DNA of 54,716 nt from Myxococcaceae bacterium (GTDB taxonomy: Bacteria > Myxococcota > Myxococcia > Myxococcales > Myxococcaceae): contig JADCJJ010000075.1 of NCBI GenBank assembly GCA_020247085.1, positions 1-54,716 of the forward strand, given 5' to 3'. The notes beneath the pieces were generated by a model. The model saw only the letters and a program-made list of their open reading frames with translations. It was not told the origin of the DNA and ran no database searches. Shown here in pieces: positions 1 to 54,716 of the stretch (position 1 is its first letter; each line of letters opens with the position of its first letter). Both the position numbers and the translations under genes were made by a program.

Positions 1-127
1 AGCCCGCAGGGCCGACGCCCTTGAACGCCGCGTACCCCTCGCCCGTCTTTCCGAGGCCGGCGAGCCCCGTCGCCGCCAGCAAGAGGGAGACGGCGAAGAG
101 GGCGCGGCGTGTCGTCGAGGACGTCAT
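1..127 (-). CDS. Secreted protein, N-terminal fragment (cut by window edge)
   Basis: Only the first 42 codons are in the window; the gene continues to the left. The reading starts at the ATG complementary to 125-127. It gives a typical Sec signal peptide: a short basic n-region (TTRR), a hydrophobic core (ALFAVSLLLAATGLAG), then GKTGEGYAAFKGVGPAG. The protein is therefore probably exported. Too little remains to assign a family. It is divergent from the gene starting at 333, and the roughly 205 bp between them holds a strong inverted repeat. Confidence 0.6.
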   Translation of the reverse strand, partial: MTSSTTRRALFAVSLLLAATGLAGLGKTGEGYAAFKGVGPAG

Positions 128-252
128 GGAATGGACCTTTCTGGAGGGAGCGGAAGTCTGCCTCAACACCTTGGTTTCCCCAATGGAAACACTTCGAATG
201 GCACCGACGGGCGAGGGCGGCCGGTAGTCACGCTCCTGCCGGGGCGCGCCCC

Positions 253-278
253 CCGCGCCCCCACCACCGGGGGCGCGG
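253..278. repeat. Perfect inverted repeat (10-bp stem, 6-nt loop)
   Basis: The arm CCGCGCCCCC at 253-262 is the exact reverse complement of GGGGGCGCGG at 269-278, separated by ACCACC. No T-run follows on either strand. The position between two divergent genes argues against a terminator and fits an operator or a structured 5' leader. No other signal is seen in 128-332. Confidence 0.45.
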
Positions 279-332
279 CCGGGAAAATGCCGCTTGGCGC
301 CGCCGCCGGTCGTGATTGGATACGGCACGAAG

Positions 333-1550
333 ATGCCGACGAGCCGCGAAGACTTTGCCCGCCTGGCCAGTGAGTACCTCCGGGTGCAGGGTGAGCACCG
401 GCCCGTGCGCTACGACGCACCGCGCGACCGCCTCGTGGTGGGCGAGGGTGACTTCATCAGCTTCATCGGCCTGCAGCACGGCCTCGCCGAGTATGACGCC
501 GTGCCGCACGCGGAGAAGCCACGGGTGTTGGCGCGGCGCCTGTGGAGCTCGATTCGTCGCGACAGCCCCCTCGACGAGGTGAACGTCATTCGCAGCATCG
601 TGCCGCGGCTGCGCGATCGCGCGTGGTTCTCGGCCATTCGCCGCCAGGCCGAGCTCGAGCTCGGCGCCGACGAAGAGGCCATCAACGAGGTGATGCTGCC
701 GCACCGCGTGCTCAACGCCGAGCTCGCCGCCCACCTCGCCTTCGACCTCCCGACCTCGGTGATGGAGTTCGGGCCCGACCGCCTCGAGGCCTTCGGGCTC
801 GACTTCGACGAGCTCTTCGACCGCGCCGTGCAGAACCTGCGTGAGCGGCCGCGCCTCGACTTCGACCACCCCGACGCCGCCGTGGCCGCCTTCGTCTCGC
901 CGTACCGCGATGGCTTCGACGCCACCCGCATGCTGCTGACGGAGCGCTTCCTCGAGCTGCCGGTGCGCGGGAACCCGGTGGTGCTCTCTCCGACGCACGA
1001 CATCGTGCTGGTCGCCGGTGACGACGACGAGGTCGCCCTCGAGGCCATCGCGACCTGGGGCGAGCAGGCGTTGCTCGAGCCGAAGCCGCACACCGCGCAC
1101 GCCTTCCGCTGGGACGGCACCACGTGGACGCCGTGGCTCCCGCCGCCAGGGCACCGCGCCTGGCAGAAGCTGAAGGTGCTGCAGCTGCAGTCGTTCGCCT
1201 CGGCCTACGCTCGCCAGAAAGAGGTGCTCGAGGCGCTGCTGCAGGGCAACGGCCACTCGCTCCTCGTGTCGAGCCTTCGCGCCTTCCGCACGCCCCGCGG
1301 AGACATCTTCACCTCGACCGCATGGACCGAGGGCGTCGATGCGCTCCTGCCGCAGACCGACCGCATCGACTTCGTGACGGTGGGCGGGAGCGCCGGGAGG
1401 ACGTACTCGACGACCTTCGAGGTGGCGCGGCAGACCGTGCCGCACCTCATGTCGCCCACGGGAGATACGCCCGAGCGCTGGCGCACGAGCGGCTTCCCGA
1501 CCGTCGACGAACTCTCGCAGATGGCGGAGGCCGGGCGCCTCGTCGAGTGA
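333..1550 (+). CDS. DUF1444-like (YtpQ-type) cytosolic protein
   Basis: This is a 405-residue protein with no signal peptide or membrane segment. An upstream in-frame TTG (294) exists, but the ATG at 333 (MPTSREDFARLASEYL) reads like a natural N-terminus. The order of segments resembles the DUF1444/YtpQ family: an N-terminal part with an ISFIGL segment, then an IRSIVPRLRDR stretch around residue 90, an ELFDRAVQNLR segment near 165, and a second alpha/beta half ending in TFEVA. The biochemical role of that family is not known to me. It stands alone, 149 bp upstream of the carbonic-anhydrase-like gene on the same strand. The family call is by eye and should be treated as tentative; the coding status is secure. 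Confidence 0.6.
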   Translation: MPTSREDFARLASEYLRVQGEHRPVRYDAPRDRLVVGEGDFISFIGLQHGLAEYDAVPHAEKPRVLARRLWSSIRRDSPLDEVNVIRSIVPRLRDRAWFSAIRRQAELELGADEEAINEVMLPHRVLNAELAAHLAFDLPTSVMEFGPDRLEAFGLDFDELFDRAVQNLRERPRLDFDHPDAAVAAFVSPYRDGFDATRMLLTERFLELPVRGNPVVLSPTHDIVLVAGDDDEVALEAIATWGEQALLEPKPHTAHAFRWDGTTWTPWLPPPGHRAWQKLKVLQLQSFASAYARQKEVLEALLQGNGHSLLVSSLRAFRTPRGDIFTSTAWTEGVDALLPQTDRIDFVTVGGSAGRTYSTTFEVARQTVPHLMSPTGDTPERWRTSGFPTVDELSQMAEAGRLVE

Positions 1551-1607
1551 AGCGGCCGGCGCCCCTGCGCGCCTGAGCCCGCCCCGTCTTCGCGCCTCGG
1601 CGGTGTT

Positions 1608-1619
1608 TGGGTCGACCCA
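1608..1619. repeat. 12-bp perfect palindrome upstream of the carbonic-anhydrase-like gene
   Basis: TGGGTCGACCCA reads identically on both strands and lies about 80 bp before the chosen start at 1700. It is a possible operator. A chance palindrome in GC-rich DNA is equally possible. Confidence 0.25.
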
Positions 1620-1699
1620 GTGGGACGGGGGCGACCCCTTCCGCGCCGAGTGAACTCGTACCCCTGGCGCTGGACTGCGACTTGCTCAGGATCCTCGGC

Positions 1700-2704
1700 A
1701 TGTCGCAGAAGCTCCTCATCGTCGTCGCCGTGCAGTCGGCGCTCGTGCTTGGCGTCGGGGGGGCAGCGCTGGGGCTGTCGGTCGGCCGCGGCGGCTCCGC
1801 GCAAGCGTCGCGCAGCGGCAAGCGACACGGCTCGGCGCCAAAGACGCCGCGCTCGGAGGCCGCGGCCCCGCGCGCGAAGGCGAAGGGAGCCCCCCGGGCG
1901 ACCGAGGCCCACGGTGACGACGGGCACGAGCCCTCGCCCGAGGTCGCCCACGCCGAGCAGAAGCCGGGGTCGGGCGCCGGGCCCACGTCGTCACCAGAGC
2001 ACCCCGAGCCCGATGAGGGGGCACCGAAGGCCGCTGGCGGCCCCGCCGGCGCTTCGGCAGCAGCGCCCCCGGGCGGCACGCCGAAGGGCGGACGACCGGC
2101 GCCGGCCGAGAGCGGCCACCGGCCGGCGACGAAGGCCGAGCAGGCCCACGCGCCAGGCCCCCTGCGGGACGACGAGCTCCACCCGCTCCCGCAGCTGCCG
2201 AAGGAGCCGCTCGAGGCCTTCGCCTGGCTCGACGAGGGGAACAACCGCTGGGCCAACGGCCTGAGCAAGCCCCGCGACCTGGTGCAGCTGCGGCGCGAGC
2301 TGGCCGCCGGCTTCGCCCCCTGGGCGGCGGTCGTCTCGTGCTCAGATGGGCGTGTCGTGCCCGAGGCCGTATTCGACGCTCCCCCGGGTGCGCTCGTCAC
2401 CATCAAGGCGCCGGTCTTCACCGCCGACACCACGCTCGCCGCCGGGGTCGAGCTCGCGCTGAAGAAGCACCCCGTGCCAGTGCTGGTACTGCTGGGGCAC
2501 GCGGGGTGCGACGACGGCTCCGGGCGCGCGACCGAGGAGCAGGTGACGGCCGTCGCCGCCAAGCTGATGGGCCGAACGCCCCTCAGGGAGCGGGCGCGGG
2601 CCGGCAAGCTGCTGATGCTGCGCGCCGTCTACGGCCTGGAGACAGGCCGGGTGCGCTGGCTGGACTCCGAGGAGGCGGCGCACGACGAATCCGCGCACCG
2701 CTGA
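1700..2704 (+). CDS. Membrane-anchored beta-class carbonic anhydrase-like protein
   Basis: The 334-residue protein starts at the ATG at 1700 (MSQKLL); longer in-frame starts would place non-coding-like sequence before the membrane segment. It has a hydrophobic anchor at about residues 5-28, then a long Ala/Pro/Gly/Lys-rich linker to about residue 165, then a compact catalytic domain. The domain shows the beta-class marks: GNNRWANGLS near its start, Cys214-Ser-Asp-Gly-Arg (CxDxR, first zinc ligand with the Asp-Arg dyad), and His267-Ala-Gly-Cys270 (the other two ligands). The closing strand AVYGLETGRVRWL matches the usual end of the family. The RNxxN stretch after the first motif is replaced (IKAPVF), and the segment after HxxC is short. 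This suggests an enzyme tethered outside the inner membrane that interconverts CO2 and bicarbonate. Activity is inferred. Confidence 0.75.
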   Translation: MSQKLLIVVAVQSALVLGVGGAALGLSVGRGGSAQASRSGKRHGSAPKTPRSEAAAPRAKAKGAPRATEAHGDDGHEPSPEVAHAEQKPGSGAGPTSSPEHPEPDEGAPKAAGGPAGASAAAPPGGTPKGGRPAPAESGHRPATKAEQAHAPGPLRDDELHPLPQLPKEPLEAFAWLDEGNNRWANGLSKPRDLVQLRRELAAGFAPWAAVVSCSDGRVVPEAVFDAPPGALVTIKAPVFTADTTLAAGVELALKKHPVPVLVLLGHAGCDDGSGRATEEQVTAVAAKLMGRTPLRERARAGKLLMLRAVYGLETGRVRWLDSEEAAHDESAHR

Positions 2705-2734
2705 AGGGCGATGCCGTCGCGCGAGCGACGCCGT

Positions 2735-3181
2735 TCACTTCTTTCCGGCGGGCTTCTTGTCGTCCTTCTTCTCGGGCGCAGGCGCGGCCGGGGTGGCGGC
2801 TCCCTTGCTCAGCGAGCGCACGAAGGCCGCGACGTCCATCAGCTGGCCCTCGTTGAGGGCACCCTTCCACGACGCCATGAGGGCCGACTTGCCGTTTGCC
2901 GCGCCGCCCTCCTTGATCATCTTGTAGACGTACTCGTCGGTCACCTCGGCCGCGCGCTTGGCGTCGGTGAAGTTGGCCGGCTTCGGGTTGAGCGCCACGG
3001 CGGCCGCGCCATCACCCTTGCCGCCCTCTCCATGGCAGCTGACGCACAGCTCCTTGTACTTGGCCTGACCCTTCGCGGGATCGCCGGTGATCTTGAAGGC
3101 GGCCTTGGTGTCGGCGGTCTTCCCCTGGGCGAGGGCGAAGGCGGCGACGAGGGACGTGGTGACGACGAGGAGCTTCTGCAT
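2735..3181 (-). CDS. Exported monohaem c-type cytochrome
   Basis: The 148-residue protein starts at the ATG at 3181, giving the signal peptide MQKLLVVTTSLVAAFALAQG; more upstream in-frame starts would bury it. A class I cytochrome c fold follows. It has one CxxCH haem site (CVSCH, near residue 47), a GKGDGAAA turn, and a Met-containing segment (ALMASWKGALNEGQLMDVAAFVRSL) that probably supplies the distal ligand. The tail is a charged Ala/Pro/Lys stretch ending in KKPAGKK. It should act as a periplasmic electron carrier; its partners are unknown. It is convergent with the carbonic-anhydrase-like gene (30 bp apart). The 186 bp upstream of it show no feature. Confidence 0.85.
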   Translation of the reverse strand: MQKLLVVTTSLVAAFALAQGKTADTKAAFKITGDPAKGQAKYKELCVSCHGEGGKGDGAAAVALNPKPANFTDAKRAAEVTDEYVYKMIKEGGAANGKSALMASWKGALNEGQLMDVAAFVRSLSKGAATPAAPAPEKKDDKKPAGKK

Positions 3182-3367
3182 GGCGGGGAGGTCTCCGGGG
3201 ACGGCGAGGGACGGGACGAGTGACGAACGGGCGCGCCAGGGCTTCACGGCCGCTTCACGAGACAGAAACCACCCACCGCGTGCGCTCGCAAGCACTCCCT
3301 CGCGGCACCGATGGGAATCGCTTCAGGGGCGCCGCAGGCTCGCTGATGCAGGGGCTCGATGGGCGCG

Positions 3368-3919
3368 TCAGCGGGCCTCTGCCAGCGCCGCGAGCCATCG
3401 GCGCAGCACCTCGAGCCGCGGTACGTCCGGGGCGAGCAGGCGACGCCCGTCGGCCAGGGTCACGCGCAACGCGCCGGCGTCGGCGGAGCCCTCGCCGAAG
3501 GGCACGAGGGTGAACGCCACCCCGGCGAGCGGGCCCTCGTAGCGGGTGACGCGGAACTGCCCGACGACACCCGCGCCTTCAAGTACGCCCCGCACCACGC
3601 CCTCGCGTCGGCGCACCTCGAGCGAGACGCCGAGCGCGGCGCGCCGCAGGTCCGAGACCCCTGCGAGCAGTGCCAGGAGCCCCGTCCCGCCGAAGGCCAC
3701 GACGAGGCTCGAGGTGAGCACCCACAGCCCGTCAGCGCTCTGCGCGCTCACGCCCACGAGGGCCGCGGTCACCGCGAAGCAGCCGGCCATGACGACGAAG
3801 CGCGCGAGCGCCCGTCGGCGGTCGACCGAGGCCGGCCGCGTGAAGCGCACCGAGCCGTCGGCGTCGACGTGCTCGACCTGCCAGCCGTCACCGAGGGCCG
3901 CGCCTGGCTCGAGGCGCAT
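3368..3919 (-). CDS. Small integral membrane protein of unknown family
   Basis: The 183-residue protein begins at the ATG at 3919-3917, which shares one base with the stop codon of the PPK2 gene (TGATG), so the two are probably translationally coupled. It opens with a soluble stretch (MRLEPGAALGDGWQVEHVD). Two adjacent membrane helices follow at about residues 42-62 (FVVMAGCFAVTAALVGVSA) and 68-90 (LWVLTSSLVVAFGGTGLLAL). A cytosolic beta-rich domain to the C-terminus has alternating strands (GVSLEVRRREGVVRGVLEG, FRVTRYEGPLAGVAFTLV). The pattern recalls bacterial proteins with a PH-like domain next to paired helices, but I cannot name a family. Its link to polyphosphate metabolism rests only on the overlap. 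Confidence 0.65.
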   Translation of the reverse strand: MRLEPGAALGDGWQVEHVDADGSVRFTRPASVDRRRALARFVVMAGCFAVTAALVGVSAQSADGLWVLTSSLVVAFGGTGLLALLAGVSDLRRAALGVSLEVRRREGVVRGVLEGAGVVGQFRVTRYEGPLAGVAFTLVPFGEGSADAGALRVTLADGRRLLAPDVPRLEVLRRWLAALAEAR

Positions 3920-4719
3920 CAGCGGTCGAGCGCCTCGATGGCGGAGCGCAGCACGGTGAGGCGCGCGTGGCGCTTGTCGTTGGCGGGTACGATGACCCAC
4001 GGCGCGTCAGGCCGGTGCGTGCGGTCGAACATGTCCTGGTAGGCCGCCGCGTAGTCCTTCCAGCGCTTGCGGTTCCGCCAGTCGTCGTCGCCGATCTTGA
4101 AATTGCGGATGGGGTCTTTCTCGCGCTGCTTGAAGCGCTCGAGCTGCTCGTTCTGGTCGATGTGCAGGAAGAACTTCGCCATCGTCACGCCGTCGTCGGT
4201 GTGCATGCGCTCGAAGGCGTTGATCTCGTCGTAGGCCCGCTGCCACTCGGGTTCCGTCGCGAAGCCCTCGACGCGCTCGACGAGCACGCGGCCGTACCAG
4301 CTGCGGTCGAAGATGGCGAGGGTGCCCCGGGCGGGCATGCGGGTAGCGAAGCGCCAGAGGTAGTGGTGCGCGCGCTCCTCTTCGCCGGGCGCCGCGATGG
4401 GCCACACCTTGTAGCCGCGCGGGTCCATCAGCGCCGTCATGCGCTTGATGGCGCCGCCCTTGCCCGCGGCGTCCCAGCCCTCGAAGACGAAGACGGCTCG
4501 GCGCTTCTCGAGCCAGTACCTCACCTGCAGCTCGAACAGCTTCTCCTGTAGCTCGAGGATCTCGGCGTCGGCCCCCTTCTTGTCGGGGACCTTCTTCGAC
4601 AGGTCGACCTCGTCGAGGTCGAGCGTCCCGGCGCGGAACACCTCGAAGTCGTATGACAGCGGCGTGCGATCGGTGAAGCGCCGGTCGCGCTTCGGCTTCC
4701 TGCTCTTCCGTGAGGCCAT
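3919..4719 (-). CDS. ppk2: Polyphosphate kinase 2 family protein
   Basis: The 266-residue length is typical for a one-domain PPK2. It has the Walker A motif GWDAAGKGG (81-89) and the Walker B/lid motif IFDRSWYGR around Asp138. The characteristic basic lid segment with RNFKIGDDDWRNRKRW follows near residue 205, and an AAYQDMFDRTH stretch near the end. PPK2 enzymes use polyphosphate to phosphorylate nucleoside mono- or diphosphates, regenerating ATP or GTP; the exact class cannot be decided by eye. The protein is cytosolic, with a basic N-terminus (MASRKSRKPKRDRR). It is divergent from the DUF1232 gene with a short gap, and its stop overlaps the start of a two-helix membrane protein. Confidence 0.93.
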   Translation of the reverse strand: MASRKSRKPKRDRRFTDRTPLSYDFEVFRAGTLDLDEVDLSKKVPDKKGADAEILELQEKLFELQVRYWLEKRRAVFVFEGWDAAGKGGAIKRMTALMDPRGYKVWPIAAPGEEERAHHYLWRFATRMPARGTLAIFDRSWYGRVLVERVEGFATEPEWQRAYDEINAFERMHTDDGVTMAKFFLHIDQNEQLERFKQREKDPIRNFKIGDDDWRNRKRWKDYAAAYQDMFDRTHRPDAPWVIVPANDKRHARLTVLRSAIEALDR

Positions 4720-4787
4720 GACGCGTGAGTCTGCGCGCTCGCGAGGCGCGGGTGAAATCGTTTCGTACGCCGGTCGTGCGAAAGCAC

Positions 4788-5081
4788 ATGAACCTCGCCC
4801 AGCTCCGCCGGTACCTTCGCGACGCGGCCGTCCCCGGATGGCGCAAATTCGTCGTGGCGGGCGCGCTCGCCTACGTCCTGCTCCCCATCGACCTGGTGCC
4901 CGACCTCGTCCCGCTGCTCGGGTGGCTCGATGATCTGGGCGCCCTGGCGGCAGCGGTGACGTTCCTCGCGCGCGACGTCACCGCGCATGCCCGCGCGGCC
5001 GAGGCGCGGGCCGTTCACGCCGCCAGCCAGGGGCGCGAGGGGCTCCAGCTGATTGACGTGGGGTCGCGCGAGCGGCGCTGA
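4788..5081 (+). CDS. DUF1232 (YkvA-type) membrane protein
   Basis: The 97-residue protein starts at the ATG at 4788 (MNLAQLRRYLRD). A GTG at 4725 in the same frame would overlap the divergent PPK2 promoter region and adds no domain. It carries the DUF1232 signature: a hydrophobic helix then YVLLPIDLVPDLVPLLGWLDD, covering the conserved PIDLxPDxxPxxGxxDD core near residues 35-52. A second helix (LGALAAAVTFLARDV) and a charged tail follow. The family's role is unknown, though members often lie near stress or envelope genes. The downstream 249 bp carry two adjacent palindromes and no gene. Confidence 0.8.
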   Translation: MNLAQLRRYLRDAAVPGWRKFVVAGALAYVLLPIDLVPDLVPLLGWLDDLGALAAAVTFLARDVTAHARAAEARAVHAASQGREGLQLIDVGSRERR

Positions 5082-5203
5082 CGGGGCCCTGCGGCGGCTC
5101 TCGACGGCGCGCCATTGGGCGTGCGCAGGCACTTCGCCCTCGGGCCGAAGCCGGGGAGGGGCGTCGGGTGACGGCCCCTGCCGTGCGCCAGCGCTGACCC
5201 GGG

Positions 5204-5236
5204 GCGGGCTCGTTCGAGCCCGCGGCTGCCGGCAGC
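5204..5236. terminator. Two adjacent palindromes between convergent genes
   Basis: GCGGGCTCG at 5204-5212 pairs perfectly with CGAGCCCGC at 5215-5223 across TT. One base later, at 5225-5236, lies the 12-bp palindrome GCTGCCGGCAGC. They sit between the DUF1232 gene (+) and the lipoprotein gene (-), where a bidirectional transcription end is expected. There is no T-tract, so the terminator role is inference. Confidence 0.35.
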
Positions 5237-5330
5237 GTGGCGAGGTGACCCAGGGAGACGCCGACCGGCGGCCACGACGCGAAGGCGCCCCACGCGAGCG
5301 GGGCTCGCAGCCTCGGGGAGCGTCTCTCGT

Positions 5331-5930
5331 TCAGTACGTCGCATCGAGGTTCGCGGCGTCGCCGGGCGTGAGGGCGCGGCTGCCGACGATGCGCTCGCAC
5401 TCGTCGGGCTCTGCCTCGAGCGAGAGACATACCACCGAGGCGGTGTGCACCTTCCGGCTCGCCGCGCTGACCCAGAGCCGTGCGCAGGAGAAGCTCGAGA
5501 CCGGCGCGCCTTTCGCCGAGGTCGGCGATGGGCGCGTCACCGAACAGAGCTCGAGGGTGTCTCCGACGGTGGTGGTCGTCGCGCGCTGCACCTCGAGGCC
5601 GCCCTCGCGCAGGGTGGCTCTCAGCTCGGTGACCGTCCGCTCGAGCAGCGCGCCGACGGTGATGGGCGCCGAGACGCTGGGGCTGAGCTCGGCCCGCTGC
5701 AGATACATCCACGGGAGGGGCTCGCCCGGTGGCTTGCGGCCCACCATCGCGACGTCGACCGACGGGTCCGTCGACAGGGCCGCCTCCCGGAGCCGGGCGA
5801 TGCGCTCGGGCGCCATCGGTACGAAGTCTGCCGGGACGGTGGCCGAGATGGCCCCGATGGAGACGGGCTGACGGGCCCTGGCGCAACCGTGGAGGAGCAG
5901 CAGCACGACGAGGGCAGGGCCCAAACGCAC
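5331..5930 (-). CDS. Lipoprotein of unknown function
   Basis: The 199-residue protein starts at GTG (5930) and has a classic lipoprotein signal, VVLLLLHGC, with Cys16 as the lipidation site. The mature part is mixed alpha/beta and contains an early PVSIGAISATVPADFVPM strand and an RATTTTVGDTLELCSVTRP hairpin. Pairs of cysteines (CSV, SCARL, VCLSL, ECERI) could form disulfides in the periplasm. I do not recognise a family; the overall plan (small DUF with a threonine-rich strand and a secretory signal) is common in Myxococcota. It is divergent from the broken barrel gene starting at 6040, sharing a 109-bp intergenic region without a clear promoter. Confidence 0.7.
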   Translation of the reverse strand: MRLGPALVVLLLLHGCARARQPVSIGAISATVPADFVPMAPERIARLREAALSTDPSVDVAMVGRKPPGEPLPWMYLQRAELSPSVSAPITVGALLERTVTELRATLREGGLEVQRATTTTVGDTLELCSVTRPSPTSAKGAPVSSFSCARLWVSAASRKVHTASVVCLSLEAEPDECERIVGSRALTPGDAANLDATY

Positions 5931-6039
5931 ACCAGGAGTCTCGCACGTTTGCCCGGCCGCAGCGCGGCGCGCGAGGTCCCGGCGTCACCGCGGCGGGGCC
6001 AGGCGTGCGCGGGCCGTCGGCTCCGGTTACACGGCGACG

Positions 6040-6783
6040 ATGCGAGCGATGGTGGTGGCAGCGAGCCTCGGGTACCTGGCGGTCGTCCTTTTTCCCAGGG
6101 AGGCGAGGGCCTGAGGCATCTCGCCTCCCGTCGGTCCGACGGGGCTCGCGCAGCGGTGTACCGGGAAGAAGCGGGCCGGGGAAGCGGCCCTGCCGGGTGG
6201 GGACGCATCAGCGCCGCTGCGGTTCCGCGCCGGCGCCACCTTCGGCGCGTTTCGCAGCACGCTCGTCTTCGGTGACGAGCGGCTGGGCCTCGAGGCGATG
6301 GCCGTGAGCGGCTCGCTCGAGTACCGGCTGTCCGATCGGCTCACGTTCGCTGCTGCCGCCGGCGGCATCGTCGCGGGGCAGCTCGTCGGCGCCGACGCGC
6401 GCTACGACTTCCGCGCCGGCGCCGTGGGCAGCGCCAGCCTGTCCGTGCTCGCCCTCGAGCAGGGGCGCTTCACGCCCTTCCTCATGCTCGCCGGCTCGCT
6501 CGCCGTGAGCGGCGTCGCGGCCGCGCCCACGACGTACTGGGCCGTCGACGCGCGGGTGAGCGTGACCGTGGGCTACACCTTCTTCGACCGATTCACGCCC
6601 TACGCCGTCGGGCGCCTCTTCGGTGGGCCCGTCTTCTGGCGCGGGCAGGCGGGGAGCGACCTGTACCACTACCAGGTGGGGGCCGGGCTCGTGGTGGGGT
6701 TGCCCTTCGGGCTCGACCTGTCGGCCGAGGTGGCGCCGCTCGGAGAGCAGCGGGTGACGGCGGGGCTCGGCGTCAGCTTTTGA
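6040..6783 (+). pseudogene. Outer-membrane beta-barrel protein, interrupted by an in-frame TGA
   Basis: From the ATG at 6040 the frame reads a good signal peptide (MRAMVVAASLGYLAVVLFP, then REARA) and hits TGA at 6112-6114, just after the likely cleavage site. The same frame then stays open from 6115 to the TGA at 6781. It encodes about 222 further residues that look like an eight- to ten-strand barrel: LRFRAGATFGAF, GSLEYRLSDRLTF, ARVSVTVGYTFFDRFTPYAV, YQVGAGLVVGLPFGLDLSAEV, and a terminal GLGVSF with C-terminal Phe. No ATG, GTG or TTG lies in frame between 6115 and the ATG at 6298, which is already inside a strand. The gene is therefore either a recent pseudogene, a sequencing error, or read through. 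The last 11 bases overlap the convergent gene ending at 6773. Confidence 0.65.
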
Positions 6784-7264
6784 CCTCGCCCGGGAAGCCG
6801 ACGCACCCGGCCCCGAGGCGGGTGACGTCGAGGGCGACCGGCCGTGGTGGGCCCGCGTCGGGGAAGAAGCCGCGCAGCCCCGCGTCGTCTCCACGAAAGT
6901 CCACCAGGTGCCACGCGCCAGCGAGCCACGCGAACGTCCAGCCGCCCGACGCCGGGAGGCCCTTGACCAGGTCTCTCGGCGGTACCAGGCAGTCGAGCCC
7001 GAGGCCGCCGAGGTGCGTCGCCAGCTCGAACTCGGGGTACGGTCCGACGATGCTGCGCTCCTGGGTGAAGGCGAGGACGATGACGCACGGCCAGTCGCGG
7101 TGCCCGCTCGCGTCGACGCGGAGCCAGATGGTCCACTTCGCATCGGCGGGGGGCTCGTCGCCGACGTGTACGCGCGACGACGGGTAGCGCGCGGTCAGCC
7201 ACGCCACGACGGTGGCCGCCTCGACGGGCTTCGAGGTGAGGATCTGCAGCTCCGGCAGCAGCAT
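6773..7264 (-). CDS. Hypothetical protein, 163 residues
   Basis: The protein begins at the ATG at 7264 (MLLPELQILTSKPVEA). No signal peptide or membrane helix is visible. It reads as a small soluble alpha/beta protein with many Trp and Gly: an AATVVAWLTARYP helix, a KWTIWLRVD strand, then PEFELATHLGGLGLDCLVPP, GGWTFAWLAGAWHLVDFRGD and a C-terminal PVALDVTRLGAGCVGFPG. Codon third positions are strongly G/C, as in neighbouring genes, supporting coding. I do not recognise the family. Its 3' end overlaps the end of the convergent barrel gene by 11 bases. It is divergent from the TIGR02996-type gene, with about 80 bp between them. Confidence 0.6.
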   Translation of the reverse strand: MLLPELQILTSKPVEAATVVAWLTARYPSSRVHVGDEPPADAKWTIWLRVDASGHRDWPCVIVLAFTQERSIVGPYPEFELATHLGGLGLDCLVPPRDLVKGLPASGGWTFAWLAGAWHLVDFRGDDAGLRGFFPDAGPPRPVALDVTRLGAGCVGFPGEVKS

Positions 7265-7344
7265 GAGGGCGGCTTGTGGCGCACCGCCCCGTCAGGCGCA
7301 ACCGCTGGCACCGTCGGCTCCGGGCCGTGATGAGAGGAGCGCCC

Positions 7345-8337
7345 GTGGCCCCGACCGACTTCTTCAGCGACGTGTACGCGCGCCCGTCGGATGACGCGGC
7401 GAAGCAGGTGCTCGCCGACGCGCTGCTCGAGGCGGGCGATCCCCGGGGCGAGTTCATCGCGCTGCAGATGCTGCCGCGCCGGGGCCGCAAGGCCGAGCTC
7501 AAGCTCGAGCGGCTCCTCGAGCGTCACCGGGCGGCGTTCCTCGGGCCGCTCGCGGCGTCGGTGCTGCCGGCCGGGCAGGTCTGGGAGAAGGGCTTCCTCG
7601 TCGAGTGCCGCGCTGCGCTCGACGGGCGGCTCGTCGACGAGCCGGCCTGGGCCACGGTGCGCAAGCTCGAGGTGGTGAACGACGACGCGATGACGCCCAG
7701 GGAGCTGTCGAGCCCGCACCTCAAGAGCCTGCGCGAGGTGTCCCAGGTGCCGCGCGCCGGCGTGCTCGAGGTGTTCGCCGCGAGCCGCTCGCTGCCCTTC
7801 ACCTCGGTCGCGCTCGAGGGCCCCGGCCTCGTGACCCACTGGGACGACGCCCAGCTCCGCGCGCTGCGCGAGGCCCGCTCGCTGCCCGACCTGCGGCACC
7901 TCGGGCTGCGGCTGTGGCGCTTTCACCTCGAGGAGCTCGAGTGGTTGTGGACGGCCCCGGTCTTCGGGCGCGCGCGCTCGGTCGAGCTGGCGCTGCACCG
8001 CGTGGCGATCAACCTCGGCGCGCTGCGCGACCGGCTGATTGCCCTCTCGCGCGACGTGCCCGACGCGCTCGTGCTCAAGGGGCGTCAGCTCGAGCTCAAG
8101 CTCAAGCCGGCCGAGGCGTGGGCGGTCATGCACCTCACCGTCAAGACGCCCCTCGTCGAGGCCGTCATCGTCGACGCCGAGCTGATGCTGCAGTCGCTGC
8201 CGGCAGACGGCCTGGCGCGCCTCGACGTGACGTGCGACTTCCTCGTGCACCACGACGCGCTCGCGCGGCTCAAGCGCCTCACGCGGCGGTTTCCGAGGTT
8301 GGCCCCGGTGACGTGGCCTCGGGGCGCAGGGGGCTGA
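7345..8337 (+). CDS. TIGR02996-domain protein (repeat-companion type)
   Basis: The 330-residue protein is read from GTG 7345, because GAGAGGAG (7332-7339) is a good Shine-Dalgarno site five bases upstream. An ATG at 7330 overlaps that site. Near the N-terminus it carries the TIGR02996 signature, seen in Myxococcus and planctomycete paralogues: VYARPSDDAAKQVLADALLE followed by AGDPRGEFIALQM. The rest is Leu-rich with repeating strand-helix units (LPDLRHLGLRLWRFHLEEL, ARSVELALHRVAI, ARLDVTCDFLVHHDAL) and resembles the degenerate leucine-rich repeats that usually accompany this domain. The function is unknown; such proteins often occur in expanded families. It is convergent with the gene ending at 8369, and the 31 bp between them show no terminator. 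Confidence 0.75.
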   Translation: MAPTDFFSDVYARPSDDAAKQVLADALLEAGDPRGEFIALQMLPRRGRKAELKLERLLERHRAAFLGPLAASVLPAGQVWEKGFLVECRAALDGRLVDEPAWATVRKLEVVNDDAMTPRELSSPHLKSLREVSQVPRAGVLEVFAASRSLPFTSVALEGPGLVTHWDDAQLRALREARSLPDLRHLGLRLWRFHLEELEWLWTAPVFGRARSVELALHRVAINLGALRDRLIALSRDVPDALVLKGRQLELKLKPAEAWAVMHLTVKTPLVEAVIVDAELMLQSLPADGLARLDVTCDFLVHHDALARLKRLTRRFPRLAPVTWPRGAGG

Positions 8338-8368
8338 CGCGGCCGCGGCGTGGGGGGCGCCCGACGCG

Positions 8369-8956
8369 TCACTCGAGGCGGAGCGAGCGGGTGACGCGGA
8401 CGATGGAGTCCTGCGCCGACAGGTGGACCTCGCTGGCGGCCGGCACGTCGACGGCGCGGGTGGCGGACGCCGCGAGGAATCGAACGTCGATGACGCGCCG
8501 CCCCGGGGGCACGCCGCCGATGAGCAGGGTGCCCACCTGGAGCTCCCCGGAGCGTCGCTTCCCGTCGACGCTGACGGTGCAGGGCTGCCGACAGGTGACG
8601 AACAGCTTCGAGGGTGCTCCCGCAGGGCCCTTCGCAGGCGGCTTCGCGCTCACCGCGCGTGGGCGTACTCGCTCGACGCGAAACCGCCCGCCGCTCAGCG
8701 ACACCTCGACCTCGCTCGCTGCCTGGACGTCGAGGAAGACGGCGGCGACCGGCAGGCCTGCGAAGCCCTCGGTCTCGAAGCGCACGCGGCCGGGCGTCAC
8801 CCCGTCGAACTCGAAGCGCCTCGAGGTCAGGCGCCGCCCGCGCTGGCCCGCCACCGTCACGGAGCAGTCGGCCTCGCAGGTCAAGCGCACGAGGCTCTCT
8901 CTCGGGGCGCCTGGCGCCGCCAGCAGGGCCGCCGCGAGCAGGGCGGCGACGGTCAC
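8369..8956 (-). CDS. Exported protein with two PEGA-like Cys-containing repeats
   Basis: The 195-residue protein starts at a GTG that overlaps the stop of the S46 peptidase gene by four bases (GTGA), so it is probably translated by coupling. It has a short signal peptide (VAALLAAALLAAP). Two related beta-sandwich units follow, each opening with a strand holding a close cysteine pair: LTCEADCSVTVAGQ near residue 25 and VTCRQPCTVSVDGKR near residue 120. Each continues to a PGR turn (VTPGRVRFET; VPPGRRVIDVRF). This is the layout of PEGA-like carbohydrate or cell-surface modules, with disulfides likely in the periplasm. The linker is Pro/Lys-rich (SAKPPAKGPAGAP). A link to the upstream peptidase is suggested only by the overlap. 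Confidence 0.7.
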   Translation of the reverse strand: MTVAALLAAALLAAPGAPRESLVRLTCEADCSVTVAGQRGRRLTSRRFEFDGVTPGRVRFETEGFAGLPVAAVFLDVQAASEVEVSLSGGRFRVERVRPRAVSAKPPAKGPAGAPSKLFVTCRQPCTVSVDGKRRSGELQVGTLLIGGVPPGRRVIDVRFLAASATRAVDVPAASEVHLSAQDSIVRVTRSLRLE

Positions 8957-11076
8957 TTCTGGCCGGCCCCGGCCGACGGCGCGGGCGCGCCCTTGAGCTC
9001 TTCGACGAGGCGCTGGGCGCCGTACACCTTCGCGAGCGCCTCGAGGAGCGCCGCGCTGTGGACCGAGACGGCGCGGTTCACCGTCTCGTCGAAGCCATAG
9101 TCTCCGCCGAGCGACTGAATGTTGCCGTCGAAGATGAGGCCGACCACCTCACGGTCCTTGTTGATCAACGGCGAGCCCGAGTTGCCGCCGATGATGTCGT
9201 TGGTGGTAGCGAGGTTGAAGGGGGTGTCGAGCGCGAGCGCGCCCTTCGCGTCGAGCCACTTCTTCGGCAGCGCGAAGGGCTCGGCGCCGGTGTGCCGCTC
9301 GAAGGCGCCGCCGAGGGTGGTGAACGGCTTCACCTCGCGGCCGTCTTCGACGTACCCCTTCACTGCGCCGAACGAGAGCCTGAGCGTGAAGGTGGCGTCG
9401 GGGTACAGCTTCTCGCCGTAGACGGCGAAGCGCGCCTTCGCGAGCAGCTCCTGCTGCTTCTTCAGCGGGCCCTCGACTTCGTTCTCGAACCGGGTGCGCA
9501 CCGCGCGGGCCTCGGCGTCGAAGCTGCGCGCGAAGGCGATCATCGGGTCCTTCGAGGCGTCGACGGCCGCCTTGCCGCCCTCGAAGAGCGCCAGGCGTGA
9601 GCCGGGCGCGGGCTTGCCGTTCTTCGCCTTCGGGTCCGGCGCACCCTGCACGTCGAGCTTCGTGCCGGTGACGAGCTCGCGGGCGACCTCGGCCGGGGCC
9701 CTGGCGCCGAGCATCTTCTTCACCACCGGGTGGTCGGGCGAGAGGTCTTCGCGGATCTTCGTGAGCGACCAGGTGAGCCGGGCGATCTCCAGCTCCTTGT
9801 AGATGGGGGCGTTCGAGAGCAGCTGCGCCTTGAGCTGGGGCAGGCGCGAGTCGGTGAACTCCTTGAGCCGCTCACCGTTCGGCTTGCCCGACTCGTCGGC
9901 GAGGCGCACCAGGGCGCGGGCCTTGCCGAACAGGTCAGCGTAGGGGCCGCCCTCGAGGGCGCCGTACTCCTTGCGCAGGGCGGCGCTCTTCGCGGTGAGG
10001 CGCTCGATCTCGTCCCAGACGCGGCCGAAGTCGGCCTTGAGCTTCGGGTCGGCGTTCACCTTCTTGCGGAAGTCGTCTTCGTTCGCCACGAGCTTGCCGA
10101 AGAAGGCGGCGTCGGCGAGGGCGGCGTGGCGCCCCTTGAGGGCCTTGAAGCCGTTCTCGACCCCGAAGAGGGTGTCGTTCGAGTGCCGCTTCTGCTCGGC
10201 GCCGCGGTTCTGGTACTCGGTGACGAGGCCGCGGAGCTCGGCGAGCCGGAACAGACGCATGGGCAGGCGGGCGTCGCGGTCGTCCTTGAGCTGCGCGACG
10301 GTCAACGTGCGCGAGGTGCCGCCGGGGTTGCCCGAGACGAACGTCAGCTCGCCGTCCTTTGCACCGGCCGCCGAGAACCTGAAGAAGGTGTCGGTCTTGA
10401 GGGGCTTGCCGTCGGGGCCCCACAGCCGCAGGAACGTCACGTCGAGGTCGTACCGGGGGAACATGAAGTTGTCGGGGTCGCCGCCGAAGAAGGCGATGGC
10501 GTCTTCCGGCGCCATCACCAGGCGCACGTCCTGGAAGCGGCGGTACTTGTACAGATCGTACCGGCCGCCGCGGTACAGGGTGACGACGTCGCAGCGGAAC
10601 TCGTCGCTGGTGGCGCACTCCTTCTCGATCTTCGCGATCTCGGTCTTCTGCGTCTCGGCGAACCTGTCGTCGGCGACGCCCCGGGTGGCGTCCTGCACGC
10701 GGCGGGTGACGTCGACGATCTCGACGAGCTGGTTCATCTCCATCGCCGGGCACTTCGCCTCTTCGGCGAGCGTCTTCGCCAAGAAGCCGTCGCGGTTGAA
10801 GTCCTTCTTCGACAGGCCCGACAGGTTCTCGATGCAGGTGCGCGCGCAGTGGTGGTTCGTCATCACCAGGCCGTCGGCCGAGACGAGCGACGCCGAGCAG
10901 CCGCCGGCGATGCGCACCGAGGCGAGGCGCACCTGGTCGAGCCACTCCTTCGTGGGCTCGAACCCGTACTTCTTCTTCACTTCGGCCGACGGGAAGGCGT
11001 TGAACGTCCACATGCCTTCGTCGGCGAGGGCGGGGAGGGCGACGAGCGCGGCGAGCGCGAGCGGGCGCAGCGACAT
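8953..11076 (-). CDS. S46-family dipeptidyl peptidase (DPP7/DPP11 type), periplasmic
   Basis: The 707-residue protein has the usual length for the family. The ATG at 11076 is preceded by GGAG five bases away and yields the signal peptide MSLRPLALAALVALPALADE. The mature start EGMWTFNAFPSAEVKKKYGF is typical of S46. The trypsin-like fold has its catalytic His in MTNHHC (His75-His76 region) and its Ser in GGNSGSPLINKD near residue 632. A helical insertion, which removes dipeptides from the N-terminus of oligopeptides, fills the middle. The acidic residue is expected in the NFMFPRYDLDV stretch. The P1 preference (aliphatic or acidic) cannot be read by eye. It probably degrades peptides in the periplasm, and its 3' end is fused to the start of the Cys-pair protein. 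Confidence 0.93.
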   Translation of the reverse strand: MSLRPLALAALVALPALADEGMWTFNAFPSAEVKKKYGFEPTKEWLDQVRLASVRIAGGCSASLVSADGLVMTNHHCARTCIENLSGLSKKDFNRDGFLAKTLAEEAKCPAMEMNQLVEIVDVTRRVQDATRGVADDRFAETQKTEIAKIEKECATSDEFRCDVVTLYRGGRYDLYKYRRFQDVRLVMAPEDAIAFFGGDPDNFMFPRYDLDVTFLRLWGPDGKPLKTDTFFRFSAAGAKDGELTFVSGNPGGTSRTLTVAQLKDDRDARLPMRLFRLAELRGLVTEYQNRGAEQKRHSNDTLFGVENGFKALKGRHAALADAAFFGKLVANEDDFRKKVNADPKLKADFGRVWDEIERLTAKSAALRKEYGALEGGPYADLFGKARALVRLADESGKPNGERLKEFTDSRLPQLKAQLLSNAPIYKELEIARLTWSLTKIREDLSPDHPVVKKMLGARAPAEVARELVTGTKLDVQGAPDPKAKNGKPAPGSRLALFEGGKAAVDASKDPMIAFARSFDAEARAVRTRFENEVEGPLKKQQELLAKARFAVYGEKLYPDATFTLRLSFGAVKGYVEDGREVKPFTTLGGAFERHTGAEPFALPKKWLDAKGALALDTPFNLATTNDIIGGNSGSPLINKDREVVGLIFDGNIQSLGGDYGFDETVNRAVSVHSAALLEALAKVYGAQRLVEELKGAPAPSAGAGQK

Positions 11077-11178
11077 GGAGACTCCGTGAGCGAGAGGGGA
11101 CGGCGGTGAGGCGCGCCGTTTCCTCCCAACCTCACGCGGCGTCAAGCGCCGGCCGCCGGGCCGTCGTGCCCGCGGGCC

Positions 11179-11198
11179 CCTCCGCCTTCGGCGGGAGG
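11179..11198 (-). terminator. GC-rich hairpin downstream of the Ser/Thr kinase gene
   Basis: CCGCC and GGCGG flank a TTC loop, with outer CCT/AGG pairs extending the stem. The hairpin starts about 14 bases after the kinase stop codon and before the next same-strand gene. No U-tract follows, so it would be a weak or Rho-assisted terminator. Confidence 0.3.
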
Positions 11199-11211
11199 CG
11201 CGCCGGCTCGG

Positions 11212-12465
11212 TCAGAAGAGCGAGAGCACGAAGCTCACCGCCCCCCCCAGGGCGAGCGACGCCACGAGCGTGGTGACGACGATCGTGGCCATCGGGTGCG
11301 CGTCGATGCGGTGCACGGCCTCTTGCAGCAGGCGCTTGGTGAGGGTGCGCTGACATTGCACCTGCACGCGGCCGTCGACGATGCGCTGGAGCGCCTCGAT
11401 CATCTCGCGGGCCGTCTGGAAGCGGCGCGCCGGGTCCTTCTCCATCGCCTTCAAGAGGAACCAGCCCAACTCTGCCGGGACGGCGGGCTGGCCCGGGTGC
11501 TGGCGCATGGCGAAGACCTCGGGCGCCCGCTGCTGCACGCCCGCCAGCACGTCGGGGACGGTCTCGAGTGGCGAGAGGTAGTGCGAGAGGTAGAGGAACT
11601 CGTGGAAGAGCACCGCGAGCGAGTACAGGTCGCTGCGCTGGTCGAGCGCGCCATGGTCGCCCCGGGCCTGCTCCGGAGACATGTAGTAGGGCGTGCCCAT
11701 GATGGCCCCGGCCGAGGTCTGCATCGACGAGCCCTCGCGGGCCGACGTGGGCGCGCGGGCGGGAGCCTCGAGCGCCGTGGCCTTGAGCTGTCGGGCGAGG
11801 CCCCAGTCCATCACGGTGACCTCCCCGAACGGGCCGATCATGACGTTGGCCGGCTTGAGGTCGCGGTGCACGAAGCCCTGGTCGTGCGCGAACGCCATGG
11901 CGTTGAGGATCGACAGGAACACCTGCAGGCGCACGTGGAACGGGAAGCGCGCGTGTGAGGCGGGCTCCCCGGCCGCGAGGCGCGCGATGATGGCCTCGAG
12001 GCTCTCTCCCCGCAGGTGCTTCATGACGAAGTAGTACTTGCCGCGCTCGTCGACGCCCACGTCGTGGAGCGGGACGATGTTGGGGTGCTCGAGCGCCCCC
12101 ACGGTGCGGATCTCGTCGACGAAGCGCATCACCAGGCCGAGGTCGCTCTGGTCGGTCAGCCGCTTGATGGCGACGGTTCGCGCGATGTCGTGGTCCTTTG
12201 CCAGCACCACCTCACCCATGCCGCCCTGCCCGAGCTGCCCGAGCTCCTCGAAGCGCACCGCGTTCGTCGTCGCCGCCACGGGCGTCGGCCCGTTCCACTG
12301 CACTCGCGGGAGCACCGTCGTGCGCCGCGGCTCCGCGGCGACGGTCGAGAGCTCGTCGGCCACCGGCGCGGCGACCGCCCTGTTGGTGCTCAGCGCCGTG
12401 TCGTTCGGCCCGACCATGGGAATGGGGTCGGACAGGAAGCTGTCGTGCGCCGAGCCATCGGACAT
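11212..12465 (-). CDS. Eukaryotic-like Ser/Thr protein kinase with C-terminal membrane anchor
   Basis: The 417-residue protein starts at the ATG at 12465 (MSDGSAHDSFLSDP). An N-terminal tail of about 80 residues is rich in Ser/Thr/Pro. The kinase domain follows with the glycine loop LGQGGMGEVVLAKD, the ion-pair Lys in TVAIKRL, the catalytic loop VHRDLKPANVMI, and DWG in place of DFG (MDWGLARQ). An activation segment ending in GTPYYMSPEQARG and the RSDLYSLAVLFHEFL helix complete it. One membrane helix (MATIVVTTLVASLALGGAVS) closes the protein, so the C-terminus ends at or beyond the membrane without a PASTA or sensor domain. All catalytic residues appear present. It is divergent from dprA (82 bp); substrates are unknown. 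Confidence 0.92.
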   Translation of the reverse strand: MSDGSAHDSFLSDPIPMVGPNDTALSTNRAVAAPVADELSTVAAEPRRTTVLPRVQWNGPTPVAATTNAVRFEELGQLGQGGMGEVVLAKDHDIARTVAIKRLTDQSDLGLVMRFVDEIRTVGALEHPNIVPLHDVGVDERGKYYFVMKHLRGESLEAIIARLAAGEPASHARFPFHVRLQVFLSILNAMAFAHDQGFVHRDLKPANVMIGPFGEVTVMDWGLARQLKATALEAPARAPTSAREGSSMQTSAGAIMGTPYYMSPEQARGDHGALDQRSDLYSLAVLFHEFLYLSHYLSPLETVPDVLAGVQQRAPEVFAMRQHPGQPAVPAELGWFLLKAMEKDPARRFQTAREMIEALQRIVDGRVQVQCQRTLTKRLLQEAVHRIDAHPMATIVVTTLVASLALGGAVSFVLSLF

Positions 12466-12547
12466 GAGGAGTTCTTCGGCTCACGCCACGGGAAGTTTCA
12501 GGTGGGCCTGCGCCGTACATGTCAGCCCTCACTGGTACACGGGTGAC

Positions 12548-13642
12548 ATGGACACGGCGGAGCGGCGGGCGGTGGTGGGGTTGTGGAGCATTCAAGGGGT
12601 TGGCGCGAAGGGCTTCGCGGCGTTCGAGGCGAGGGTGCCGCGGCGCGAGTGGGCAGCGCTGCCGATGCGCGAGGTGGCGAGCCTCTACACCGACAAGCCG
12701 GGGCTGCGGGCGCGGCTTTTCCGCGGGCCGGGGCTGTTGGCGCGGGCCGAGGTGGTCGAGGCGCAGCTGCGGCGATGCGGTGGGCGCGTGTGTCTGTCAG
12801 GAGACGCGGAGTACCCCGGGGCGCTCGTCGGGCTCGAGGGCGCGCCCCCGGTATTGTTCATGAAGGGCCCGGGCGCGGCGCGGGCGGGGCGAGGTCAGGT
12901 GGCCATCGTGGGCACGCGCGCCGTGCCCGACGAGTGGCGGTCTTGGACGTTCGAGCTCGCGCGCGCGTGCGCCCGGCAGGGGCTGGTGGTGGCGAGCGGC
13001 GGGGCCGAGGGCGTCGACAGCGCGGCCCACGCAGGTGCGCTGGCTGGCGGGGGCGTGACGTGGGTCTTCGCGGCCAGCGGTCTCGACCAGCTCGATGATC
13101 CGCCGAAGCGGGTGCTCGCCTCGCTCGACGCGCGCAGCACCATGTTCACCGCGCTCCCGCCCGGCGTGAGGGCCAACGACGGCCTCTTCGTTCAGCGCAA
13201 CCGCTTCATCTCGGGCGCCGCTCAGGCGGTGGTGGTGGTGCGCGGGAAGGAGGACTCCGGGGCGCGTCACACGGCGCAGTACGCGCTGGAGCAGCGCCGG
13301 CCGCTGCTGGCGGTGCCGCCCGGCCCGATGGAGCCCAACGCCGGGCTGTGCCGCGCGCTGCTGCGCGAGGGCTGCGCGCCCTGCTTCGACGTGAGCGACG
13401 TCATGCGGGCGCTGTCGGTCGAGGCGACGACCATGGCCGACGAGGTGTTCGAGCGCGCGGCGATCGACGCCCGTGTCAGGGACCTGTTGGAGCGCCTCCC
13501 CGCCGGCGCCTTCACGATGGAGCGGGCGCTCGAGGCGCTGCCGGAGCTGAGCTCGGGCGACGTCACGGCGCTGCTGGTCGAGCTCGAGCTTGCAGGTTGG
13601 GTGGTGCCGCGCTCAGGGCGCCGCTACGAAAAGAGAGCGTGA
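12548..13642 (+). CDS. dprA: DNA-processing protein DprA/Smf
   Basis: The 364-residue protein starts at the ATG at 12548 (MDTAERRAVVGLWSIQGVGA). It has an N-terminal helix-hairpin-helix part and the Rossmann-like DprA core: VAIVGTRAVPDEW (usually VGSRxxxxYG), LVVASGGAEGVDSAAHAGAL, and FVQRNRFISGAAQAVVVV. It ends with a winged-helix domain (VRDLLERLPAGAFTMERALEALP). DprA binds single-stranded DNA and loads RecA during natural transformation. The core is somewhat divergent: the usual GxGLDxxYPxxN motif reads ASGLDQLDDPP. The fold is clear but the partner contacts may differ. It is transcribed away from the kinase gene, and no convincing Shine-Dalgarno site precedes it. Confidence 0.9.
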   Translation: MDTAERRAVVGLWSIQGVGAKGFAAFEARVPRREWAALPMREVASLYTDKPGLRARLFRGPGLLARAEVVEAQLRRCGGRVCLSGDAEYPGALVGLEGAPPVLFMKGPGAARAGRGQVAIVGTRAVPDEWRSWTFELARACARQGLVVASGGAEGVDSAAHAGALAGGGVTWVFAASGLDQLDDPPKRVLASLDARSTMFTALPPGVRANDGLFVQRNRFISGAAQAVVVVRGKEDSGARHTAQYALEQRRPLLAVPPGPMEPNAGLCRALLREGCAPCFDVSDVMRALSVEATTMADEVFERAAIDARVRDLLERLPAGAFTMERALEALPELSSGDVTALLVELELAGWVVPRSGRRYEKRA

Positions 13643-13665
13643 GGTTCTCTCGAAGCGGTCATTTG

Positions 13666-13694
13666 TTGACGGCTCCGGGAGCGCCAACTAGAAG
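13666..13694 (+). promoter_or_regulatory. Candidate sigma70-type promoter for the motor cluster
   Basis: TTGACG at 13666-13671 is followed after exactly 17 bases by TAGAAG at 13689-13694, close to the consensus -35 and -10 boxes. It lies in the 98-bp gap after dprA, about 47 bases before the ATG at 13741. AAAGGA (13722-13727) may serve as a distant ribosome-binding site. It is the best promoter-like match I found in the window. Confidence 0.5.
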
Positions 13695-13740
13695 TCTTCG
13701 AGGGCTTTCACCGCCGGGTTGAAAGGAAACAAACACTTCC

Positions 13741-14484
13741 ATGTCCGCCAGCATGATGGTTCAACACCTCCTCGATGTGGTGCTGACCGCCGAGCCAGCG
13801 CACGGCGCTGAAGGTTCGTTCAAGGATTCTCTCGTCGCCTTCTTCAAGGAAGGCGGCACGTTCATGTTCGTGAACATCTTCTGGCTGGCGTGCGCGCTCG
13901 CGGTGACCATCGAGCGCATCGTCACCCTGATGTTCCGGTACAACCTGAACGCGGGACCATTCATGGAGCAGATCACCAAGCTCGTGCTGACCGGAAACCC
14001 GGACCGCGCGGTCAAGCTCTGCGGCGCCGCTCCGAACGCACCCCTGGCCAAGGTGGTGCGCTCGGGGCTCACCCGAGCCAACCGCGGCGAGGTCGAGGTC
14101 GCGAAGGCCATCGAAGAGTCGATTCTCGAGCAAACGCCGCACATCACGGCGCGCATTCAGTGGCTGTGGTCGCTGGCGAACATCGCAACGCTCTTTGGCC
14201 TCATCGGCACCATCATCGGCCTCATCGGAACCTTCAAGTCGCTCGGCAACGTTCCGGCGGACCAGAAGCAGGCGCTGCTCTCGAAGGGTATCTCGGAAGC
14301 CATGAACAACACGGCGTTCGGGCTGGGTATCGCCGTGACCTGCATCATCGCACACCTGTTTCTGACGGCCTACGCTCGCCGCATGATCGAGGTCGTCGAG
14401 CTCAACGCGATGAAGCTCGAGAACCTGCTCGCGCGTCGCGCCGCCGGAGAGACGAGCGCGATGGACTTCGAGAAGGCCTCCTGA
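13741..14484 (+). CDS. MotA/TolQ/ExbB proton-channel protein (AglR-like)
   Basis: The 247-residue protein has the TolQ/ExbB plan. One membrane helix lies near residues 38-60 (TFMFVNIFWLACALAVTIERI). A cytoplasmic domain runs to about residue 140 (KLVLTGNPDRAVKLCGAAPNAPLAKVVRSGL). Two closing helices follow: IATLFGLIGTIIGLIGTFKSL at about 148-170, and NNTAFGLGIAVTCIIAHLFLTAYARR at about 185-210. It would form the five-fold channel that couples proton flow to work in the periplasm, together with the two TolR-type proteins immediately downstream. The unit of one TolQ-type plus two TolR-type proteins matches the AglR-AglQ-AglS gliding motor of Myxococcus; a Tol-Pal or Exb system would normally carry other genes. 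No tonB, tolA or pal is adjacent. Confidence 0.88.
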   Translation: MSASMMVQHLLDVVLTAEPAHGAEGSFKDSLVAFFKEGGTFMFVNIFWLACALAVTIERIVTLMFRYNLNAGPFMEQITKLVLTGNPDRAVKLCGAAPNAPLAKVVRSGLTRANRGEVEVAKAIEESILEQTPHITARIQWLWSLANIATLFGLIGTIIGLIGTFKSLGNVPADQKQALLSKGISEAMNNTAFGLGIAVTCIIAHLFLTAYARRMIEVVELNAMKLENLLARRAAGETSAMDFEKAS

Positions 14485-14489
14485 CGACC

Positions 14490-14518
14490 GCTCCTTCGGG
14501 GAGCTCCGGGGAACCCGG
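14490..14518. other. Two small hairpins between the channel gene and the first TolR-type gene
   Basis: GCTCC (14490-14494) pairs with GGAGC (14500-14504), and CCGGG (14506-14510) pairs with CCCGG (14514-14518) across GAA. They fill part of the 70-base gap within the presumed operon and could adjust message stability or the ratio of channel to stator proteins. Short stems in GC-rich DNA arise easily by chance. Confidence 0.25.
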
Positions 14519-14554
14519 GGCGCTTCCCGATGTCAGCGGCTTCACCGGTGCGAC

Positions 14555-15088
14555 ATGGCGTTCCACGTCTCGAAGCGCAAGCTGAAGCCGAAGGAAGAAG
14601 AGGAAGCGGGCGAGCTGAACATCGTCCCGTACCTCGACATCCTCATGAACCTCATCATCTTCATGCTCCTGTCGATGACGGGGCTGGCCACGTTCGGCAT
14701 CCTGAACGTGAGCGCTCCGGCGTACGGAGGCGGTGTGGGCGGTGGGGACCCGACAGAAAAGCCGCCGCTCCTGTTGACGGTCGCCATCGCGAAGAACGGG
14801 TTCTACATCGCGGCGACTGGCGGGGTGCTGCCGGGCATCGAGAGCCAGGGGTCGGCCTCTGAAGGTGCGCCGCCCACCATCGCGAAGAAGGGCGATGGCT
14901 CCTACGACTACGCGGCGCTCAACGCCAAGATGAAGGAGATCAAGGCGTCATTCCCCGACGAGTCGAAGGTCATCATCGCCGCCGAGGCCGACACCCAGTA
15001 CGAGGTGCTCGTCTCGACGATGGACGGGACACGCGAGACGGCCGACCGCAAGCTGCTCTTCCCTGACGTCACCCTGGCGAGCTTCTAG
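14555..15088 (+). CDS. ExbD/TolR-family protein (AglQ-like)
   Basis: The 177-residue protein has a basic cytoplasmic tail (MAFHVSKRKLKPKEEEE). A single membrane helix (ELNIVPYLDILMNLIIFMLL) carries the key acidic residue Asp28, which in this family cycles protons through the TolQ-type channel. The periplasmic part has a glycine-rich linker (YGGGVGGGDP) and a TolR-like alpha/beta domain (PPLLLTVAIAKNGFYIAATG; SKVIIAAEADTQYEVLVSTM). From memory, the conserved Asp in M. xanthus AglQ is also numbered 28. The gene sits 70 bp after the channel gene and 10 bp before the second TolR-type gene, consistent with one operon. Confidence 0.88.
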   Translation: MAFHVSKRKLKPKEEEEAGELNIVPYLDILMNLIIFMLLSMTGLATFGILNVSAPAYGGGVGGGDPTEKPPLLLTVAIAKNGFYIAATGGVLPGIESQGSASEGAPPTIAKKGDGSYDYAALNAKMKEIKASFPDESKVIIAAEADTQYEVLVSTMDGTRETADRKLLFPDVTLASF

Positions 15089-15098
15089 AGGACTTTCG

Positions 15099-15683
15099 AT
15101 GGCAACGGCCGCGCACACCCCCGCCACGGAGTTGACCGAAGAAGACATTCAGCGCATGCGCTTCCGCAAGGCCATGGCGCGGAAGAAGCGCAAGGAGCGC
15201 GAGGCCGAGGGCGAGATCAAGGAGCTCAACATCACCGCGATGATGGACATCATGACCATCATCCTGGTGTTCCTCATCAAGTCGTACACGGCGTCGTCCG
15301 TGACGATGACCGCCTCGGAGGACGTGCGGCCCCCGCTGTCTTCGACGCGCCTGACGCCCAAGGACACGGTGGCCGTCACCGTGACGCCGCGGCACATCCT
15401 CGTGGGCGACAAGGTGAAGGCGTCGCTCGGCAAGGACATGACGTTGAACCCAGCGGACCTGCAGGGGAAGTTGATTCTCCCGCTGGACGCGGCGCTGAAG
15501 AAGGAAGTCGAGAAGCTCAAGTACATCGCCGAGCGCAACCCGGCGGCGCCTTTCCTCGGCGAGGTGTCGGTCATCGGTGACCGGCGCATCTCGTACGAGC
15601 TGCTCTCGTCGGTGCTGTACACGGCGGGGCAGAACGAGCTGCAAAATTTTCGCTTCATCGTGATCTCGAAGGCCGACGACTGA
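15099..15683 (+). CDS. ExbD/TolR-family protein (AglS-like)
   Basis: The 194-residue protein has a long, highly charged N-terminal tail (AMARKKRKEREAEGEIKE). One membrane helix (ELNITAMMDIMTIILVFLIK) contains Asp50 at the expected proton-relay position. The periplasmic domain (VAVTVTPRHILVGDKVKASL ... EVSVIGDRRISYELLSSVLY ... NFRFIVISKADD) ends in the typical TolR strand. It differs from the preceding TolR-type protein in length and linker, so the two probably have distinct roles in the same complex, as AglQ and AglS do. It lies 10 bp downstream of that gene and 60 bp upstream of trmFO. A CGCTCCGGAGCG palindrome (15729-15740) lies right before the trmFO start. Confidence 0.87.
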   Translation: MATAAHTPATELTEEDIQRMRFRKAMARKKRKEREAEGEIKELNITAMMDIMTIILVFLIKSYTASSVTMTASEDVRPPLSSTRLTPKDTVAVTVTPRHILVGDKVKASLGKDMTLNPADLQGKLILPLDAALKKEVEKLKYIAERNPAAPFLGEVSVIGDRRISYELLSSVLYTAGQNELQNFRFIVISKADD

Positions 15684-15743
15684 CGCTGGCTTTCTTTCTG
15701 TCCCGGCTTCGTCTACTGGCGTCGCTCCCGCTCCGGAGCGCCC

Positions 15744-17150
15744 ATGGCGAACGCACCCATCACCGTCATCGGAGCCGGGCTCGCCGGCAGTGAGGTTGCC
15801 TACCAGCTCGCGCGGCTGGGCCACGACGTGGTGCTGCGCGAGCAGAAGCCCGTCAAGCGATCGCCGGCGCACCAGAGTGACGGGGTGGCCGAGCTGGTGT
15901 GCTCCAACTCGATGCGCTCGGACAACCCCGAGAGCGCCATCGGCATGCTGCACGCGGAGCTGCGGCGGGTGGGCAGCGTCATCCTCCATTCGGCGGACGC
16001 GCACCGGGTCCCGGCGGGAGACGCGCTGGCGGTCGAGCGGGTGGGTTTCTCGGCCGAGGTGCGGGCGCGCCTCGAGCGGGTGGGGCGCATCACCTTCGTC
16101 CCCGGCGAGGTGACGGCGCTGCCGGAGGGCGACGTGGTGGTGGCCACGGGGCCGCTCACCTCTGACGGGCTCACCGCGGCGCTGTCGGCGTACACCGGTG
16201 AGAAGCTGTATTTCTACGACGCCATCGCGCCCATCGTCGCTGGCGACTCGGTCGACCTCTCCGTTGCGTTCCGCGCGAGCCGCTACGGCAAGGGCGACGG
16301 CGACGACTACCTGAACCTGCCGCTGACGAAGGAGGCGTACACGCAGTTCGTCGCCGAGCTGCGGGCCGGGCAGAAGGTGATGCCGCACGCGTTCGAGGAG
16401 CCGAAGTACTTCGAGGGGTGTCTGCCCATCGAGGTGATGGCCGAGCGCGGAGAGCAGGTGCTGGCGTTCGGGCCGATGAAGCCGGTCGGGCTGGTCGACC
16501 CGCGAACCGGGAAGCGGCCCTGGGCGGTGGTGCAGCTGCGCATGGAGGACCGCGCCGGCACCGCCTGGAACCTCGTCGGGTTCCAGAGCCGGCTGACGTG
16601 GGGTGAGCAGAAGCGCATCTTCGGCATGCTGCCGGGGCTGCAGAATGCCGAGTGGCTGCGCATGGGGCAGATCCACCGCAACACCTTCCTCGACAGTCCG
16701 CGGCTGCTGGCGCCGGACTTGTCGCTCAAGGCGCAGCCCCGGCTGTTCTTCGCCGGGCAGATCACCGGCGTCGAGGGCTACGTCGAGTCGGCGGCGTGCG
16801 GGTACCTGTGCGCGCTGGCGGTGCACGCGCGGCGCACCGGCACGTCATTCTCGCCGCCGCCGGGCGCCACGGCCCTGGGCGCGCTCTACCGCCACGTCAC
16901 CGGCGAGGCGCACCCACCGGGGGCCCCGTACCAGCCGACGAACGTCGTCTTCGCGCTCTTCCCGCCGCTCGAGGGGCGTGTGCACAAAGCGCAGAAGCGG
17001 CAGGCGTATGCCGCGCGGGCTCGGCAGGCCTTCGACGCCTGGGTGCCCCAGGTGCCGCACGAGGTGGCGCCGGCGCCGCAGGTGATGGCCCTCGGCTCCG
17101 AGGTGCCTCACGAGAGCGCTCGGGCGGTCGGACCGCCCGTGATGCCGTGA
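15744..17150 (+). CDS. trmFO: Methylenetetrahydrofolate-tRNA-(uracil-5-)-methyltransferase TrmFO
   Basis: The 468-residue flavoprotein makes 5-methyluridine at position 54 of tRNAs, using methylenetetrahydrofolate. It opens with the FAD-binding motif [20 protein letters not shown] (GxGxxG near residue 10) and the [13 protein letters not shown] block with Cys53. The second conserved cysteine lies in [15 protein letters not shown] near residue 223. [19 protein letters not shown] near residue 335 is the second nucleotide-binding signature. The last 30 or so residues (Pro/Val/Ala-rich, ending VGPPVMP) fall outside the conserved family and run into the repeat block starting at 17117, so the C-terminus may have been lengthened or replaced by repeat sequence. 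The gene lies just after the motor cluster. Confidence 0.95.
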
Positions 17151-17585
17151 TGGTGGCGCGAGCTGCCCGCGCGGTGCTTCCGGAGCGCGGCTCGCCAAGC
17201 GAGTGGAGCGGCGCAGCGGAGACGCGGGAGCGGCGAGCGCTCCAGCGAGCGGACAGCCCGTGTTCCCGTGATGGTGGCGCGCGCTTCGGCGCTCGGCCGT
17301 ACGGGTTGCCGTGACGTCGGCGCGAGTTCACCGCGCGGTCCTTCCAGCGCGCGGCTCGCCAAGCGCGGAGCGGCGCTGCGGAGATGCGAGAGCTCGGGCG
17401 GTCGGACCGCCCGTGATGCCGTGATGGTGGCGCGCGCTCCGGCCCTCGGCCGTGCGAGTCGGCGTGACGTCGGCGCGAGCTGCCCGCGCGGTCCTTCTGG
17501 AGCGCGGCTCTTTCTGCGCGCGGCCGGCGATGCGGAGGCCAGAGCGGCGAGCGCTCGGGCGGTTGGCCCGCCTGCGTCGCCCTGA
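17117..17585. repeat. Degenerate interspersed repeat block
   Basis: The 17-bp inverted repeat GGGCGGTCGGACCGCCC occurs at 17122 and 17396, with a decayed form at 17557. GTGATGGTGGCGCG recurs at 17147, 17268 and 17421. A second module starting GTGACGTCGGCGCGAG appears near 17311 and 17464, and a GAGCGCGGCTCGCCAAGCG-like module follows in several copies. Spacing is irregular (121-274 bp), so this is a decayed mosaic and not a clean tandem array. The first copy contains the trmFO stop codon. Open frames across it on both strands are repeat translations, not genes. Confidence 0.7.
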
Positions 17586-17637
17586 CGGCGGCAAGACCCC
17601 ACGGCACATCCAGTCTGGCGTGCTGTGGGCCCCCTGC

Positions 17638-17789
17638 GGAGAGGCCGGCCCGAGGGACGAGACGCGCGGCGGCGCGAGGCATGCGCCCTTCCGGCGTTGC
17701 CGTGACGCCCCCTGGGGAGAGGCCGGCCCGAGGGACGAGACGCGCGGCGGCGCTAGGCATGCGCCCTTCCGGCGTTGCCGTGACGCCCC
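17638..17789. repeat. Two tandem copies of a 78-bp unit
   Basis: The unit starts at GGAGAGGCCGGCC (17638) and repeats at 17716. The two copies are almost identical; I see one clear difference (GCGAGG against GCTAGG). The 78-bp length is a multiple of three, and the frame that leads into the lipoprotein gene stays open through both copies, but that stretch lacks protein character. No gene is seen from 17790 to 17985. Confidence 0.75.
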
Positions 17790-17985
17790 GCGCGTTCCGC
17801 CCTCGGTTCGGCCAGGTCGTCGCCCAGGGGCGGTGTCACAGGGCTTCGCTTCACGCCTCGGCGCGCGGGCCGCGCCACCCACCGGCTCGTCCCGGCGGGT
17901 GACTGACGAGAACCCGGCTGCTCCCGCGGGTGTCTCGGCGCCGATGGTTCCCGCCGCCCCCGGAGTGTGGTCTTTAGGCGCCACC

Positions 17986-19662
17986 ATGCTTCACCTGCAC
18001 TCGTCGAGACGCGCACCGTCGATCGTCGTCCTGCTCACGGCGTTGTCGCTCGCCGGGTGCAGCCGGAAGGAGGGCGGCGGCGGCGGTGGGGCTCCGCAAA
18101 AGACGATTCGCGAGCGCATCGTCAAGGAGCCGCGCCAGCCGTCGCTGGGAGTGCGCCGGCTCGAAGGGCAGGCCGTCGACCTGCGGGCCGCGCCGGACGG
18201 GCGCACGCTGACGGCGCTGCTCGACGGTGAGAAGCCTCGCCTCGAGGGCGTGCCGCCCACGATGCGCATCGGCAGCCTCTGGGTGGTGCCGACCGATGAG
18301 CGCCCCCCGGTGAAGGTGGCCAACGGCGCCGTCAACGTGCCCGGCGGGCTCCTGTTCACTGCCGACGGGCGGTTCCTGCTCGCGCTCGGCGCGTACGATC
18401 CCTCGACTCAGTCCGGCGAGCTGCTCGTACAGGACCTGACCGACCTGTCGAAGGAGCGGCAGACCCTCTCGCCGCACGTCACCTACGTGAAGCCGAGCGA
18501 CGACGGGGCGCGCGTGGCCTTCGTGGACGGGGCGGTGCTCTCCGAGGGACCGCTCCCGGCAGGGCCGTTCCGGCAGCTGGCGGGCGAGGTCGCCACCGCC
18601 GAGTTCGCGCCCGACGGCCGGTACCTGTACTTCCGCCGCCGGGCCGTCGCCGGAGGCGGCGTCTACCAGGTGGACTTGCGCGTCGAGAAGCCGACGCCCA
18701 GGCCGTTCGCCGACGCCGTGGGCGAGTACGTCGTCAGCGACGACTCGCAGTGGATCATCGCCATGGCGCGCACCAACCCGCGGCAGTTCGGCTTCGAGCT
18801 CTTCGTCGGCAACACGCGAACGCTCGAGCGCGTGAAGGTGGGCGACGACGTCATGCGCTTCGCCGTCAGCCGCGACGGGAAGTGGCTCGCGCGCATGCAG
18901 CTGCCGCGCTCGGTGTCGGCCAACGCCAGCCACAACGATCTGCAGGTCGGGGAGCTGTGGGTCGGCAAGCTGGGCGAGGCCGGTGGCCGGAAGGTGGGCG
19001 AGAAGGTGCGGGAGTTCGAGTTCACGCGCGACTCCCGGCAGCTGGTCTTCCGCGACAACTTCCAGGTGCTGGCGCTGCTCGGCGGAAAGTTCGACGAGAA
19101 GGTCGGCGATCTCACCGTCGTCGCCCTGCCCGACGGGGCGCCGAAGCTGTTGCAGCGGCGGTCGCCGAACTACCAGGTGTCTCCAGACGGGAGCGCCCTC
19201 GCCTTCACCGCGCGCATCGAGCGCCCCGAGTACTCGCGGCACCTCTTCCTGCTGAAGGACGGGGCCGAGCCGGTGAAGCTGCAGGAGTGGCTGTATGACT
19301 ACGTCTTCAGCCCGTCTGGTGACCGCCTGTACTGGCGCGCGAACTGCACGCGCGAGGGCCGGAGCTGCGACCTCTACGTGCAGGAACTGTCGAAGCCGGG
19401 CGCCGCGAAGGTGAAGGTGGCCGAGAACACCTTCAACTTCAGGCTGTCGGACGACGGCACGCGGGTGCTCACCACGAGCCCGCACATGACGGATGAGCTC
19501 TTCGACGTCAGCGTCACCAACCTCGCCACGGGGCAGACGCGGCGGCTCGACCAGGCCGTCACGCAGCCGGTGTACTTCCTCACGAAGGACGGGACCCGGG
19601 TCGGCTGGGCGGTGGCCGACAAGCAGGCCGCCGGCGTGTACGTCGGCATCGACGTGCCCTGA
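17986..19662 (+). CDS. Lipoprotein with a TolB/WD40-like beta-propeller
   Basis: The frame is open from 17452, but the ATG at 17986 gives a clear lipoprotein signal: SIVVLLTALSLAGC with the lipidation Cys near residue 25, followed by a Gly-rich spacer. The 558-residue product then repeats propeller blades of the PD40 kind: LLFTADGRFLLALGAYD, AEFAPDGRYLYFRRR, FAVSRDGKWLARMQLPR, EFTRDSRQLVFRDNF, QVSPDGSALAFTARI, FSPSGDRLYWRANC, FRLSDDGTRVLTTSP. It probably sits in the periplasm or at the outer membrane and binds a partner. The family function is not established. It ends 29 bp before the XerC gene. Confidence 0.85.
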   Translation: MLHLHSSRRAPSIVVLLTALSLAGCSRKEGGGGGGAPQKTIRERIVKEPRQPSLGVRRLEGQAVDLRAAPDGRTLTALLDGEKPRLEGVPPTMRIGSLWVVPTDERPPVKVANGAVNVPGGLLFTADGRFLLALGAYDPSTQSGELLVQDLTDLSKERQTLSPHVTYVKPSDDGARVAFVDGAVLSEGPLPAGPFRQLAGEVATAEFAPDGRYLYFRRRAVAGGGVYQVDLRVEKPTPRPFADAVGEYVVSDDSQWIIAMARTNPRQFGFELFVGNTRTLERVKVGDDVMRFAVSRDGKWLARMQLPRSVSANASHNDLQVGELWVGKLGEAGGRKVGEKVREFEFTRDSRQLVFRDNFQVLALLGGKFDEKVGDLTVVALPDGAPKLLQRRSPNYQVSPDGSALAFTARIERPEYSRHLFLLKDGAEPVKLQEWLYDYVFSPSGDRLYWRANCTREGRSCDLYVQELSKPGAAKVKVAENTFNFRLSDDGTRVLTTSPHMTDELFDVSVTNLATGQTRRLDQAVTQPVYFLTKDGTRVGWAVADKQAAGVYVGIDVP

Positions 19663-19691
19663 GTTCGCGCGCGGCCCGCACCGGGGCTAGC

Positions 19692-20591
19692 GTGGTGAGC
19701 GTGGACGCGCACGTCGCCGAGTTCCTCAAGCACCTCGAGGTCGCCCGTGCGGCCTCGCCGCACACGCTGAAGGCCTACGCGCAGGACCTCGAGGCGCTGC
19801 AGGCGTACCTGGCCGTGCAGGGCGTGCCGCTGCTGGGGGTGACGCACCTGCACCTGCGCGGCTTCCTCGGGCAGCTGGCGATCGACAAGGCCGCCAGCAC
19901 CCGGGCGCGCCGCCTCGCCGGCGTGAAGGCGTTCTATCGCTACCTCGTGCGCCGCAAGGTGCTGGCGGTGAGCCCGGCCCGGCGGGTGAAGACGCCGAAG
20001 CTTCCGCAGAAGCTGCCGCGGGCGGTGCCGGTGGACGAGGCCTTTGCCCTCATGGAGGCCCCCGACGCCGGCAAGCTGCTCGAGCTCCGCGACCGCGCGA
20101 TGCTCGAGGTGCTGTACGGCGCGGGCCTGCGGGTCAGCGAGCTGTGCGGGCTGTCGTTGGGCGACGTGGACCTCTCGGCGCGCACGGTGCGCGTGCTGGG
20201 CAAGGGGAACAAGGAGCGCCTGGTGCCCCTGCACGACGGCGCCATCGAGGCGCTGTCGCGGTGGCTCGAGCGGCGGGGGGAGCTGCTCGAGAAGCCCCGC
20301 AAGAGGCAGGACCCGTCGGCGATGTTCCTCAACTTCCGGGGCGGCCGCCTCACCACGCGCAGCATGGAGGTGCACCTGCACAAGTACGTGAAGCGGCTCG
20401 GCCTGAACCGCACGTTGACGCCGCACGCGCTGCGCCACTCGTTCGCCACGCACCTGCTGGCGTCGGGGGCCGACGTGCGGTCGATTCAGGAGCTGCTCGG
20501 CCACGCGAGCCTGTCGACGACGCAGCGGTACACGGCGGTGTCCTTCGAGCAGCTGCAGCGCGTCTACGACGGCACGCACCCGCGGGCGTGA
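19692..20591 (+). CDS. xerC: Tyrosine recombinase XerC-type
   Basis: The 299-residue protein has an N-terminal core-binding domain (ASPHTLKAYAQDLEALQAYL) and a catalytic domain with every expected residue: Arg in GAGLRVSEL, Lys in VLGKGNKERLVPL, His-x-x-Arg in TPHALRHSFATH, His in LLGHASLSTTQRY, and that Tyr as the nucleophile. It should resolve chromosome dimers at a dif site with XerD. The GTG at 19692 is followed by further in-frame GTGs, so the exact start is uncertain. No phage or integron signs lie next to it, and its length fits the housekeeping type. It ends in a coupled junction: its TGA overlaps a GTG of the next frame. Confidence 0.93.
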   Translation: MVSVDAHVAEFLKHLEVARAASPHTLKAYAQDLEALQAYLAVQGVPLLGVTHLHLRGFLGQLAIDKAASTRARRLAGVKAFYRYLVRRKVLAVSPARRVKTPKLPQKLPRAVPVDEAFALMEAPDAGKLLELRDRAMLEVLYGAGLRVSELCGLSLGDVDLSARTVRVLGKGNKERLVPLHDGAIEALSRWLERRGELLEKPRKRQDPSAMFLNFRGGRLTTRSMEVHLHKYVKRLGLNRTLTPHALRHSFATHLLASGADVRSIQELLGHASLSTTQRYTAVSFEQLQRVYDGTHPRA

Positions 20592-20602
20592 CGGAGGCCG
20601 CC

Positions 20603-21250
20603 GTGCCGAAGAAGCCAGCTCCCTTCAACAACCCCTTCACCGGCCTCAAGCTCGAGGCGAAGCCCGCGCCGTCGCCGAAGCGCGCGCCAGCGCCCGTACC
20701 GTCGGCGAGGCCGGCGCGGGTCGACGACGACACGGCGCTCTTCCTCGAGAGCGTCGGTGAGGTGGCTCCGGTGAAGGTGAAGGTCGAGCGGGTGGCGCCG
20801 GCGGCTGCGCCCCCGAGGCGCCCCTTCGAGGACGAGGCGGAGTCGCTCGCGCGGCTGGCCGAGCTGGTCTCGGGTGAGGCGACCTTCGAGCTGTCGGGCG
20901 ACGAGGCGTTCGTCGAAGGGGCGGTGCAGGGGTTCGACGAGCGCGTGCGCAAGAAGCTGCGCCGCGGCGACTTCCGGAGCGCGGGGAGCCTCGACCTGCA
21001 CGGCCTCACGAGGGACGAGGCGAAGCGCGCGCTCGAGCGGTTCATCGCCGACGCGAAGGTCGCGGGCCACCGCTGCGTGCGCGTGGTGACGGGCCGCGGG
21101 CTGCACTCCGAGGGCGAGCGCCCGGTCCTCAAGCATGAGGTGCCGGCGTGGCTGACCCGGGGGCGCGCGGGGCGGCAGGTGCTGGCGTTCTGCTCTGCGC
21201 GGCCCGAGGACGGCGGCGACGGCGCGCTCTACGTGCTGCTGCGCCGGTAG
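20603..21250 (+). CDS. Smr-domain protein
   Basis: The 215-residue protein is read from GTG 20603, because GGAGG (20593-20597) lies five bases upstream. An earlier GTG at 20588 overlaps the xerC stop. The first 80 residues are low-complexity and rich in Pro/Ala/Lys (PAPFNNPFTGLKLEAKPAPS). The C-terminal half has the Smr core: SLDLHGLTRDEAKRALERF, HRCVRVVTGRGLHSEG, and RPVLKHEVPAWLTRGRAGRQ. Smr domains are RNA/DNA endonucleases; the LDxHGxT and GxGxHS motifs that mark active members are present. The gene is transcribed with xerC. Its stop is 22 bp before the end of the convergent Imm22-like gene. Confidence 0.88.
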   Translation: MPKKPAPFNNPFTGLKLEAKPAPSPKRAPAPVPSARPARVDDDTALFLESVGEVAPVKVKVERVAPAAAPPRRPFEDEAESLARLAELVSGEATFELSGDEAFVEGAVQGFDERVRKKLRRGDFRSAGSLDLHGLTRDEAKRALERFIADAKVAGHRCVRVVTGRGLHSEGERPVLKHEVPAWLTRGRAGRQVLAFCSARPEDGGDGALYVLLRR

Positions 21251-21271
21251 CGATGGGGCGCGCGCGGGCCG

Positions 21272-21706
21272 TCACGGCGCGGCCCCGTCGGCCCTTCGGC
21301 GGACAAGGCGGACGAGGCGGACGACGCCGAGGGGCTCGAGCCTGAGGCCGTCGAGCTCGAAGGCCGGGCCGAGGGCGCGTACGCCGTAGAACACCACCAC
21401 GGCGTTGCAGGGCGCCGGCAGCCGGGGCGGAAGCGCGAGCGCCAGCGGGCGCGCGAACGATAGGGGGCCGAGCAGCGCCGCGACGTCGTCGGTGGGCGAG
21501 TCGAGCACCCGCAGCTCGCGCACGGCGTCGGCGGCGCCCGGCGTGTCGATGGCGCGCGAGAAGTCAGAGCCCAGCGAATCGCCGTGGCACGACCCGTCGG
21601 GGACGAGGGCGGCCTCGAGCTCCGCTACCGAGGTCGCCCGCCCCACCCAGACCGAGACGTCCAGGGGCGCCGCCTGGCGGAGCGAGGCCGGCGCGTCGGG
21701 GGTCAT
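21272..21706 (-). CDS. Small protein resembling immunity protein 22 (Imm22)
   Basis: The 144-residue protein is read from the ATG at 21706, which has an excellent AGGAGG ribosome-binding site seven bases upstream. The start of the mature fold, [18 protein letters not shown], resembles the Imm22 opening (a VWVG strand followed by a short helix). The tail has [16 protein letters not shown] and [10 protein letters not shown] strands that fit the same fold. Imm22 proteins neutralise toxin domains of polymorphic secretion systems, but no toxin gene is near, so this may be an orphan or a household variant. The resemblance is weak and seen only by eye. It is divergent from hslV with 96 bp between. 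Confidence 0.5.
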
Positions 21707-21802
21707 TCGCCGCCTCCTGCCGCGCTCCCCGGCGACGTGGCCGTCGGCCACCTGCCCAGCGGGCGGTGGGCCCGTGCGGGGCGACCTGCTACACCGCCCC
21801 CC

Positions 21803-22321
21803 ATGACGACGATTCTGTGCGTCCGGCGCGATGGAAGGACGGTCATCGGGGGGGACGGCCAGGTGACGCTCGACAAGACGGTGATGAAGGGCAACGCGAA
21901 GAAGGTGCGCCGCCTGGGCGACGGCACCGTGGTGGCGGGGTTCGCGGGTGGCACGGCCGATGCGTTCACCCTCTTCGAGCGCTTCGAGGCCAGGCTGTCG
22001 GAGTTCAAGAAGAACCTTCCGCGGGCCTGCGTCGAGCTCGGGAAGGACTGGCGCACCGACCGCTTCCTCAGGCGCCTCGAGGCGCTGCTGGTGGTGGCCG
22101 ACGCCGAGCGCACCTTCATCCTCTCGGGGGCGGGCGACGTCGTCGAGCCCGAGGCCGGCCTGGCGGCGGTGGGCTCTGGCGGGCCCTTCGCAGCGGCGGC
22201 GGCGCGGGCGCTGCTGGCCCACTCGGCGCTGCCGGCGCGGGCCATCGTCGAGGAGTCATTGCGCATCGCGGCCGACATCGACATCTACACCAACCCGCAC
22301 CTCACCTTCGAGGAGCTGTAG
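21803..22321 (+). CDS. hslV: ATP-dependent protease subunit HslV (ClpQ)
   Basis: The 172-residue protein has [11 protein letters not shown] at its start; removal of Met exposes Thr2, the nucleophile. The [22 protein letters not shown] block follows with its active-site Asp and Lys, and [19 protein letters not shown] and SGAGDVVEP mark the fold. It forms the two-ring proteolytic chamber of the bacterial proteasome-like protease and works with HslU, encoded 4 bp downstream. It degrades unfolded or regulatory proteins. There is no obvious Shine-Dalgarno site before the ATG. The upstream gap to the divergent Imm22-like gene probably holds the promoter. Confidence 0.96.
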
Positions 22322-22325
22322 CGCC

Positions 22326-23653
<1,328 letters not shown>

Positions 23654-23657
<4 letters not shown>

Positions 23658-24913
23658 AAGTGAGCGCCGCCATGATCGAAGCCAAGGGCTCCTCTGCCAC
23701 CGTGTCGTCCGCCGCCCCGAGCCGCACCGAGCGGGCCGTCGACAGCGCGAAGCACCACCTGCTGCAGAACTACAAGCAGCAGCCCGTCGTGCTGGTGAGG
23801 GGCGAGGGCGCCTGGGTGTGGGACGCCGAGGGCCGCAGGTACCTCGACCTCATCCAGGGCATCGCCACCTGCGCCCTGGGCCACTGCCACCCGGCGGTGG
23901 TGGCCGCCGCCCGCGCGCAGCTCGAGACGCTCTGGCACGTCTCGAACGTCTTCTACACCGAGCCGCAGCTGCAGCTGGCCGAGCGGCTCACGGCGGCCTT
24001 CGGCGGGCGCGACGCGCGGGCGTTCTTCTGCAACTCGGGCGCCGAGGCGAACGAGGCCCTCATCAAGCTCGCGCGGCGCTACCAACACGAGGTCGCCGGG
24101 CAGCGCGAGCGCAGCGACATCATCACCTTCGAGGGCAGCTTTCACGGGCGCACGCTGGCCACCGTGACGGCGACGGCCCAGCCGAAGTACCAGGCCGGCT
24201 TCGAGCCGCTGCCGCAGGGTTTCCGCTACGCGCCGATGGGCGACCTCGAGGCGGTGAAGCGGCTGGTGGGGCCGACCACGGCGGCCATTCTCATCGAGCC
24301 GATTCAGGGCGAGGGTGGGGTGCGGCCGGCGCCCCCGGGGTTCTTGTCGGCGCTCCGGGCGCTGTGCGACGAGCACGGGCTGCTCCTGCTCATCGACGAG
24401 GTGCAGACGGGCATCGGGCGCACGGGCACGGCTTTCGCGTACCAGCAGCACGGGGTGCAGCCCGACGCCATCTCGCTGGCCAAGTCTCTCGGCAACGGGC
24501 TGCCCATCGGCGCGATGGTGTGCAGCGACGCCGTCGGCAAGGCGCTCCCCTCGGGCACGCACGGTTCGACGTTCGGCGGCAACCCGGTGGCTGCTGCGGC
24601 GGCGGTGGCAACGTGGGACCTCGCGACGACGCCCGAGGCGCTGAAGGCCAACGCTGAGAAGGGTGAGCTGCTGCACCGCCTGGGGCGCGAGCTGCAGGCG
24701 CGCCGCCCGGGGCGGGTGGTGGACGTGCGCGGGCGCGGGCTGCTCTTCGGCATCGAGGTCGACGGCGGGGCCGCCGACGTGGTGGCGCGGTGCAGGCAGA
24801 ACGGTCTGCTCGTCAACCTGGCCGGCGAGAAGACGGTGCGGTTCGCGCCGGCCTTCGTCACCTCCGCGGCGGAGCTGGCCGAGGGGGTGGCGATGTTCGA
24901 GCGTTCACTCTGA
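23654..24913 (+). CDS. Class III PLP aminotransferase, acetylornithine type
   Basis: The 419-residue protein starts at GTG 23654, which overlaps the hslU stop; the in-frame ATG at 23672 (MIEAKGSS) is an alternative. Class III motifs are clear: DLIQGIATCALGHCHPAVV, FFCNSGAEANEALIKLARRY, the Asp of LLLLIDEVQTGIGRTG, and the Schiff-base Lys in ISLAKSLGNGLPIGAM. GSTFGGNPVAAAAA closes the cofactor site. The pattern best fits acetylornithine or succinylornithine aminotransferase (ArgD/AstC), but gamma-aminobutyrate or other omega-aminotransferases cannot be excluded by eye. The N-terminal 30 residues are unusually long and low-complexity. It shares the transcript with hslVU; no arginine-synthesis partner is adjacent. 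Confidence 0.85.
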
Positions 24914-24940
24914 AGGTGCAACCCCAGGGGGCGAGCGGCC

Positions 24941-25879
24941 ATGGCTGAAGGAGAGACGGTCGACATTCCGCAGGAGCGCCAGGCCGAGATCCTGGCGCTC
25001 GAGGCGAAGCTGAAGGCGACGCACTTCGAGGTGCTGGGGCTGGCGCCCGGCGCGACGAGTGAAGAGGTGCGCTCGGCGTTCCACGCGCTGTCGCGCAAGT
25101 TCCACCCTGACCGCTTCCACGGCCGCCAGCTCGGCAGCTTCAAGGGGAAGATCGACGCGGTCTTCAAGCGCCTCATCGAGGCGAACAACGTCCTCACCGA
25201 CGCGGAGAAGCGGCAGAAGTACCTCGACGAGAACCCGGGGCTCCGGGGCTCGGCGGGCGGCGCTGGTGCCCCGAGCGCGGCGCCCGCGGTGAAGACGGCC
25301 GACGAAGAGGCCCGCGACGCCGAGCGCCGGGCCCGCTTCGCGAGGCACCCGTACCTGGCCCGGGCCTCGCGGACGCAGGAGCACATCACCAAGGCGAAGG
25401 CGCACATCGCGAAGCACGAGTACAGCCACGCGTTCTCGCTCCTCAACATCGCCGCGCAGATGGACCCCCAGAACGCCGAGGTGAAGGCGCTGCTGAACGA
25501 CGTGCGGAAGAAGAATGACTCGCAGCGCAGCGAGACCGACCTCAAGCGGGCCGAGGAGTTGGTGAGCCAGGGCAACGACGACCTGGCGCTCCAGGCGCTG
25601 CGCGCCGCCGTGAACGCCAACGCCTCCAACCATGAGGCGGCCTACAAGGCGGCGCTCATCCTCGAGCGGAAGGGCGCCGACGTGAGAGAGATCACCGGCT
25701 ACGCGCAGAAGGCCGTCGACGCGGCGCCTGGCCGGGTCGAGTACCGGGTGCTCCTCGGCCGGCTCCTCGACGCCGCCGGCATGAAGGCCCTCGCCAAGAA
25801 GCACTTCGAAGAGGCCCTCAGGCTCGGACCCGACCACCCGGACGTGAAAAAACACGTCAAGAAGCGCTGGCCGTTCTAA
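24941..25879 (+). CDS. J-domain protein with C-terminal TPRs
   Basis: The 312-residue protein has a J domain at about residues 28-95 (THFEVLGLAPGATSEEVRSA, then the HPD motif in RKFHPDRFHG). An Ala-rich linker follows, then TPR-like helical pairs: EHITKAKAHIAKHEYSHAFS, AEELVSQGNDDLALQALRAA, ALAKKHFEEALRLGPDHP. It lacks the zinc-finger and substrate domains of DnaJ, so it is a class C co-chaperone that probably delivers a particular client to the Hsp70 encoded 12 bp downstream. The protein ends KKRWPF. It begins 27 bp after the aminotransferase gene and is the first of three co-directional genes that look like a specialised chaperone operon. Confidence 0.88.
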   Translation: MAEGETVDIPQERQAEILALEAKLKATHFEVLGLAPGATSEEVRSAFHALSRKFHPDRFHGRQLGSFKGKIDAVFKRLIEANNVLTDAEKRQKYLDENPGLRGSAGGAGAPSAAPAVKTADEEARDAERRARFARHPYLARASRTQEHITKAKAHIAKHEYSHAFSLLNIAAQMDPQNAEVKALLNDVRKKNDSQRSETDLKRAEELVSQGNDDLALQALRAAVNANASNHEAAYKAALILERKGADVREITGYAQKAVDAAPGRVEYRVLLGRLLDAAGMKALAKKHFEEALRLGPDHPDVKKHVKKRWPF

Positions 25880-25891
25880 CCTCCATCCGTC

Positions 25892-27727
25892 ATGGCGGAT
25901 CGGGAACCAGTCATCGGCATCGACCTCGGCACGACGAACTCGGTCGTCGCCTCCATGCAAGACGGCACGCCGACGGTGATTCGGAACCGGGGGTCGTCGA
26001 ACCTGACGCCGTCGGTGGTCGCGCTGTCGAAGACGGGCAAGATGCTCGTCGGCCAGATCGCCAAGCGGCAGGCCATCACCAACCCGACCGACACCGTGTA
26101 CGCGGCCAAGCGGCTCATCGGGCGCAAGTTCTCGTCGGCGCAGGCGCAGGACGCGATGAAGGTCTTACCGTACACGATGGTGGCTGGAGAGCACGACGAC
26201 GTGCGCGTTCAGCTCGGCGAGAAGAAGTACGCGGTGGCGGAGTTGTCGGCGATGGTGCTGCGGGAGCTCAAGGCCGACGCCGAGGCGTTCTTCGGCACCT
26301 CGGTGCGCAAGGCCGTCATCACGGTGCCGGCGTACTTCAACGACGGTCAGCGCCAGGCCACGAAGGACGCCGGGCGCATCGCGGGTCTCGAGGTGCTGCG
26401 CATCATCAATGAGCCGACGGCGGCGGCGCTGGCCTATGGCTTCGGCAAGTCGGTCAACGGCAAGGTGGCAGTCTTCGACCTGGGCGGCGGGACCTTCGAC
26501 GTCTCGGTGCTTGACGTGTCGAGCGGGGTTTTCGACGTCATCGCGACCGGCGGCGACACCTACCTCGGCGGTGAAGACTTCGACAACCGCGTCATCGAGT
26601 GGTTGGTGTTCGACTTCGCGAAGGAGAACGGGGTCGACCTGCGGAAGGACCGCATGGCGCTCCAGCGGCTGAAGGATGCCGCCGAGAAGGCGAAGATCGA
26701 GCTGTCGGGGGCGAAGGAGGCGCAGGTGAACCTGCCCTTCATCTCGTCGCCCGCGGGTGGGGGCGCGGCGCTCCACCTGCAGCGCACCCTGACCCGTGAC
26801 AAGCTCGAAGAGCTGTGCGGCGACCTGGTGGCGAAGACGATTTCGATCTGCGAGCAGGTGCTCGACGAGGCGAAGGTCAAGCCGACCGACCTGAAGGAGA
26901 TGATCCTCGTCGGCGGCATGACGCGCATGCCGAAGGTGGTCGAGGCGGTGAAGCAGTTCTTCCGGCGAGACCCCTGCAAGGGCGTGCACCCCGACGAGGT
27001 GGTGGCCCTCGGCGCCGCGGTGCAAGCGGACGCGCTCACGAACGCCGACAGCGAGGTGGTGCTGCTCGACGTGACGCCGCAGAGCCTCGGGGTGGCGGTG
27101 GCCGGTGGCTTCGTGCGCAAGCTGATCCCCAAGAACACCACGGTGCCGACGTCGGTGACCGAGGTCTTCAACACGTCGAAGGACGAGCAGTCGACGGTGA
27201 AGATCATGGTGCTGCAGGGCGAGGCCGAGGTGGCGCACCACAACGAGCTGCTCGGAGAGTTCATCCTCACGGGGCTGCGCAAGGCCAAGCGCGGCGAGGT
27301 CGAGATCGACGTCACCTTCGACATCAACTCCGAGGGCATCGTCTCGGTGTCGGCCAAGGACCGCGAGACGGGGCTCCAGCAGTCGATTCAGGTGACGGCG
27401 TCGGGCGGCCTCACCGAGGACGAGCTGCGGCGCATTCTCGACGAGCAGGCCGACATGCTGCTCGAGGCGCGCTCCGGCGAGGAGCTCACGGCGAAGAAGA
27501 ACGAGCTCAAGGCGCTGATGGCCGAGGTCGAGGAGCTGCTGCCGAAGCTGGAGCAGTCGACGCAGGGCTCGGAGTTCGGGAAGGACGCGGCCATCAAGGC
27601 GCGGGCGGCGCTCGACAGCGCCCGGAACGCCGACGAGGGGTTGTTGCTGGCGAAGGTCATCGAGAGCATCGACGTGATGACGCGCACCATCGGCCTCTTC
27701 AAGGGCGTGCTCGATCGCATCAAGTGA
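25892..27727 (+). CDS. Hsp70 (DnaK-type) chaperone, specialised paralogue
   Basis: The 611-residue protein has the Hsp70 ATPase signatures: VIGIDLGTTNSVVASM near residue 7, VAVFDLGGGTFDVSVLD near residue 190, and ILVGGMTRMPKVVEAVKQFF near residue 335. The substrate-binding beta-sandwich follows (LLDVTPQSLGVAVAGG, TVPTSVTEVFNTSKDEQS, VSVSAKDRETG). The lid is short and the C-terminus (GLFKGVLDRIK) has no EEVD-like tail. The size, the missing tail and the pairing with a J/TPR protein, with no grpE or classical dnaJ, suggest a dedicated chaperone and not the housekeeping one. Myxobacteria have several such paralogues (for example SglK and StkA, linked to motility and exopolysaccharide); which one this resembles cannot be told by eye. 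Confidence 0.93.
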   Translation: MADREPVIGIDLGTTNSVVASMQDGTPTVIRNRGSSNLTPSVVALSKTGKMLVGQIAKRQAITNPTDTVYAAKRLIGRKFSSAQAQDAMKVLPYTMVAGEHDDVRVQLGEKKYAVAELSAMVLRELKADAEAFFGTSVRKAVITVPAYFNDGQRQATKDAGRIAGLEVLRIINEPTAAALAYGFGKSVNGKVAVFDLGGGTFDVSVLDVSSGVFDVIATGGDTYLGGEDFDNRVIEWLVFDFAKENGVDLRKDRMALQRLKDAAEKAKIELSGAKEAQVNLPFISSPAGGGAALHLQRTLTRDKLEELCGDLVAKTISICEQVLDEAKVKPTDLKEMILVGGMTRMPKVVEAVKQFFRRDPCKGVHPDEVVALGAAVQADALTNADSEVVLLDVTPQSLGVAVAGGFVRKLIPKNTTVPTSVTEVFNTSKDEQSTVKIMVLQGEAEVAHHNELLGEFILTGLRKAKRGEVEIDVTFDINSEGIVSVSAKDRETGLQQSIQVTASGGLTEDELRRILDEQADMLLEARSGEELTAKKNELKALMAEVEELLPKLEQSTQGSEFGKDAAIKARAALDSARNADEGLLLAKVIESIDVMTRTIGLFKGVLDRIK

Positions 27728-27740
27728 CGGGGGGACGTGC

Positions 27741-29990
27741 TTGAGTCAGGAGCGGGCGGCACAGCTGATCGACGCAGGCATCTGGCTGCGCCTGTCGGGC
27801 GACCTCGAGGGTGCGCGGAAGCTGTTCATGCGGGCGCTCAAGCTCGACCCCGCGAACGAGCGCGCGGCGCAGTTGCTACAGGAGGGCGCTGTCGCTGGAG
27901 CCCCAGACGGCGCCCCGGCGGTTGGTCCAGCAGCAGGGGCGGCGCCCGGAACGCCCGACGGTGCCGCGGCGACGTCTGCAGGGAGCGTGGCCGCGCCGGT
28001 GGGTGGCGTGGCGAGCGGAGCCCCGCTGGCCAACTCGGGCGCGTCGGAGGTGACCGCGGCGCCGCTCGCCGACGCGCTCACGCCGGGCGTCGGAACGCCG
28101 CCCGGGGCGGTGGCTTCGGCCGAGGTCGCACCGGCGGGGGCGCCCATCGCCAGCGCGCCAGCCCTGGTCGTCGGGGCCGAGGCGCAGGTGGCGACCTGGG
28201 CCGAGGTGGTGGTGCGGGCCGAGGTCGCGCCGGCGCCCGTCGGAGCGCTGAGCGTCGAGTCGCCGCCTGGAGCGGGCGGCGCGACGGCCGCCACCGACGA
28301 CTGGGTGGTGCCGTTGTCCGCCGCGCCGCCGCCCGAGGCGTGGGGGTCGCCGGCGCCGCCCGAGCGCTCGACCGGCGAGGTGCTCCCGGGCGCGTCGTCG
28401 GCGCAACCGCAGCCCAGGCCGATCGTCGATGGTCCCTCGACTCCCGAGCAGGCGCCCGCGCAGGCCGCGGCCTCGACCTCCGTCGAGGCGGCTTTGGGCG
28501 GGGCCGTGGCGTCGGGGCCCTCGCTCGCCGCCGAGGCGCGCCCACCGACTCAGCCTGCGTCCGCCGTTCCGTCGTCTGTCGCTGCTGGTGGCCCCTCGCC
28601 TTCGGGTGACACCGTCGCCAGCGCCGCCGATGACGAGGACTCGGCCGTCTACATGCTCTCCGACGAGGTGACGGACGAGCCCGAAGCGGCGCCGCCAGTG
28701 GCCGCGGCGGCCGGTGGAGCGGCGCTGGTGGAGGACGTCGACTGGGGGCGCGCGGCCGGGCCCGAGCCCCGGGCCGTGGGTGCACCGCCGACGCCCGTCG
28801 CGGACGACTGGGGGTCGATGCTCGGAGCGCCGCTGCCGGGCCCAGCCGGCGCCCCTGCTGCCTTCACGGGGACGATCTCGCTCGGCGAGGCGCCGCCCGC
28901 CGCGCGCTCAACGCCGCCCATCTACGCCTCGGCGGCCGAGGCGCCAGCGCCCGTCAGCCCAACCGTGGTGCTCGATGGCGCTGCGCCGCCGCCGTCGCCG
29001 GTGCGCGCCACGCCGCCGCAGTTCTTCGAGCCGCCCCTGGCTGCGCGGCCGAACCCGGCGCCGGTCGCCGTCGCGCCTCAGGTTGGCGTGGGGTGGCAGC
29101 CCCCGGCGTTCGAGCCGGTGCCGTCGTCCACCATCGTGCTGACGGGAGCCAACGCGCCGCAGCCCTCGCCGCCGCGGTCGACGCCTCCGCTGTACGAGCC
29201 CGGCCTGTCGTCACAGCCGGCGACGACCGTCGTGCTCACCGGCGCGAACGCGCCGCAGCCGGCGCCGGTTCGCTCGACGCCTCCGCTGTACGAGCCCGGC
29301 CCCGCGTCGGCGTCGCCGTCAGCCCCGGCGCCGTCACCGCACGCGCCGCGGCGGTCTGCAGCGGAGTCGCCCGAGGCCGGCGGGGTGGCCTGGTCGTGGT
29401 CGACGAACACCCCCGCGCCCTTCCGGGCGCCCGCGGCGCCGGTCCCCGAGGTGCGCCCGCCGGCGCTGGCCTTCGACGCGACGTCGGCGTGGGACAACCG
29501 GAGCAACCCCGGCATTCAGCTGCCGGCCCTCGCGAACGAGGCGAAGGCGCTCGACATGCTGTCGTCCGACACCCCGGCGAAGCGCGCCGCGGGCGGAGAG
29601 ACGGCGAAGGACGAGGTGGGGGCGCTGCTCCGCGGCGCCAGAGACCTGCTCGACCTCGACGATCACACCGGCGCGATGGAGCTCATTCTCAAGGCGCAGC
29701 GCCTCTCGCCCGACGACGCCGACGTGAAGGCGATGCGGGAGCGCAGCGAGAAGACGCTCCTGACGATGTTCGAATCGAAGATCGGGAAGATCGAGACGGT
29801 CCCCCGGGTGCTGCTGAAAGAGGACGAGGTCATCTGGCTCAACCTCGATCACCGGGCCGGCTTCGTGCTCGCGCAGATCGACGGCACCGTCAGCTTCGAC
29901 GATGTCTTCGCGGTCTCGGGCATGTCGCGGCTCGATACGGCGCGCATCCTCGCCCAGCTCATCGACGAGGGCGTCATCAGCAGGGGGTAG
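27741..29990 (+). CDS. Long Pro/Ala-rich protein with terminal TPRs and a winged-helix-like end
   Basis: The 749-residue protein starts at TTG 27741, with GGGGGA just upstream. An N-terminal TPR (RAAQLIDAGIWLRLSGDLEG, ARKLFMRALKLDPANERAAQ) leads into more than 500 residues of disordered Ala/Pro/Gly sequence with four copies of a short motif. The C-terminal 120 residues form another TPR (GALLRGARDLLDLDDHTGAM) and a small alpha/beta domain with IDGTVSFDDVFAVSGMS and LDTARILAQLIDEGVI, like a winged helix. The arrangement of folded ends with a long flexible middle fits a scaffold or tether that the upstream J-protein and Hsp70 might handle. I cannot name a family. It ends 6 bp before the convergent reductase gene. 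Confidence 0.75.
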   Translation: MSQERAAQLIDAGIWLRLSGDLEGARKLFMRALKLDPANERAAQLLQEGAVAGAPDGAPAVGPAAGAAPGTPDGAAATSAGSVAAPVGGVASGAPLANSGASEVTAAPLADALTPGVGTPPGAVASAEVAPAGAPIASAPALVVGAEAQVATWAEVVVRAEVAPAPVGALSVESPPGAGGATAATDDWVVPLSAAPPPEAWGSPAPPERSTGEVLPGASSAQPQPRPIVDGPSTPEQAPAQAAASTSVEAALGGAVASGPSLAAEARPPTQPASAVPSSVAAGGPSPSGDTVASAADDEDSAVYMLSDEVTDEPEAAPPVAAAAGGAALVEDVDWGRAAGPEPRAVGAPPTPVADDWGSMLGAPLPGPAGAPAAFTGTISLGEAPPAARSTPPIYASAAEAPAPVSPTVVLDGAAPPPSPVRATPPQFFEPPLAARPNPAPVAVAPQVGVGWQPPAFEPVPSSTIVLTGANAPQPSPPRSTPPLYEPGLSSQPATTVVLTGANAPQPAPVRSTPPLYEPGPASASPSAPAPSPHAPRRSAAESPEAGGVAWSWSTNTPAPFRAPAAPVPEVRPPALAFDATSAWDNRSNPGIQLPALANEAKALDMLSSDTPAKRAAGGETAKDEVGALLRGARDLLDLDDHTGAMELILKAQRLSPDDADVKAMRERSEKTLLTMFESKIGKIETVPRVLLKEDEVIWLNLDHRAGFVLAQIDGTVSFDDVFAVSGMSRLDTARILAQLIDEGVISRG
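28869..29300 (+). repeat. Four imperfect motif repeats inside the Pro/Ala-rich protein
   Basis: The frame reads GTISLGEAPPAARSTPPIY, then TVVLDGAAPPPSPVRATPPQ, then STIVLTGANAPQPSPPRSTP, then TTVVLTGANAPQPAPVRSTP. Each is a hydrophobic strand-like stretch followed by a STPP(L/Q/I)(Y/F) motif; the last two are almost identical and both continue PLYEPG. Codons differ between copies, so this is selected protein repetition and not recent DNA duplication. It may be a set of docking sites. Confidence 0.6.
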
Positions 29991-29996
29991 GGCGGC

Positions 29997-31097
29997 TCAG
30001 CGGTCAAGGGGATCATCGGCCTCGGCGGCGTCGCTCTGGCGGCCCTGCCGGTCGCGCCACGACGACATCGCGAAGTCGACGAGGGTGTCGAGGTACGTGC
30101 CCAGCGGCGGGCAGCGAACGCCCGTGCCGTCGAGCAGGGACAGGGCGGTGTGCGAGCTGTACAGGGCGAGGTGGTTGACGGCGTTGATGGCGGCGCGCTG
30201 GGGGCGGGCGACCTTCTCGAGCCCCGGCAGGCGCAGCATGAGGTCGGCGGCGCGGGCCGAGAGGCTGAAGCGCGGCAGGCGCCGGTTCGAGCGGGCCGCG
30301 ATGAGCTCGTAGACACGCCGGGCGCTCATCGGGTTCGGGTCGACGAGGTGCACCGTCTTGCCGGCGGCCTGCGGGTTGCGGGCCAGCGCCCAGGTCGCCT
30401 CGACGACGAAGTCGACGGGCACGACGTTGAGGGGGGCGACGCCGTTACCGGGCAGCGGGAGCGGCAGCACCAGCGGAGACAGCACCAGCAGCATGCCGAG
30501 GTAGTAGGGGCCGTCGAAGCGCTCGATCTCTCCGGTGCGCGAGTCGCCGACGACGGTGGTGGGCCGGATGATGGTGATGGGCAGTTCGTCTTTCGCGCGC
30601 TGCACCAGCTTCTCGGCGAGGAACTTCGTCTCTTCGTAGTGGTTGCGAAAGCCCTGGCCGCAGTCGAGCTCGTCTTCGGCGATGACGCCCTGGCGGTCGC
30701 CAGAGACGTAGGCGGTGCTGAAGTAGGTGAGGCGCTCGAGGTGGCGGCAATCGCGGGCGAGCTCGAGCACGTGGCGGGTGCCGTGCACGTTTACCTGCTG
30801 GGCCACCTCGCGGGGCATGCCGAGGTACGAGATGGCGGCCAGGTGGAAGACGTGGGTCACCTCGTCGCAGAGCCGCTGGTACTCGGGGCCGGACAGCCCG
30901 AGGTGAATGTCGACGACGTCACCCGAGAGGATGTCGATGGGCGCCGGGCCGAGCTTCGCGGCGTACTGGGTGGCCTCCTTGAGGAACTTCGGCTGCACCA
31001 GCAGGACGATGCGGGCGCCGCTGGCCTTCGCGAGGTGCGCGACGAGCCGCTTGCCGATGAAGCCGGGATAGCCGGTGACGAAGATGGTGCCGGGCAC
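29997..31097 (-). CDS. Extended short-chain dehydrogenase (thioester/acyl reductase-like)
   Basis: The 366-residue protein starts at the ATG at 31097 with a Rossmann motif, FVTGYPGFIGKRLVAHLAK (GxxGxxG). The motif THVFHLAAISYLG and the catalytic pair Tyr-x3-Lys in NHYEETKFLAEKLV follow, with STAYVSGDR supplying the upstream Ser/Thr. IIRPTTVVGDSRTGEIERFD and a hydrophobic stretch (YLGMLLVLSPLVLPLPLPG) match the male-sterility/NAD_binding_4 group of fatty acyl-CoA and thioester reductases. The enzyme probably uses NAD(P)H to reduce an acyl thioester or oxidise a sugar or lipid alcohol; the substrate is open. It is the last gene of a minus-strand run after coaE, 12 bp away. Confidence 0.85.
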   Translation of the reverse strand: MPGTIFVTGYPGFIGKRLVAHLAKASGARIVLLVQPKFLKEATQYAAKLGPAPIDILSGDVVDIHLGLSGPEYQRLCDEVTHVFHLAAISYLGMPREVAQQVNVHGTRHVLELARDCRHLERLTYFSTAYVSGDRQGVIAEDELDCGQGFRNHYEETKFLAEKLVQRAKDELPITIIRPTTVVGDSRTGEIERFDGPYYLGMLLVLSPLVLPLPLPGNGVAPLNVVPVDFVVEATWALARNPQAAGKTVHLVDPNPMSARRVYELIAARSNRRLPRFSLSARAADLMLRLPGLEKVARPQRAAINAVNHLALYSSHTALSLLDGTGVRCPPLGTYLDTLVDFAMSSWRDRQGRQSDAAEADDPLDR

Positions 31098-31109
31098 GGG
31101 AGCCGAAGC

Positions 31110-31712
31110 CTAGCCGCTCGCCAGGGCGTTCAGGGTGCCGGCGAGGTGGTCGACCTGGGCGAGGGTGGCCGTCAGGGGGCCGGCGTTGTCGATGACCCAG
31201 GTGGCGAAGCGGCGCTTCTCGGCGAGCGGCAGCTGGGCGGCGATGCGGGCGTCGGCCTCGGCAGCGCCCAGGGCGTCGCGGGCCATGAGGCGCTCGCGCT
31301 GCACCTCGGCCGGCGCCACCACGAGGATGACGCCGTCGAGGCCCTCGTGGAGCCGGTTCTCGATGAGCAGCGGGGAGTCGTAGATGGCGAGCGGCACCCC
31401 CGCCTCGGCCAGGGCGAGGGAGCGGGCGAGCACCGCCTCGCGGATGCGCGGGTGGGTGATGGCATTGAGGGCGGCGCGCTCGGCCGGGTCGGCGAAGATG
31501 CGCGCGCCGAGCGCCTTGCGGTCGAGGGTGCCGTCGGCGCGCACCACGCCGGGGAAGCGCCGGGCGATGTCGTCGAGGGCCGGCTGGCCGGGCGCGACGA
31601 CCTCGCGGGCCACCACGTCGGCGTCGACGATGGGGAAGCCGCGCTCGGCGAGCCGGCGGGCCACGGTGGACTTGCCGGTCGCGATGCCGCCGGTGAGGCC
31701 GACGAGGCGCAC
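31110..31712 (-). CDS. coaE: Dephospho-CoA kinase
   Basis: The 200-residue protein carries out the last step of coenzyme A synthesis, phosphorylating the 3'-OH of dephospho-CoA with ATP. It has the P-loop LVGLTGGIATGKSTVARRLA near residue 3. The substrate-binding Asp-Ala-Asp follows (FPIVDADVVAREVV), and further conserved segments are THPRIREAVLARSLA and IYDSPLLIENRLHEG. VILVVAPAEVQRERLMARD and the RIAAQLPLAEKRRFATWVID lid complete the family pattern. The length is normal. It sits between the reductase gene (12 bp) and a small secreted-protein gene (4 bp upstream), suggesting one transcript. Confidence 0.96.
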   Translation of the reverse strand: MRLVGLTGGIATGKSTVARRLAERGFPIVDADVVAREVVAPGQPALDDIARRFPGVVRADGTLDRKALGARIFADPAERAALNAITHPRIREAVLARSLALAEAGVPLAIYDSPLLIENRLHEGLDGVILVVAPAEVQRERLMARDALGAAEADARIAAQLPLAEKRRFATWVIDNAGPLTATLAQVDHLAGTLNALASG

Positions 31713-31716
31713 CGCG

Positions 31717-32175
31717 TCAGCTCGACTCGGGCAGGAACGCGAAGCTGCGTACCGTCTTGCCGTCGTCCTTGAAGAAGATGGCCAGGCCCATCTTCACGTA
31801 GACGAGGTACGGAGGCTGTCCGGCCCCCTGCTTGACGGCGTAGCAGGGCTCGACGGGCCTGCCGGCGGCGCACTTCGGGCCGTAGCCCTTCTCGATGGCC
31901 TTCGTGTCGATGTCGGGCGCCGGGTAGACGTCGATGCGGGCCACGGTCTCGCCGTCGGGGCCGAGCTTGAACTGCGTCTGCACCGTTCCGCTGATGGCCC
32001 TGGGTCCCGAGTAGACCAGCACCACCTGGTCCTTCACCTGGGTGCGCTTCGTCGGTTCTCCAAAGGCCGAGAGGACATCGACGGCGCTCGACTGGCCGGG
32101 GCGAATGCCACGCCACGGCCTGGCCTGGGCCGACGCAGCGAGGGCGAGGAGGGCGCAGCAGAGGAGGCGCGACAT
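31717..32175 (-). CDS. Small secreted protein, BamE/SmpA-like motif
   Basis: The 152-residue protein is read from the ATG at 32175, which gives the signal peptide MSRLLCCALLALAASAQARP; an ATG five codons earlier (32190) is a second choice. The segment RGIRPGQSSAVDVLSAFGEP has the G-x-x-x-G-x-S/T-x-x-x-V-x-x-x-x-G-x-P pattern seen in BamE/OmlA-type folds. The rest is beta-rich (QVVLVYSGPRAISGTVQTQF; YLVYVKMGLAIFFKDDGKTV) with one pair of cysteines (CAAGRPVEPC) able to form a disulfide. There is no lipobox, so it is probably soluble in the periplasm. The function is unknown. Its start lies only 30 bp from the divergent tetrahaem gene. Confidence 0.65.
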   Translation of the reverse strand: MSRLLCCALLALAASAQARPWRGIRPGQSSAVDVLSAFGEPTKRTQVKDQVVLVYSGPRAISGTVQTQFKLGPDGETVARIDVYPAPDIDTKAIEKGYGPKCAAGRPVEPCYAVKQGAGQPPYLVYVKMGLAIFFKDDGKTVRSFAFLPESS

Positions 32176-32205
32176 GGCGGTAACGGGCATGCTACGCAAA
32201 TCTCC

Positions 32206-32751
32206 GTGCGGAAGGTGGCTTTGCGGCTGGGTTGGGTCTTCGTCGTGTGGGGCGCGTCGCCTGCGTCGGCCTACGACTTCCTCGGGGCCGAGAGCTGCCA
32301 GAGCTGTCACCCCGACGCCTATGCGGCCTGGAAGGCGTCGAGCCACGCGCGCGCCAAGAGCGTGCTGTCGCCGGTGCAGCAGCGCGACGCCCGGTGCCTG
32401 TCGTGCCATTCACCCAACGACGCCGAGCAGAAGCAGGCCGGCGTCACCTGCGAGACGTGCCACGGCGGCGGGCAGTACTACTCGCCGAAGTACGTGATGA
32501 AGGACCCGGAGCTGACCCGCCTCGCCGGGTTGGTGGACCCGACCGAGAAGGCGTGCCGGGCGTGCCACGACGCGTCGAGCCCCTCGCTCAAGCCCTTCGA
32601 CTTCGCGTCGCGCCTCAAGGCGATGGACCACTGGTCGGTCGAGCGCGAGAAGCGCAAGAAGGACCCCTCGTCGTCCCGCCCGGCGCAGGCCCCGGCCCGC
32701 CGCTTCGCCGCCTGGCTGTCTCACCAGCCGCTGCCCCGGCTGGGCCGGTGA
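32206..32751 (+). CDS. Tetrahaem c-type cytochrome (c554 family-like)
   Basis: The 181-residue exported protein starts at GTG 32206 (VRKVALRLGWVFVVWGASPASA), a signal peptide; another in-frame GTG at 32215 is possible. The mature part has four CxxCH haem sites (CQSCH, CLSCH, CETCH, CRACH) with the spacing and linking sequence of the cytochrome c554 family: AYAAWKASSHARAKSV, QAGVTCETCHGGGQYYSP and DPTEKACRACHDASSPSLK. It should carry electrons in the periplasm. The tail (REKRKKDPSSSRP ... PLPRLGR) is basic and Pro-rich, unlike the family, and may be an extension. It lies 4 bp upstream of engB, so the two genes are probably co-transcribed. Confidence 0.88.
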   Translation: MRKVALRLGWVFVVWGASPASAYDFLGAESCQSCHPDAYAAWKASSHARAKSVLSPVQQRDARCLSCHSPNDAEQKQAGVTCETCHGGGQYYSPKYVMKDPELTRLAGLVDPTEKACRACHDASSPSLKPFDFASRLKAMDHWSVEREKRKKDPSSSRPAQAPARRFAAWLSHQPLPRLGR

Positions 32752-32755
32752 CGTC

Positions 32756-33367
32756 GTGCTGAAGGTGCTCGAGGCCTCGTTCGTCACCACCGCCACGAAG
32801 GCGGCGCAGTGGCCCCGCGAGCCCGTGCCCGAGGTGGCCTTCGTCGGGCGCTCGAACGTCGGCAAGTCGTCGATGATCAACGCCCTGACGAACCGCAAGC
32901 AGCTCGTGCGGGTCTCGCACACGCCGGGGCGGACCCGCACGCTCAACTTCTTCGACGCCACGCTCGAGGCGAAGGCGACGAAGCGCACCGTGCGCCTGTG
33001 CGACCTGCCGGGCTACGGCTTCGCGAAGGTGTCCAAGGACGAGCGGGCCCAGTGGCAGGCGATGATCTCGGAGTACCTCGAGGGCCGGCGCACGCTGCGG
33101 GTGGTGGTGTCGATCATCGACGCCGAGGTGGGGCCCACGAGCGACGACGTGGCGATGCTCGACCTGCTGCAGGCGATGCCGCCGCGCATCCTGGTGGTGG
33201 CGACGAAGCTCGACCGGCTCGGCAAGGCGAAGCGGGCGCCGCGGCTGGCGGCGCTGGCGGCGCAGCTCGAGGTGCCGCCCGAGGCCCTGGTGGGGTTCTC
33301 GGCGACCGAGCGCCTCGGGGTGCACGACGTCTGGTCCCGGCTCCTCGTGGCCCTCGACGCGGGCTGA
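32756..33367 (+). CDS. engB: Ribosome biogenesis GTPase EngB/YsxC
   Basis: The 203-residue GTP-binding protein starts at GTG 32756. It has G1 EVAFVGRSNVGKSSMINALT near residue 27, the G2 Thr in VSHTPGRTRTLNFF, G3 VRLCDLPGYGFAKV and G4 LVVATKLDRLG, with a G5-like ALVGFSATERLG near the C-terminus. EngB helps assemble the large ribosomal subunit. The length is normal for the family. It is the second gene of a run that starts with the tetrahaem cytochrome and continues, after 52 bp, with the DUF6178 gene. Confidence 0.96.
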   Translation: MLKVLEASFVTTATKAAQWPREPVPEVAFVGRSNVGKSSMINALTNRKQLVRVSHTPGRTRTLNFFDATLEAKATKRTVRLCDLPGYGFAKVSKDERAQWQAMISEYLEGRRTLRVVVSIIDAEVGPTSDDVAMLDLLQAMPPRILVVATKLDRLGKAKRAPRLAALAAQLEVPPEALVGFSATERLGVHDVWSRLLVALDAG

Positions 33368-33419
33368 GGGGCCGCAACGGGTGGCCCAACGGCCCGAAAA
33401 CCCGGTAAGGGGCATGGCC

Positions 33420-35054
33420 GTGACGGCACAGAGCCATGAAGCGCGCCGCGCCGAGCTGGTCCGACGGCTCACCGAGCTGGCGCCGAAGAAGAAGCTCGAC
33501 GCGATGCTCGAAGAGGTCGACGGCCGGGCGTTGGTGCGGAGCATCTCCGCCGAAGAGGTGTACTCGGCCATCATCGACGTCGGGCTGGCGGACTCGACCG
33601 AGATCGTCCAGCTGGCGACGCCCGAGCAGTTCCGCGCCTGGGTCGACCTGGCCGCCTGGCAGAAGGACCGCGTCGACGTGCTCGAGGTGCTGCACTGGCT
33701 TCGGGCGGCGCGCGGCGACGACGACGCCGACTTCCTGGCCAAGCTCCAGAAGCTCGACCTCGAGCTCGTCGAGCTGCTCTTCAAGCGGCTGACCCGCATT
33801 CACGATCTGCAAGAGGACCCGGACGTCGACACCGAGGGCGTGCCCGTCGAGACGCCCGAGGGCAAGTTCCTCGTCGAGGTGGTGGCCGAGGGGGTCGACG
33901 AGCACGCGATGCGCCAGCTGGTGAAGGACTTCATGGCGCACAACCCCTTCGAGCTGACGCGCTTCCTCGAGGCCGTACGTTGGGAGCTGCCGACGGAGCT
34001 CGAGGAGACGGCGTTTCAGTTCCGCCAGGCGCGGCTGCAGGACCTGGGCTTCCCCCCGCTCGAGGACGCGCTCAAGGTCTTCGCCTGGAGGGACCCCGAC
34101 AAGGTGACGGTGAGGCCCGCAGCGCCGGGGCTCTCCCGGCCGGGGGAGCGCATCGACTACGTGGCGGCGACGTTCCGGGGGCTCGACGAGGTCGAGCGGC
34201 AGAACCTCGAGGGCGAGGTGCGTTACCTCGTCAACTGCGTGCTGGTGGCCGAGGGGGCCGAGCCGGGCGATCCGCCGGCGCTCCGGAGGCTCAGCGAGCA
34301 GGCGCGGGACACGCTCGAGCTGGGCCTCGAGCTGCTCACCGGGGGCGACCCCGACGGGGCGCCCGAGGTGGTGCGCCAGCGGACGCTCAAGGAGATCTTC
34401 CAGCTCGGCTTCTCGCTCACGCTGAAGGTGAAGCGGCAGGTCGAGCAGCTGTCGCGGGAGCCCGGCAGCCGCTTCGCCGACACCTGGCTGGCGCTGGACG
34501 AGGAGACGGCAGCGCTGCAGGCGCTCCTGCGCCGCCGGCCGCTCAAGGCGCTGAAGGTGCCAGGGGCCGAGCCGGTGACGTTCCGCTCTCGCAAGGAGCT
34601 GGCCGAGGTCGACGGGCTGCTGGCGCGGGTCAGGCACCAGCGGGCGGTCTTCACGGCGCTCCTGGGGCCCTCGCCGGCCGAGGTCATCGCCCGCTTCGGC
34701 GCCAAGCTGTCGGAGCTGACGCCGCAGCGGCTCCTGCTCGCCGTGGTGGCCCGCGCCGAGCTCGACGGCGTCGTCGATGTCGCGCCCTTTCCCGAGCTGC
34801 GGGTGCAGGAGCTCGTGACGCGGCTCTTCGACGAGCAGAATCGGCAGGCGGTGCTGCGGCCGTCGGCGGGCGCCCGGGCCGTCGAGGCGCTCTCGACGAC
34901 GCTGGTCGAGGGCCGCGCCGAGGTCGAGGCGATGGTAGCGCGGGTGCTGGCGGTGCTGCTCGACGACGTCGGGCGCCGGTGGGTCGACGAGGGGCGCGTC
35001 GACCCGAAGCAGGTGGTGGCGCTGCTCATCGCCGGCCAGCCCGTCATCGGATGA
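33420..35054 (+). CDS. DUF6178-family protein
   Basis: The 544-residue protein is read from GTG 33420, because AAGGGG (33407-33412) lies seven bases upstream; ATG 33414 is too close to that site, and GTG 33381 has none. It begins MTAQSHEARRAELVRRLTEL. The helical core contains the family's recurrent stretches (ALVRSISAEEVYSAIIDVGL, DVLEVLHWLRAARGDDD, HNPFELTRFLEAVRWELP). It is soluble, has no signal peptide and is Leu/Glu/Arg-rich throughout. DUF6178 has no known role; I recall it mainly from Myxococcota and Desulfobacterota genomes. Its stop overlaps the start of the next gene (ATGA), so the two are coupled. Confidence 0.8.
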   Translation: MTAQSHEARRAELVRRLTELAPKKKLDAMLEEVDGRALVRSISAEEVYSAIIDVGLADSTEIVQLATPEQFRAWVDLAAWQKDRVDVLEVLHWLRAARGDDDADFLAKLQKLDLELVELLFKRLTRIHDLQEDPDVDTEGVPVETPEGKFLVEVVAEGVDEHAMRQLVKDFMAHNPFELTRFLEAVRWELPTELEETAFQFRQARLQDLGFPPLEDALKVFAWRDPDKVTVRPAAPGLSRPGERIDYVAATFRGLDEVERQNLEGEVRYLVNCVLVAEGAEPGDPPALRRLSEQARDTLELGLELLTGGDPDGAPEVVRQRTLKEIFQLGFSLTLKVKRQVEQLSREPGSRFADTWLALDEETAALQALLRRRPLKALKVPGAEPVTFRSRKELAEVDGLLARVRHQRAVFTALLGPSPAEVIARFGAKLSELTPQRLLLAVVARAELDGVVDVAPFPELRVQELVTRLFDEQNRQAVLRPSAGARAVEALSTTLVEGRAEVEAMVARVLAVLLDDVGRRWVDEGRVDPKQVVALLIAGQPVIG

Positions 35055-36025
35055 CGACGCGGGTCTGGAGCCTGCCGGGGTGGGGCGACCTCGAGCCCGG
35101 GCACTGGCTGACGGCCTGGGAGCGCCTCGACGAGAACGTCGTGAGGGTCGCGCCGCCGCCTGTGGCGGCGCTCGAGGCGTGGCTCGAGCGCCTCGATGCG
35201 TGTCTGGCTCCGGGAGTGCCTTGCGTCTTGGTGGGGTACGGGCCGGGCGCGCTCCTGGCCGTCCACGCGGCGGCGCGCCCCGCGGCGCGCGCGGTGGTGG
35301 GGGCGCTGCTGGTCGCGCCATCGGAAGGCGCTCGGCCCGGGGCCGGGGCGCCGATGCCGCTGGCGCCGCTGCCCTTCCCGTCGGTGCTGGTGCACGCGGT
35401 GGACGATGCGCGCTTGCCGGTGACGCGGGCCGAGGCCTGGGCGCAGGCCTTCGGGAGCGAGCGGGTCGAGCTGCCCGAGGGCGGCTGCCTCGACGCCGCG
35501 GCTGGGCTGGGCACGTGGCCCGCGGGCTTCGAGCGGCTGCGCCAGTTGCGGGCGCGCGCGCCGTTTCGGCCCTCGCCGCGCCTCGAGACCGACTCCGAGC
35601 TCATCGCCCAGGGGCCGCTGTCTCAGCTGCGGCTGATGGACGAGGCGAGGTACCCGTGGGCGCTCCTGGTGCCGAGGGTGAGCGCCGCGGAGGACGCGCG
35701 ACACCTGACGGCAAACCAGCGTCTACAGCTCGAGGCCGAGACGCACGCGGTGTCTGACGCGCTGGCGCGGGCCTTCGGCGTCGACAAGGTGAACGTGGCG
35801 TCGCTGGGCAACGTGGTGCGGCAGCTGCACGTGCATGTCGTGGGGCGGTCCCTGGGCGACGCGGCCTGGCCGGGGCCCGTCTGGGGGCACTCACCCCGGG
35901 TGTCCGCCAGCCCGGCGCTCGCGGCCCAGCGGCGGGGCCGGCTCCTCGAGGCGCTCGGCGAGAGTGGTGGCTTCACGGCCGTCGCGCCAGCCGCAGGCCG
36001 GGCTGAAGGGCGTCGCCAGAGGTGA
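35051..36025 (+). CDS. RBBP9/YdeN-like alpha/beta hydrolase (degenerate) fused to a HIT domain
   Basis: The 324-residue protein starts at the ATG overlapping the DUF6178 stop. Residues 1-170 follow the RBBP9/YdeN serine-hydrolase plan: LPGWGDLEPGHWLTAWERL, the nucleophile elbow, an Asp pair at 118-119 (AVDDARLPV), and GLGTWPAGFERLRQL. The elbow reads GYGPG (62-66), so the Ser is Gly64. The usual GGHxN box reads GGCLD, so the His is Cys146. That domain should not hydrolyse esters. Residues 175-290 are a HIT domain of the Ap4A-hydrolase/FHIT sort: LMDEARYPWALLVPR, DKVNVASLGNVVRQLHVHVV and AAWPGPVWG. The nucleotide-site histidines His260 and His262 are kept; the outer one is Gln258, as in several subfamilies. 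The fusion is unusual. Confidence 0.85.
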   Translation: MTTRVWSLPGWGDLEPGHWLTAWERLDENVVRVAPPPVAALEAWLERLDACLAPGVPCVLVGYGPGALLAVHAAARPAARAVVGALLVAPSEGARPGAGAPMPLAPLPFPSVLVHAVDDARLPVTRAEAWAQAFGSERVELPEGGCLDAAAGLGTWPAGFERLRQLRARAPFRPSPRLETDSELIAQGPLSQLRLMDEARYPWALLVPRVSAAEDARHLTANQRLQLEAETHAVSDALARAFGVDKVNVASLGNVVRQLHVHVVGRSLGDAAWPGPVWGHSPRVSASPALAAQRRGRLLEALGESGGFTAVAPAAGRAEGRRQR

Positions 36026-36209
36026 AGGCGGCGGCTTCGCCCGGCGGGCTCCGGGCCCGTGCGCGAGTCGAGGAGGCGCGCCAAGGGGTGAGGCGACTGG
36101 CGAACCCGTGCTGCGCGCGGCCGCCCTGTCGCGTGGCGGCTGGAGGCGCCCGCGGCGAGCGCCGTTCACCTGACGAGCTCGGTCGACCGACGGGCGTCGA
36201 GGGCCCGCG

Positions 36210-37265
36210 TCACCCGGCGTCGCGGCCGACGGCGTCAGCCAGGCGCGCCAGCCCGGCCTCGGCGAGCCGTGCCTCGAGCCGGTCGAGGATCCGCCGGGGC
36301 AGGCCGGGCCCGCCGTAGATGAAGCCGGTGTAGAGCTGCACGAGCGACGCGCCGGCGGAGATCTTCGCGAAGGCGTCGTCTCCGTCGAAGACGCCGCCCA
36401 CGCCGACCAGGGGCAGCTTGCCCTCGGCGCGCCGGAACGCCCTTCGCAGCACCTCGGTGGAGCGCTCGAACACCGGCCGCCCCGACAGCCCGCCGGCCTC
36501 CTTCGCGAGCGGGTGCTCGAAGGGGCGGGCGATGGTGGTGTTGGTGCAGATGAGGCCGGTGATGTTCGTCGAGCGGGCGACGTCGACGGCGGCGTCGACG
36601 GCCTCGTCGGTGAGGTCCGGGGCGACCTTGAGGAACAGGGGCCGCGTCGGGAGCTTCGCCCGCACCGCCGAGAGGATGGCGAAGAGCGCCTCGGGCTCCT
36701 GCAGCGCGCGCAGGTTCGGCGTGTTGGGCGAAGACAGGTTCACCACCACGTAGTCGCCGAGGGGCCCCACCGTCTCGGCGCAGGCCGCGTAGTCGTCGAC
36801 GGCGCGCTCGTTGGGGGTGTCCTTGTTCTTGCCGATGTTGACCCCGACGGGCCCGGGCCGCCACGGGAGCGCCTCGAGGCGAGCCTTCATCGCCGCCATG
36901 CCCTCGTTGTTGAAGCCAAGGCGGTTGATGAGCGCGGTGTGCTCGGGCAGGCGGAAGAGGCGCGGCAGCGGGTTCCCCGACTGGGGGCGCGGCGTGACGG
37001 TGCCAACCTCGACGAAGCCGAAGCCGAGGCCGAAGAGGCCCACCAGCGCCTCGGCGTTCTTGTCGAGCCCGGCCGCCAGCCCGACGGGGTTGGGAAACGA
37101 GAGCCCCGCCACCGTCATCGCCAGCGATGGCCGTTCGGCGCGCGCGTTCGACCGCCACGCCTTCGCCATGGCCACCGGCATCGCCTTGAGGCCCGCCATG
37201 CCGACGTGGTGGGCCTTCTCGGCATCGAGGTTGAAGAGGACCGGCCTGACGAGGGTCTCGTACAC
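36210..37265 (-). CDS. pyrD: Dihydroorotate dehydrogenase (class 2, membrane-associated)
   Basis: The 351-residue protein is read from GTG 37265 (MYETLVRPVLFNLDAEKAHH), eight bases after the adenosine-deaminase stop and with GGAG about nine bases upstream; the longer start at 37310 overlaps that gene. It has the FMN-site AAGLDKNAEALVGLFGLGF, TPRPQSGNPLPRLFRLP, the catalytic Ser in VVVNLSSPNTPNLR, and the FMN-phosphate loop VGVGGVFDGDDAFAKI. The N-terminal helix pair and the catalytic Ser mark class 2, which passes electrons from dihydroorotate to quinones. It lies at the membrane and makes orotate for pyrimidines. The convergent hydrolase-HIT gene is 184 bp away, with no gene between. Confidence 0.95.
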   Translation of the reverse strand: MYETLVRPVLFNLDAEKAHHVGMAGLKAMPVAMAKAWRSNARAERPSLAMTVAGLSFPNPVGLAAGLDKNAEALVGLFGLGFGFVEVGTVTPRPQSGNPLPRLFRLPEHTALINRLGFNNEGMAAMKARLEALPWRPGPVGVNIGKNKDTPNERAVDDYAACAETVGPLGDYVVVNLSSPNTPNLRALQEPEALFAILSAVRAKLPTRPLFLKVAPDLTDEAVDAAVDVARSTNITGLICTNTTIARPFEHPLAKEAGGLSGRPVFERSTEVLRRAFRRAEGKLPLVGVGGVFDGDDAFAKISAGASLVQLYTGFIYGGPGLPRRILDRLEARLAEAGLARLADAVGRDAG

Positions 37266-37273
37266 GGCGCGGC

Positions 37274-38287
37274 TCAGCTCCGCTGGATGAAGGAGTACTC
37301 CTTCGCCCACGCGAGCGTCTGGTTCACCTGCTCCGAGGTCAAGATGCGGTTGTTCTCGACGATCTCGATCTCGCGGCGCATGTCGGTGTTCAACAGGTAC
37401 GGGCCGTCGGTGTTGATGGTGATCTTCACCCCCCGGTCCCAGAAGGTGCGGATGATGTGCTCGAGCTCCTTGATGCCGTCGACGGCCTTGGTCTGCAGGT
37501 TCGAGGTGGGGCAGATCTCGAGCACGACGTCGCGCTCCTTGAGCAGCGCCATCGCGGCCTCGTCGTAGGCGGCGCGAATGCCGTGGCCGATGCGCTGGGG
37601 CTTGAGCTTCTCGATGACGGCCACGACACCCTCGGCGCCGGTGCCGCGCGTCTCGCCGGTGTGCACCGTGGCCTTGAGGCCCGCCTTGCGCGCGCGCTCG
37701 AACAGGTCCTCGTACTGGGCCACCACCTCGGGCTTGAGCTCGAGCGCGTTCGACTCGGTGCCCGCGAGGTCGATGCCCAGCACGCCGCGGTGCCGGTACT
37801 TGATGGCCTTGTCGACGATGATGCTGTTGAGCCGGTGGTCGAACTCGCGCGCCAGGCAGAAGATGAGGCAGGCCTTCACGTTGTACTCGAGCATCGCCTG
37901 GTCCATGCCGCGAATGGCAGCGTGGATGATGTGGTCGAGGTCGAGCTCGGAGTGCAGGTTGCGCTTCATCGGGTTGAAGCGCAGCTCGATCTGCGTCACC
38001 CGCGACGAGCGGTACTCCTTGCCGATCACCTCGTAGACCGAGCGCTCGATGGCCATCGGCGAGCTCTGAATCTTCTCGGTCCAGGTGTGCATGATCTTCA
38101 GGTACTCGTCGAGGCTCGCCACCTTGTCCGGGCTGGCGGTGATGAGGTCGACGAACTCGAAGTACGACTTGACCGGAAGCTTGAAGCCCTGCTGGTGCGC
38201 GATGGCCCAGAGGATGTGGGGCGCGACCGCGCCGCCGACATGGATGTGAAGGTCGATCAGGTCTCTCGTCATGGCTTTCTGTGCCAT
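37274..38287 (-). CDS. Adenosine deaminase-family protein with atypical active-site residues
   Basis: The 337-residue protein starts at the ATG at 38287 (MAQKAMTRDLIDLHIHVGGA); a later ATG at 38272 is possible. It has the metal-dependent deaminase fold: His14 and His16 in DLHIHVGG, the third His with the general acid in ATVHTGETRGTG, RIGHGIRAAYDEAAM, and LEICPTSNLQT. Zinc ligands and catalytic Glu are kept. Two pocket positions differ: HLHLDG reads HIHVGG, and the NTDDP motif that ends the active site reads NTDGP, so the second Asp, which contacts the purine, is Gly. The enzyme may use a different substrate (for instance a modified adenosine or a futalosine-like compound). It is divergent from the EF-hand gene and co-directional with pyrD. 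Confidence 0.85.
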   Translation of the reverse strand: MAQKAMTRDLIDLHIHVGGAVAPHILWAIAHQQGFKLPVKSYFEFVDLITASPDKVASLDEYLKIMHTWTEKIQSSPMAIERSVYEVIGKEYRSSRVTQIELRFNPMKRNLHSELDLDHIIHAAIRGMDQAMLEYNVKACLIFCLAREFDHRLNSIIVDKAIKYRHRGVLGIDLAGTESNALELKPEVVAQYEDLFERARKAGLKATVHTGETRGTGAEGVVAVIEKLKPQRIGHGIRAAYDEAAMALLKERDVVLEICPTSNLQTKAVDGIKELEHIIRTFWDRGVKITINTDGPYLLNTDMRREIEIVENNRILTSEQVNQTLAWAKEYSFIQRS

Positions 38288-38338
38288 AGACGAACGGGTT
38301 AGGAAAGCCTGACGCCGCTGAGGCGCTGGAGGGACGAC

Positions 38339-38749
38339 ATGGCAGCGAAGAAGGCAGCTCGGAAGGTCGTGAAGCCGACGAAGGCCCGGAAGGTGACGAA
38401 GGTGCAGTCGACGAGGGAGAAGGCGAGCGCCCGGGCGTCGAAGCGGGCCCCGGCGAAGAAGCCCGCGGGGAAGCGGGCCGCCACGCCGGCGCGTCGGCCG
38501 CCGAGGCACCCGACGGTTCGCCACGCGGAGCGCGACGACGCGGCGCACGACGAGGTCTTCGAGATCTTCAAGACGTACGATCGTGACGGCTCCGGGAGCA
38601 TCGACCGGGGTGAGCTGGCGCGGCTGCTCGAGGCGTTGGGGCAGCAGCCGACCGACACCGAGCTGTCGATCGCTCTCGACGCCGTCGACGCGAACCGCTC
38701 GGGGAAGATCTCATGGAGCGAGTTCAAGGCCTGGTGGTCGAGCCGCTGA
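38339..38749 (+). CDS. Histone H1-like basic tail fused to a two-EF-hand domain
   Basis: The 136-residue protein is read from the ATG at 38339. Residues 1-66 are almost all Lys, Ala, Arg and Pro (AAKKAARKVVKPTKARKV, KRAPAKKPAGKRAATPARRP), like bacterial H1/HC1-type DNA-binding tails. Residues 70-136 are a calmodulin-like pair of EF-hands: Asp81-x-Asp83-x-Ser85-x-Ser87 with Glu92 in TYDRDGSGSIDRGEL, and Asp117-x-Asn119-x-Ser121-x-Lys123 with Glu128 in AVDANRSGKISWSEF. Both loops keep calcium-binding positions, although the second has Lys at the -y position, so it may be weaker. The protein has no signal peptide and is cytosolic. It could sense calcium while bound to DNA or RNA. It is divergent from the deaminase gene (51 bp). 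Confidence 0.88.
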   Translation: MAAKKAARKVVKPTKARKVTKVQSTREKASARASKRAPAKKPAGKRAATPARRPPRHPTVRHAERDDAAHDEVFEIFKTYDRDGSGSIDRGELARLLEALGQQPTDTELSIALDAVDANRSGKISWSEFKAWWSSR

Positions 38750-38752
38750 GCG

Positions 38753-39577
38753 TCACAGCCCGCGGAGCTGCTTGAGGGCCTCCCAGGCCTCCTTGACGGC
38801 GCGGAAGCGGGCGGCGGCGGCCTCGGCTTCGGCGGGGCCGAGCGTGGCGACGCGGTCGGGGTGGTTCTCGGCGGCGAGCCGGCGAAAGGCCGCGCGCACG
38901 TCGTCGTCCGACGCGGCCGCGGTGAGGCCGAGCGTCTGGTAGTGCGCCTCGCCCGAGCCGAAGAGCTCGCCCGTCACCGTGAGCAGCTGCTCGTCGGACA
39001 GGTTGAAGTGCTGCACCACCCGCTTGAGCACGTCCTGCTCGGCGCGGCCCATCGGGCCGTCGGCCAGCACCACCTCGTACATCGCGCGCAGCACCGCTGG
39101 GCGCAGGGCCGGCGTGATGGCGCTCCGGTTCGCCCTCACGAGGGCCTCGACGTCCTGGGGGGGCCGGCCGAGGGCCGCCTTGAGCCCCACGCGCACCGCG
39201 TCGAGCGCGGCCTCGTCGAAGCCCTGGCGCTCGAAGAAGGCCCGCACCGCCCGCACCTCGTCGGACCGCACCTCTCCGTCGGCGCGGGCGACCTCGATGA
39301 ACAGCGGCGTCAGCGCGTCGGTGAGCGCGGCGTCGTCGGGGTTCACGGGCTGGCGGCGGTGCGCGCGGTCGCTCTGGCGCCGACCGGTCCCGCGCGGGCC
39401 GTCGCCTCCGAGCCCCGCGCCCGGCGCTCTCGGGCGAGGGCCGGCCGCGTCGCGATCGAAGAAGAGGTGGCCCAGCAGCCCGCCGGTCAGCGCGCAGGCG
39501 AAGACGACGAGCAGCGGGCCCTCGAGCAGCATCGCCAGGCATCCGCCGATGCCGGCGCCGAGCAGCTTTCCCAACAC
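38753..39577 (-). CDS. DjlA-like membrane-anchored protein with TerB and J domains
   Basis: The 274-residue protein is read from GTG 39577, which yields MLGKLLGAGIGGCLAMLLEG, a DjlA-like membrane start; a TTG at 39619 would overlap the transporter gene. After the membrane helix and a basic linker, a TerB-like helical domain runs at about residues 85-190 (TDALTPLFIEVARADGEVRS, LRAMYEVVLADGPMGRAEQD). The C-terminal J domain is AHYQTLGLTAAASDDDVRAA with HPD in AAENHPDRVATLG. DjlA proteins are inner-membrane co-chaperones that activate Hsp70 in envelope stress. It follows the transporter gene by 25 bp and ends 3 bp from the end of the convergent EF-hand gene. Confidence 0.85.
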   Translation of the reverse strand: MLGKLLGAGIGGCLAMLLEGPLLVVFACALTGGLLGHLFFDRDAAGPRPRAPGAGLGGDGPRGTGRRQSDRAHRRQPVNPDDAALTDALTPLFIEVARADGEVRSDEVRAVRAFFERQGFDEAALDAVRVGLKAALGRPPQDVEALVRANRSAITPALRPAVLRAMYEVVLADGPMGRAEQDVLKRVVQHFNLSDEQLLTVTGELFGSGEAHYQTLGLTAAASDDDVRAAFRRLAAENHPDRVATLGPAEAEAAAARFRAVKEAWEALKQLRGL

Positions 39578-39602
39578 GCGCTCGAGGGTAGCCCGGAGGC
39601 CC

Positions 39603-41471
39603 TCACTTCGCGCGGCCAAGAGACAGCAGGCCGACGAGACCGGTCCCGAGCGCGGCGATGGAGTCTCCGGCGATGAGGCCGCCGCCGACGAGCGACGTCA
39701 TCGACATGTCGTCGGGCAGGGCCTCGCCCTCCTTCGGCGGGGGCGCGGAGCGCTTCGTCCACCAGTTGACGAAGGACGACGCCGCGCCGCCGGCGGCGAA
39801 CCACGCGCTGGTGGGCAGGCTGACGAACCCCGCGAACGACGACGCGTACGGCGAGGGCACCAGCGCGCAGTCGAACACGAGGTCGAAGCCGGCCCCGAGC
39901 GTCGTCTTCGCCCACGCCCGGTAGCCCTCGTGCTGCTTCACCACCTTGCGGATGAGCTCGATCACCAGCCCGATGCCAAACCCCACCAACATCGCCGGAA
40001 TCTGGAACGCCTTCGGCTGGGTGATGCTGCGCACGGCCCCGGCGATCTTCAGCGTCATCGCGCTCTGCCACTGGCCCGAGCCGCCGCCGTCGACCTTCAG
40101 CTCCGGGTAGGCCGTCATGAAGAGCTTCGCCATATAGACGGACAGCACCGCACCCAGGAGCACGCCGATGACCTGGTAGCGGAACTGGTGGGTGCGGTTG
40201 GTGCCCAGCCGCCAGCCGGTCGAGCGGTCCTGCTGCATGTCGCCGCCGATGGCCGTCACCACGAAGACGATGCTGGCCGCGATGAGGCCCTCGACCGGTG
40301 CCTTGAGGCCCAAAAGCGCCATCAGCACCACGCTCACCACGAAGGCCGACGAGATGGGGTTCGAGTCGGTGATACCGAACGAGATGCCGTTGACGAGCAT
40401 CATGGCGAACGACAGCGCCAGGCCCAGCACGACCCAGTGCGGCGAGACGTCGAGCAGGCCGATCGACACGAAGGCGACCATGCCGCCCCAGAAGCCGAGC
40501 CACAGGAGCAGCCGCGTGGTGTTGGTGCGCTTCCACGCCTCACCCTCGGGGGCGGGCGGCGGGCCCTCGGCGGCGGCCCGGCGCAGGCGGCCCACGGCCT
40601 GCTTCAGGATGAGGGCGATGTCGACGACGGCCGCGCCCATGATGGTGCCGAGCGCGACGAGGAAGGCGAACTTGCGGAAGGGCTCAGTGGGGCCGAGCCA
40701 GCCGGCGTCGCGCAGCCCTGGCGTCAGCGCGTCCCACCCCAGCCCGTAGACGATGGCCGGCACGGTGACCCGCGCCCCGAGGATGATGCCGGCGCCGACG
40801 GTCGAGACGCTCAGCTCGAGCGAGAGCAGCTTCGCGACGAGGCCGGGCTCGTACGTGCGGCCGGCGGCCACGGCGGTCTCCTTCGAGAGGGTCTCGAGGC
40901 GCCCCAGGTGCTCGAGCCCCAGCGGGAGCACCGTGCCCAGGCCGATGCCCGTGGCGAGCTGGCCGACGCTGCGCTTGAGCAGCCGCACGTCGGTGAGCGC
41001 CCGCAAGATGTTCGCCACCGCGAGGCCCGAGGGGTACGTCAGCTGCAACCGGTCGACGAGCAGCGGGGTGAAGAGCATGCCCACGCCCACGCCGAACATG
41101 CCCACCGACAGGAAGTAGAGGATGAGCTTCCACGCCGGCGGCTCCTCGAGGCCGAGCCACACCATGGCCTGCACGAGCACGCCCATGGCCGCCATCGAGG
41201 CGACCGACGCGGCGGCGGTCTGCATGTAGTTCGCGCCGTGCTTGCCCTCGGGGCCGTAGAAGGAGGTGACGGTCGACCCGAGGATGCCGGCCAGCACCTG
41301 CCCGCATACGAAGAAGCCGAGCGAGAAGTTCATGTAGCTCGCGGTGATGCCGCCCAGGGGGCCCAGCACCAGCACCGCGATGGCGCCGAGGAACACGTAG
41401 AAGCGGGTGGTGCCCAGCGGGAACCATCGGGCAATGAGGCGCGGCGGCGTCGCGGTGGTGTCGGTCGTCAC
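39603..41471 (-). CDS. OPT-family oligopeptide transporter
   Basis: The 622-residue protein is read from GTG 41471, because GAGGGG lies nine bases upstream; earlier in-frame starts would run into non-coding-like sequence. It has many membrane helices in the OPT arrangement: YVFLGAIAVLVLGPLGGITA, SLGFFVCGQVLAGILGST, VVLGLALSFAMMLVNGISFG, and PVEGLIAASIVFVVTAIGGD near the conserved GGDMQQD. A FSLGFF segment and a KHGANYMQTAAASVASMAA stretch also match. OPT proteins take up small peptides or iron-siderophore complexes by proton symport. It is divergent from the DmpA-type gene, with 365 bp between them. DjlA-like lies downstream. Confidence 0.92.
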   Translation of the reverse strand: MTTDTTATPPRLIARWFPLGTTRFYVFLGAIAVLVLGPLGGITASYMNFSLGFFVCGQVLAGILGSTVTSFYGPEGKHGANYMQTAAASVASMAAMGVLVQAMVWLGLEEPPAWKLILYFLSVGMFGVGVGMLFTPLLVDRLQLTYPSGLAVANILRALTDVRLLKRSVGQLATGIGLGTVLPLGLEHLGRLETLSKETAVAAGRTYEPGLVAKLLSLELSVSTVGAGIILGARVTVPAIVYGLGWDALTPGLRDAGWLGPTEPFRKFAFLVALGTIMGAAVVDIALILKQAVGRLRRAAAEGPPPAPEGEAWKRTNTTRLLLWLGFWGGMVAFVSIGLLDVSPHWVVLGLALSFAMMLVNGISFGITDSNPISSAFVVSVVLMALLGLKAPVEGLIAASIVFVVTAIGGDMQQDRSTGWRLGTNRTHQFRYQVIGVLLGAVLSVYMAKLFMTAYPELKVDGGGSGQWQSAMTLKIAGAVRSITQPKAFQIPAMLVGFGIGLVIELIRKVVKQHEGYRAWAKTTLGAGFDLVFDCALVPSPYASSFAGFVSLPTSAWFAAGGAASSFVNWWTKRSAPPPKEGEALPDDMSMTSLVGGGLIAGDSIAALGTGLVGLLSLGRAK

Positions 41472-41836
41472 GGGCGAGAACCCCTCGTCGAAGGCGGAGG
41501 CTTGTAGCGCCAAAGCGGGGCGCGCAGCCAACCGCGCGGGCGGCCATCGCGCCGCGACCTCGCCCGGGCCCCGAGTGGGGCACGCGGCCCGACGACGTGG
41601 CGCTGCCCTGGTGCCCGGCGCTCCTCGGCGCCTCACGTGGCTCGACGGAAACACCGGAGGGCGCTCGCCAGCGCACGCGCCGCGCGGTACAGCGACGGCA
41701 TGGTGCGTGCGGCGGACGCGAGGCGAAGCGGCGGTCAGGCGGCGAGGCGGCCCCCGGCCGCCGGTGAGCGCGGCCGGTCGAGCGAGGGGCCCGAGGCGCC
41801 GCGGGTGGCCCCCGAGGCCGGGAGCCGGGCCCGCCC
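41472..41836. other. Intergenic region, 365 bp, divergent promoters expected
   Basis: This stretch lies between the OPT and DmpA-type genes, which are transcribed away from each other. I see no convincing gene; short open frames (such as 41637-41840) have arginine/alanine-biased content without a domain. A perfect 7-bp hairpin (GGCGGCC at 41746, loop CCC, GGCCGCC at 41756) lies close to the DmpA-type gene. No -35/-10 pair is clear. Confidence 0.4.
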
Positions 41837-43153
41837 ATGACGACCCGCGTGCGCGCCCGCGAGCTCGGTCTGCCGCTCGGCCGCTTCAAGCCGGGCCGCG
41901 ACAACGCCATCACCGACGTCGAGGGCGTGCTGGTGGGCCACTCGACCATCATTCGCGGCGAGCCTGGCCCCCTGCGGCCCGGTCACGGCCCCGTGCGCAC
42001 CGGCGTCACCGCCATCCTGCCGAACGAGTCCAACATCTTCATGGACCGGCTCGCCGGCGGGGCCTTCGTGCTCAACGGCGCCGGCGAGGTGTCTGGGCTG
42101 ACGCAGGTGGTGGAGTGGGGCCTGCTCGAGACGCCGATTCTCCTCACCAACACCATGTCGGTCGGCGCCGTGTCTGACGCGGTGGCGCAGCACATGGTCG
42201 AGCAGTACCCGGGCATCGGCAGCGAGCACGACGTCATCATTCCCGTCGTGGGAGAGTGTGACGACAGCTACCTCAACGACATCGCCGGCCGGCACGTCAC
42301 CGAGGCGCACGTTCGCGAGGCCATCGCCAACGCCCGGAGCGGCCCCGTGCCCGAGGGCTGCGTCGGTGGCGGCACGGGGATGATCACCTGCGACTTCAAG
42401 GCCGGCATCGGCACGTCGTCGCGCAAGCTGCCGCAGGTGTTCGGCGGGTATACGCTGGGCGTGCTGGTGATGAGCAACTTCGGCAAGATGCACAACCTGC
42501 GCGTCGCCGGCCTGCCGGTGGGCGAGGTGCTCGCCGAGAAGTTCAAGCACCTGCCGCGACGGCAGTTCAGCTACGGGTCGATCATCGCGGTGGTGGCCAC
42601 CGACGCGCCGCTGCTGCCGCACCAGCTCACCCGCCTCTGCAAGCGCGTCGCCCTCGGCATCGGCCGGGTCGGCTCGTACGCGGCGCACGGCTCGGGCGAG
42701 ATCATCGTCGGCTTCTCGACCGCCAACGTGGTGCCGCGGCGGACGCGGAAGATGGTCTACAAGATGAAGCTGCTCCTCGATCAGCGCCTCGACCCGCTCT
42801 ACGAGGCGGTGATGGAGGCCACCGAAGAGGCCATTCTCAACTCGCTGTGCATGGCCACGCCGATGGCCGGCGTCGACGGGCACGAGGTGCCGGCGCTGCC
42901 GCTCGACGAGGTGCGGCGCTTCGTCGACGCCACCCGGCCCATCTTCGCCTCGGTGAACAAGTCGCCGAACGAGCCGGCCTCCCCGCCGGGCCGGGAGCCT
43001 CCCGCCGACGCCGACCTGCAGGTCGAGTTCGACCTGAAGCTGGCCCGCCCCACCGACGTGCGCAGCGCCGAGGGCATTCCGTACCCGACCCGTTCCGTCG
43101 TGCCCGCCCCCGGGCCCGAGGACGACGCCGAGGACGGTGACGATGACGGGTGA
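41837..43153 (+). CDS. DmpA/S58-family self-processing aminopeptidase-like protein
   Basis: The 438-residue protein is read from the ATG at 41837 (MTTRVRARELGLPLGRFKPG). It has the DmpA features: TDVEGVLVGHSTII, PVRTGVTAILPNESNIFMDR, GCVGGGTGMITCDFKAG, and the self-cleavage site in FSYGSIIAVVATDAPLLPHQ. Cleavage between Gly247 and Ser248 would free the Ser as N-terminal nucleophile and create two chains. DmpA-type enzymes remove D- or L-amino acids, or beta-amino acids, from peptides and amides; the substrate is not evident. The C-terminal 60 residues are acidic and Pro-rich (GREPPADADLQ; GPEDDAEDGDDDG), outside the fold. It is followed after 66 bp by the 38-residue basic protein. Confidence 0.9.
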   Translation: MTTRVRARELGLPLGRFKPGRDNAITDVEGVLVGHSTIIRGEPGPLRPGHGPVRTGVTAILPNESNIFMDRLAGGAFVLNGAGEVSGLTQVVEWGLLETPILLTNTMSVGAVSDAVAQHMVEQYPGIGSEHDVIIPVVGECDDSYLNDIAGRHVTEAHVREAIANARSGPVPEGCVGGGTGMITCDFKAGIGTSSRKLPQVFGGYTLGVLVMSNFGKMHNLRVAGLPVGEVLAEKFKHLPRRQFSYGSIIAVVATDAPLLPHQLTRLCKRVALGIGRVGSYAAHGSGEIIVGFSTANVVPRRTRKMVYKMKLLLDQRLDPLYEAVMEATEEAILNSLCMATPMAGVDGHEVPALPLDEVRRFVDATRPIFASVNKSPNEPASPPGREPPADADLQVEFDLKLARPTDVRSAEGIPYPTRSVVPAPGPEDDAEDGDDDG

Positions 43154-43219
43154 CGGGTCGACGACGCTCTGCTAGGCGCAGGCGCCTTCAGTCCTTCACG
43201 TCCCACTCGAGGAGCTCCC

Positions 43220-43336
43220 ATGGCCCGCAGCAAGAGCAAGCACCGCCGCGTTCGTTCGAAGATCCGCCTGCACTGGAAGAAGCGCCAGGAGCGCAAGAAG
43301 GCCGCCGCGGCCAAGGCGCCGCCGAAGAAGAAGTGA
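43220..43336 (+). CDS. 38-residue highly basic protein
   Basis: The very short gene is preceded by GAGGAG five bases before the ATG at 43220, a strong ribosome-binding site. Its product is MARSKSKHRRVRSKIRLHWK followed by KRQERKKAAAAKAPPKKK: no acidic residue except one Glu, with more than half Lys, Arg or His. It has the look of a small RNA- or ribosome-binding protein, and I recall similar short basic proteins from myxobacterial genomes, but I cannot name it. The stop is followed at once by the convergent lipoprotein gene. No signal peptide and no membrane segment are present. Confidence 0.7.
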   Translation: MARSKSKHRRVRSKIRLHWKKRQERKKAAAAKAPPKKK

Positions 43337-43358
43337 CGTGGGGCCGGGCGCGTCGCCC

Positions 43359-43793
43359 TCAGAGCCGGTCGGCTGTGAAGGGCTCTGACAGGTCGCACGC
43401 GCCCTTGCGCGAGTTGAGGCTTCCGACGAGGCGGACGCGCGCAGGCTGGGGTGCGCCTCCGTCTGGGAGCGCCAGCGGGCCATCTACGACGGCGCGCCCG
43501 CGCAGGGTGTAGCCGAGGTCGTCGAGCCCGCCGTTGAGCGAAAAGTCGTAGGTGTCGAAGAGGGTGCCTCGGAGCTCGAGCCCGTCGACGAGCGTCGAGA
43601 GCCGGTTGCCCTGTTGGCTGAGGGTGAGGTTCACCGGCACCGGGCCCCGAGCTGGGCACCCGTCGGCGGGCACGCCGCGCTGCCACGAGATGAGGTACGG
43701 GCCGGTCAGCGCCGGGCAGGCGGTGCAGGGGCGTTGGTCGCCGCACGCTCCAAGGAGGACGCAGGCCAGGAGCCCGGGCACCGCTGCACGCAT
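43359..43793 (-). CDS. Lipoprotein, Cys-rich near its N-terminus
   Basis: The 144-residue protein starts at the ATG at 43793 with the lipobox LLACVLLGAC; Cys17 would carry the lipid. The mature part holds CGDQRPCTACPAL, two closely spaced cysteines after the lipid Cys, then PYLISWQRGVPADGCPARGP. It continues with beta-strands (LTLSQQGNRLSTLVDGLEL, LRGRAVVDGPLAL, ARVRLVGSLN) and a last CDLSEPFTADRL. It is probably at the inner face of the outer membrane. No family is recognised. It is divergent from the HAD gene; only 15 bases separate the two starts, so promoters overlap coding sequence. Confidence 0.7.
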   Translation of the reverse strand: MRAAVPGLLACVLLGACGDQRPCTACPALTGPYLISWQRGVPADGCPARGPVPVNLTLSQQGNRLSTLVDGLELRGTLFDTYDFSLNGGLDDLGYTLRGRAVVDGPLALPDGGAPQPARVRLVGSLNSRKGACDLSEPFTADRL

Positions 43794-43808
43794 GAGAGGC
43801 TCCCTAGC

Positions 43809-44516
43809 ATGGCAGACATCGACCGTCTCCCGCCTGCGGTGCAGCGCGCCCTGAGGCCCTTCCTCGCCGACGACAGCCCGCGGGTGGCCGTCTTCGATGC
43901 CGACGGCACGCTGTGGCGTGGAGACGTGGGCGAAGACCTGCTGCGGTACCTCGGGGTCGCCCGCGCGCTGCCGGCGGTCGCCGAGGGCGCTTTCGCCCGC
44001 TACGAGGCGCTGCACGCCGAGCGGCCCGTCGACGCCTACGCCTGGGCCGTCGAGGCCATGGCCGGCCTCGCCGAGGTGCAGCTGTGCTCGCTCTGCGACG
44101 ACTTCTTCACCCGCCGCTTCGCCGGCCGCGTGTTCCCGTGGGTGCGGCCGCTCTTCGGCGTGCTCGAGACCGCTGGCGTGGCGGTGTGGATCTGCTCCGC
44201 GAGCCCGCGATGGATCGTCGAGGCCGGCGGACGTGCGCTCGGGCTGCCGGTGGAGCGCGTCATCGGGGTCGATGCCGAGGTCGAGGGCGGCGCGCTGACG
44301 GCGCGGGTGAAGCGGCCGGTGACGGCCGGGCCGGGCAAGGTGGCCTGGCTCGAGCAGCGGGCGCGCGCCTGGGGCTTCGCCGCGGGCAACGGCGCGCTCG
44401 ACGTGGACATGCTGGAGCGCGCCCGGCACCGGCTCGTCGTCACCCCCTTCGACGGGGTCGACAACGCCCTGGTGACGCGCGCCCGCCGCGACGGGTGGCC
44501 GGTGCTCCAGACGTGA
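43809..44516 (+). CDS. HAD-superfamily phosphatase, phosphoserine-phosphatase-like
   Basis: The 235-residue protein is read from the ATG at 43809 (MADIDRLPPAVQRAL). It has HAD motif I VAVFDADGTLWRGDVGED (DxDGT), a helical cap with VDAYAWAVEAMAGLAEVQLC, and motif II in VAVWICSASPRWIVEAGG (S/T position). A Lys in the motif III region (GKVAWLEQ) and GNGALDVDMLERA for the last acidic pair follow. This matches the HAD IB type (SerB-like). Family members dephosphorylate small molecules such as phosphoserine; the exact substrate is not determined. It is followed by an outer-membrane protein gene 84 bp downstream. Confidence 0.87.
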   Translation: MADIDRLPPAVQRALRPFLADDSPRVAVFDADGTLWRGDVGEDLLRYLGVARALPAVAEGAFARYEALHAERPVDAYAWAVEAMAGLAEVQLCSLCDDFFTRRFAGRVFPWVRPLFGVLETAGVAVWICSASPRWIVEAGGRALGLPVERVIGVDAEVEGGALTARVKRPVTAGPGKVAWLEQRARAWGFAAGNGALDVDMLERARHRLVVTPFDGVDNALVTRARRDGWPVLQT

Positions 44517-44600
44517 GCGGGCCGGGCTGGTTGATTCTCAAGACGTGAGAGGCCCTCGCCGTTGACCGCCGGCCGACATTGGCGGCAGAAGGCGCGCACG

Positions 44601-46169
44601 ATGCGTGCATCTCTCCTGGGCCCGGTGTTGGCCTTCCTCGTCGCGGCTCCGGCCGTCGCCCAGCAGCAGCGGGTGGTGGTGCTCGAGATCGACGGAGACC
44701 AGAACAACAAGCTGCGCGACCAGATCGAAGCGGCGCTCGTGAAGGCGAAAGTCGTCGAGGTGATTCCGCTCGACGACTTCCGCGAGGCGGCGTCGAAGAA
44801 GAAGCTCAACGGCGCGGCAGCGATGACGGTCATCGGCATCAAGCGCGTGGGCAAGCAGCTGAAGCTCGACGCGGCGGTGACCGGCGAGGTGGGCGAGAAG
44901 TTCAAGGTCGTCATCTTCGACCGGGTGGGGGTCGAGCTGTGGACGAAGGAGCTCGGGGTGAAGAAGGGGCTCCTGTCGGACGACTTCTCGCAGAAGCTCG
45001 CGCGGGCGGTGGCGGCCGCGGCGGAGCAGGGGGCGGCGCGGAACCCGAACGAGGGGGCGAGCACCGAGCCGGGGCCGTCGGCGTCGGCGGGCGGAGACGG
45101 CGACTCCGGAGGTGAGATCGACCTGACGGGCGCCGCGCCCAGCGAGCCCCCACCGGCCAGCACCCGGCGGCCCGGCGGAGGGCGCACCGTCATCGCCCCG
45201 AGCCAGCGCTCCTCCGGCGAGCCGGTCGCCGGCGAAGAGGGCCAGCGCGACACGGACCTCGACCTCGAGCGGTACAAGCAGGAGAAGCGGAAACCTGCCC
45301 CCCGGACCTTCACGGTGAGCGTCTCGGGGGCCACCACCTGGCGCACCCAGTGCCTGCGGCCCGGCAGCACCGAGCTCACCTCGTGCGCCGACTTCGACCG
45401 CCTGCCGATGGCTCAACGGCCCTTCGGCACCACCGTCACCTTCACGCCGCAGGTGCCGTACCTGGGCGTCGCCGGCACCATCGACCTGTTCCCGCTCTCG
45501 GGGCTCGACAGCCCGTTCATCAACGGCCTCGGGCTGACCGGTGCGTTCGTCTACGGCTCGTCGGTGACGACCATCGCCGAGGAGAACCAGGCGGGCATGA
45601 TCGAGGAGAAGAAGGTCAACAGCGCCGACCTCGGCTGGTCGGCCCAGGCGGTGTACCGGGTGCACTTCGCGATGGGCGCGGGGCTGCCGCAGGGCATCGG
45701 CTACGCCGGCCTTCGGGGGGGGCTGACGTCGCGCAACTTCAACATCGACCCCAACGCCGGGGTCCCACTGCCGTCGAGCCAGCGGCTGTTCCCGACGGGG
45801 CTGGGGTTCGCGGTGGTTGGCGGCGATGTCGCGCTGCACATCGTGCGCTTCTTCCGGCTCGAGGCCGGGTTCTCGTGGTTCTTCAACCCGCGGCCGGCAG
45901 ATGAGCAGATCCTCGGCTTCGGCAACCTGATGGACCCGACGGGCGGCGCGACGTCGACCGGCTTCGGCGTCGACGTCGGCGCGACCGGCGACCTGGTGGC
46001 ACTGGGCAAGGGCATGCTCGGGTGGGCGCTCAAGGCGCGGTACCTGTCGTTCGCCGACCGCTACTGGGGCCAGGGGCAGAAATGGACGGTCTGCAACGCC
46101 CAGCAGTGCGGCGGCCTCGGCGAAGAGACGTACCTCACCATCACCTGGGGCCTGACGCTGGGCTTCTGA
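44601..46169 (+). CDS. Exported outer-membrane protein with N-terminal periplasmic domain
   Basis: The 522-residue protein starts at the ATG at 44601, which has AGAAGG eight bases upstream and yields the signal peptide MRASLLGPVLAFLVAAPAVA. Residues 22-140 form a soluble domain (VVVLEIDGDQNNKLRDQIEA, GAAAMTVIGIKRVGKQLKLD, VVIFDRVGVELWTKELG) that looks like the TolB-N-terminal-type or lipoprotein-like sensor part of myxobacterial proteins. A long acidic Pro/Gly linker follows to about residue 235. The rest is a beta-barrel (TFTVSVSGATTWRTQC, GYAGLRGGLTSRNFN, GLGFAVVGGDVALHIVRFFR, GWALKARYLSFADRYW, TYLTITWGLTLGF), with a terminal Phe as in outer-membrane proteins. No family name is certain. It is convergent with the EamA gene, 2 bp away. 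Confidence 0.8.
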   Translation: MRASLLGPVLAFLVAAPAVAQQQRVVVLEIDGDQNNKLRDQIEAALVKAKVVEVIPLDDFREAASKKKLNGAAAMTVIGIKRVGKQLKLDAAVTGEVGEKFKVVIFDRVGVELWTKELGVKKGLLSDDFSQKLARAVAAAAEQGAARNPNEGASTEPGPSASAGGDGDSGGEIDLTGAAPSEPPPASTRRPGGGRTVIAPSQRSSGEPVAGEEGQRDTDLDLERYKQEKRKPAPRTFTVSVSGATTWRTQCLRPGSTELTSCADFDRLPMAQRPFGTTVTFTPQVPYLGVAGTIDLFPLSGLDSPFINGLGLTGAFVYGSSVTTIAEENQAGMIEEKKVNSADLGWSAQAVYRVHFAMGAGLPQGIGYAGLRGGLTSRNFNIDPNAGVPLPSSQRLFPTGLGFAVVGGDVALHIVRFFRLEAGFSWFFNPRPADEQILGFGNLMDPTGGATSTGFGVDVGATGDLVALGKGMLGWALKARYLSFADRYWGQGQKWTVCNAQQCGGLGEETYLTITWGLTLGF

Positions 46170-46171
46170 CG

Positions 46172-47092
46172 TCACCGCTGCGCGAGGCGCACGCCGAGCA
46201 GCACCAGCGCGCCGCCGACGACGAGCTCGCCGCCGATGGGCTCGTCGAGCAGCGCCCAGGCCGCCAGCGCCGTGGCCACGGGCTGCAGGTTGGCGAACAC
46301 CGCCACGCGCGAGGCCTCGGTGCGTGAGAGCGCGTAGTTCCACAGGGCGTACGAGCCCATGCTGGTGAGCAGCACGAGGTAGGCGAGGCAGGCCCAGGCG
46401 ATGGGCGGCGCCGCGAGGAACGCGTCGAGCTTCACCACGAAGGGCGCCACCGGTACGCACCACACGGCGCCGGCCATGAGGCTCCAGCCGGCGGTGCGCA
46501 GGCCGCCGTGGGTCACGGCCATCGCGCGCGACTCCGCCGTCCAGATGACCCACGCGCCGACGGCGCCGAGAATGAAGAGGTCGCCGACGAGCGGCCCCAG
46601 CGCCTCGCCGAGGCCGCGCCCCAGCAGCAGGGCCACCACGCCCGCGAAGGCGACGGCGATGCCGGCGAGTCGCGCCGGGGTGGGGCGCTCCCGGCCGCGC
46701 AAGACGCTCAGCAGGTACACGCCCGCCGGCGTCAGCGCGTAGAGCAGCGCCGCGTGCGAGGCCTTCGAGCGCGACAGCCCGTAGACGAAGAAGCCCTGGT
46801 TGATGGGGCCCGCCAGAAAGCCGAAGCCCAGCCACCACCGCCACGTCTGCCGGGGCGGCAGCAGCGGCCCCTTCAGCGCCGCCAGCACCGCGACGTAGCC
46901 GGCCGCCGACAGCAGGATGCGCAGCGTGACGAGCGAGAGGGCGTCGACGTCTTGCGTCGCGCGCCGGGCGGCCAGGTGCGTGCCGGCCGAGATGAGCGTC
47001 TGCCCCAGCAGCGCCGCCAGCACCGGGCCGGGCAGCGCGGTCGCGGAGCCGTTCGCCGGGCCCGGCGCGCCCGTGCGCACCTCACCCGTCAC
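46172..47092 (-). CDS. EamA-family (DMT) transporter
   Basis: The 306-residue protein begins at GTG 47092, which overlaps the queG stop by four bases (GTGA), so the two are translationally coupled. It shows ten hydrophobic segments in two five-helix repeats. The first repeat includes GPVLAALLGQTLISAGTHLA, WWLGFGFLAGPINQGFFVYG and ASHAALLYALTPAGVYLLSV. The second includes WSLMAGAVWCVPVAPFVVKL, WACLAYLVLLTSMGSYALWN and ASRVAVFANLQPVATALAAW. EamA proteins export or import metabolites, often amino acids or nucleosides. The link to queuosine is only positional. It ends two bases from the convergent outer-membrane-protein gene. Confidence 0.88.
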   Translation of the reverse strand: MTGEVRTGAPGPANGSATALPGPVLAALLGQTLISAGTHLAARRATQDVDALSLVTLRILLSAAGYVAVLAALKGPLLPPRQTWRWWLGFGFLAGPINQGFFVYGLSRSKASHAALLYALTPAGVYLLSVLRGRERPTPARLAGIAVAFAGVVALLLGRGLGEALGPLVGDLFILGAVGAWVIWTAESRAMAVTHGGLRTAGWSLMAGAVWCVPVAPFVVKLDAFLAAPPIAWACLAYLVLLTSMGSYALWNYALSRTEASRVAVFANLQPVATALAAWALLDEPIGGELVVGGALVLLGVRLAQR

Positions 47093-48081
47093 AGCTGCTC
47101 CAGGGCCCAGGCCGCCGCCTCGCGCACCTGCGCCGCGTCGTCGCTCACGAGCCGCTCGAGCACCGCGCGCCCCTCGGCCGCCCGCATCGCGCCGAGCGCA
47201 TAGGCCGCGTTGCGCCGCAGCCCATCGTAGCCGGCGCGCATCAGGGCCATGCCCCGCGCCCAGGCCTCGAACTGCGCCCGCGTCATCGCCGCGAGCTCGA
47301 CGACCGAGGCCCTCGCCACGGCGCGCGGCTCGAAGCGGGCCGAGGCGCGCAGCGGCGTGGCGTTCAGCGGGCAGACGTCCTGGCAGACGTCGCAGCCGAA
47401 GACGAGGTTCGGCATGGCGGGGCGCAGCGCGTCGGGCACGGCGCCCTCGTGCTCGATGGTCTGGTACGAGAGACAGAGGCCCGCGTCGACGACCCGGTCG
47501 GCCACCAACGCGCCCGTCGGACACGAGGTGAGGCACAGCGTGCAGCGCCCGCAGACGTCCGCCGGCGCGGCGTCGTCGTAGCGGTCGACCTCGGCGTCGA
47601 GCACCATCGCCGCCAGCACCACCCAGGAGCCGAAGTCGGGGGTGATGAGGCAACCGTTCTTGCCGACGGTCCCCAGGCCTGCGCGCACGGCCCACACCTT
47701 CTCCATCACCGGGTTGGCGTCGACGGAGCCGTAGTCGGCGACGCCGGGGAAGGACTCGCGCAGGCGCCGGCGCAGCGCGCGCAGCCGGTCACGCAGCGTG
47801 GCGTGGTAATCGCGCCCCCGCGCGTAGCGGGCGATGGGCGAGGGCTCGTCGCCGTGCCAGTAGTTGCAGGCCAGCGCGACGACCGTGCGGGCGTTGGGCA
47901 GGAGCCGCTCCACGTCGAGCCGGTCGGCGAGGCGCTCCGCCATCCAGTCGAGGTCGGCATGGTAGCCCTGCGCGAGCCAGTCACCGAGCACCTCGCGTGG
48001 GATCGGCTCGGCGCGGGCGAAGCCCACCAGGTCGAACCCGACGTCGCGGGCCAGCGCGCGGAGCGGAGCAGCCGGGAGCAC
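47089..48081 (-). CDS. queG: Epoxyqueuosine reductase QueG
   Basis: The 330-residue protein makes the last step of queuosine in tRNA, reducing epoxyqueuosine with a cobalamin and two 4Fe-4S clusters. The frame is open far upstream into the repeat array, but GTG 48081 gives the family-like start LPAAPLRALARDVGFDLVGF. Motifs are complete: VRAGLGTVGKNGCLITPDFG, the first cluster CGRCTLCLTSCPTGALV, the second CDVCQDVCPLNATPL, and a C-terminal HEAT-like helix pair (YDGLRRNAAYALGAMRAAEG). No Shine-Dalgarno site is visible. Its start borders the 72-bp repeat array, so the promoter must lie in or beyond it. It overlaps the EamA gene. Confidence 0.93.
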   Translation of the reverse strand: MLPAAPLRALARDVGFDLVGFARAEPIPREVLGDWLAQGYHADLDWMAERLADRLDVERLLPNARTVVALACNYWHGDEPSPIARYARGRDYHATLRDRLRALRRRLRESFPGVADYGSVDANPVMEKVWAVRAGLGTVGKNGCLITPDFGSWVVLAAMVLDAEVDRYDDAAPADVCGRCTLCLTSCPTGALVADRVVDAGLCLSYQTIEHEGAVPDALRPAMPNLVFGCDVCQDVCPLNATPLRASARFEPRAVARASVVELAAMTRAQFEAWARGMALMRAGYDGLRRNAAYALGAMRAAEGRAVLERLVSDDAAQVREAAAWALEQL

Positions 48082-48165
48082 GGACCGCTGGGTAGCCGCT
48101 CGCCGGGAGAAAGTCGTGGGTGAGGTGACGCGGCAGGTGTGCTCTCTGGCTGCCGCCGCCCGCGT

Positions 48166-48975
48166 GAGGCGCGGGGCCGGCGCGAGGCCGGGAGTCGGCA
48201 CGACGCGCGACGCTGGCGCCCGGCGCCGAGACGGCGTCAGGCCTCGTGACGGCCGGAGGCGCGGGGCCGGCGCGAGGCGCGGAGCCGGCACGATGCGCGA
48301 CGACGGCGCCCGGCGCCGAGACGGCGTCAGGCCTCGTGACGGCCGGAGGCGCGGAGCCGGCACGACGCGCGACGATGGCGCCCGGCGCCGAGATGGCGTC
48401 AGGCCTCGGGACGGCCGGAGGCGCGAACGATGGCGCCAGGCGCAGGGAGCCGCACGACGCGCGACGACGGCGCACGGCGCACGGCGCCGAGATGGCGTCA
48501 GGCCTCGGGACGGCCGGAGGCGCGAACGATGGCGCCAGGCGCAGGGAGCCGCACGACGCGCGACGACGGCGCACGGCGCACGGCGCACGGCGCCGAGACG
48601 GCGTCAGGCCTCGGGACGGCCGAAGGCGCGAACGACGGCGCCAGGCGCAGGGAGCGGCACGACGCGCGACGCTGGCGCACGGTGCCGAGATGGCGTCAGA
48701 CCTCGTGACGGCCGGAGGCGCGGGGTCGGCGCGAGGCGCGAGGCGCGGAGCCGGCACGACGCGCGACGCTGGCGCACGGTGCCGAGACGGTGTCAGGCCT
48801 CGGGACGGCCGGAGGCGCGGGGCCGGCACGACGCGCGACGCTGGCGCACGGCGCCGAGACGATGTCAGGCCTCGGGACGGCCGGAGGCGCGGAGCCGGCA
48901 CGACGCGCGACGCTGGCGCACGGCGTCGAGACGGTGTCAGGCCTCGGGACGGCCGGAGGCGCGAACGACGGCTCG
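48166..48975. repeat. Tandem repeat array with a 72-bp base unit
   Basis: GTCAG(G/A)CCTCG recurs at about 48236, 48326, 48398, 48497, 48603, 48695, 48792, 48864 and 48936, always followed by GGACGGCCG or TGACGGCCG. The last three intervals are exactly 72 bp; others are 72, 90, 92, 97, 99 and 106 bp through inserted sub-units (for example doubled GCACGGC blocks). The unit also holds CACGACGCGCGACGCTGG-like and GGAGGCGCG blocks. Within the unit, GCCTC and GAGGC can pair as a short stem. Open frames cross it on both strands, but none shows a protein domain. No gene is supported between 48082 and 49028. Confidence 0.85.
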
Positions 48976-49028
48976 AGGCCCGGAGCCCGCCTGAGGCGCG
49001 AGGACGGCTCACCGCGCGGGCCCGGTCG

Positions 49029-52000
49029 TCACCCGCCGCCGCGCACGGGCCCGGGAGGAGGGGCGGCGAGGAGCGCCATCAACTGCGCCGCCGTCAGCGC
49101 CCCCGCCACGTCGGTGCCCTCGAGGAGCGCGTCGGCGAGCTCCCGCTTGTCGTGGTGCAGCGCGAGGATCTGTTGCTCCACCGTGCCCTCGGCGATGAGC
49201 CGGTAGACGGTGACGGGCTTCGTCTGGCCGATGCGGTGCGCGCGGTCCGACGCCTGGTCCTCGACGGCCGGGTTCCACCAGGGGTCGAGGTGGATGACGT
49301 AGTCGGCGGCCGTCAGCGTCAGCCCCGTCCCGCCCGCCTTGAGCGAGATGAGGAACACGTCGCCGCCGCGGCCTGTCTGGAAGGCCTCGACGCGCCGCTG
49401 CCGCTCCGCCGGCGCCACCTGTCCGTCGAGGTACGAGAAGGTGACCCGCTCGGCCCGCAGCGCCCGCTGCACCAGCGAGAGGTGCTTGGTGAATTGAGAG
49501 AAGACCAGCACCTTGTGGCCTGCGTCCCGCAGTTGCCCCAGCAGCTCGACGAGCCGGTCGAGCTTCGTCGTCGGGCCCTTCCACCCCGCGTCCACGAGCC
49601 GGGGGTGGCACGCGGCCAGGCGGAGCCGCGTCAACGCCGCCAGCACCTCGAAGCGCTTCGTCTCCGTCGTCATCTCGCCGAGCTTCGCCACGGCCGCCAT
49701 CCGCACGTCGTCGTAGAGCGCGCGCTCCTCCTCTGACAGCGACACCAGCAGCTCGATGTCGGTGCGGGCCGGGAGGTCCTTTGCGACCGCGCCCTTCGTC
49801 CGTCGGAGGATGAACGGGCGGATGAGGGTCGCCAGGTGCCTGTGGGCCTCCTTCGTGCCCTTCCCGAAGCGCGCGTCGAAGGCCTCCTGGCTGCCGAGCA
49901 GGAGCGGCACGACCGCGCGGAAGAGGCTCCAGAGCTCGCCGACGTGGTTCTCGATGGGCGTGCCCGACAGCGCGACGCGGAAGCCGGCCTCGAGTCGGTG
50001 CGCGGCCTGCGCCCGCTGCGTGCCGGCGTTCTTCATCGCGTGCGCCTCGTCGAAGACGACCGTCGAGAAGCGGACGCCACAGAAGCGCTCGGCCTCGCGG
50101 GCGAAGCGCGTCCAGCTCACCACCGTCACCGAACCGCTGGGGAGCGCGCGCAGCGCCCGGTTGGACTCGAAGAGGCGCACGTCGAGGCCCGGGGCGTGCC
50201 GGGCCGCCTCGGCCTTCCAGGTGTGCAGGAGCGACGAGGGCGCGACCACCAGCGCGGGCCCCTGGTCGGCGCGCGCCAACAGCAGCGCCAGCGCCTGCAA
50301 CGTCTTGCCCAGCCCCATGTCGTCGGCCAGCACGGCGCCCGTGCACCACTGGCTCAACCGGCACAGCCACTCGTAGCCCTCACCCTGATAGGGCCTCAGG
50401 GGCGTCGTCAGGCCCGCCGGGACGGGGAACCTCTGCTCCCGCACCGACGACAGGCGCTCCATGAGCGCGCGCCACTCGGCCGCCGCCTCGAAGGCCTGGA
50501 CTCGCGGCGCGAGCGCGGCCACCAGCGGGAGCGAAGCCACCGAGACCTGCGCCTGCCTCCCTGTGGGTGTCGAAAGCGCCAGCGGGGCCAGCGCCTCGAC
50601 GAGCGCCTCGCTCAACGCCGCGTACTCGTGTTCACCCAACTGCACGAAGCGGCGCCGCTCCCTGGCCGCCTCGAGCAGTGACGCCAGCAACACCCGCCGG
50701 TCATCCACCGCCGCGCTGCCCTCGAGCCCGAACCAGTCCTGCTGGCGCGACACCCGCAGCGACAGCGCGTCGAGGGACACCTCGGGGTGAAAGGTGGGGC
50801 GCGGCGCCTGCCACTCGACGTCGATGCCCGAGGCCTGCAGCGCGGCGAGCGTCGAGAGCGAGGCTTCTCCAGGCTCGAGGAGGAAGGCGAAGGCGTCGCC
50901 CGGCTCGGTGAGCCCCAGCGACCGGGCGAAGCTGACCGCCGCCGCTCGCTCGGCCTCGAGGTCGCGGCGCGTGAAGCAGCGCTTCGCGCCGTCGAACGTC
51001 GCGGTGAGCGGTGGCCCGAGCCCCGGGGTGACGAGGGCCCCACCCGGGAGCGGCTCGCAGCGCAGCGAGAGCGAGACGCCGGTGGCCCGGGGCGCCACGA
51101 GCGCGGTGAGCGTCGTGGCCGGCGGCAGCTCGGTGCCCTTGAGCGAGTCGGGAAGCTCGAGGGCGAGCTGCTGCTCGATCGATGGCAGGCTGCGCGCGAG
51201 GCGGTCGCCCACGCCCCGCGGCAGCGCTCCCCCGTACTGCGCGAGCGCCGTGAGCAGCTCGAGCGTCTGCGCCGTGTGCTCGACGAGCGCGATGTGCCCC
51301 CTGGCGCGGTGGAGCGACAGGTGGCCCGCGCGCGTCTGCCAGAGGAAGGCGGGGCGCGCGAGGCGCAGCTCGCCGGCGCGCACCGACACCTCGAACCCGT
51401 CTGCGGACTCGTCGATGACGACGCGGGCGGGCGCCTTCACCACCGGCAGGAACGCCTCTTCGCCCTCGAAGCGCACGTTCTTCATCGCTGGGAGGGCCAA
51501 GAGCGCCTCGCCGAGCTGGGCATTCGTGTCCGTCGAGTGGTACCGGCTCCAGCGGTTGGCCTGCAGCTGCTCGGCGAGGCGGCGCTCCGGGCCGTGCTCG
51601 AGGCCCGCGAGGAGCCGCCCGGTGAGCTGTTGCCCCCTCCGGGCGAGGCCGCGCTTCGTGCGCGGGTGGAAGCACACCTCGACGCTCCGCTCGGACACCG
51701 TCACCACCAGGGCGCCGTCGCGCGGCGCGGGTGGCGCTGGCGCCGGGCGCTCGAGCACCTCGAGCAGGCGCTCCCACGTCGGCGTCAGCAGGTCCGTGAG
51801 GGTGGCGACGAGCCGCGCCTGCCCGCCGAGGTCGAAGGCGAGCAGGTCGAGCGCCGCGGCCCGGTGCGAGCACGGCTCGCGCCCGCAGCTGCAGCTGAGC
51901 GAGGCGGCGCCCGTGAAGGCGCGCAGGTCAGCCTTGACGGTGAAGGCGCGCGGCGCGCCCCGGGGGGTGACGACGAACTCGCACCCGCCGGTCGGCACGA

Positions 52001-52868
52001 CGCGCGCGTGCGTCTGGAGTGCGCGAGGCAAGCGCGGAAACGGCTCGAGCAGCGACAGCCGTGCCTCGCGCGCCGCCGCTCGAAGGGCATCGACCCGCGG
52101 CGACGACAGCGGGAGCACGGCCGGTGGGGCGGTCGCCCTCGCGCGCTGCACCTCGCCCTCGAAGGCGGGCAGCAGTCGCGCGAACTCGGGCTCGAGGTGG
52201 GACAGGGCGTGGTGCACCGTCATCCCCTCGACGCTCCGGGCGCACGGCCCCAGCTGGCCCAGGTACCACGCGCCGAGATCGGGGATGCCGAGGGCCGAGA
52301 CCCGCGTGGCGAAGTCGACCGCTGGCGCGCGAGCGGTGGGCCGCGGCTGCGGGTCGCCGTGCGTGAGCCACCGCTCGAAGGCCGCCACTGCGCCCGAGTA
52401 CTGCTGCGCGCTCCAGTGATCGTTGTCGTCGGCGTGGTCGAGGAAGGCCTTCACCGTCGGGTTCGTCCGCGCGGTGAGCGCGCGCAGCTCCCTGCGCGTC
52501 GATGGGTCGAGCGACACCTCATCGAGCGCTTCGGCGAGCGGCTGGCGGGCGCGGGGCAGGGGCTCGGCCATGGCGGCGAGCTCTCCGAAGGTGAGCGCCC
52601 GCTGCGGCTGGCCTTGCCCCCTCGCTGAGACCCAGGCCTCGAGCCCCGCGACCAGCTCCTCCGCGTCGCGGCCGTGCCGCGGCTGCCAGCGCGTCAGGAA
52701 CGGCCCCAGCGGCCTGTCTCCGTGCACGCGCAGGCGCTGCGCGAGCCTCTCATGGCCGTGCATGCCCGAGAGCGCCTGGCCGACGGAGTCGAGTGCCTTG
52801 TTCCCGAGCCCCGCTTCGATGATGGCGGCCGTCACGGCGTCGAGGGAGGTCTTGGGCCGAGGGGGCAC
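49029..52868 (-). CDS. SNF2-family helicase with an N-terminal SWIM zinc finger
   Basis: The 1279-residue protein is read from GTG 52868; earlier starts would overlap the divergent tsaB. An N-terminal half of about 800 residues has a SWIM zinc finger (LSCSCGREPCSHRAAALDLL; C-x-C...C-x-H) near residue 370. The C-terminal half is the SNF2 motor: Walker A ADDMGLGKTLQALALLLA, FDEAHAMKNAGTQRAQAAH, VALSGTPIENHVGELWSLF, then the second helicase lobe with LVFSQFTKHLSLVQRAL, SLKAGGTGLTLTAADYVIHL and DRAHRIGQTKPVTVYRL. SWIM-SNF2 proteins remodel protein-DNA complexes; the bacterial role is not well known. All ATPase motifs are intact. It ends 20 bp from the repeat array side of the region. Confidence 0.93.
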   Translation of the reverse strand: MPPRPKTSLDAVTAAIIEAGLGNKALDSVGQALSGMHGHERLAQRLRVHGDRPLGPFLTRWQPRHGRDAEELVAGLEAWVSARGQGQPQRALTFGELAAMAEPLPRARQPLAEALDEVSLDPSTRRELRALTARTNPTVKAFLDHADDNDHWSAQQYSGAVAAFERWLTHGDPQPRPTARAPAVDFATRVSALGIPDLGAWYLGQLGPCARSVEGMTVHHALSHLEPEFARLLPAFEGEVQRARATAPPAVLPLSSPRVDALRAAAREARLSLLEPFPRLPRALQTHARVVPTGGCEFVVTPRGAPRAFTVKADLRAFTGAASLSCSCGREPCSHRAAALDLLAFDLGGQARLVATLTDLLTPTWERLLEVLERPAPAPPAPRDGALVVTVSERSVEVCFHPRTKRGLARRGQQLTGRLLAGLEHGPERRLAEQLQANRWSRYHSTDTNAQLGEALLALPAMKNVRFEGEEAFLPVVKAPARVVIDESADGFEVSVRAGELRLARPAFLWQTRAGHLSLHRARGHIALVEHTAQTLELLTALAQYGGALPRGVGDRLARSLPSIEQQLALELPDSLKGTELPPATTLTALVAPRATGVSLSLRCEPLPGGALVTPGLGPPLTATFDGAKRCFTRRDLEAERAAAVSFARSLGLTEPGDAFAFLLEPGEASLSTLAALQASGIDVEWQAPRPTFHPEVSLDALSLRVSRQQDWFGLEGSAAVDDRRVLLASLLEAARERRRFVQLGEHEYAALSEALVEALAPLALSTPTGRQAQVSVASLPLVAALAPRVQAFEAAAEWRALMERLSSVREQRFPVPAGLTTPLRPYQGEGYEWLCRLSQWCTGAVLADDMGLGKTLQALALLLARADQGPALVVAPSSLLHTWKAEAARHAPGLDVRLFESNRALRALPSGSVTVVSWTRFAREAERFCGVRFSTVVFDEAHAMKNAGTQRAQAAHRLEAGFRVALSGTPIENHVGELWSLFRAVVPLLLGSQEAFDARFGKGTKEAHRHLATLIRPFILRRTKGAVAKDLPARTDIELLVSLSEEERALYDDVRMAAVAKLGEMTTETKRFEVLAALTRLRLAACHPRLVDAGWKGPTTKLDRLVELLGQLRDAGHKVLVFSQFTKHLSLVQRALRAERVTFSYLDGQVAPAERQRRVEAFQTGRGGDVFLISLKAGGTGLTLTAADYVIHLDPWWNPAVEDQASDRAHRIGQTKPVTVYRLIAEGTVEQQILALHHDKRELADALLEGTDVAGALTAAQLMALLAAPPPGPVRGGG

Positions 52869-52913
52869 GTCGGGCTCTCTAGCAAGCCTGGGGCGGCTTC
52901 GTCGGGGCAGAGG

Positions 52914-52925
52914 TTTCGCGCGAAA
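52914..52925. repeat. 12-bp palindrome in the SNF2/tsaB divergent gap
   Basis: TTTCGCGCGAAA is a perfect palindrome with A/T-rich ends, unusual in this GC-rich gap of 87 bp. It lies 31 bases before the tsaB ATG and 46 before the helicase GTG, a position suited to a regulator-binding site. Confidence 0.35.
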
Positions 52926-52955
52926 ACCGGTCCGGGCTGCTATGGCCCCTCGACG

Positions 52956-53696
52956 ATGTGGCTGGCCCTCGACTCGTCGTGCCTCACGCTCTCGCTCGCG
53001 CTCGTGACGCCGGGCCGTGCGCTCGTCGAGCACGTGCTGGTCCCGCCGCCGACGAAGCAGAGCGATGCGCTGCCCGGCCTCGTGGGTGAGCTCCTCTCTC
53101 GCCACGGCCTGACGGTGCAGGCGCTCGAGGGCCTGGTCTGCGGCCTGGGGCCGGGCTCGTTCACCGGCCTGCGCATCGGCCTGTCGTGCCTCAAGGGCCT
53201 GGCCTACGCGCTGAAGGTGCCGCTGGTCGGCGTCTCGTCGCTGAAGGCGCTCGCCTCCGAGGGCCCAGAGGACACCGAGCTGTGGTGCGCGGCGGTGGTG
53301 AAGAAGAACGAGCTGTACCTGGGGCGCTTTCTTCGCCGTGGCGACCAGCTCGAGGCGCTCGCCGACGAGACGTCGCTGCCGCTCGACGCCTTCGCCGAGC
53401 GCCTGGCGGCGGCGCCGTCGGCGAAGGTGCTGGGGCCGGCCGTGCCTGAGTACCGGGCGGCGCTGCTCGAGCGCGGCGTCGCGCCGCAGCAGGTGCTCGA
53501 GGCGCCCACGGTGCCCTCGGCGGTGGCGCTGACCCGGCTCGCCGTGTGGCCGAAGACCTACGACGCGCAGGCCGTGTTCGCGCTCGAGCCGCACTACCTG
53601 CGTGGGAGCGGCGCCGAAGAGAACCCGAAGTTCCCGCCCCTGCCGGGCGTCGAGGCGAAGGCCCGGCTGCTCTCAACCCAAGCGAAGGACCCATGA
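52956..53696 (+). CDS. tsaB: tRNA threonylcarbamoyladenosine synthesis protein TsaB
   Basis: The 246-residue protein begins at the ATG at 52956 (MWLALDSSCLTLSLALVTPG), matching the family start. It has the actin-like/ASKHA fold with the TsaB signature GLVCGLGPGSFTGLRIGLSC and LKGLAYALKVPLVGVSSLKA. TsaB forms a complex with TsaD and TsaE that adds the threonylcarbamoyl group to A37 of tRNAs reading ANN codons. The C-terminal 60 residues (VFALEPHYLRGSGAEENPKF) resemble the usual tail with its PxYLRG motif. It overlaps the start of the following gene by four bases (ATGA), so the two are translated together. Confidence 0.93.
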   Translation: MWLALDSSCLTLSLALVTPGRALVEHVLVPPPTKQSDALPGLVGELLSRHGLTVQALEGLVCGLGPGSFTGLRIGLSCLKGLAYALKVPLVGVSSLKALASEGPEDTELWCAAVVKKNELYLGRFLRRGDQLEALADETSLPLDAFAERLAAAPSAKVLGPAVPEYRAALLERGVAPQQVLEAPTVPSAVALTRLAVWPKTYDAQAVFALEPHYLRGSGAEENPKFPPLPGVEAKARLLSTQAKDP

Positions 53697-54694
53697 GCGA
53701 ACCCATCATCAGCGTCGTCGGCGCCAGCGGCGTCGTCGGCCGGCAGGTCGTCCAGGCCCTGGTCTCGAGAGACCACCCCGTCGAGGCGGTGCGCGCCTTC
53801 GCCAGCGAGCGCGGCGCCGGCGAGGAGCTCGACTACGGCGACGAAACGCTCGTCATCGAGAAGGTGGGTGCCGAGGCCTTCAGAGAGGCCCGTGCCGTGG
53901 TGCTGGCGGTGCCGCCCGAGGTGGCGCGCCCGCTGGCGGAGCAGGCGCAGCGGGCCGGCGCCTGGGTGGTGGATTGCTCCGGCGCCTTCCGCCTGGAGGA
54001 GAAGGTGCCCCTCGTCGTGCCCGGGGTGAACGACGGCGTGCTCGACCGCCCATTCCCGGGGCGCGTCGTCAGCCTCGCGCAGGCCTCGACGCAGGCCTTC
54101 ACCCGCGCCCTCGAGCCGCTGCGGGCCCAGTTCGGCCTGGCCTTCGCCGATGCCACGGTGCTGTGCGGCGCGGCGGTGTACGGCAACGCGGGTGTCGCGC
54201 AGCTCTCGAAGCAGACCGCCGAGCTGATGAATGGCAAGGAGCCAGAGCTCGAGGTGTTCCCCCACCGGCTCGCCTTCAACGTCATTCCGGCGGTGGGCCC
54301 CATCGAGAACGGGCTGTCGGCGCACGAGCGCGCGCTGCTGGTCGAGGTGGCGCGGGTGTGGGGCGGCGAGCGGCTCCCGGCGCTCTCGGCCACCAGCGTG
54401 CTGGTGCCGACGTACCACGGGCTGACGCTGCTGCTGTCGGCGCACCTGGGGCGGCGGGTCGACGCCGACGGCGTGCGCGCGTGCCTCAAGGCTGACGGCG
54501 CGCTGAAGCTGCTCGACGACCCGGCCGAGAACGTCTTCCCCATGCCCATGCTGGCGACCGACGATGCCGCGGTGCACGTCGGGCGGGTGCGCACCCAGGG
54601 CGAGCGCGTGCAGCTCGTCGCCTGCGTCGACAACGCGTTTCGCCTGGCCGACGCGGCGCTCGACATTGCCTTCGAGCTGGCCGACCGGGACTGA
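53693..54694 (+). CDS. Aspartate-semialdehyde dehydrogenase paralogue lacking the catalytic Cys (USG-1-like)
   Basis: The 333-residue protein has the dehydrogenase fold: NAD(P)-binding ISVVGASGVVGRQVVQAL near residue 6, WVVDCSGAFRLEEKVPLVVP near residue 91, FPHRLAFNVIPAVGPIENGL near residue 189, and ALSATSVLVPTYHGL near residue 230. The usual catalytic NPNCST box reads SLAQASTQAF, so the Cys is Ala131. The substrate Arg of the VRVPV box reads VLVPT (Leu), and the nearby His is shifted. This fits the USG-1-type paralogues that keep the fold but not the chemistry of Asd. It may bind NADP or a partner and regulate, or be a household remnant. It overlaps tsaB and ends 22 bases before the window edge. 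Confidence 0.85.
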   Translation: MSEPIISVVGASGVVGRQVVQALVSRDHPVEAVRAFASERGAGEELDYGDETLVIEKVGAEAFREARAVVLAVPPEVARPLAEQAQRAGAWVVDCSGAFRLEEKVPLVVPGVNDGVLDRPFPGRVVSLAQASTQAFTRALEPLRAQFGLAFADATVLCGAAVYGNAGVAQLSKQTAELMNGKEPELEVFPHRLAFNVIPAVGPIENGLSAHERALLVEVARVWGGERLPALSATSVLVPTYHGLTLLLSAHLGRRVDADGVRACLKADGALKLLDDPAENVFPMPMLATDDAAVHVGRVRTQGERVQLVACVDNAFRLADAALDIAFELADRD

Positions 54695-54716
54695 CAAAAT
54701 GTCACGCCAACCGTCG

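Follow-up and report, generated by a model that had tools for sequence, protein, structure and literature searches.

The window, a 54,716-nucleotide stretch of Myxococcaceae DNA, encodes a protein in which an RBBP9-like serine hydrolase domain is joined to a HIT domain. We consider it probable that this protein descends from a two-enzyme ancestor whose esterase half is losing catalysis and whose HIT half has been kept as a working enzyme. The gene, its parts, and its upstream neighbor are as follows.

35051..36025, + strand: fused RBBP9-like and HIT protein, 324 amino acids (open reading frame and Pfam).
35072..35542, + strand: PF06821 Ser_hydrolase (RBBP9/YdeN/DUF1234) domain, residues 8–164, lacking the catalytic Ser and His (Pfam and alignment).
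35234..35248, + strand: degenerate nucleophile elbow GYGPG, residues 62–66, GHSLG in relatives (alignment).
35402..35407, + strand: Asp118-Asp119, Asp119 being the retained triad Asp (alignment).
35480..35494, + strand: degenerate His box GGCLD, residues 144–148, xGHVN in relatives (alignment).
35582..35848, + strand: PF01230 HIT domain, residues 178–266 (Pfam).
35822..35836, + strand: HIT active-site motif Q258-L-H260-V-H262, with His260 at the nucleophile position by motif alignment.
33381..35054, + strand: upstream DUF6178 gene (PF19676), translationally coupled to the fused gene.

Pfam matched the N-terminal half to PF06821 (E 2.9e-26; 92.9 bits against a cut-off of 22) and the C-terminal half to PF01230 (E 7.2e-11; 43 bits against a cut-off of 21.5), and an NCBIfam search of the fused protein returned no model. 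Together with the GYGPG and GGCLD motifs, these matches bear out a preliminary description of this DNA, which had reported an RBBP9-like half devoid of Ser and His fused to HIT. Its account of the locus is likewise seen in the window: gene order is engB, DUF6178, fused gene, and the start of the fused reading frame overlaps the stop of the DUF6178 gene as ATGA. The C-terminal tail (35903–36022) is approximately 12 residues longer than in relatives, and its third-position GC is 0.825 vs about 0.92–0.94.

In the alignment, the elbow (G62, Y63, G64, P65, G66) carries Gly64 in place of the Ser nucleophile of GxSxG, and it also lacks the His63 and Leu65 of relatives. The His box (G144, G145, C146, L147, D148) has Cys146 where GHxN has its catalytic His. 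Asp119 aligns with the invariant catalytic Asp. This retained Asp and the Cys at the His position are what could be cited for continued catalysis by the N-terminal half, with replacement residues such as Cys146 or Tyr63 taking part; we find this very improbable, as an elbow with Gly64 offers no nucleophile, Cys146 sits at the His rather than the nucleophile position, and the other two elbow residues have changed as well. Sequencing or assembly error is a hardly credible source of the changes. The draft genome is fragmented (641 contigs), but compared with relatives at the codon level both motifs differ by several in-frame substitutions with no frameshift, the frame is open, 31 lineage-specific changes are spread over the N-terminal half, and the flanking genes align well.

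The HIT half presents a different state. Gln258, His260, and His262 are invariant across 33 aligned HIT rows; the two His residues are present as first described, and the motif reads Q-x-H-x-H. Because Gln258 is the norm in the Q-x-H-x-H subfamily, the motif lacks no residue, and by subfamily standards the HIT half is intact in sequence.

We generated an AlphaFold model from a 33-row alignment, only four rows of which include the N-terminal half (mean pLDDT 85.8, pTM 0.85). Using Foldseek, the HIT half of the model superimposes on 3NRD (TMt 0.93, rmsd 1.0), and the N-terminal half matches 3BDV over 171 columns (TMt 0.74, 5.5e-11), with weaker matches to YdeN (1UXO) and RBBP9. The N-terminal half is thus predicted to keep the alpha/beta hydrolase fold, with a pocket modeled at low confidence: pLDDT falls to about 50–63 at residues 11–20 and 141–160, the old active-site loops. 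It resembles PF06821 proteins (RBBP9, Bacillus subtilis YdeN, DUF1234; 3BDV, 1UXO, 2QS9) in fold, in sequence (3BDV, 1.1e-19), and in Asp119. Unlike them, it has undergone Ser-to-Gly and His-to-Cys replacement, has a six-to-eight-residue gap before the LPFPS strand, and is followed by a C-terminal HIT domain. The HIT half is about 40–55% identical to the proteobacterial Q-x-H-x-H proteins (3NRD SMc02904, 3I4S blr8122, 3OHE, 3I24), with which it has the motif and a WPGPVW signature in common; those proteins are standalone, whereas the HIT domain of the window's protein lies C-terminal to another domain.

Comparison with fused orthologues sets the double loss in context. The nearest relative, L002 (65% identical), has GHSLG and GHVN, with Ser64, Asp119, and His146 all present, and the three residues are also intact in L003, L004 (as AHSLG), L005 (= L017), L008 (= L019), and L016. 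Two further fused proteins, L006 and L007 (= L018), have a GHGLG elbow in which Gly replaces Ser while His is retained. Only in the window's protein, among fused proteins, are both Ser and His altered. Double inactivation therefore fails as the defining trait of this architecture, as L002 and four other lineages keep Ser64, Asp119, and His146. The preliminary description had itself reasoned that homologues with intact Ser and His would point to recent decay, and the fused orthologues are such homologues. What stands of its distinct inactivated build is a real, narrow fusion, most members of which keep Ser, Asp, and His; the joint loss is specific to a single lineage, and the fusion otherwise looks ordinary. 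In G006, a draft genome, DUF6178 and the fused gene each occur in two copies, L007 (C79) and L016 (C24). One fused copy is Ser-less; the other is intact and almost the same as the copy of another genome (L008/L019). The pair reflects either assembly contamination or a true duplication.

Among standalone Myxococcota relatives, Ser occupies the elbow in 20/20 with a readable elbow, which suggests that Ser is the ancestral state and gives the putative direction of change; His is kept in the same 20 and in two partial relatives. In the tree, the window's protein groups with L002, and L018 groups with L019/L016, so three Ser-to-Gly events are the simplest account, and the replacement apparently arose three times independently.

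We compared how fast the two halves have changed. Taking L003 as the outgroup in a relative-rate count, the N-terminal half of the window's protein has accumulated 31 private changes vs 11 in L002 (p = 0.003), and the HIT half 4 vs 11. Other outgroups agree on this asymmetry, and the contrast between halves gives Fisher p = 0.002–0.04 depending on the outgroup. End branches tell the same story, at 0.68 vs 0.20 for the sister in the N-half tree (support 95/94) and 0.21 vs 0.14 in the HIT-half tree. Of the positions that do not vary among the other eight fused rows, the window's protein has changed 14/54 in the N-terminal half and 2/45 in the HIT half. Among the former are Gly15, Gln20, Trp36, Pro39, and Leu162, all distant from the triad along the chain; in addition, short deletions preceding the LPFPS strand have removed six to eight residues. 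These comparisons indicate that relaxed constraint is confined to the N-terminal half of the window's protein. L018 measured against its intact sister also shows a faster N-terminal half, a difference in the same direction that is not significant (p about 0.15), and L006 has no close intact sister for such a comparison.

Some observations count against decay: the N-terminal half contains no stop or frameshift and its pairwise dN/dS against the sister is below 1 (0.33/0.63), hence it is not simply dead sequence. Given these dN/dS values and normal codon-position composition, it appears to be still translated and under some remaining constraint, as expected if this half must fold and not harm the neighboring domain.

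The same features could be read as repurposing, in which the N-terminal half has come to serve the HIT enzyme in binding, dimerization, or regulation and its loss of catalysis was adaptive. We regard this as possible but unlikely. The fold is kept and the reading frame is intact, and Ser has given way to Gly apparently three times, only in fused proteins (3/9 rows, vs 0/20 readable standalone relatives; hypergeometric p about 0.02, uncorrected for kinship). That all three losses ended in the same residue may be a sign that a non-catalytic role was selected for. However, change in the N-terminal half is fast and scattered, residues have been deleted in short stretches, and invariant Gly, Trp, and Gln positions remote from the triad have been lost; the three Ser-less proteins have no new conserved motif in common; and the active-site loops are those modeled with low confidence. 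A more elaborate version, in which the hydrolase half of the fused protein has repeatedly (three times) and adaptively become a pseudoenzyme through Ser-to-Gly replacement, now controlling an adenylyl-hydrolyzing HIT domain as its scaffold or ligand sensor, seems to us quite unlikely. The binding or regulatory module first proposed for this half is accordingly weakened: given that the half outpaces its sister in change and that 14 of its 54 invariant positions are gone, relaxed constraint explains it no less well than a new conserved function would, and decay accounts for the data no worse than a new regulatory role does.

Under the decay reading, the ancestor would have been an active RBBP9/YdeN-type serine hydrolase joined to a HIT nucleotide hydrolase or transferase. 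The window's lineage, and two others for Ser only, would then have lost catalysis in the serine-hydrolase half, with relaxed constraint on it, while the HIT half would have stayed under selection. Loss of activity in the N-terminal half is what its sequence suggests.

The fusion has a narrow distribution. Searches took in 60 genomes of relatives, 147 of the class, and 195 of the phylum Myxococcota. The full fusion occurs in 7/7 genomes of the window's genus and in G021, from a second genus of the family, and none was found elsewhere among the 195 Myxococcota genomes. The HIT half has matches in 9 of the family's 96 genomes, eight being the fusion and one a weak match (5e-4). Fusions outside Myxococcota were sought only among 80 genome-contig loci, three of which are fused, all myxobacterial; in all 77 non-myxobacterial loci, labeled in their record titles as alphaproteobacterial, gammaproteobacterial, or, in a few cases, from other bacteria, the HIT protein stands alone with no N-terminal half. 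Standalone RBBP9-like domains are present in other myxobacteria, and a plausible origin is that a HIT gene acquired from elsewhere became joined to a native RBBP9-like domain. A literature search found no papers on RBBP9-HIT proteins or on DUF6178, in agreement with the earlier statement that no protein of this build had been described, and the fusion is apparently an undescribed domain combination.

Adjacency of DUF6178 and the fused gene is kept in 7/7 genomes of the genus. Neither the fused gene nor either half follows DUF6178 in the flanks examined from the family's other genera, so the coupling is peculiar to the window's genus. Within the window's genome, a search for an intact PF06821 paralogue as compensation found none, and another HIT protein (C332) has a stronger PF01230 score.

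Genomic neighbors offer leads to the chemistry of the HIT half. In 44/77 loci, nudC is the gene immediately downstream of the standalone HIT gene (for example, L029:4439-5377); all 44 are Hyphomicrobiales-type records, mostly from related rhizobia and thus not independent. In G021 (L006:1528-3934, - strand), the fused gene is located away from DUF6178 and directly follows a SelO gene, which stands in DUF6178's place with a gap of about 7 bases; the SelO gene of the window's genome lies elsewhere. NudC is an NADH pyrophosphatase and SelO a protein AMPylator (protein adenylyltransferase), and these neighbors hint at AMP turnover. In HIT proteins the middle His acts as the nucleophile on adenylyl bonds. 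HinT/HINT1 (canonical H-x-H-x-H) belongs to the same superfamily and has the nucleophilic middle His of the window's protein, whose motif differs in starting with Gln instead of His and marks a separate subfamily. No function was found for the subfamily of 3NRD and 3I4S, although structures are solved. The HIT half is probably an adenylyl hydrolase, cleaving AMP-ester or phosphoramidate bonds, and the N-terminal half was probably once an esterase in the same process. HinT binds AMP and AMPylated proteins (PMC12375108).

The recurrent place of this HIT subfamily beside NudC, and once after SelO, constitutes a testable functional lead. The fused orthologues also provide a small, closed set in which one domain is intact, lacks one catalytic residue, or lacks two, with no change in the domain attached to it, a series suited to asking whether a pseudoenzyme half is retained for a reason or is merely decaying.
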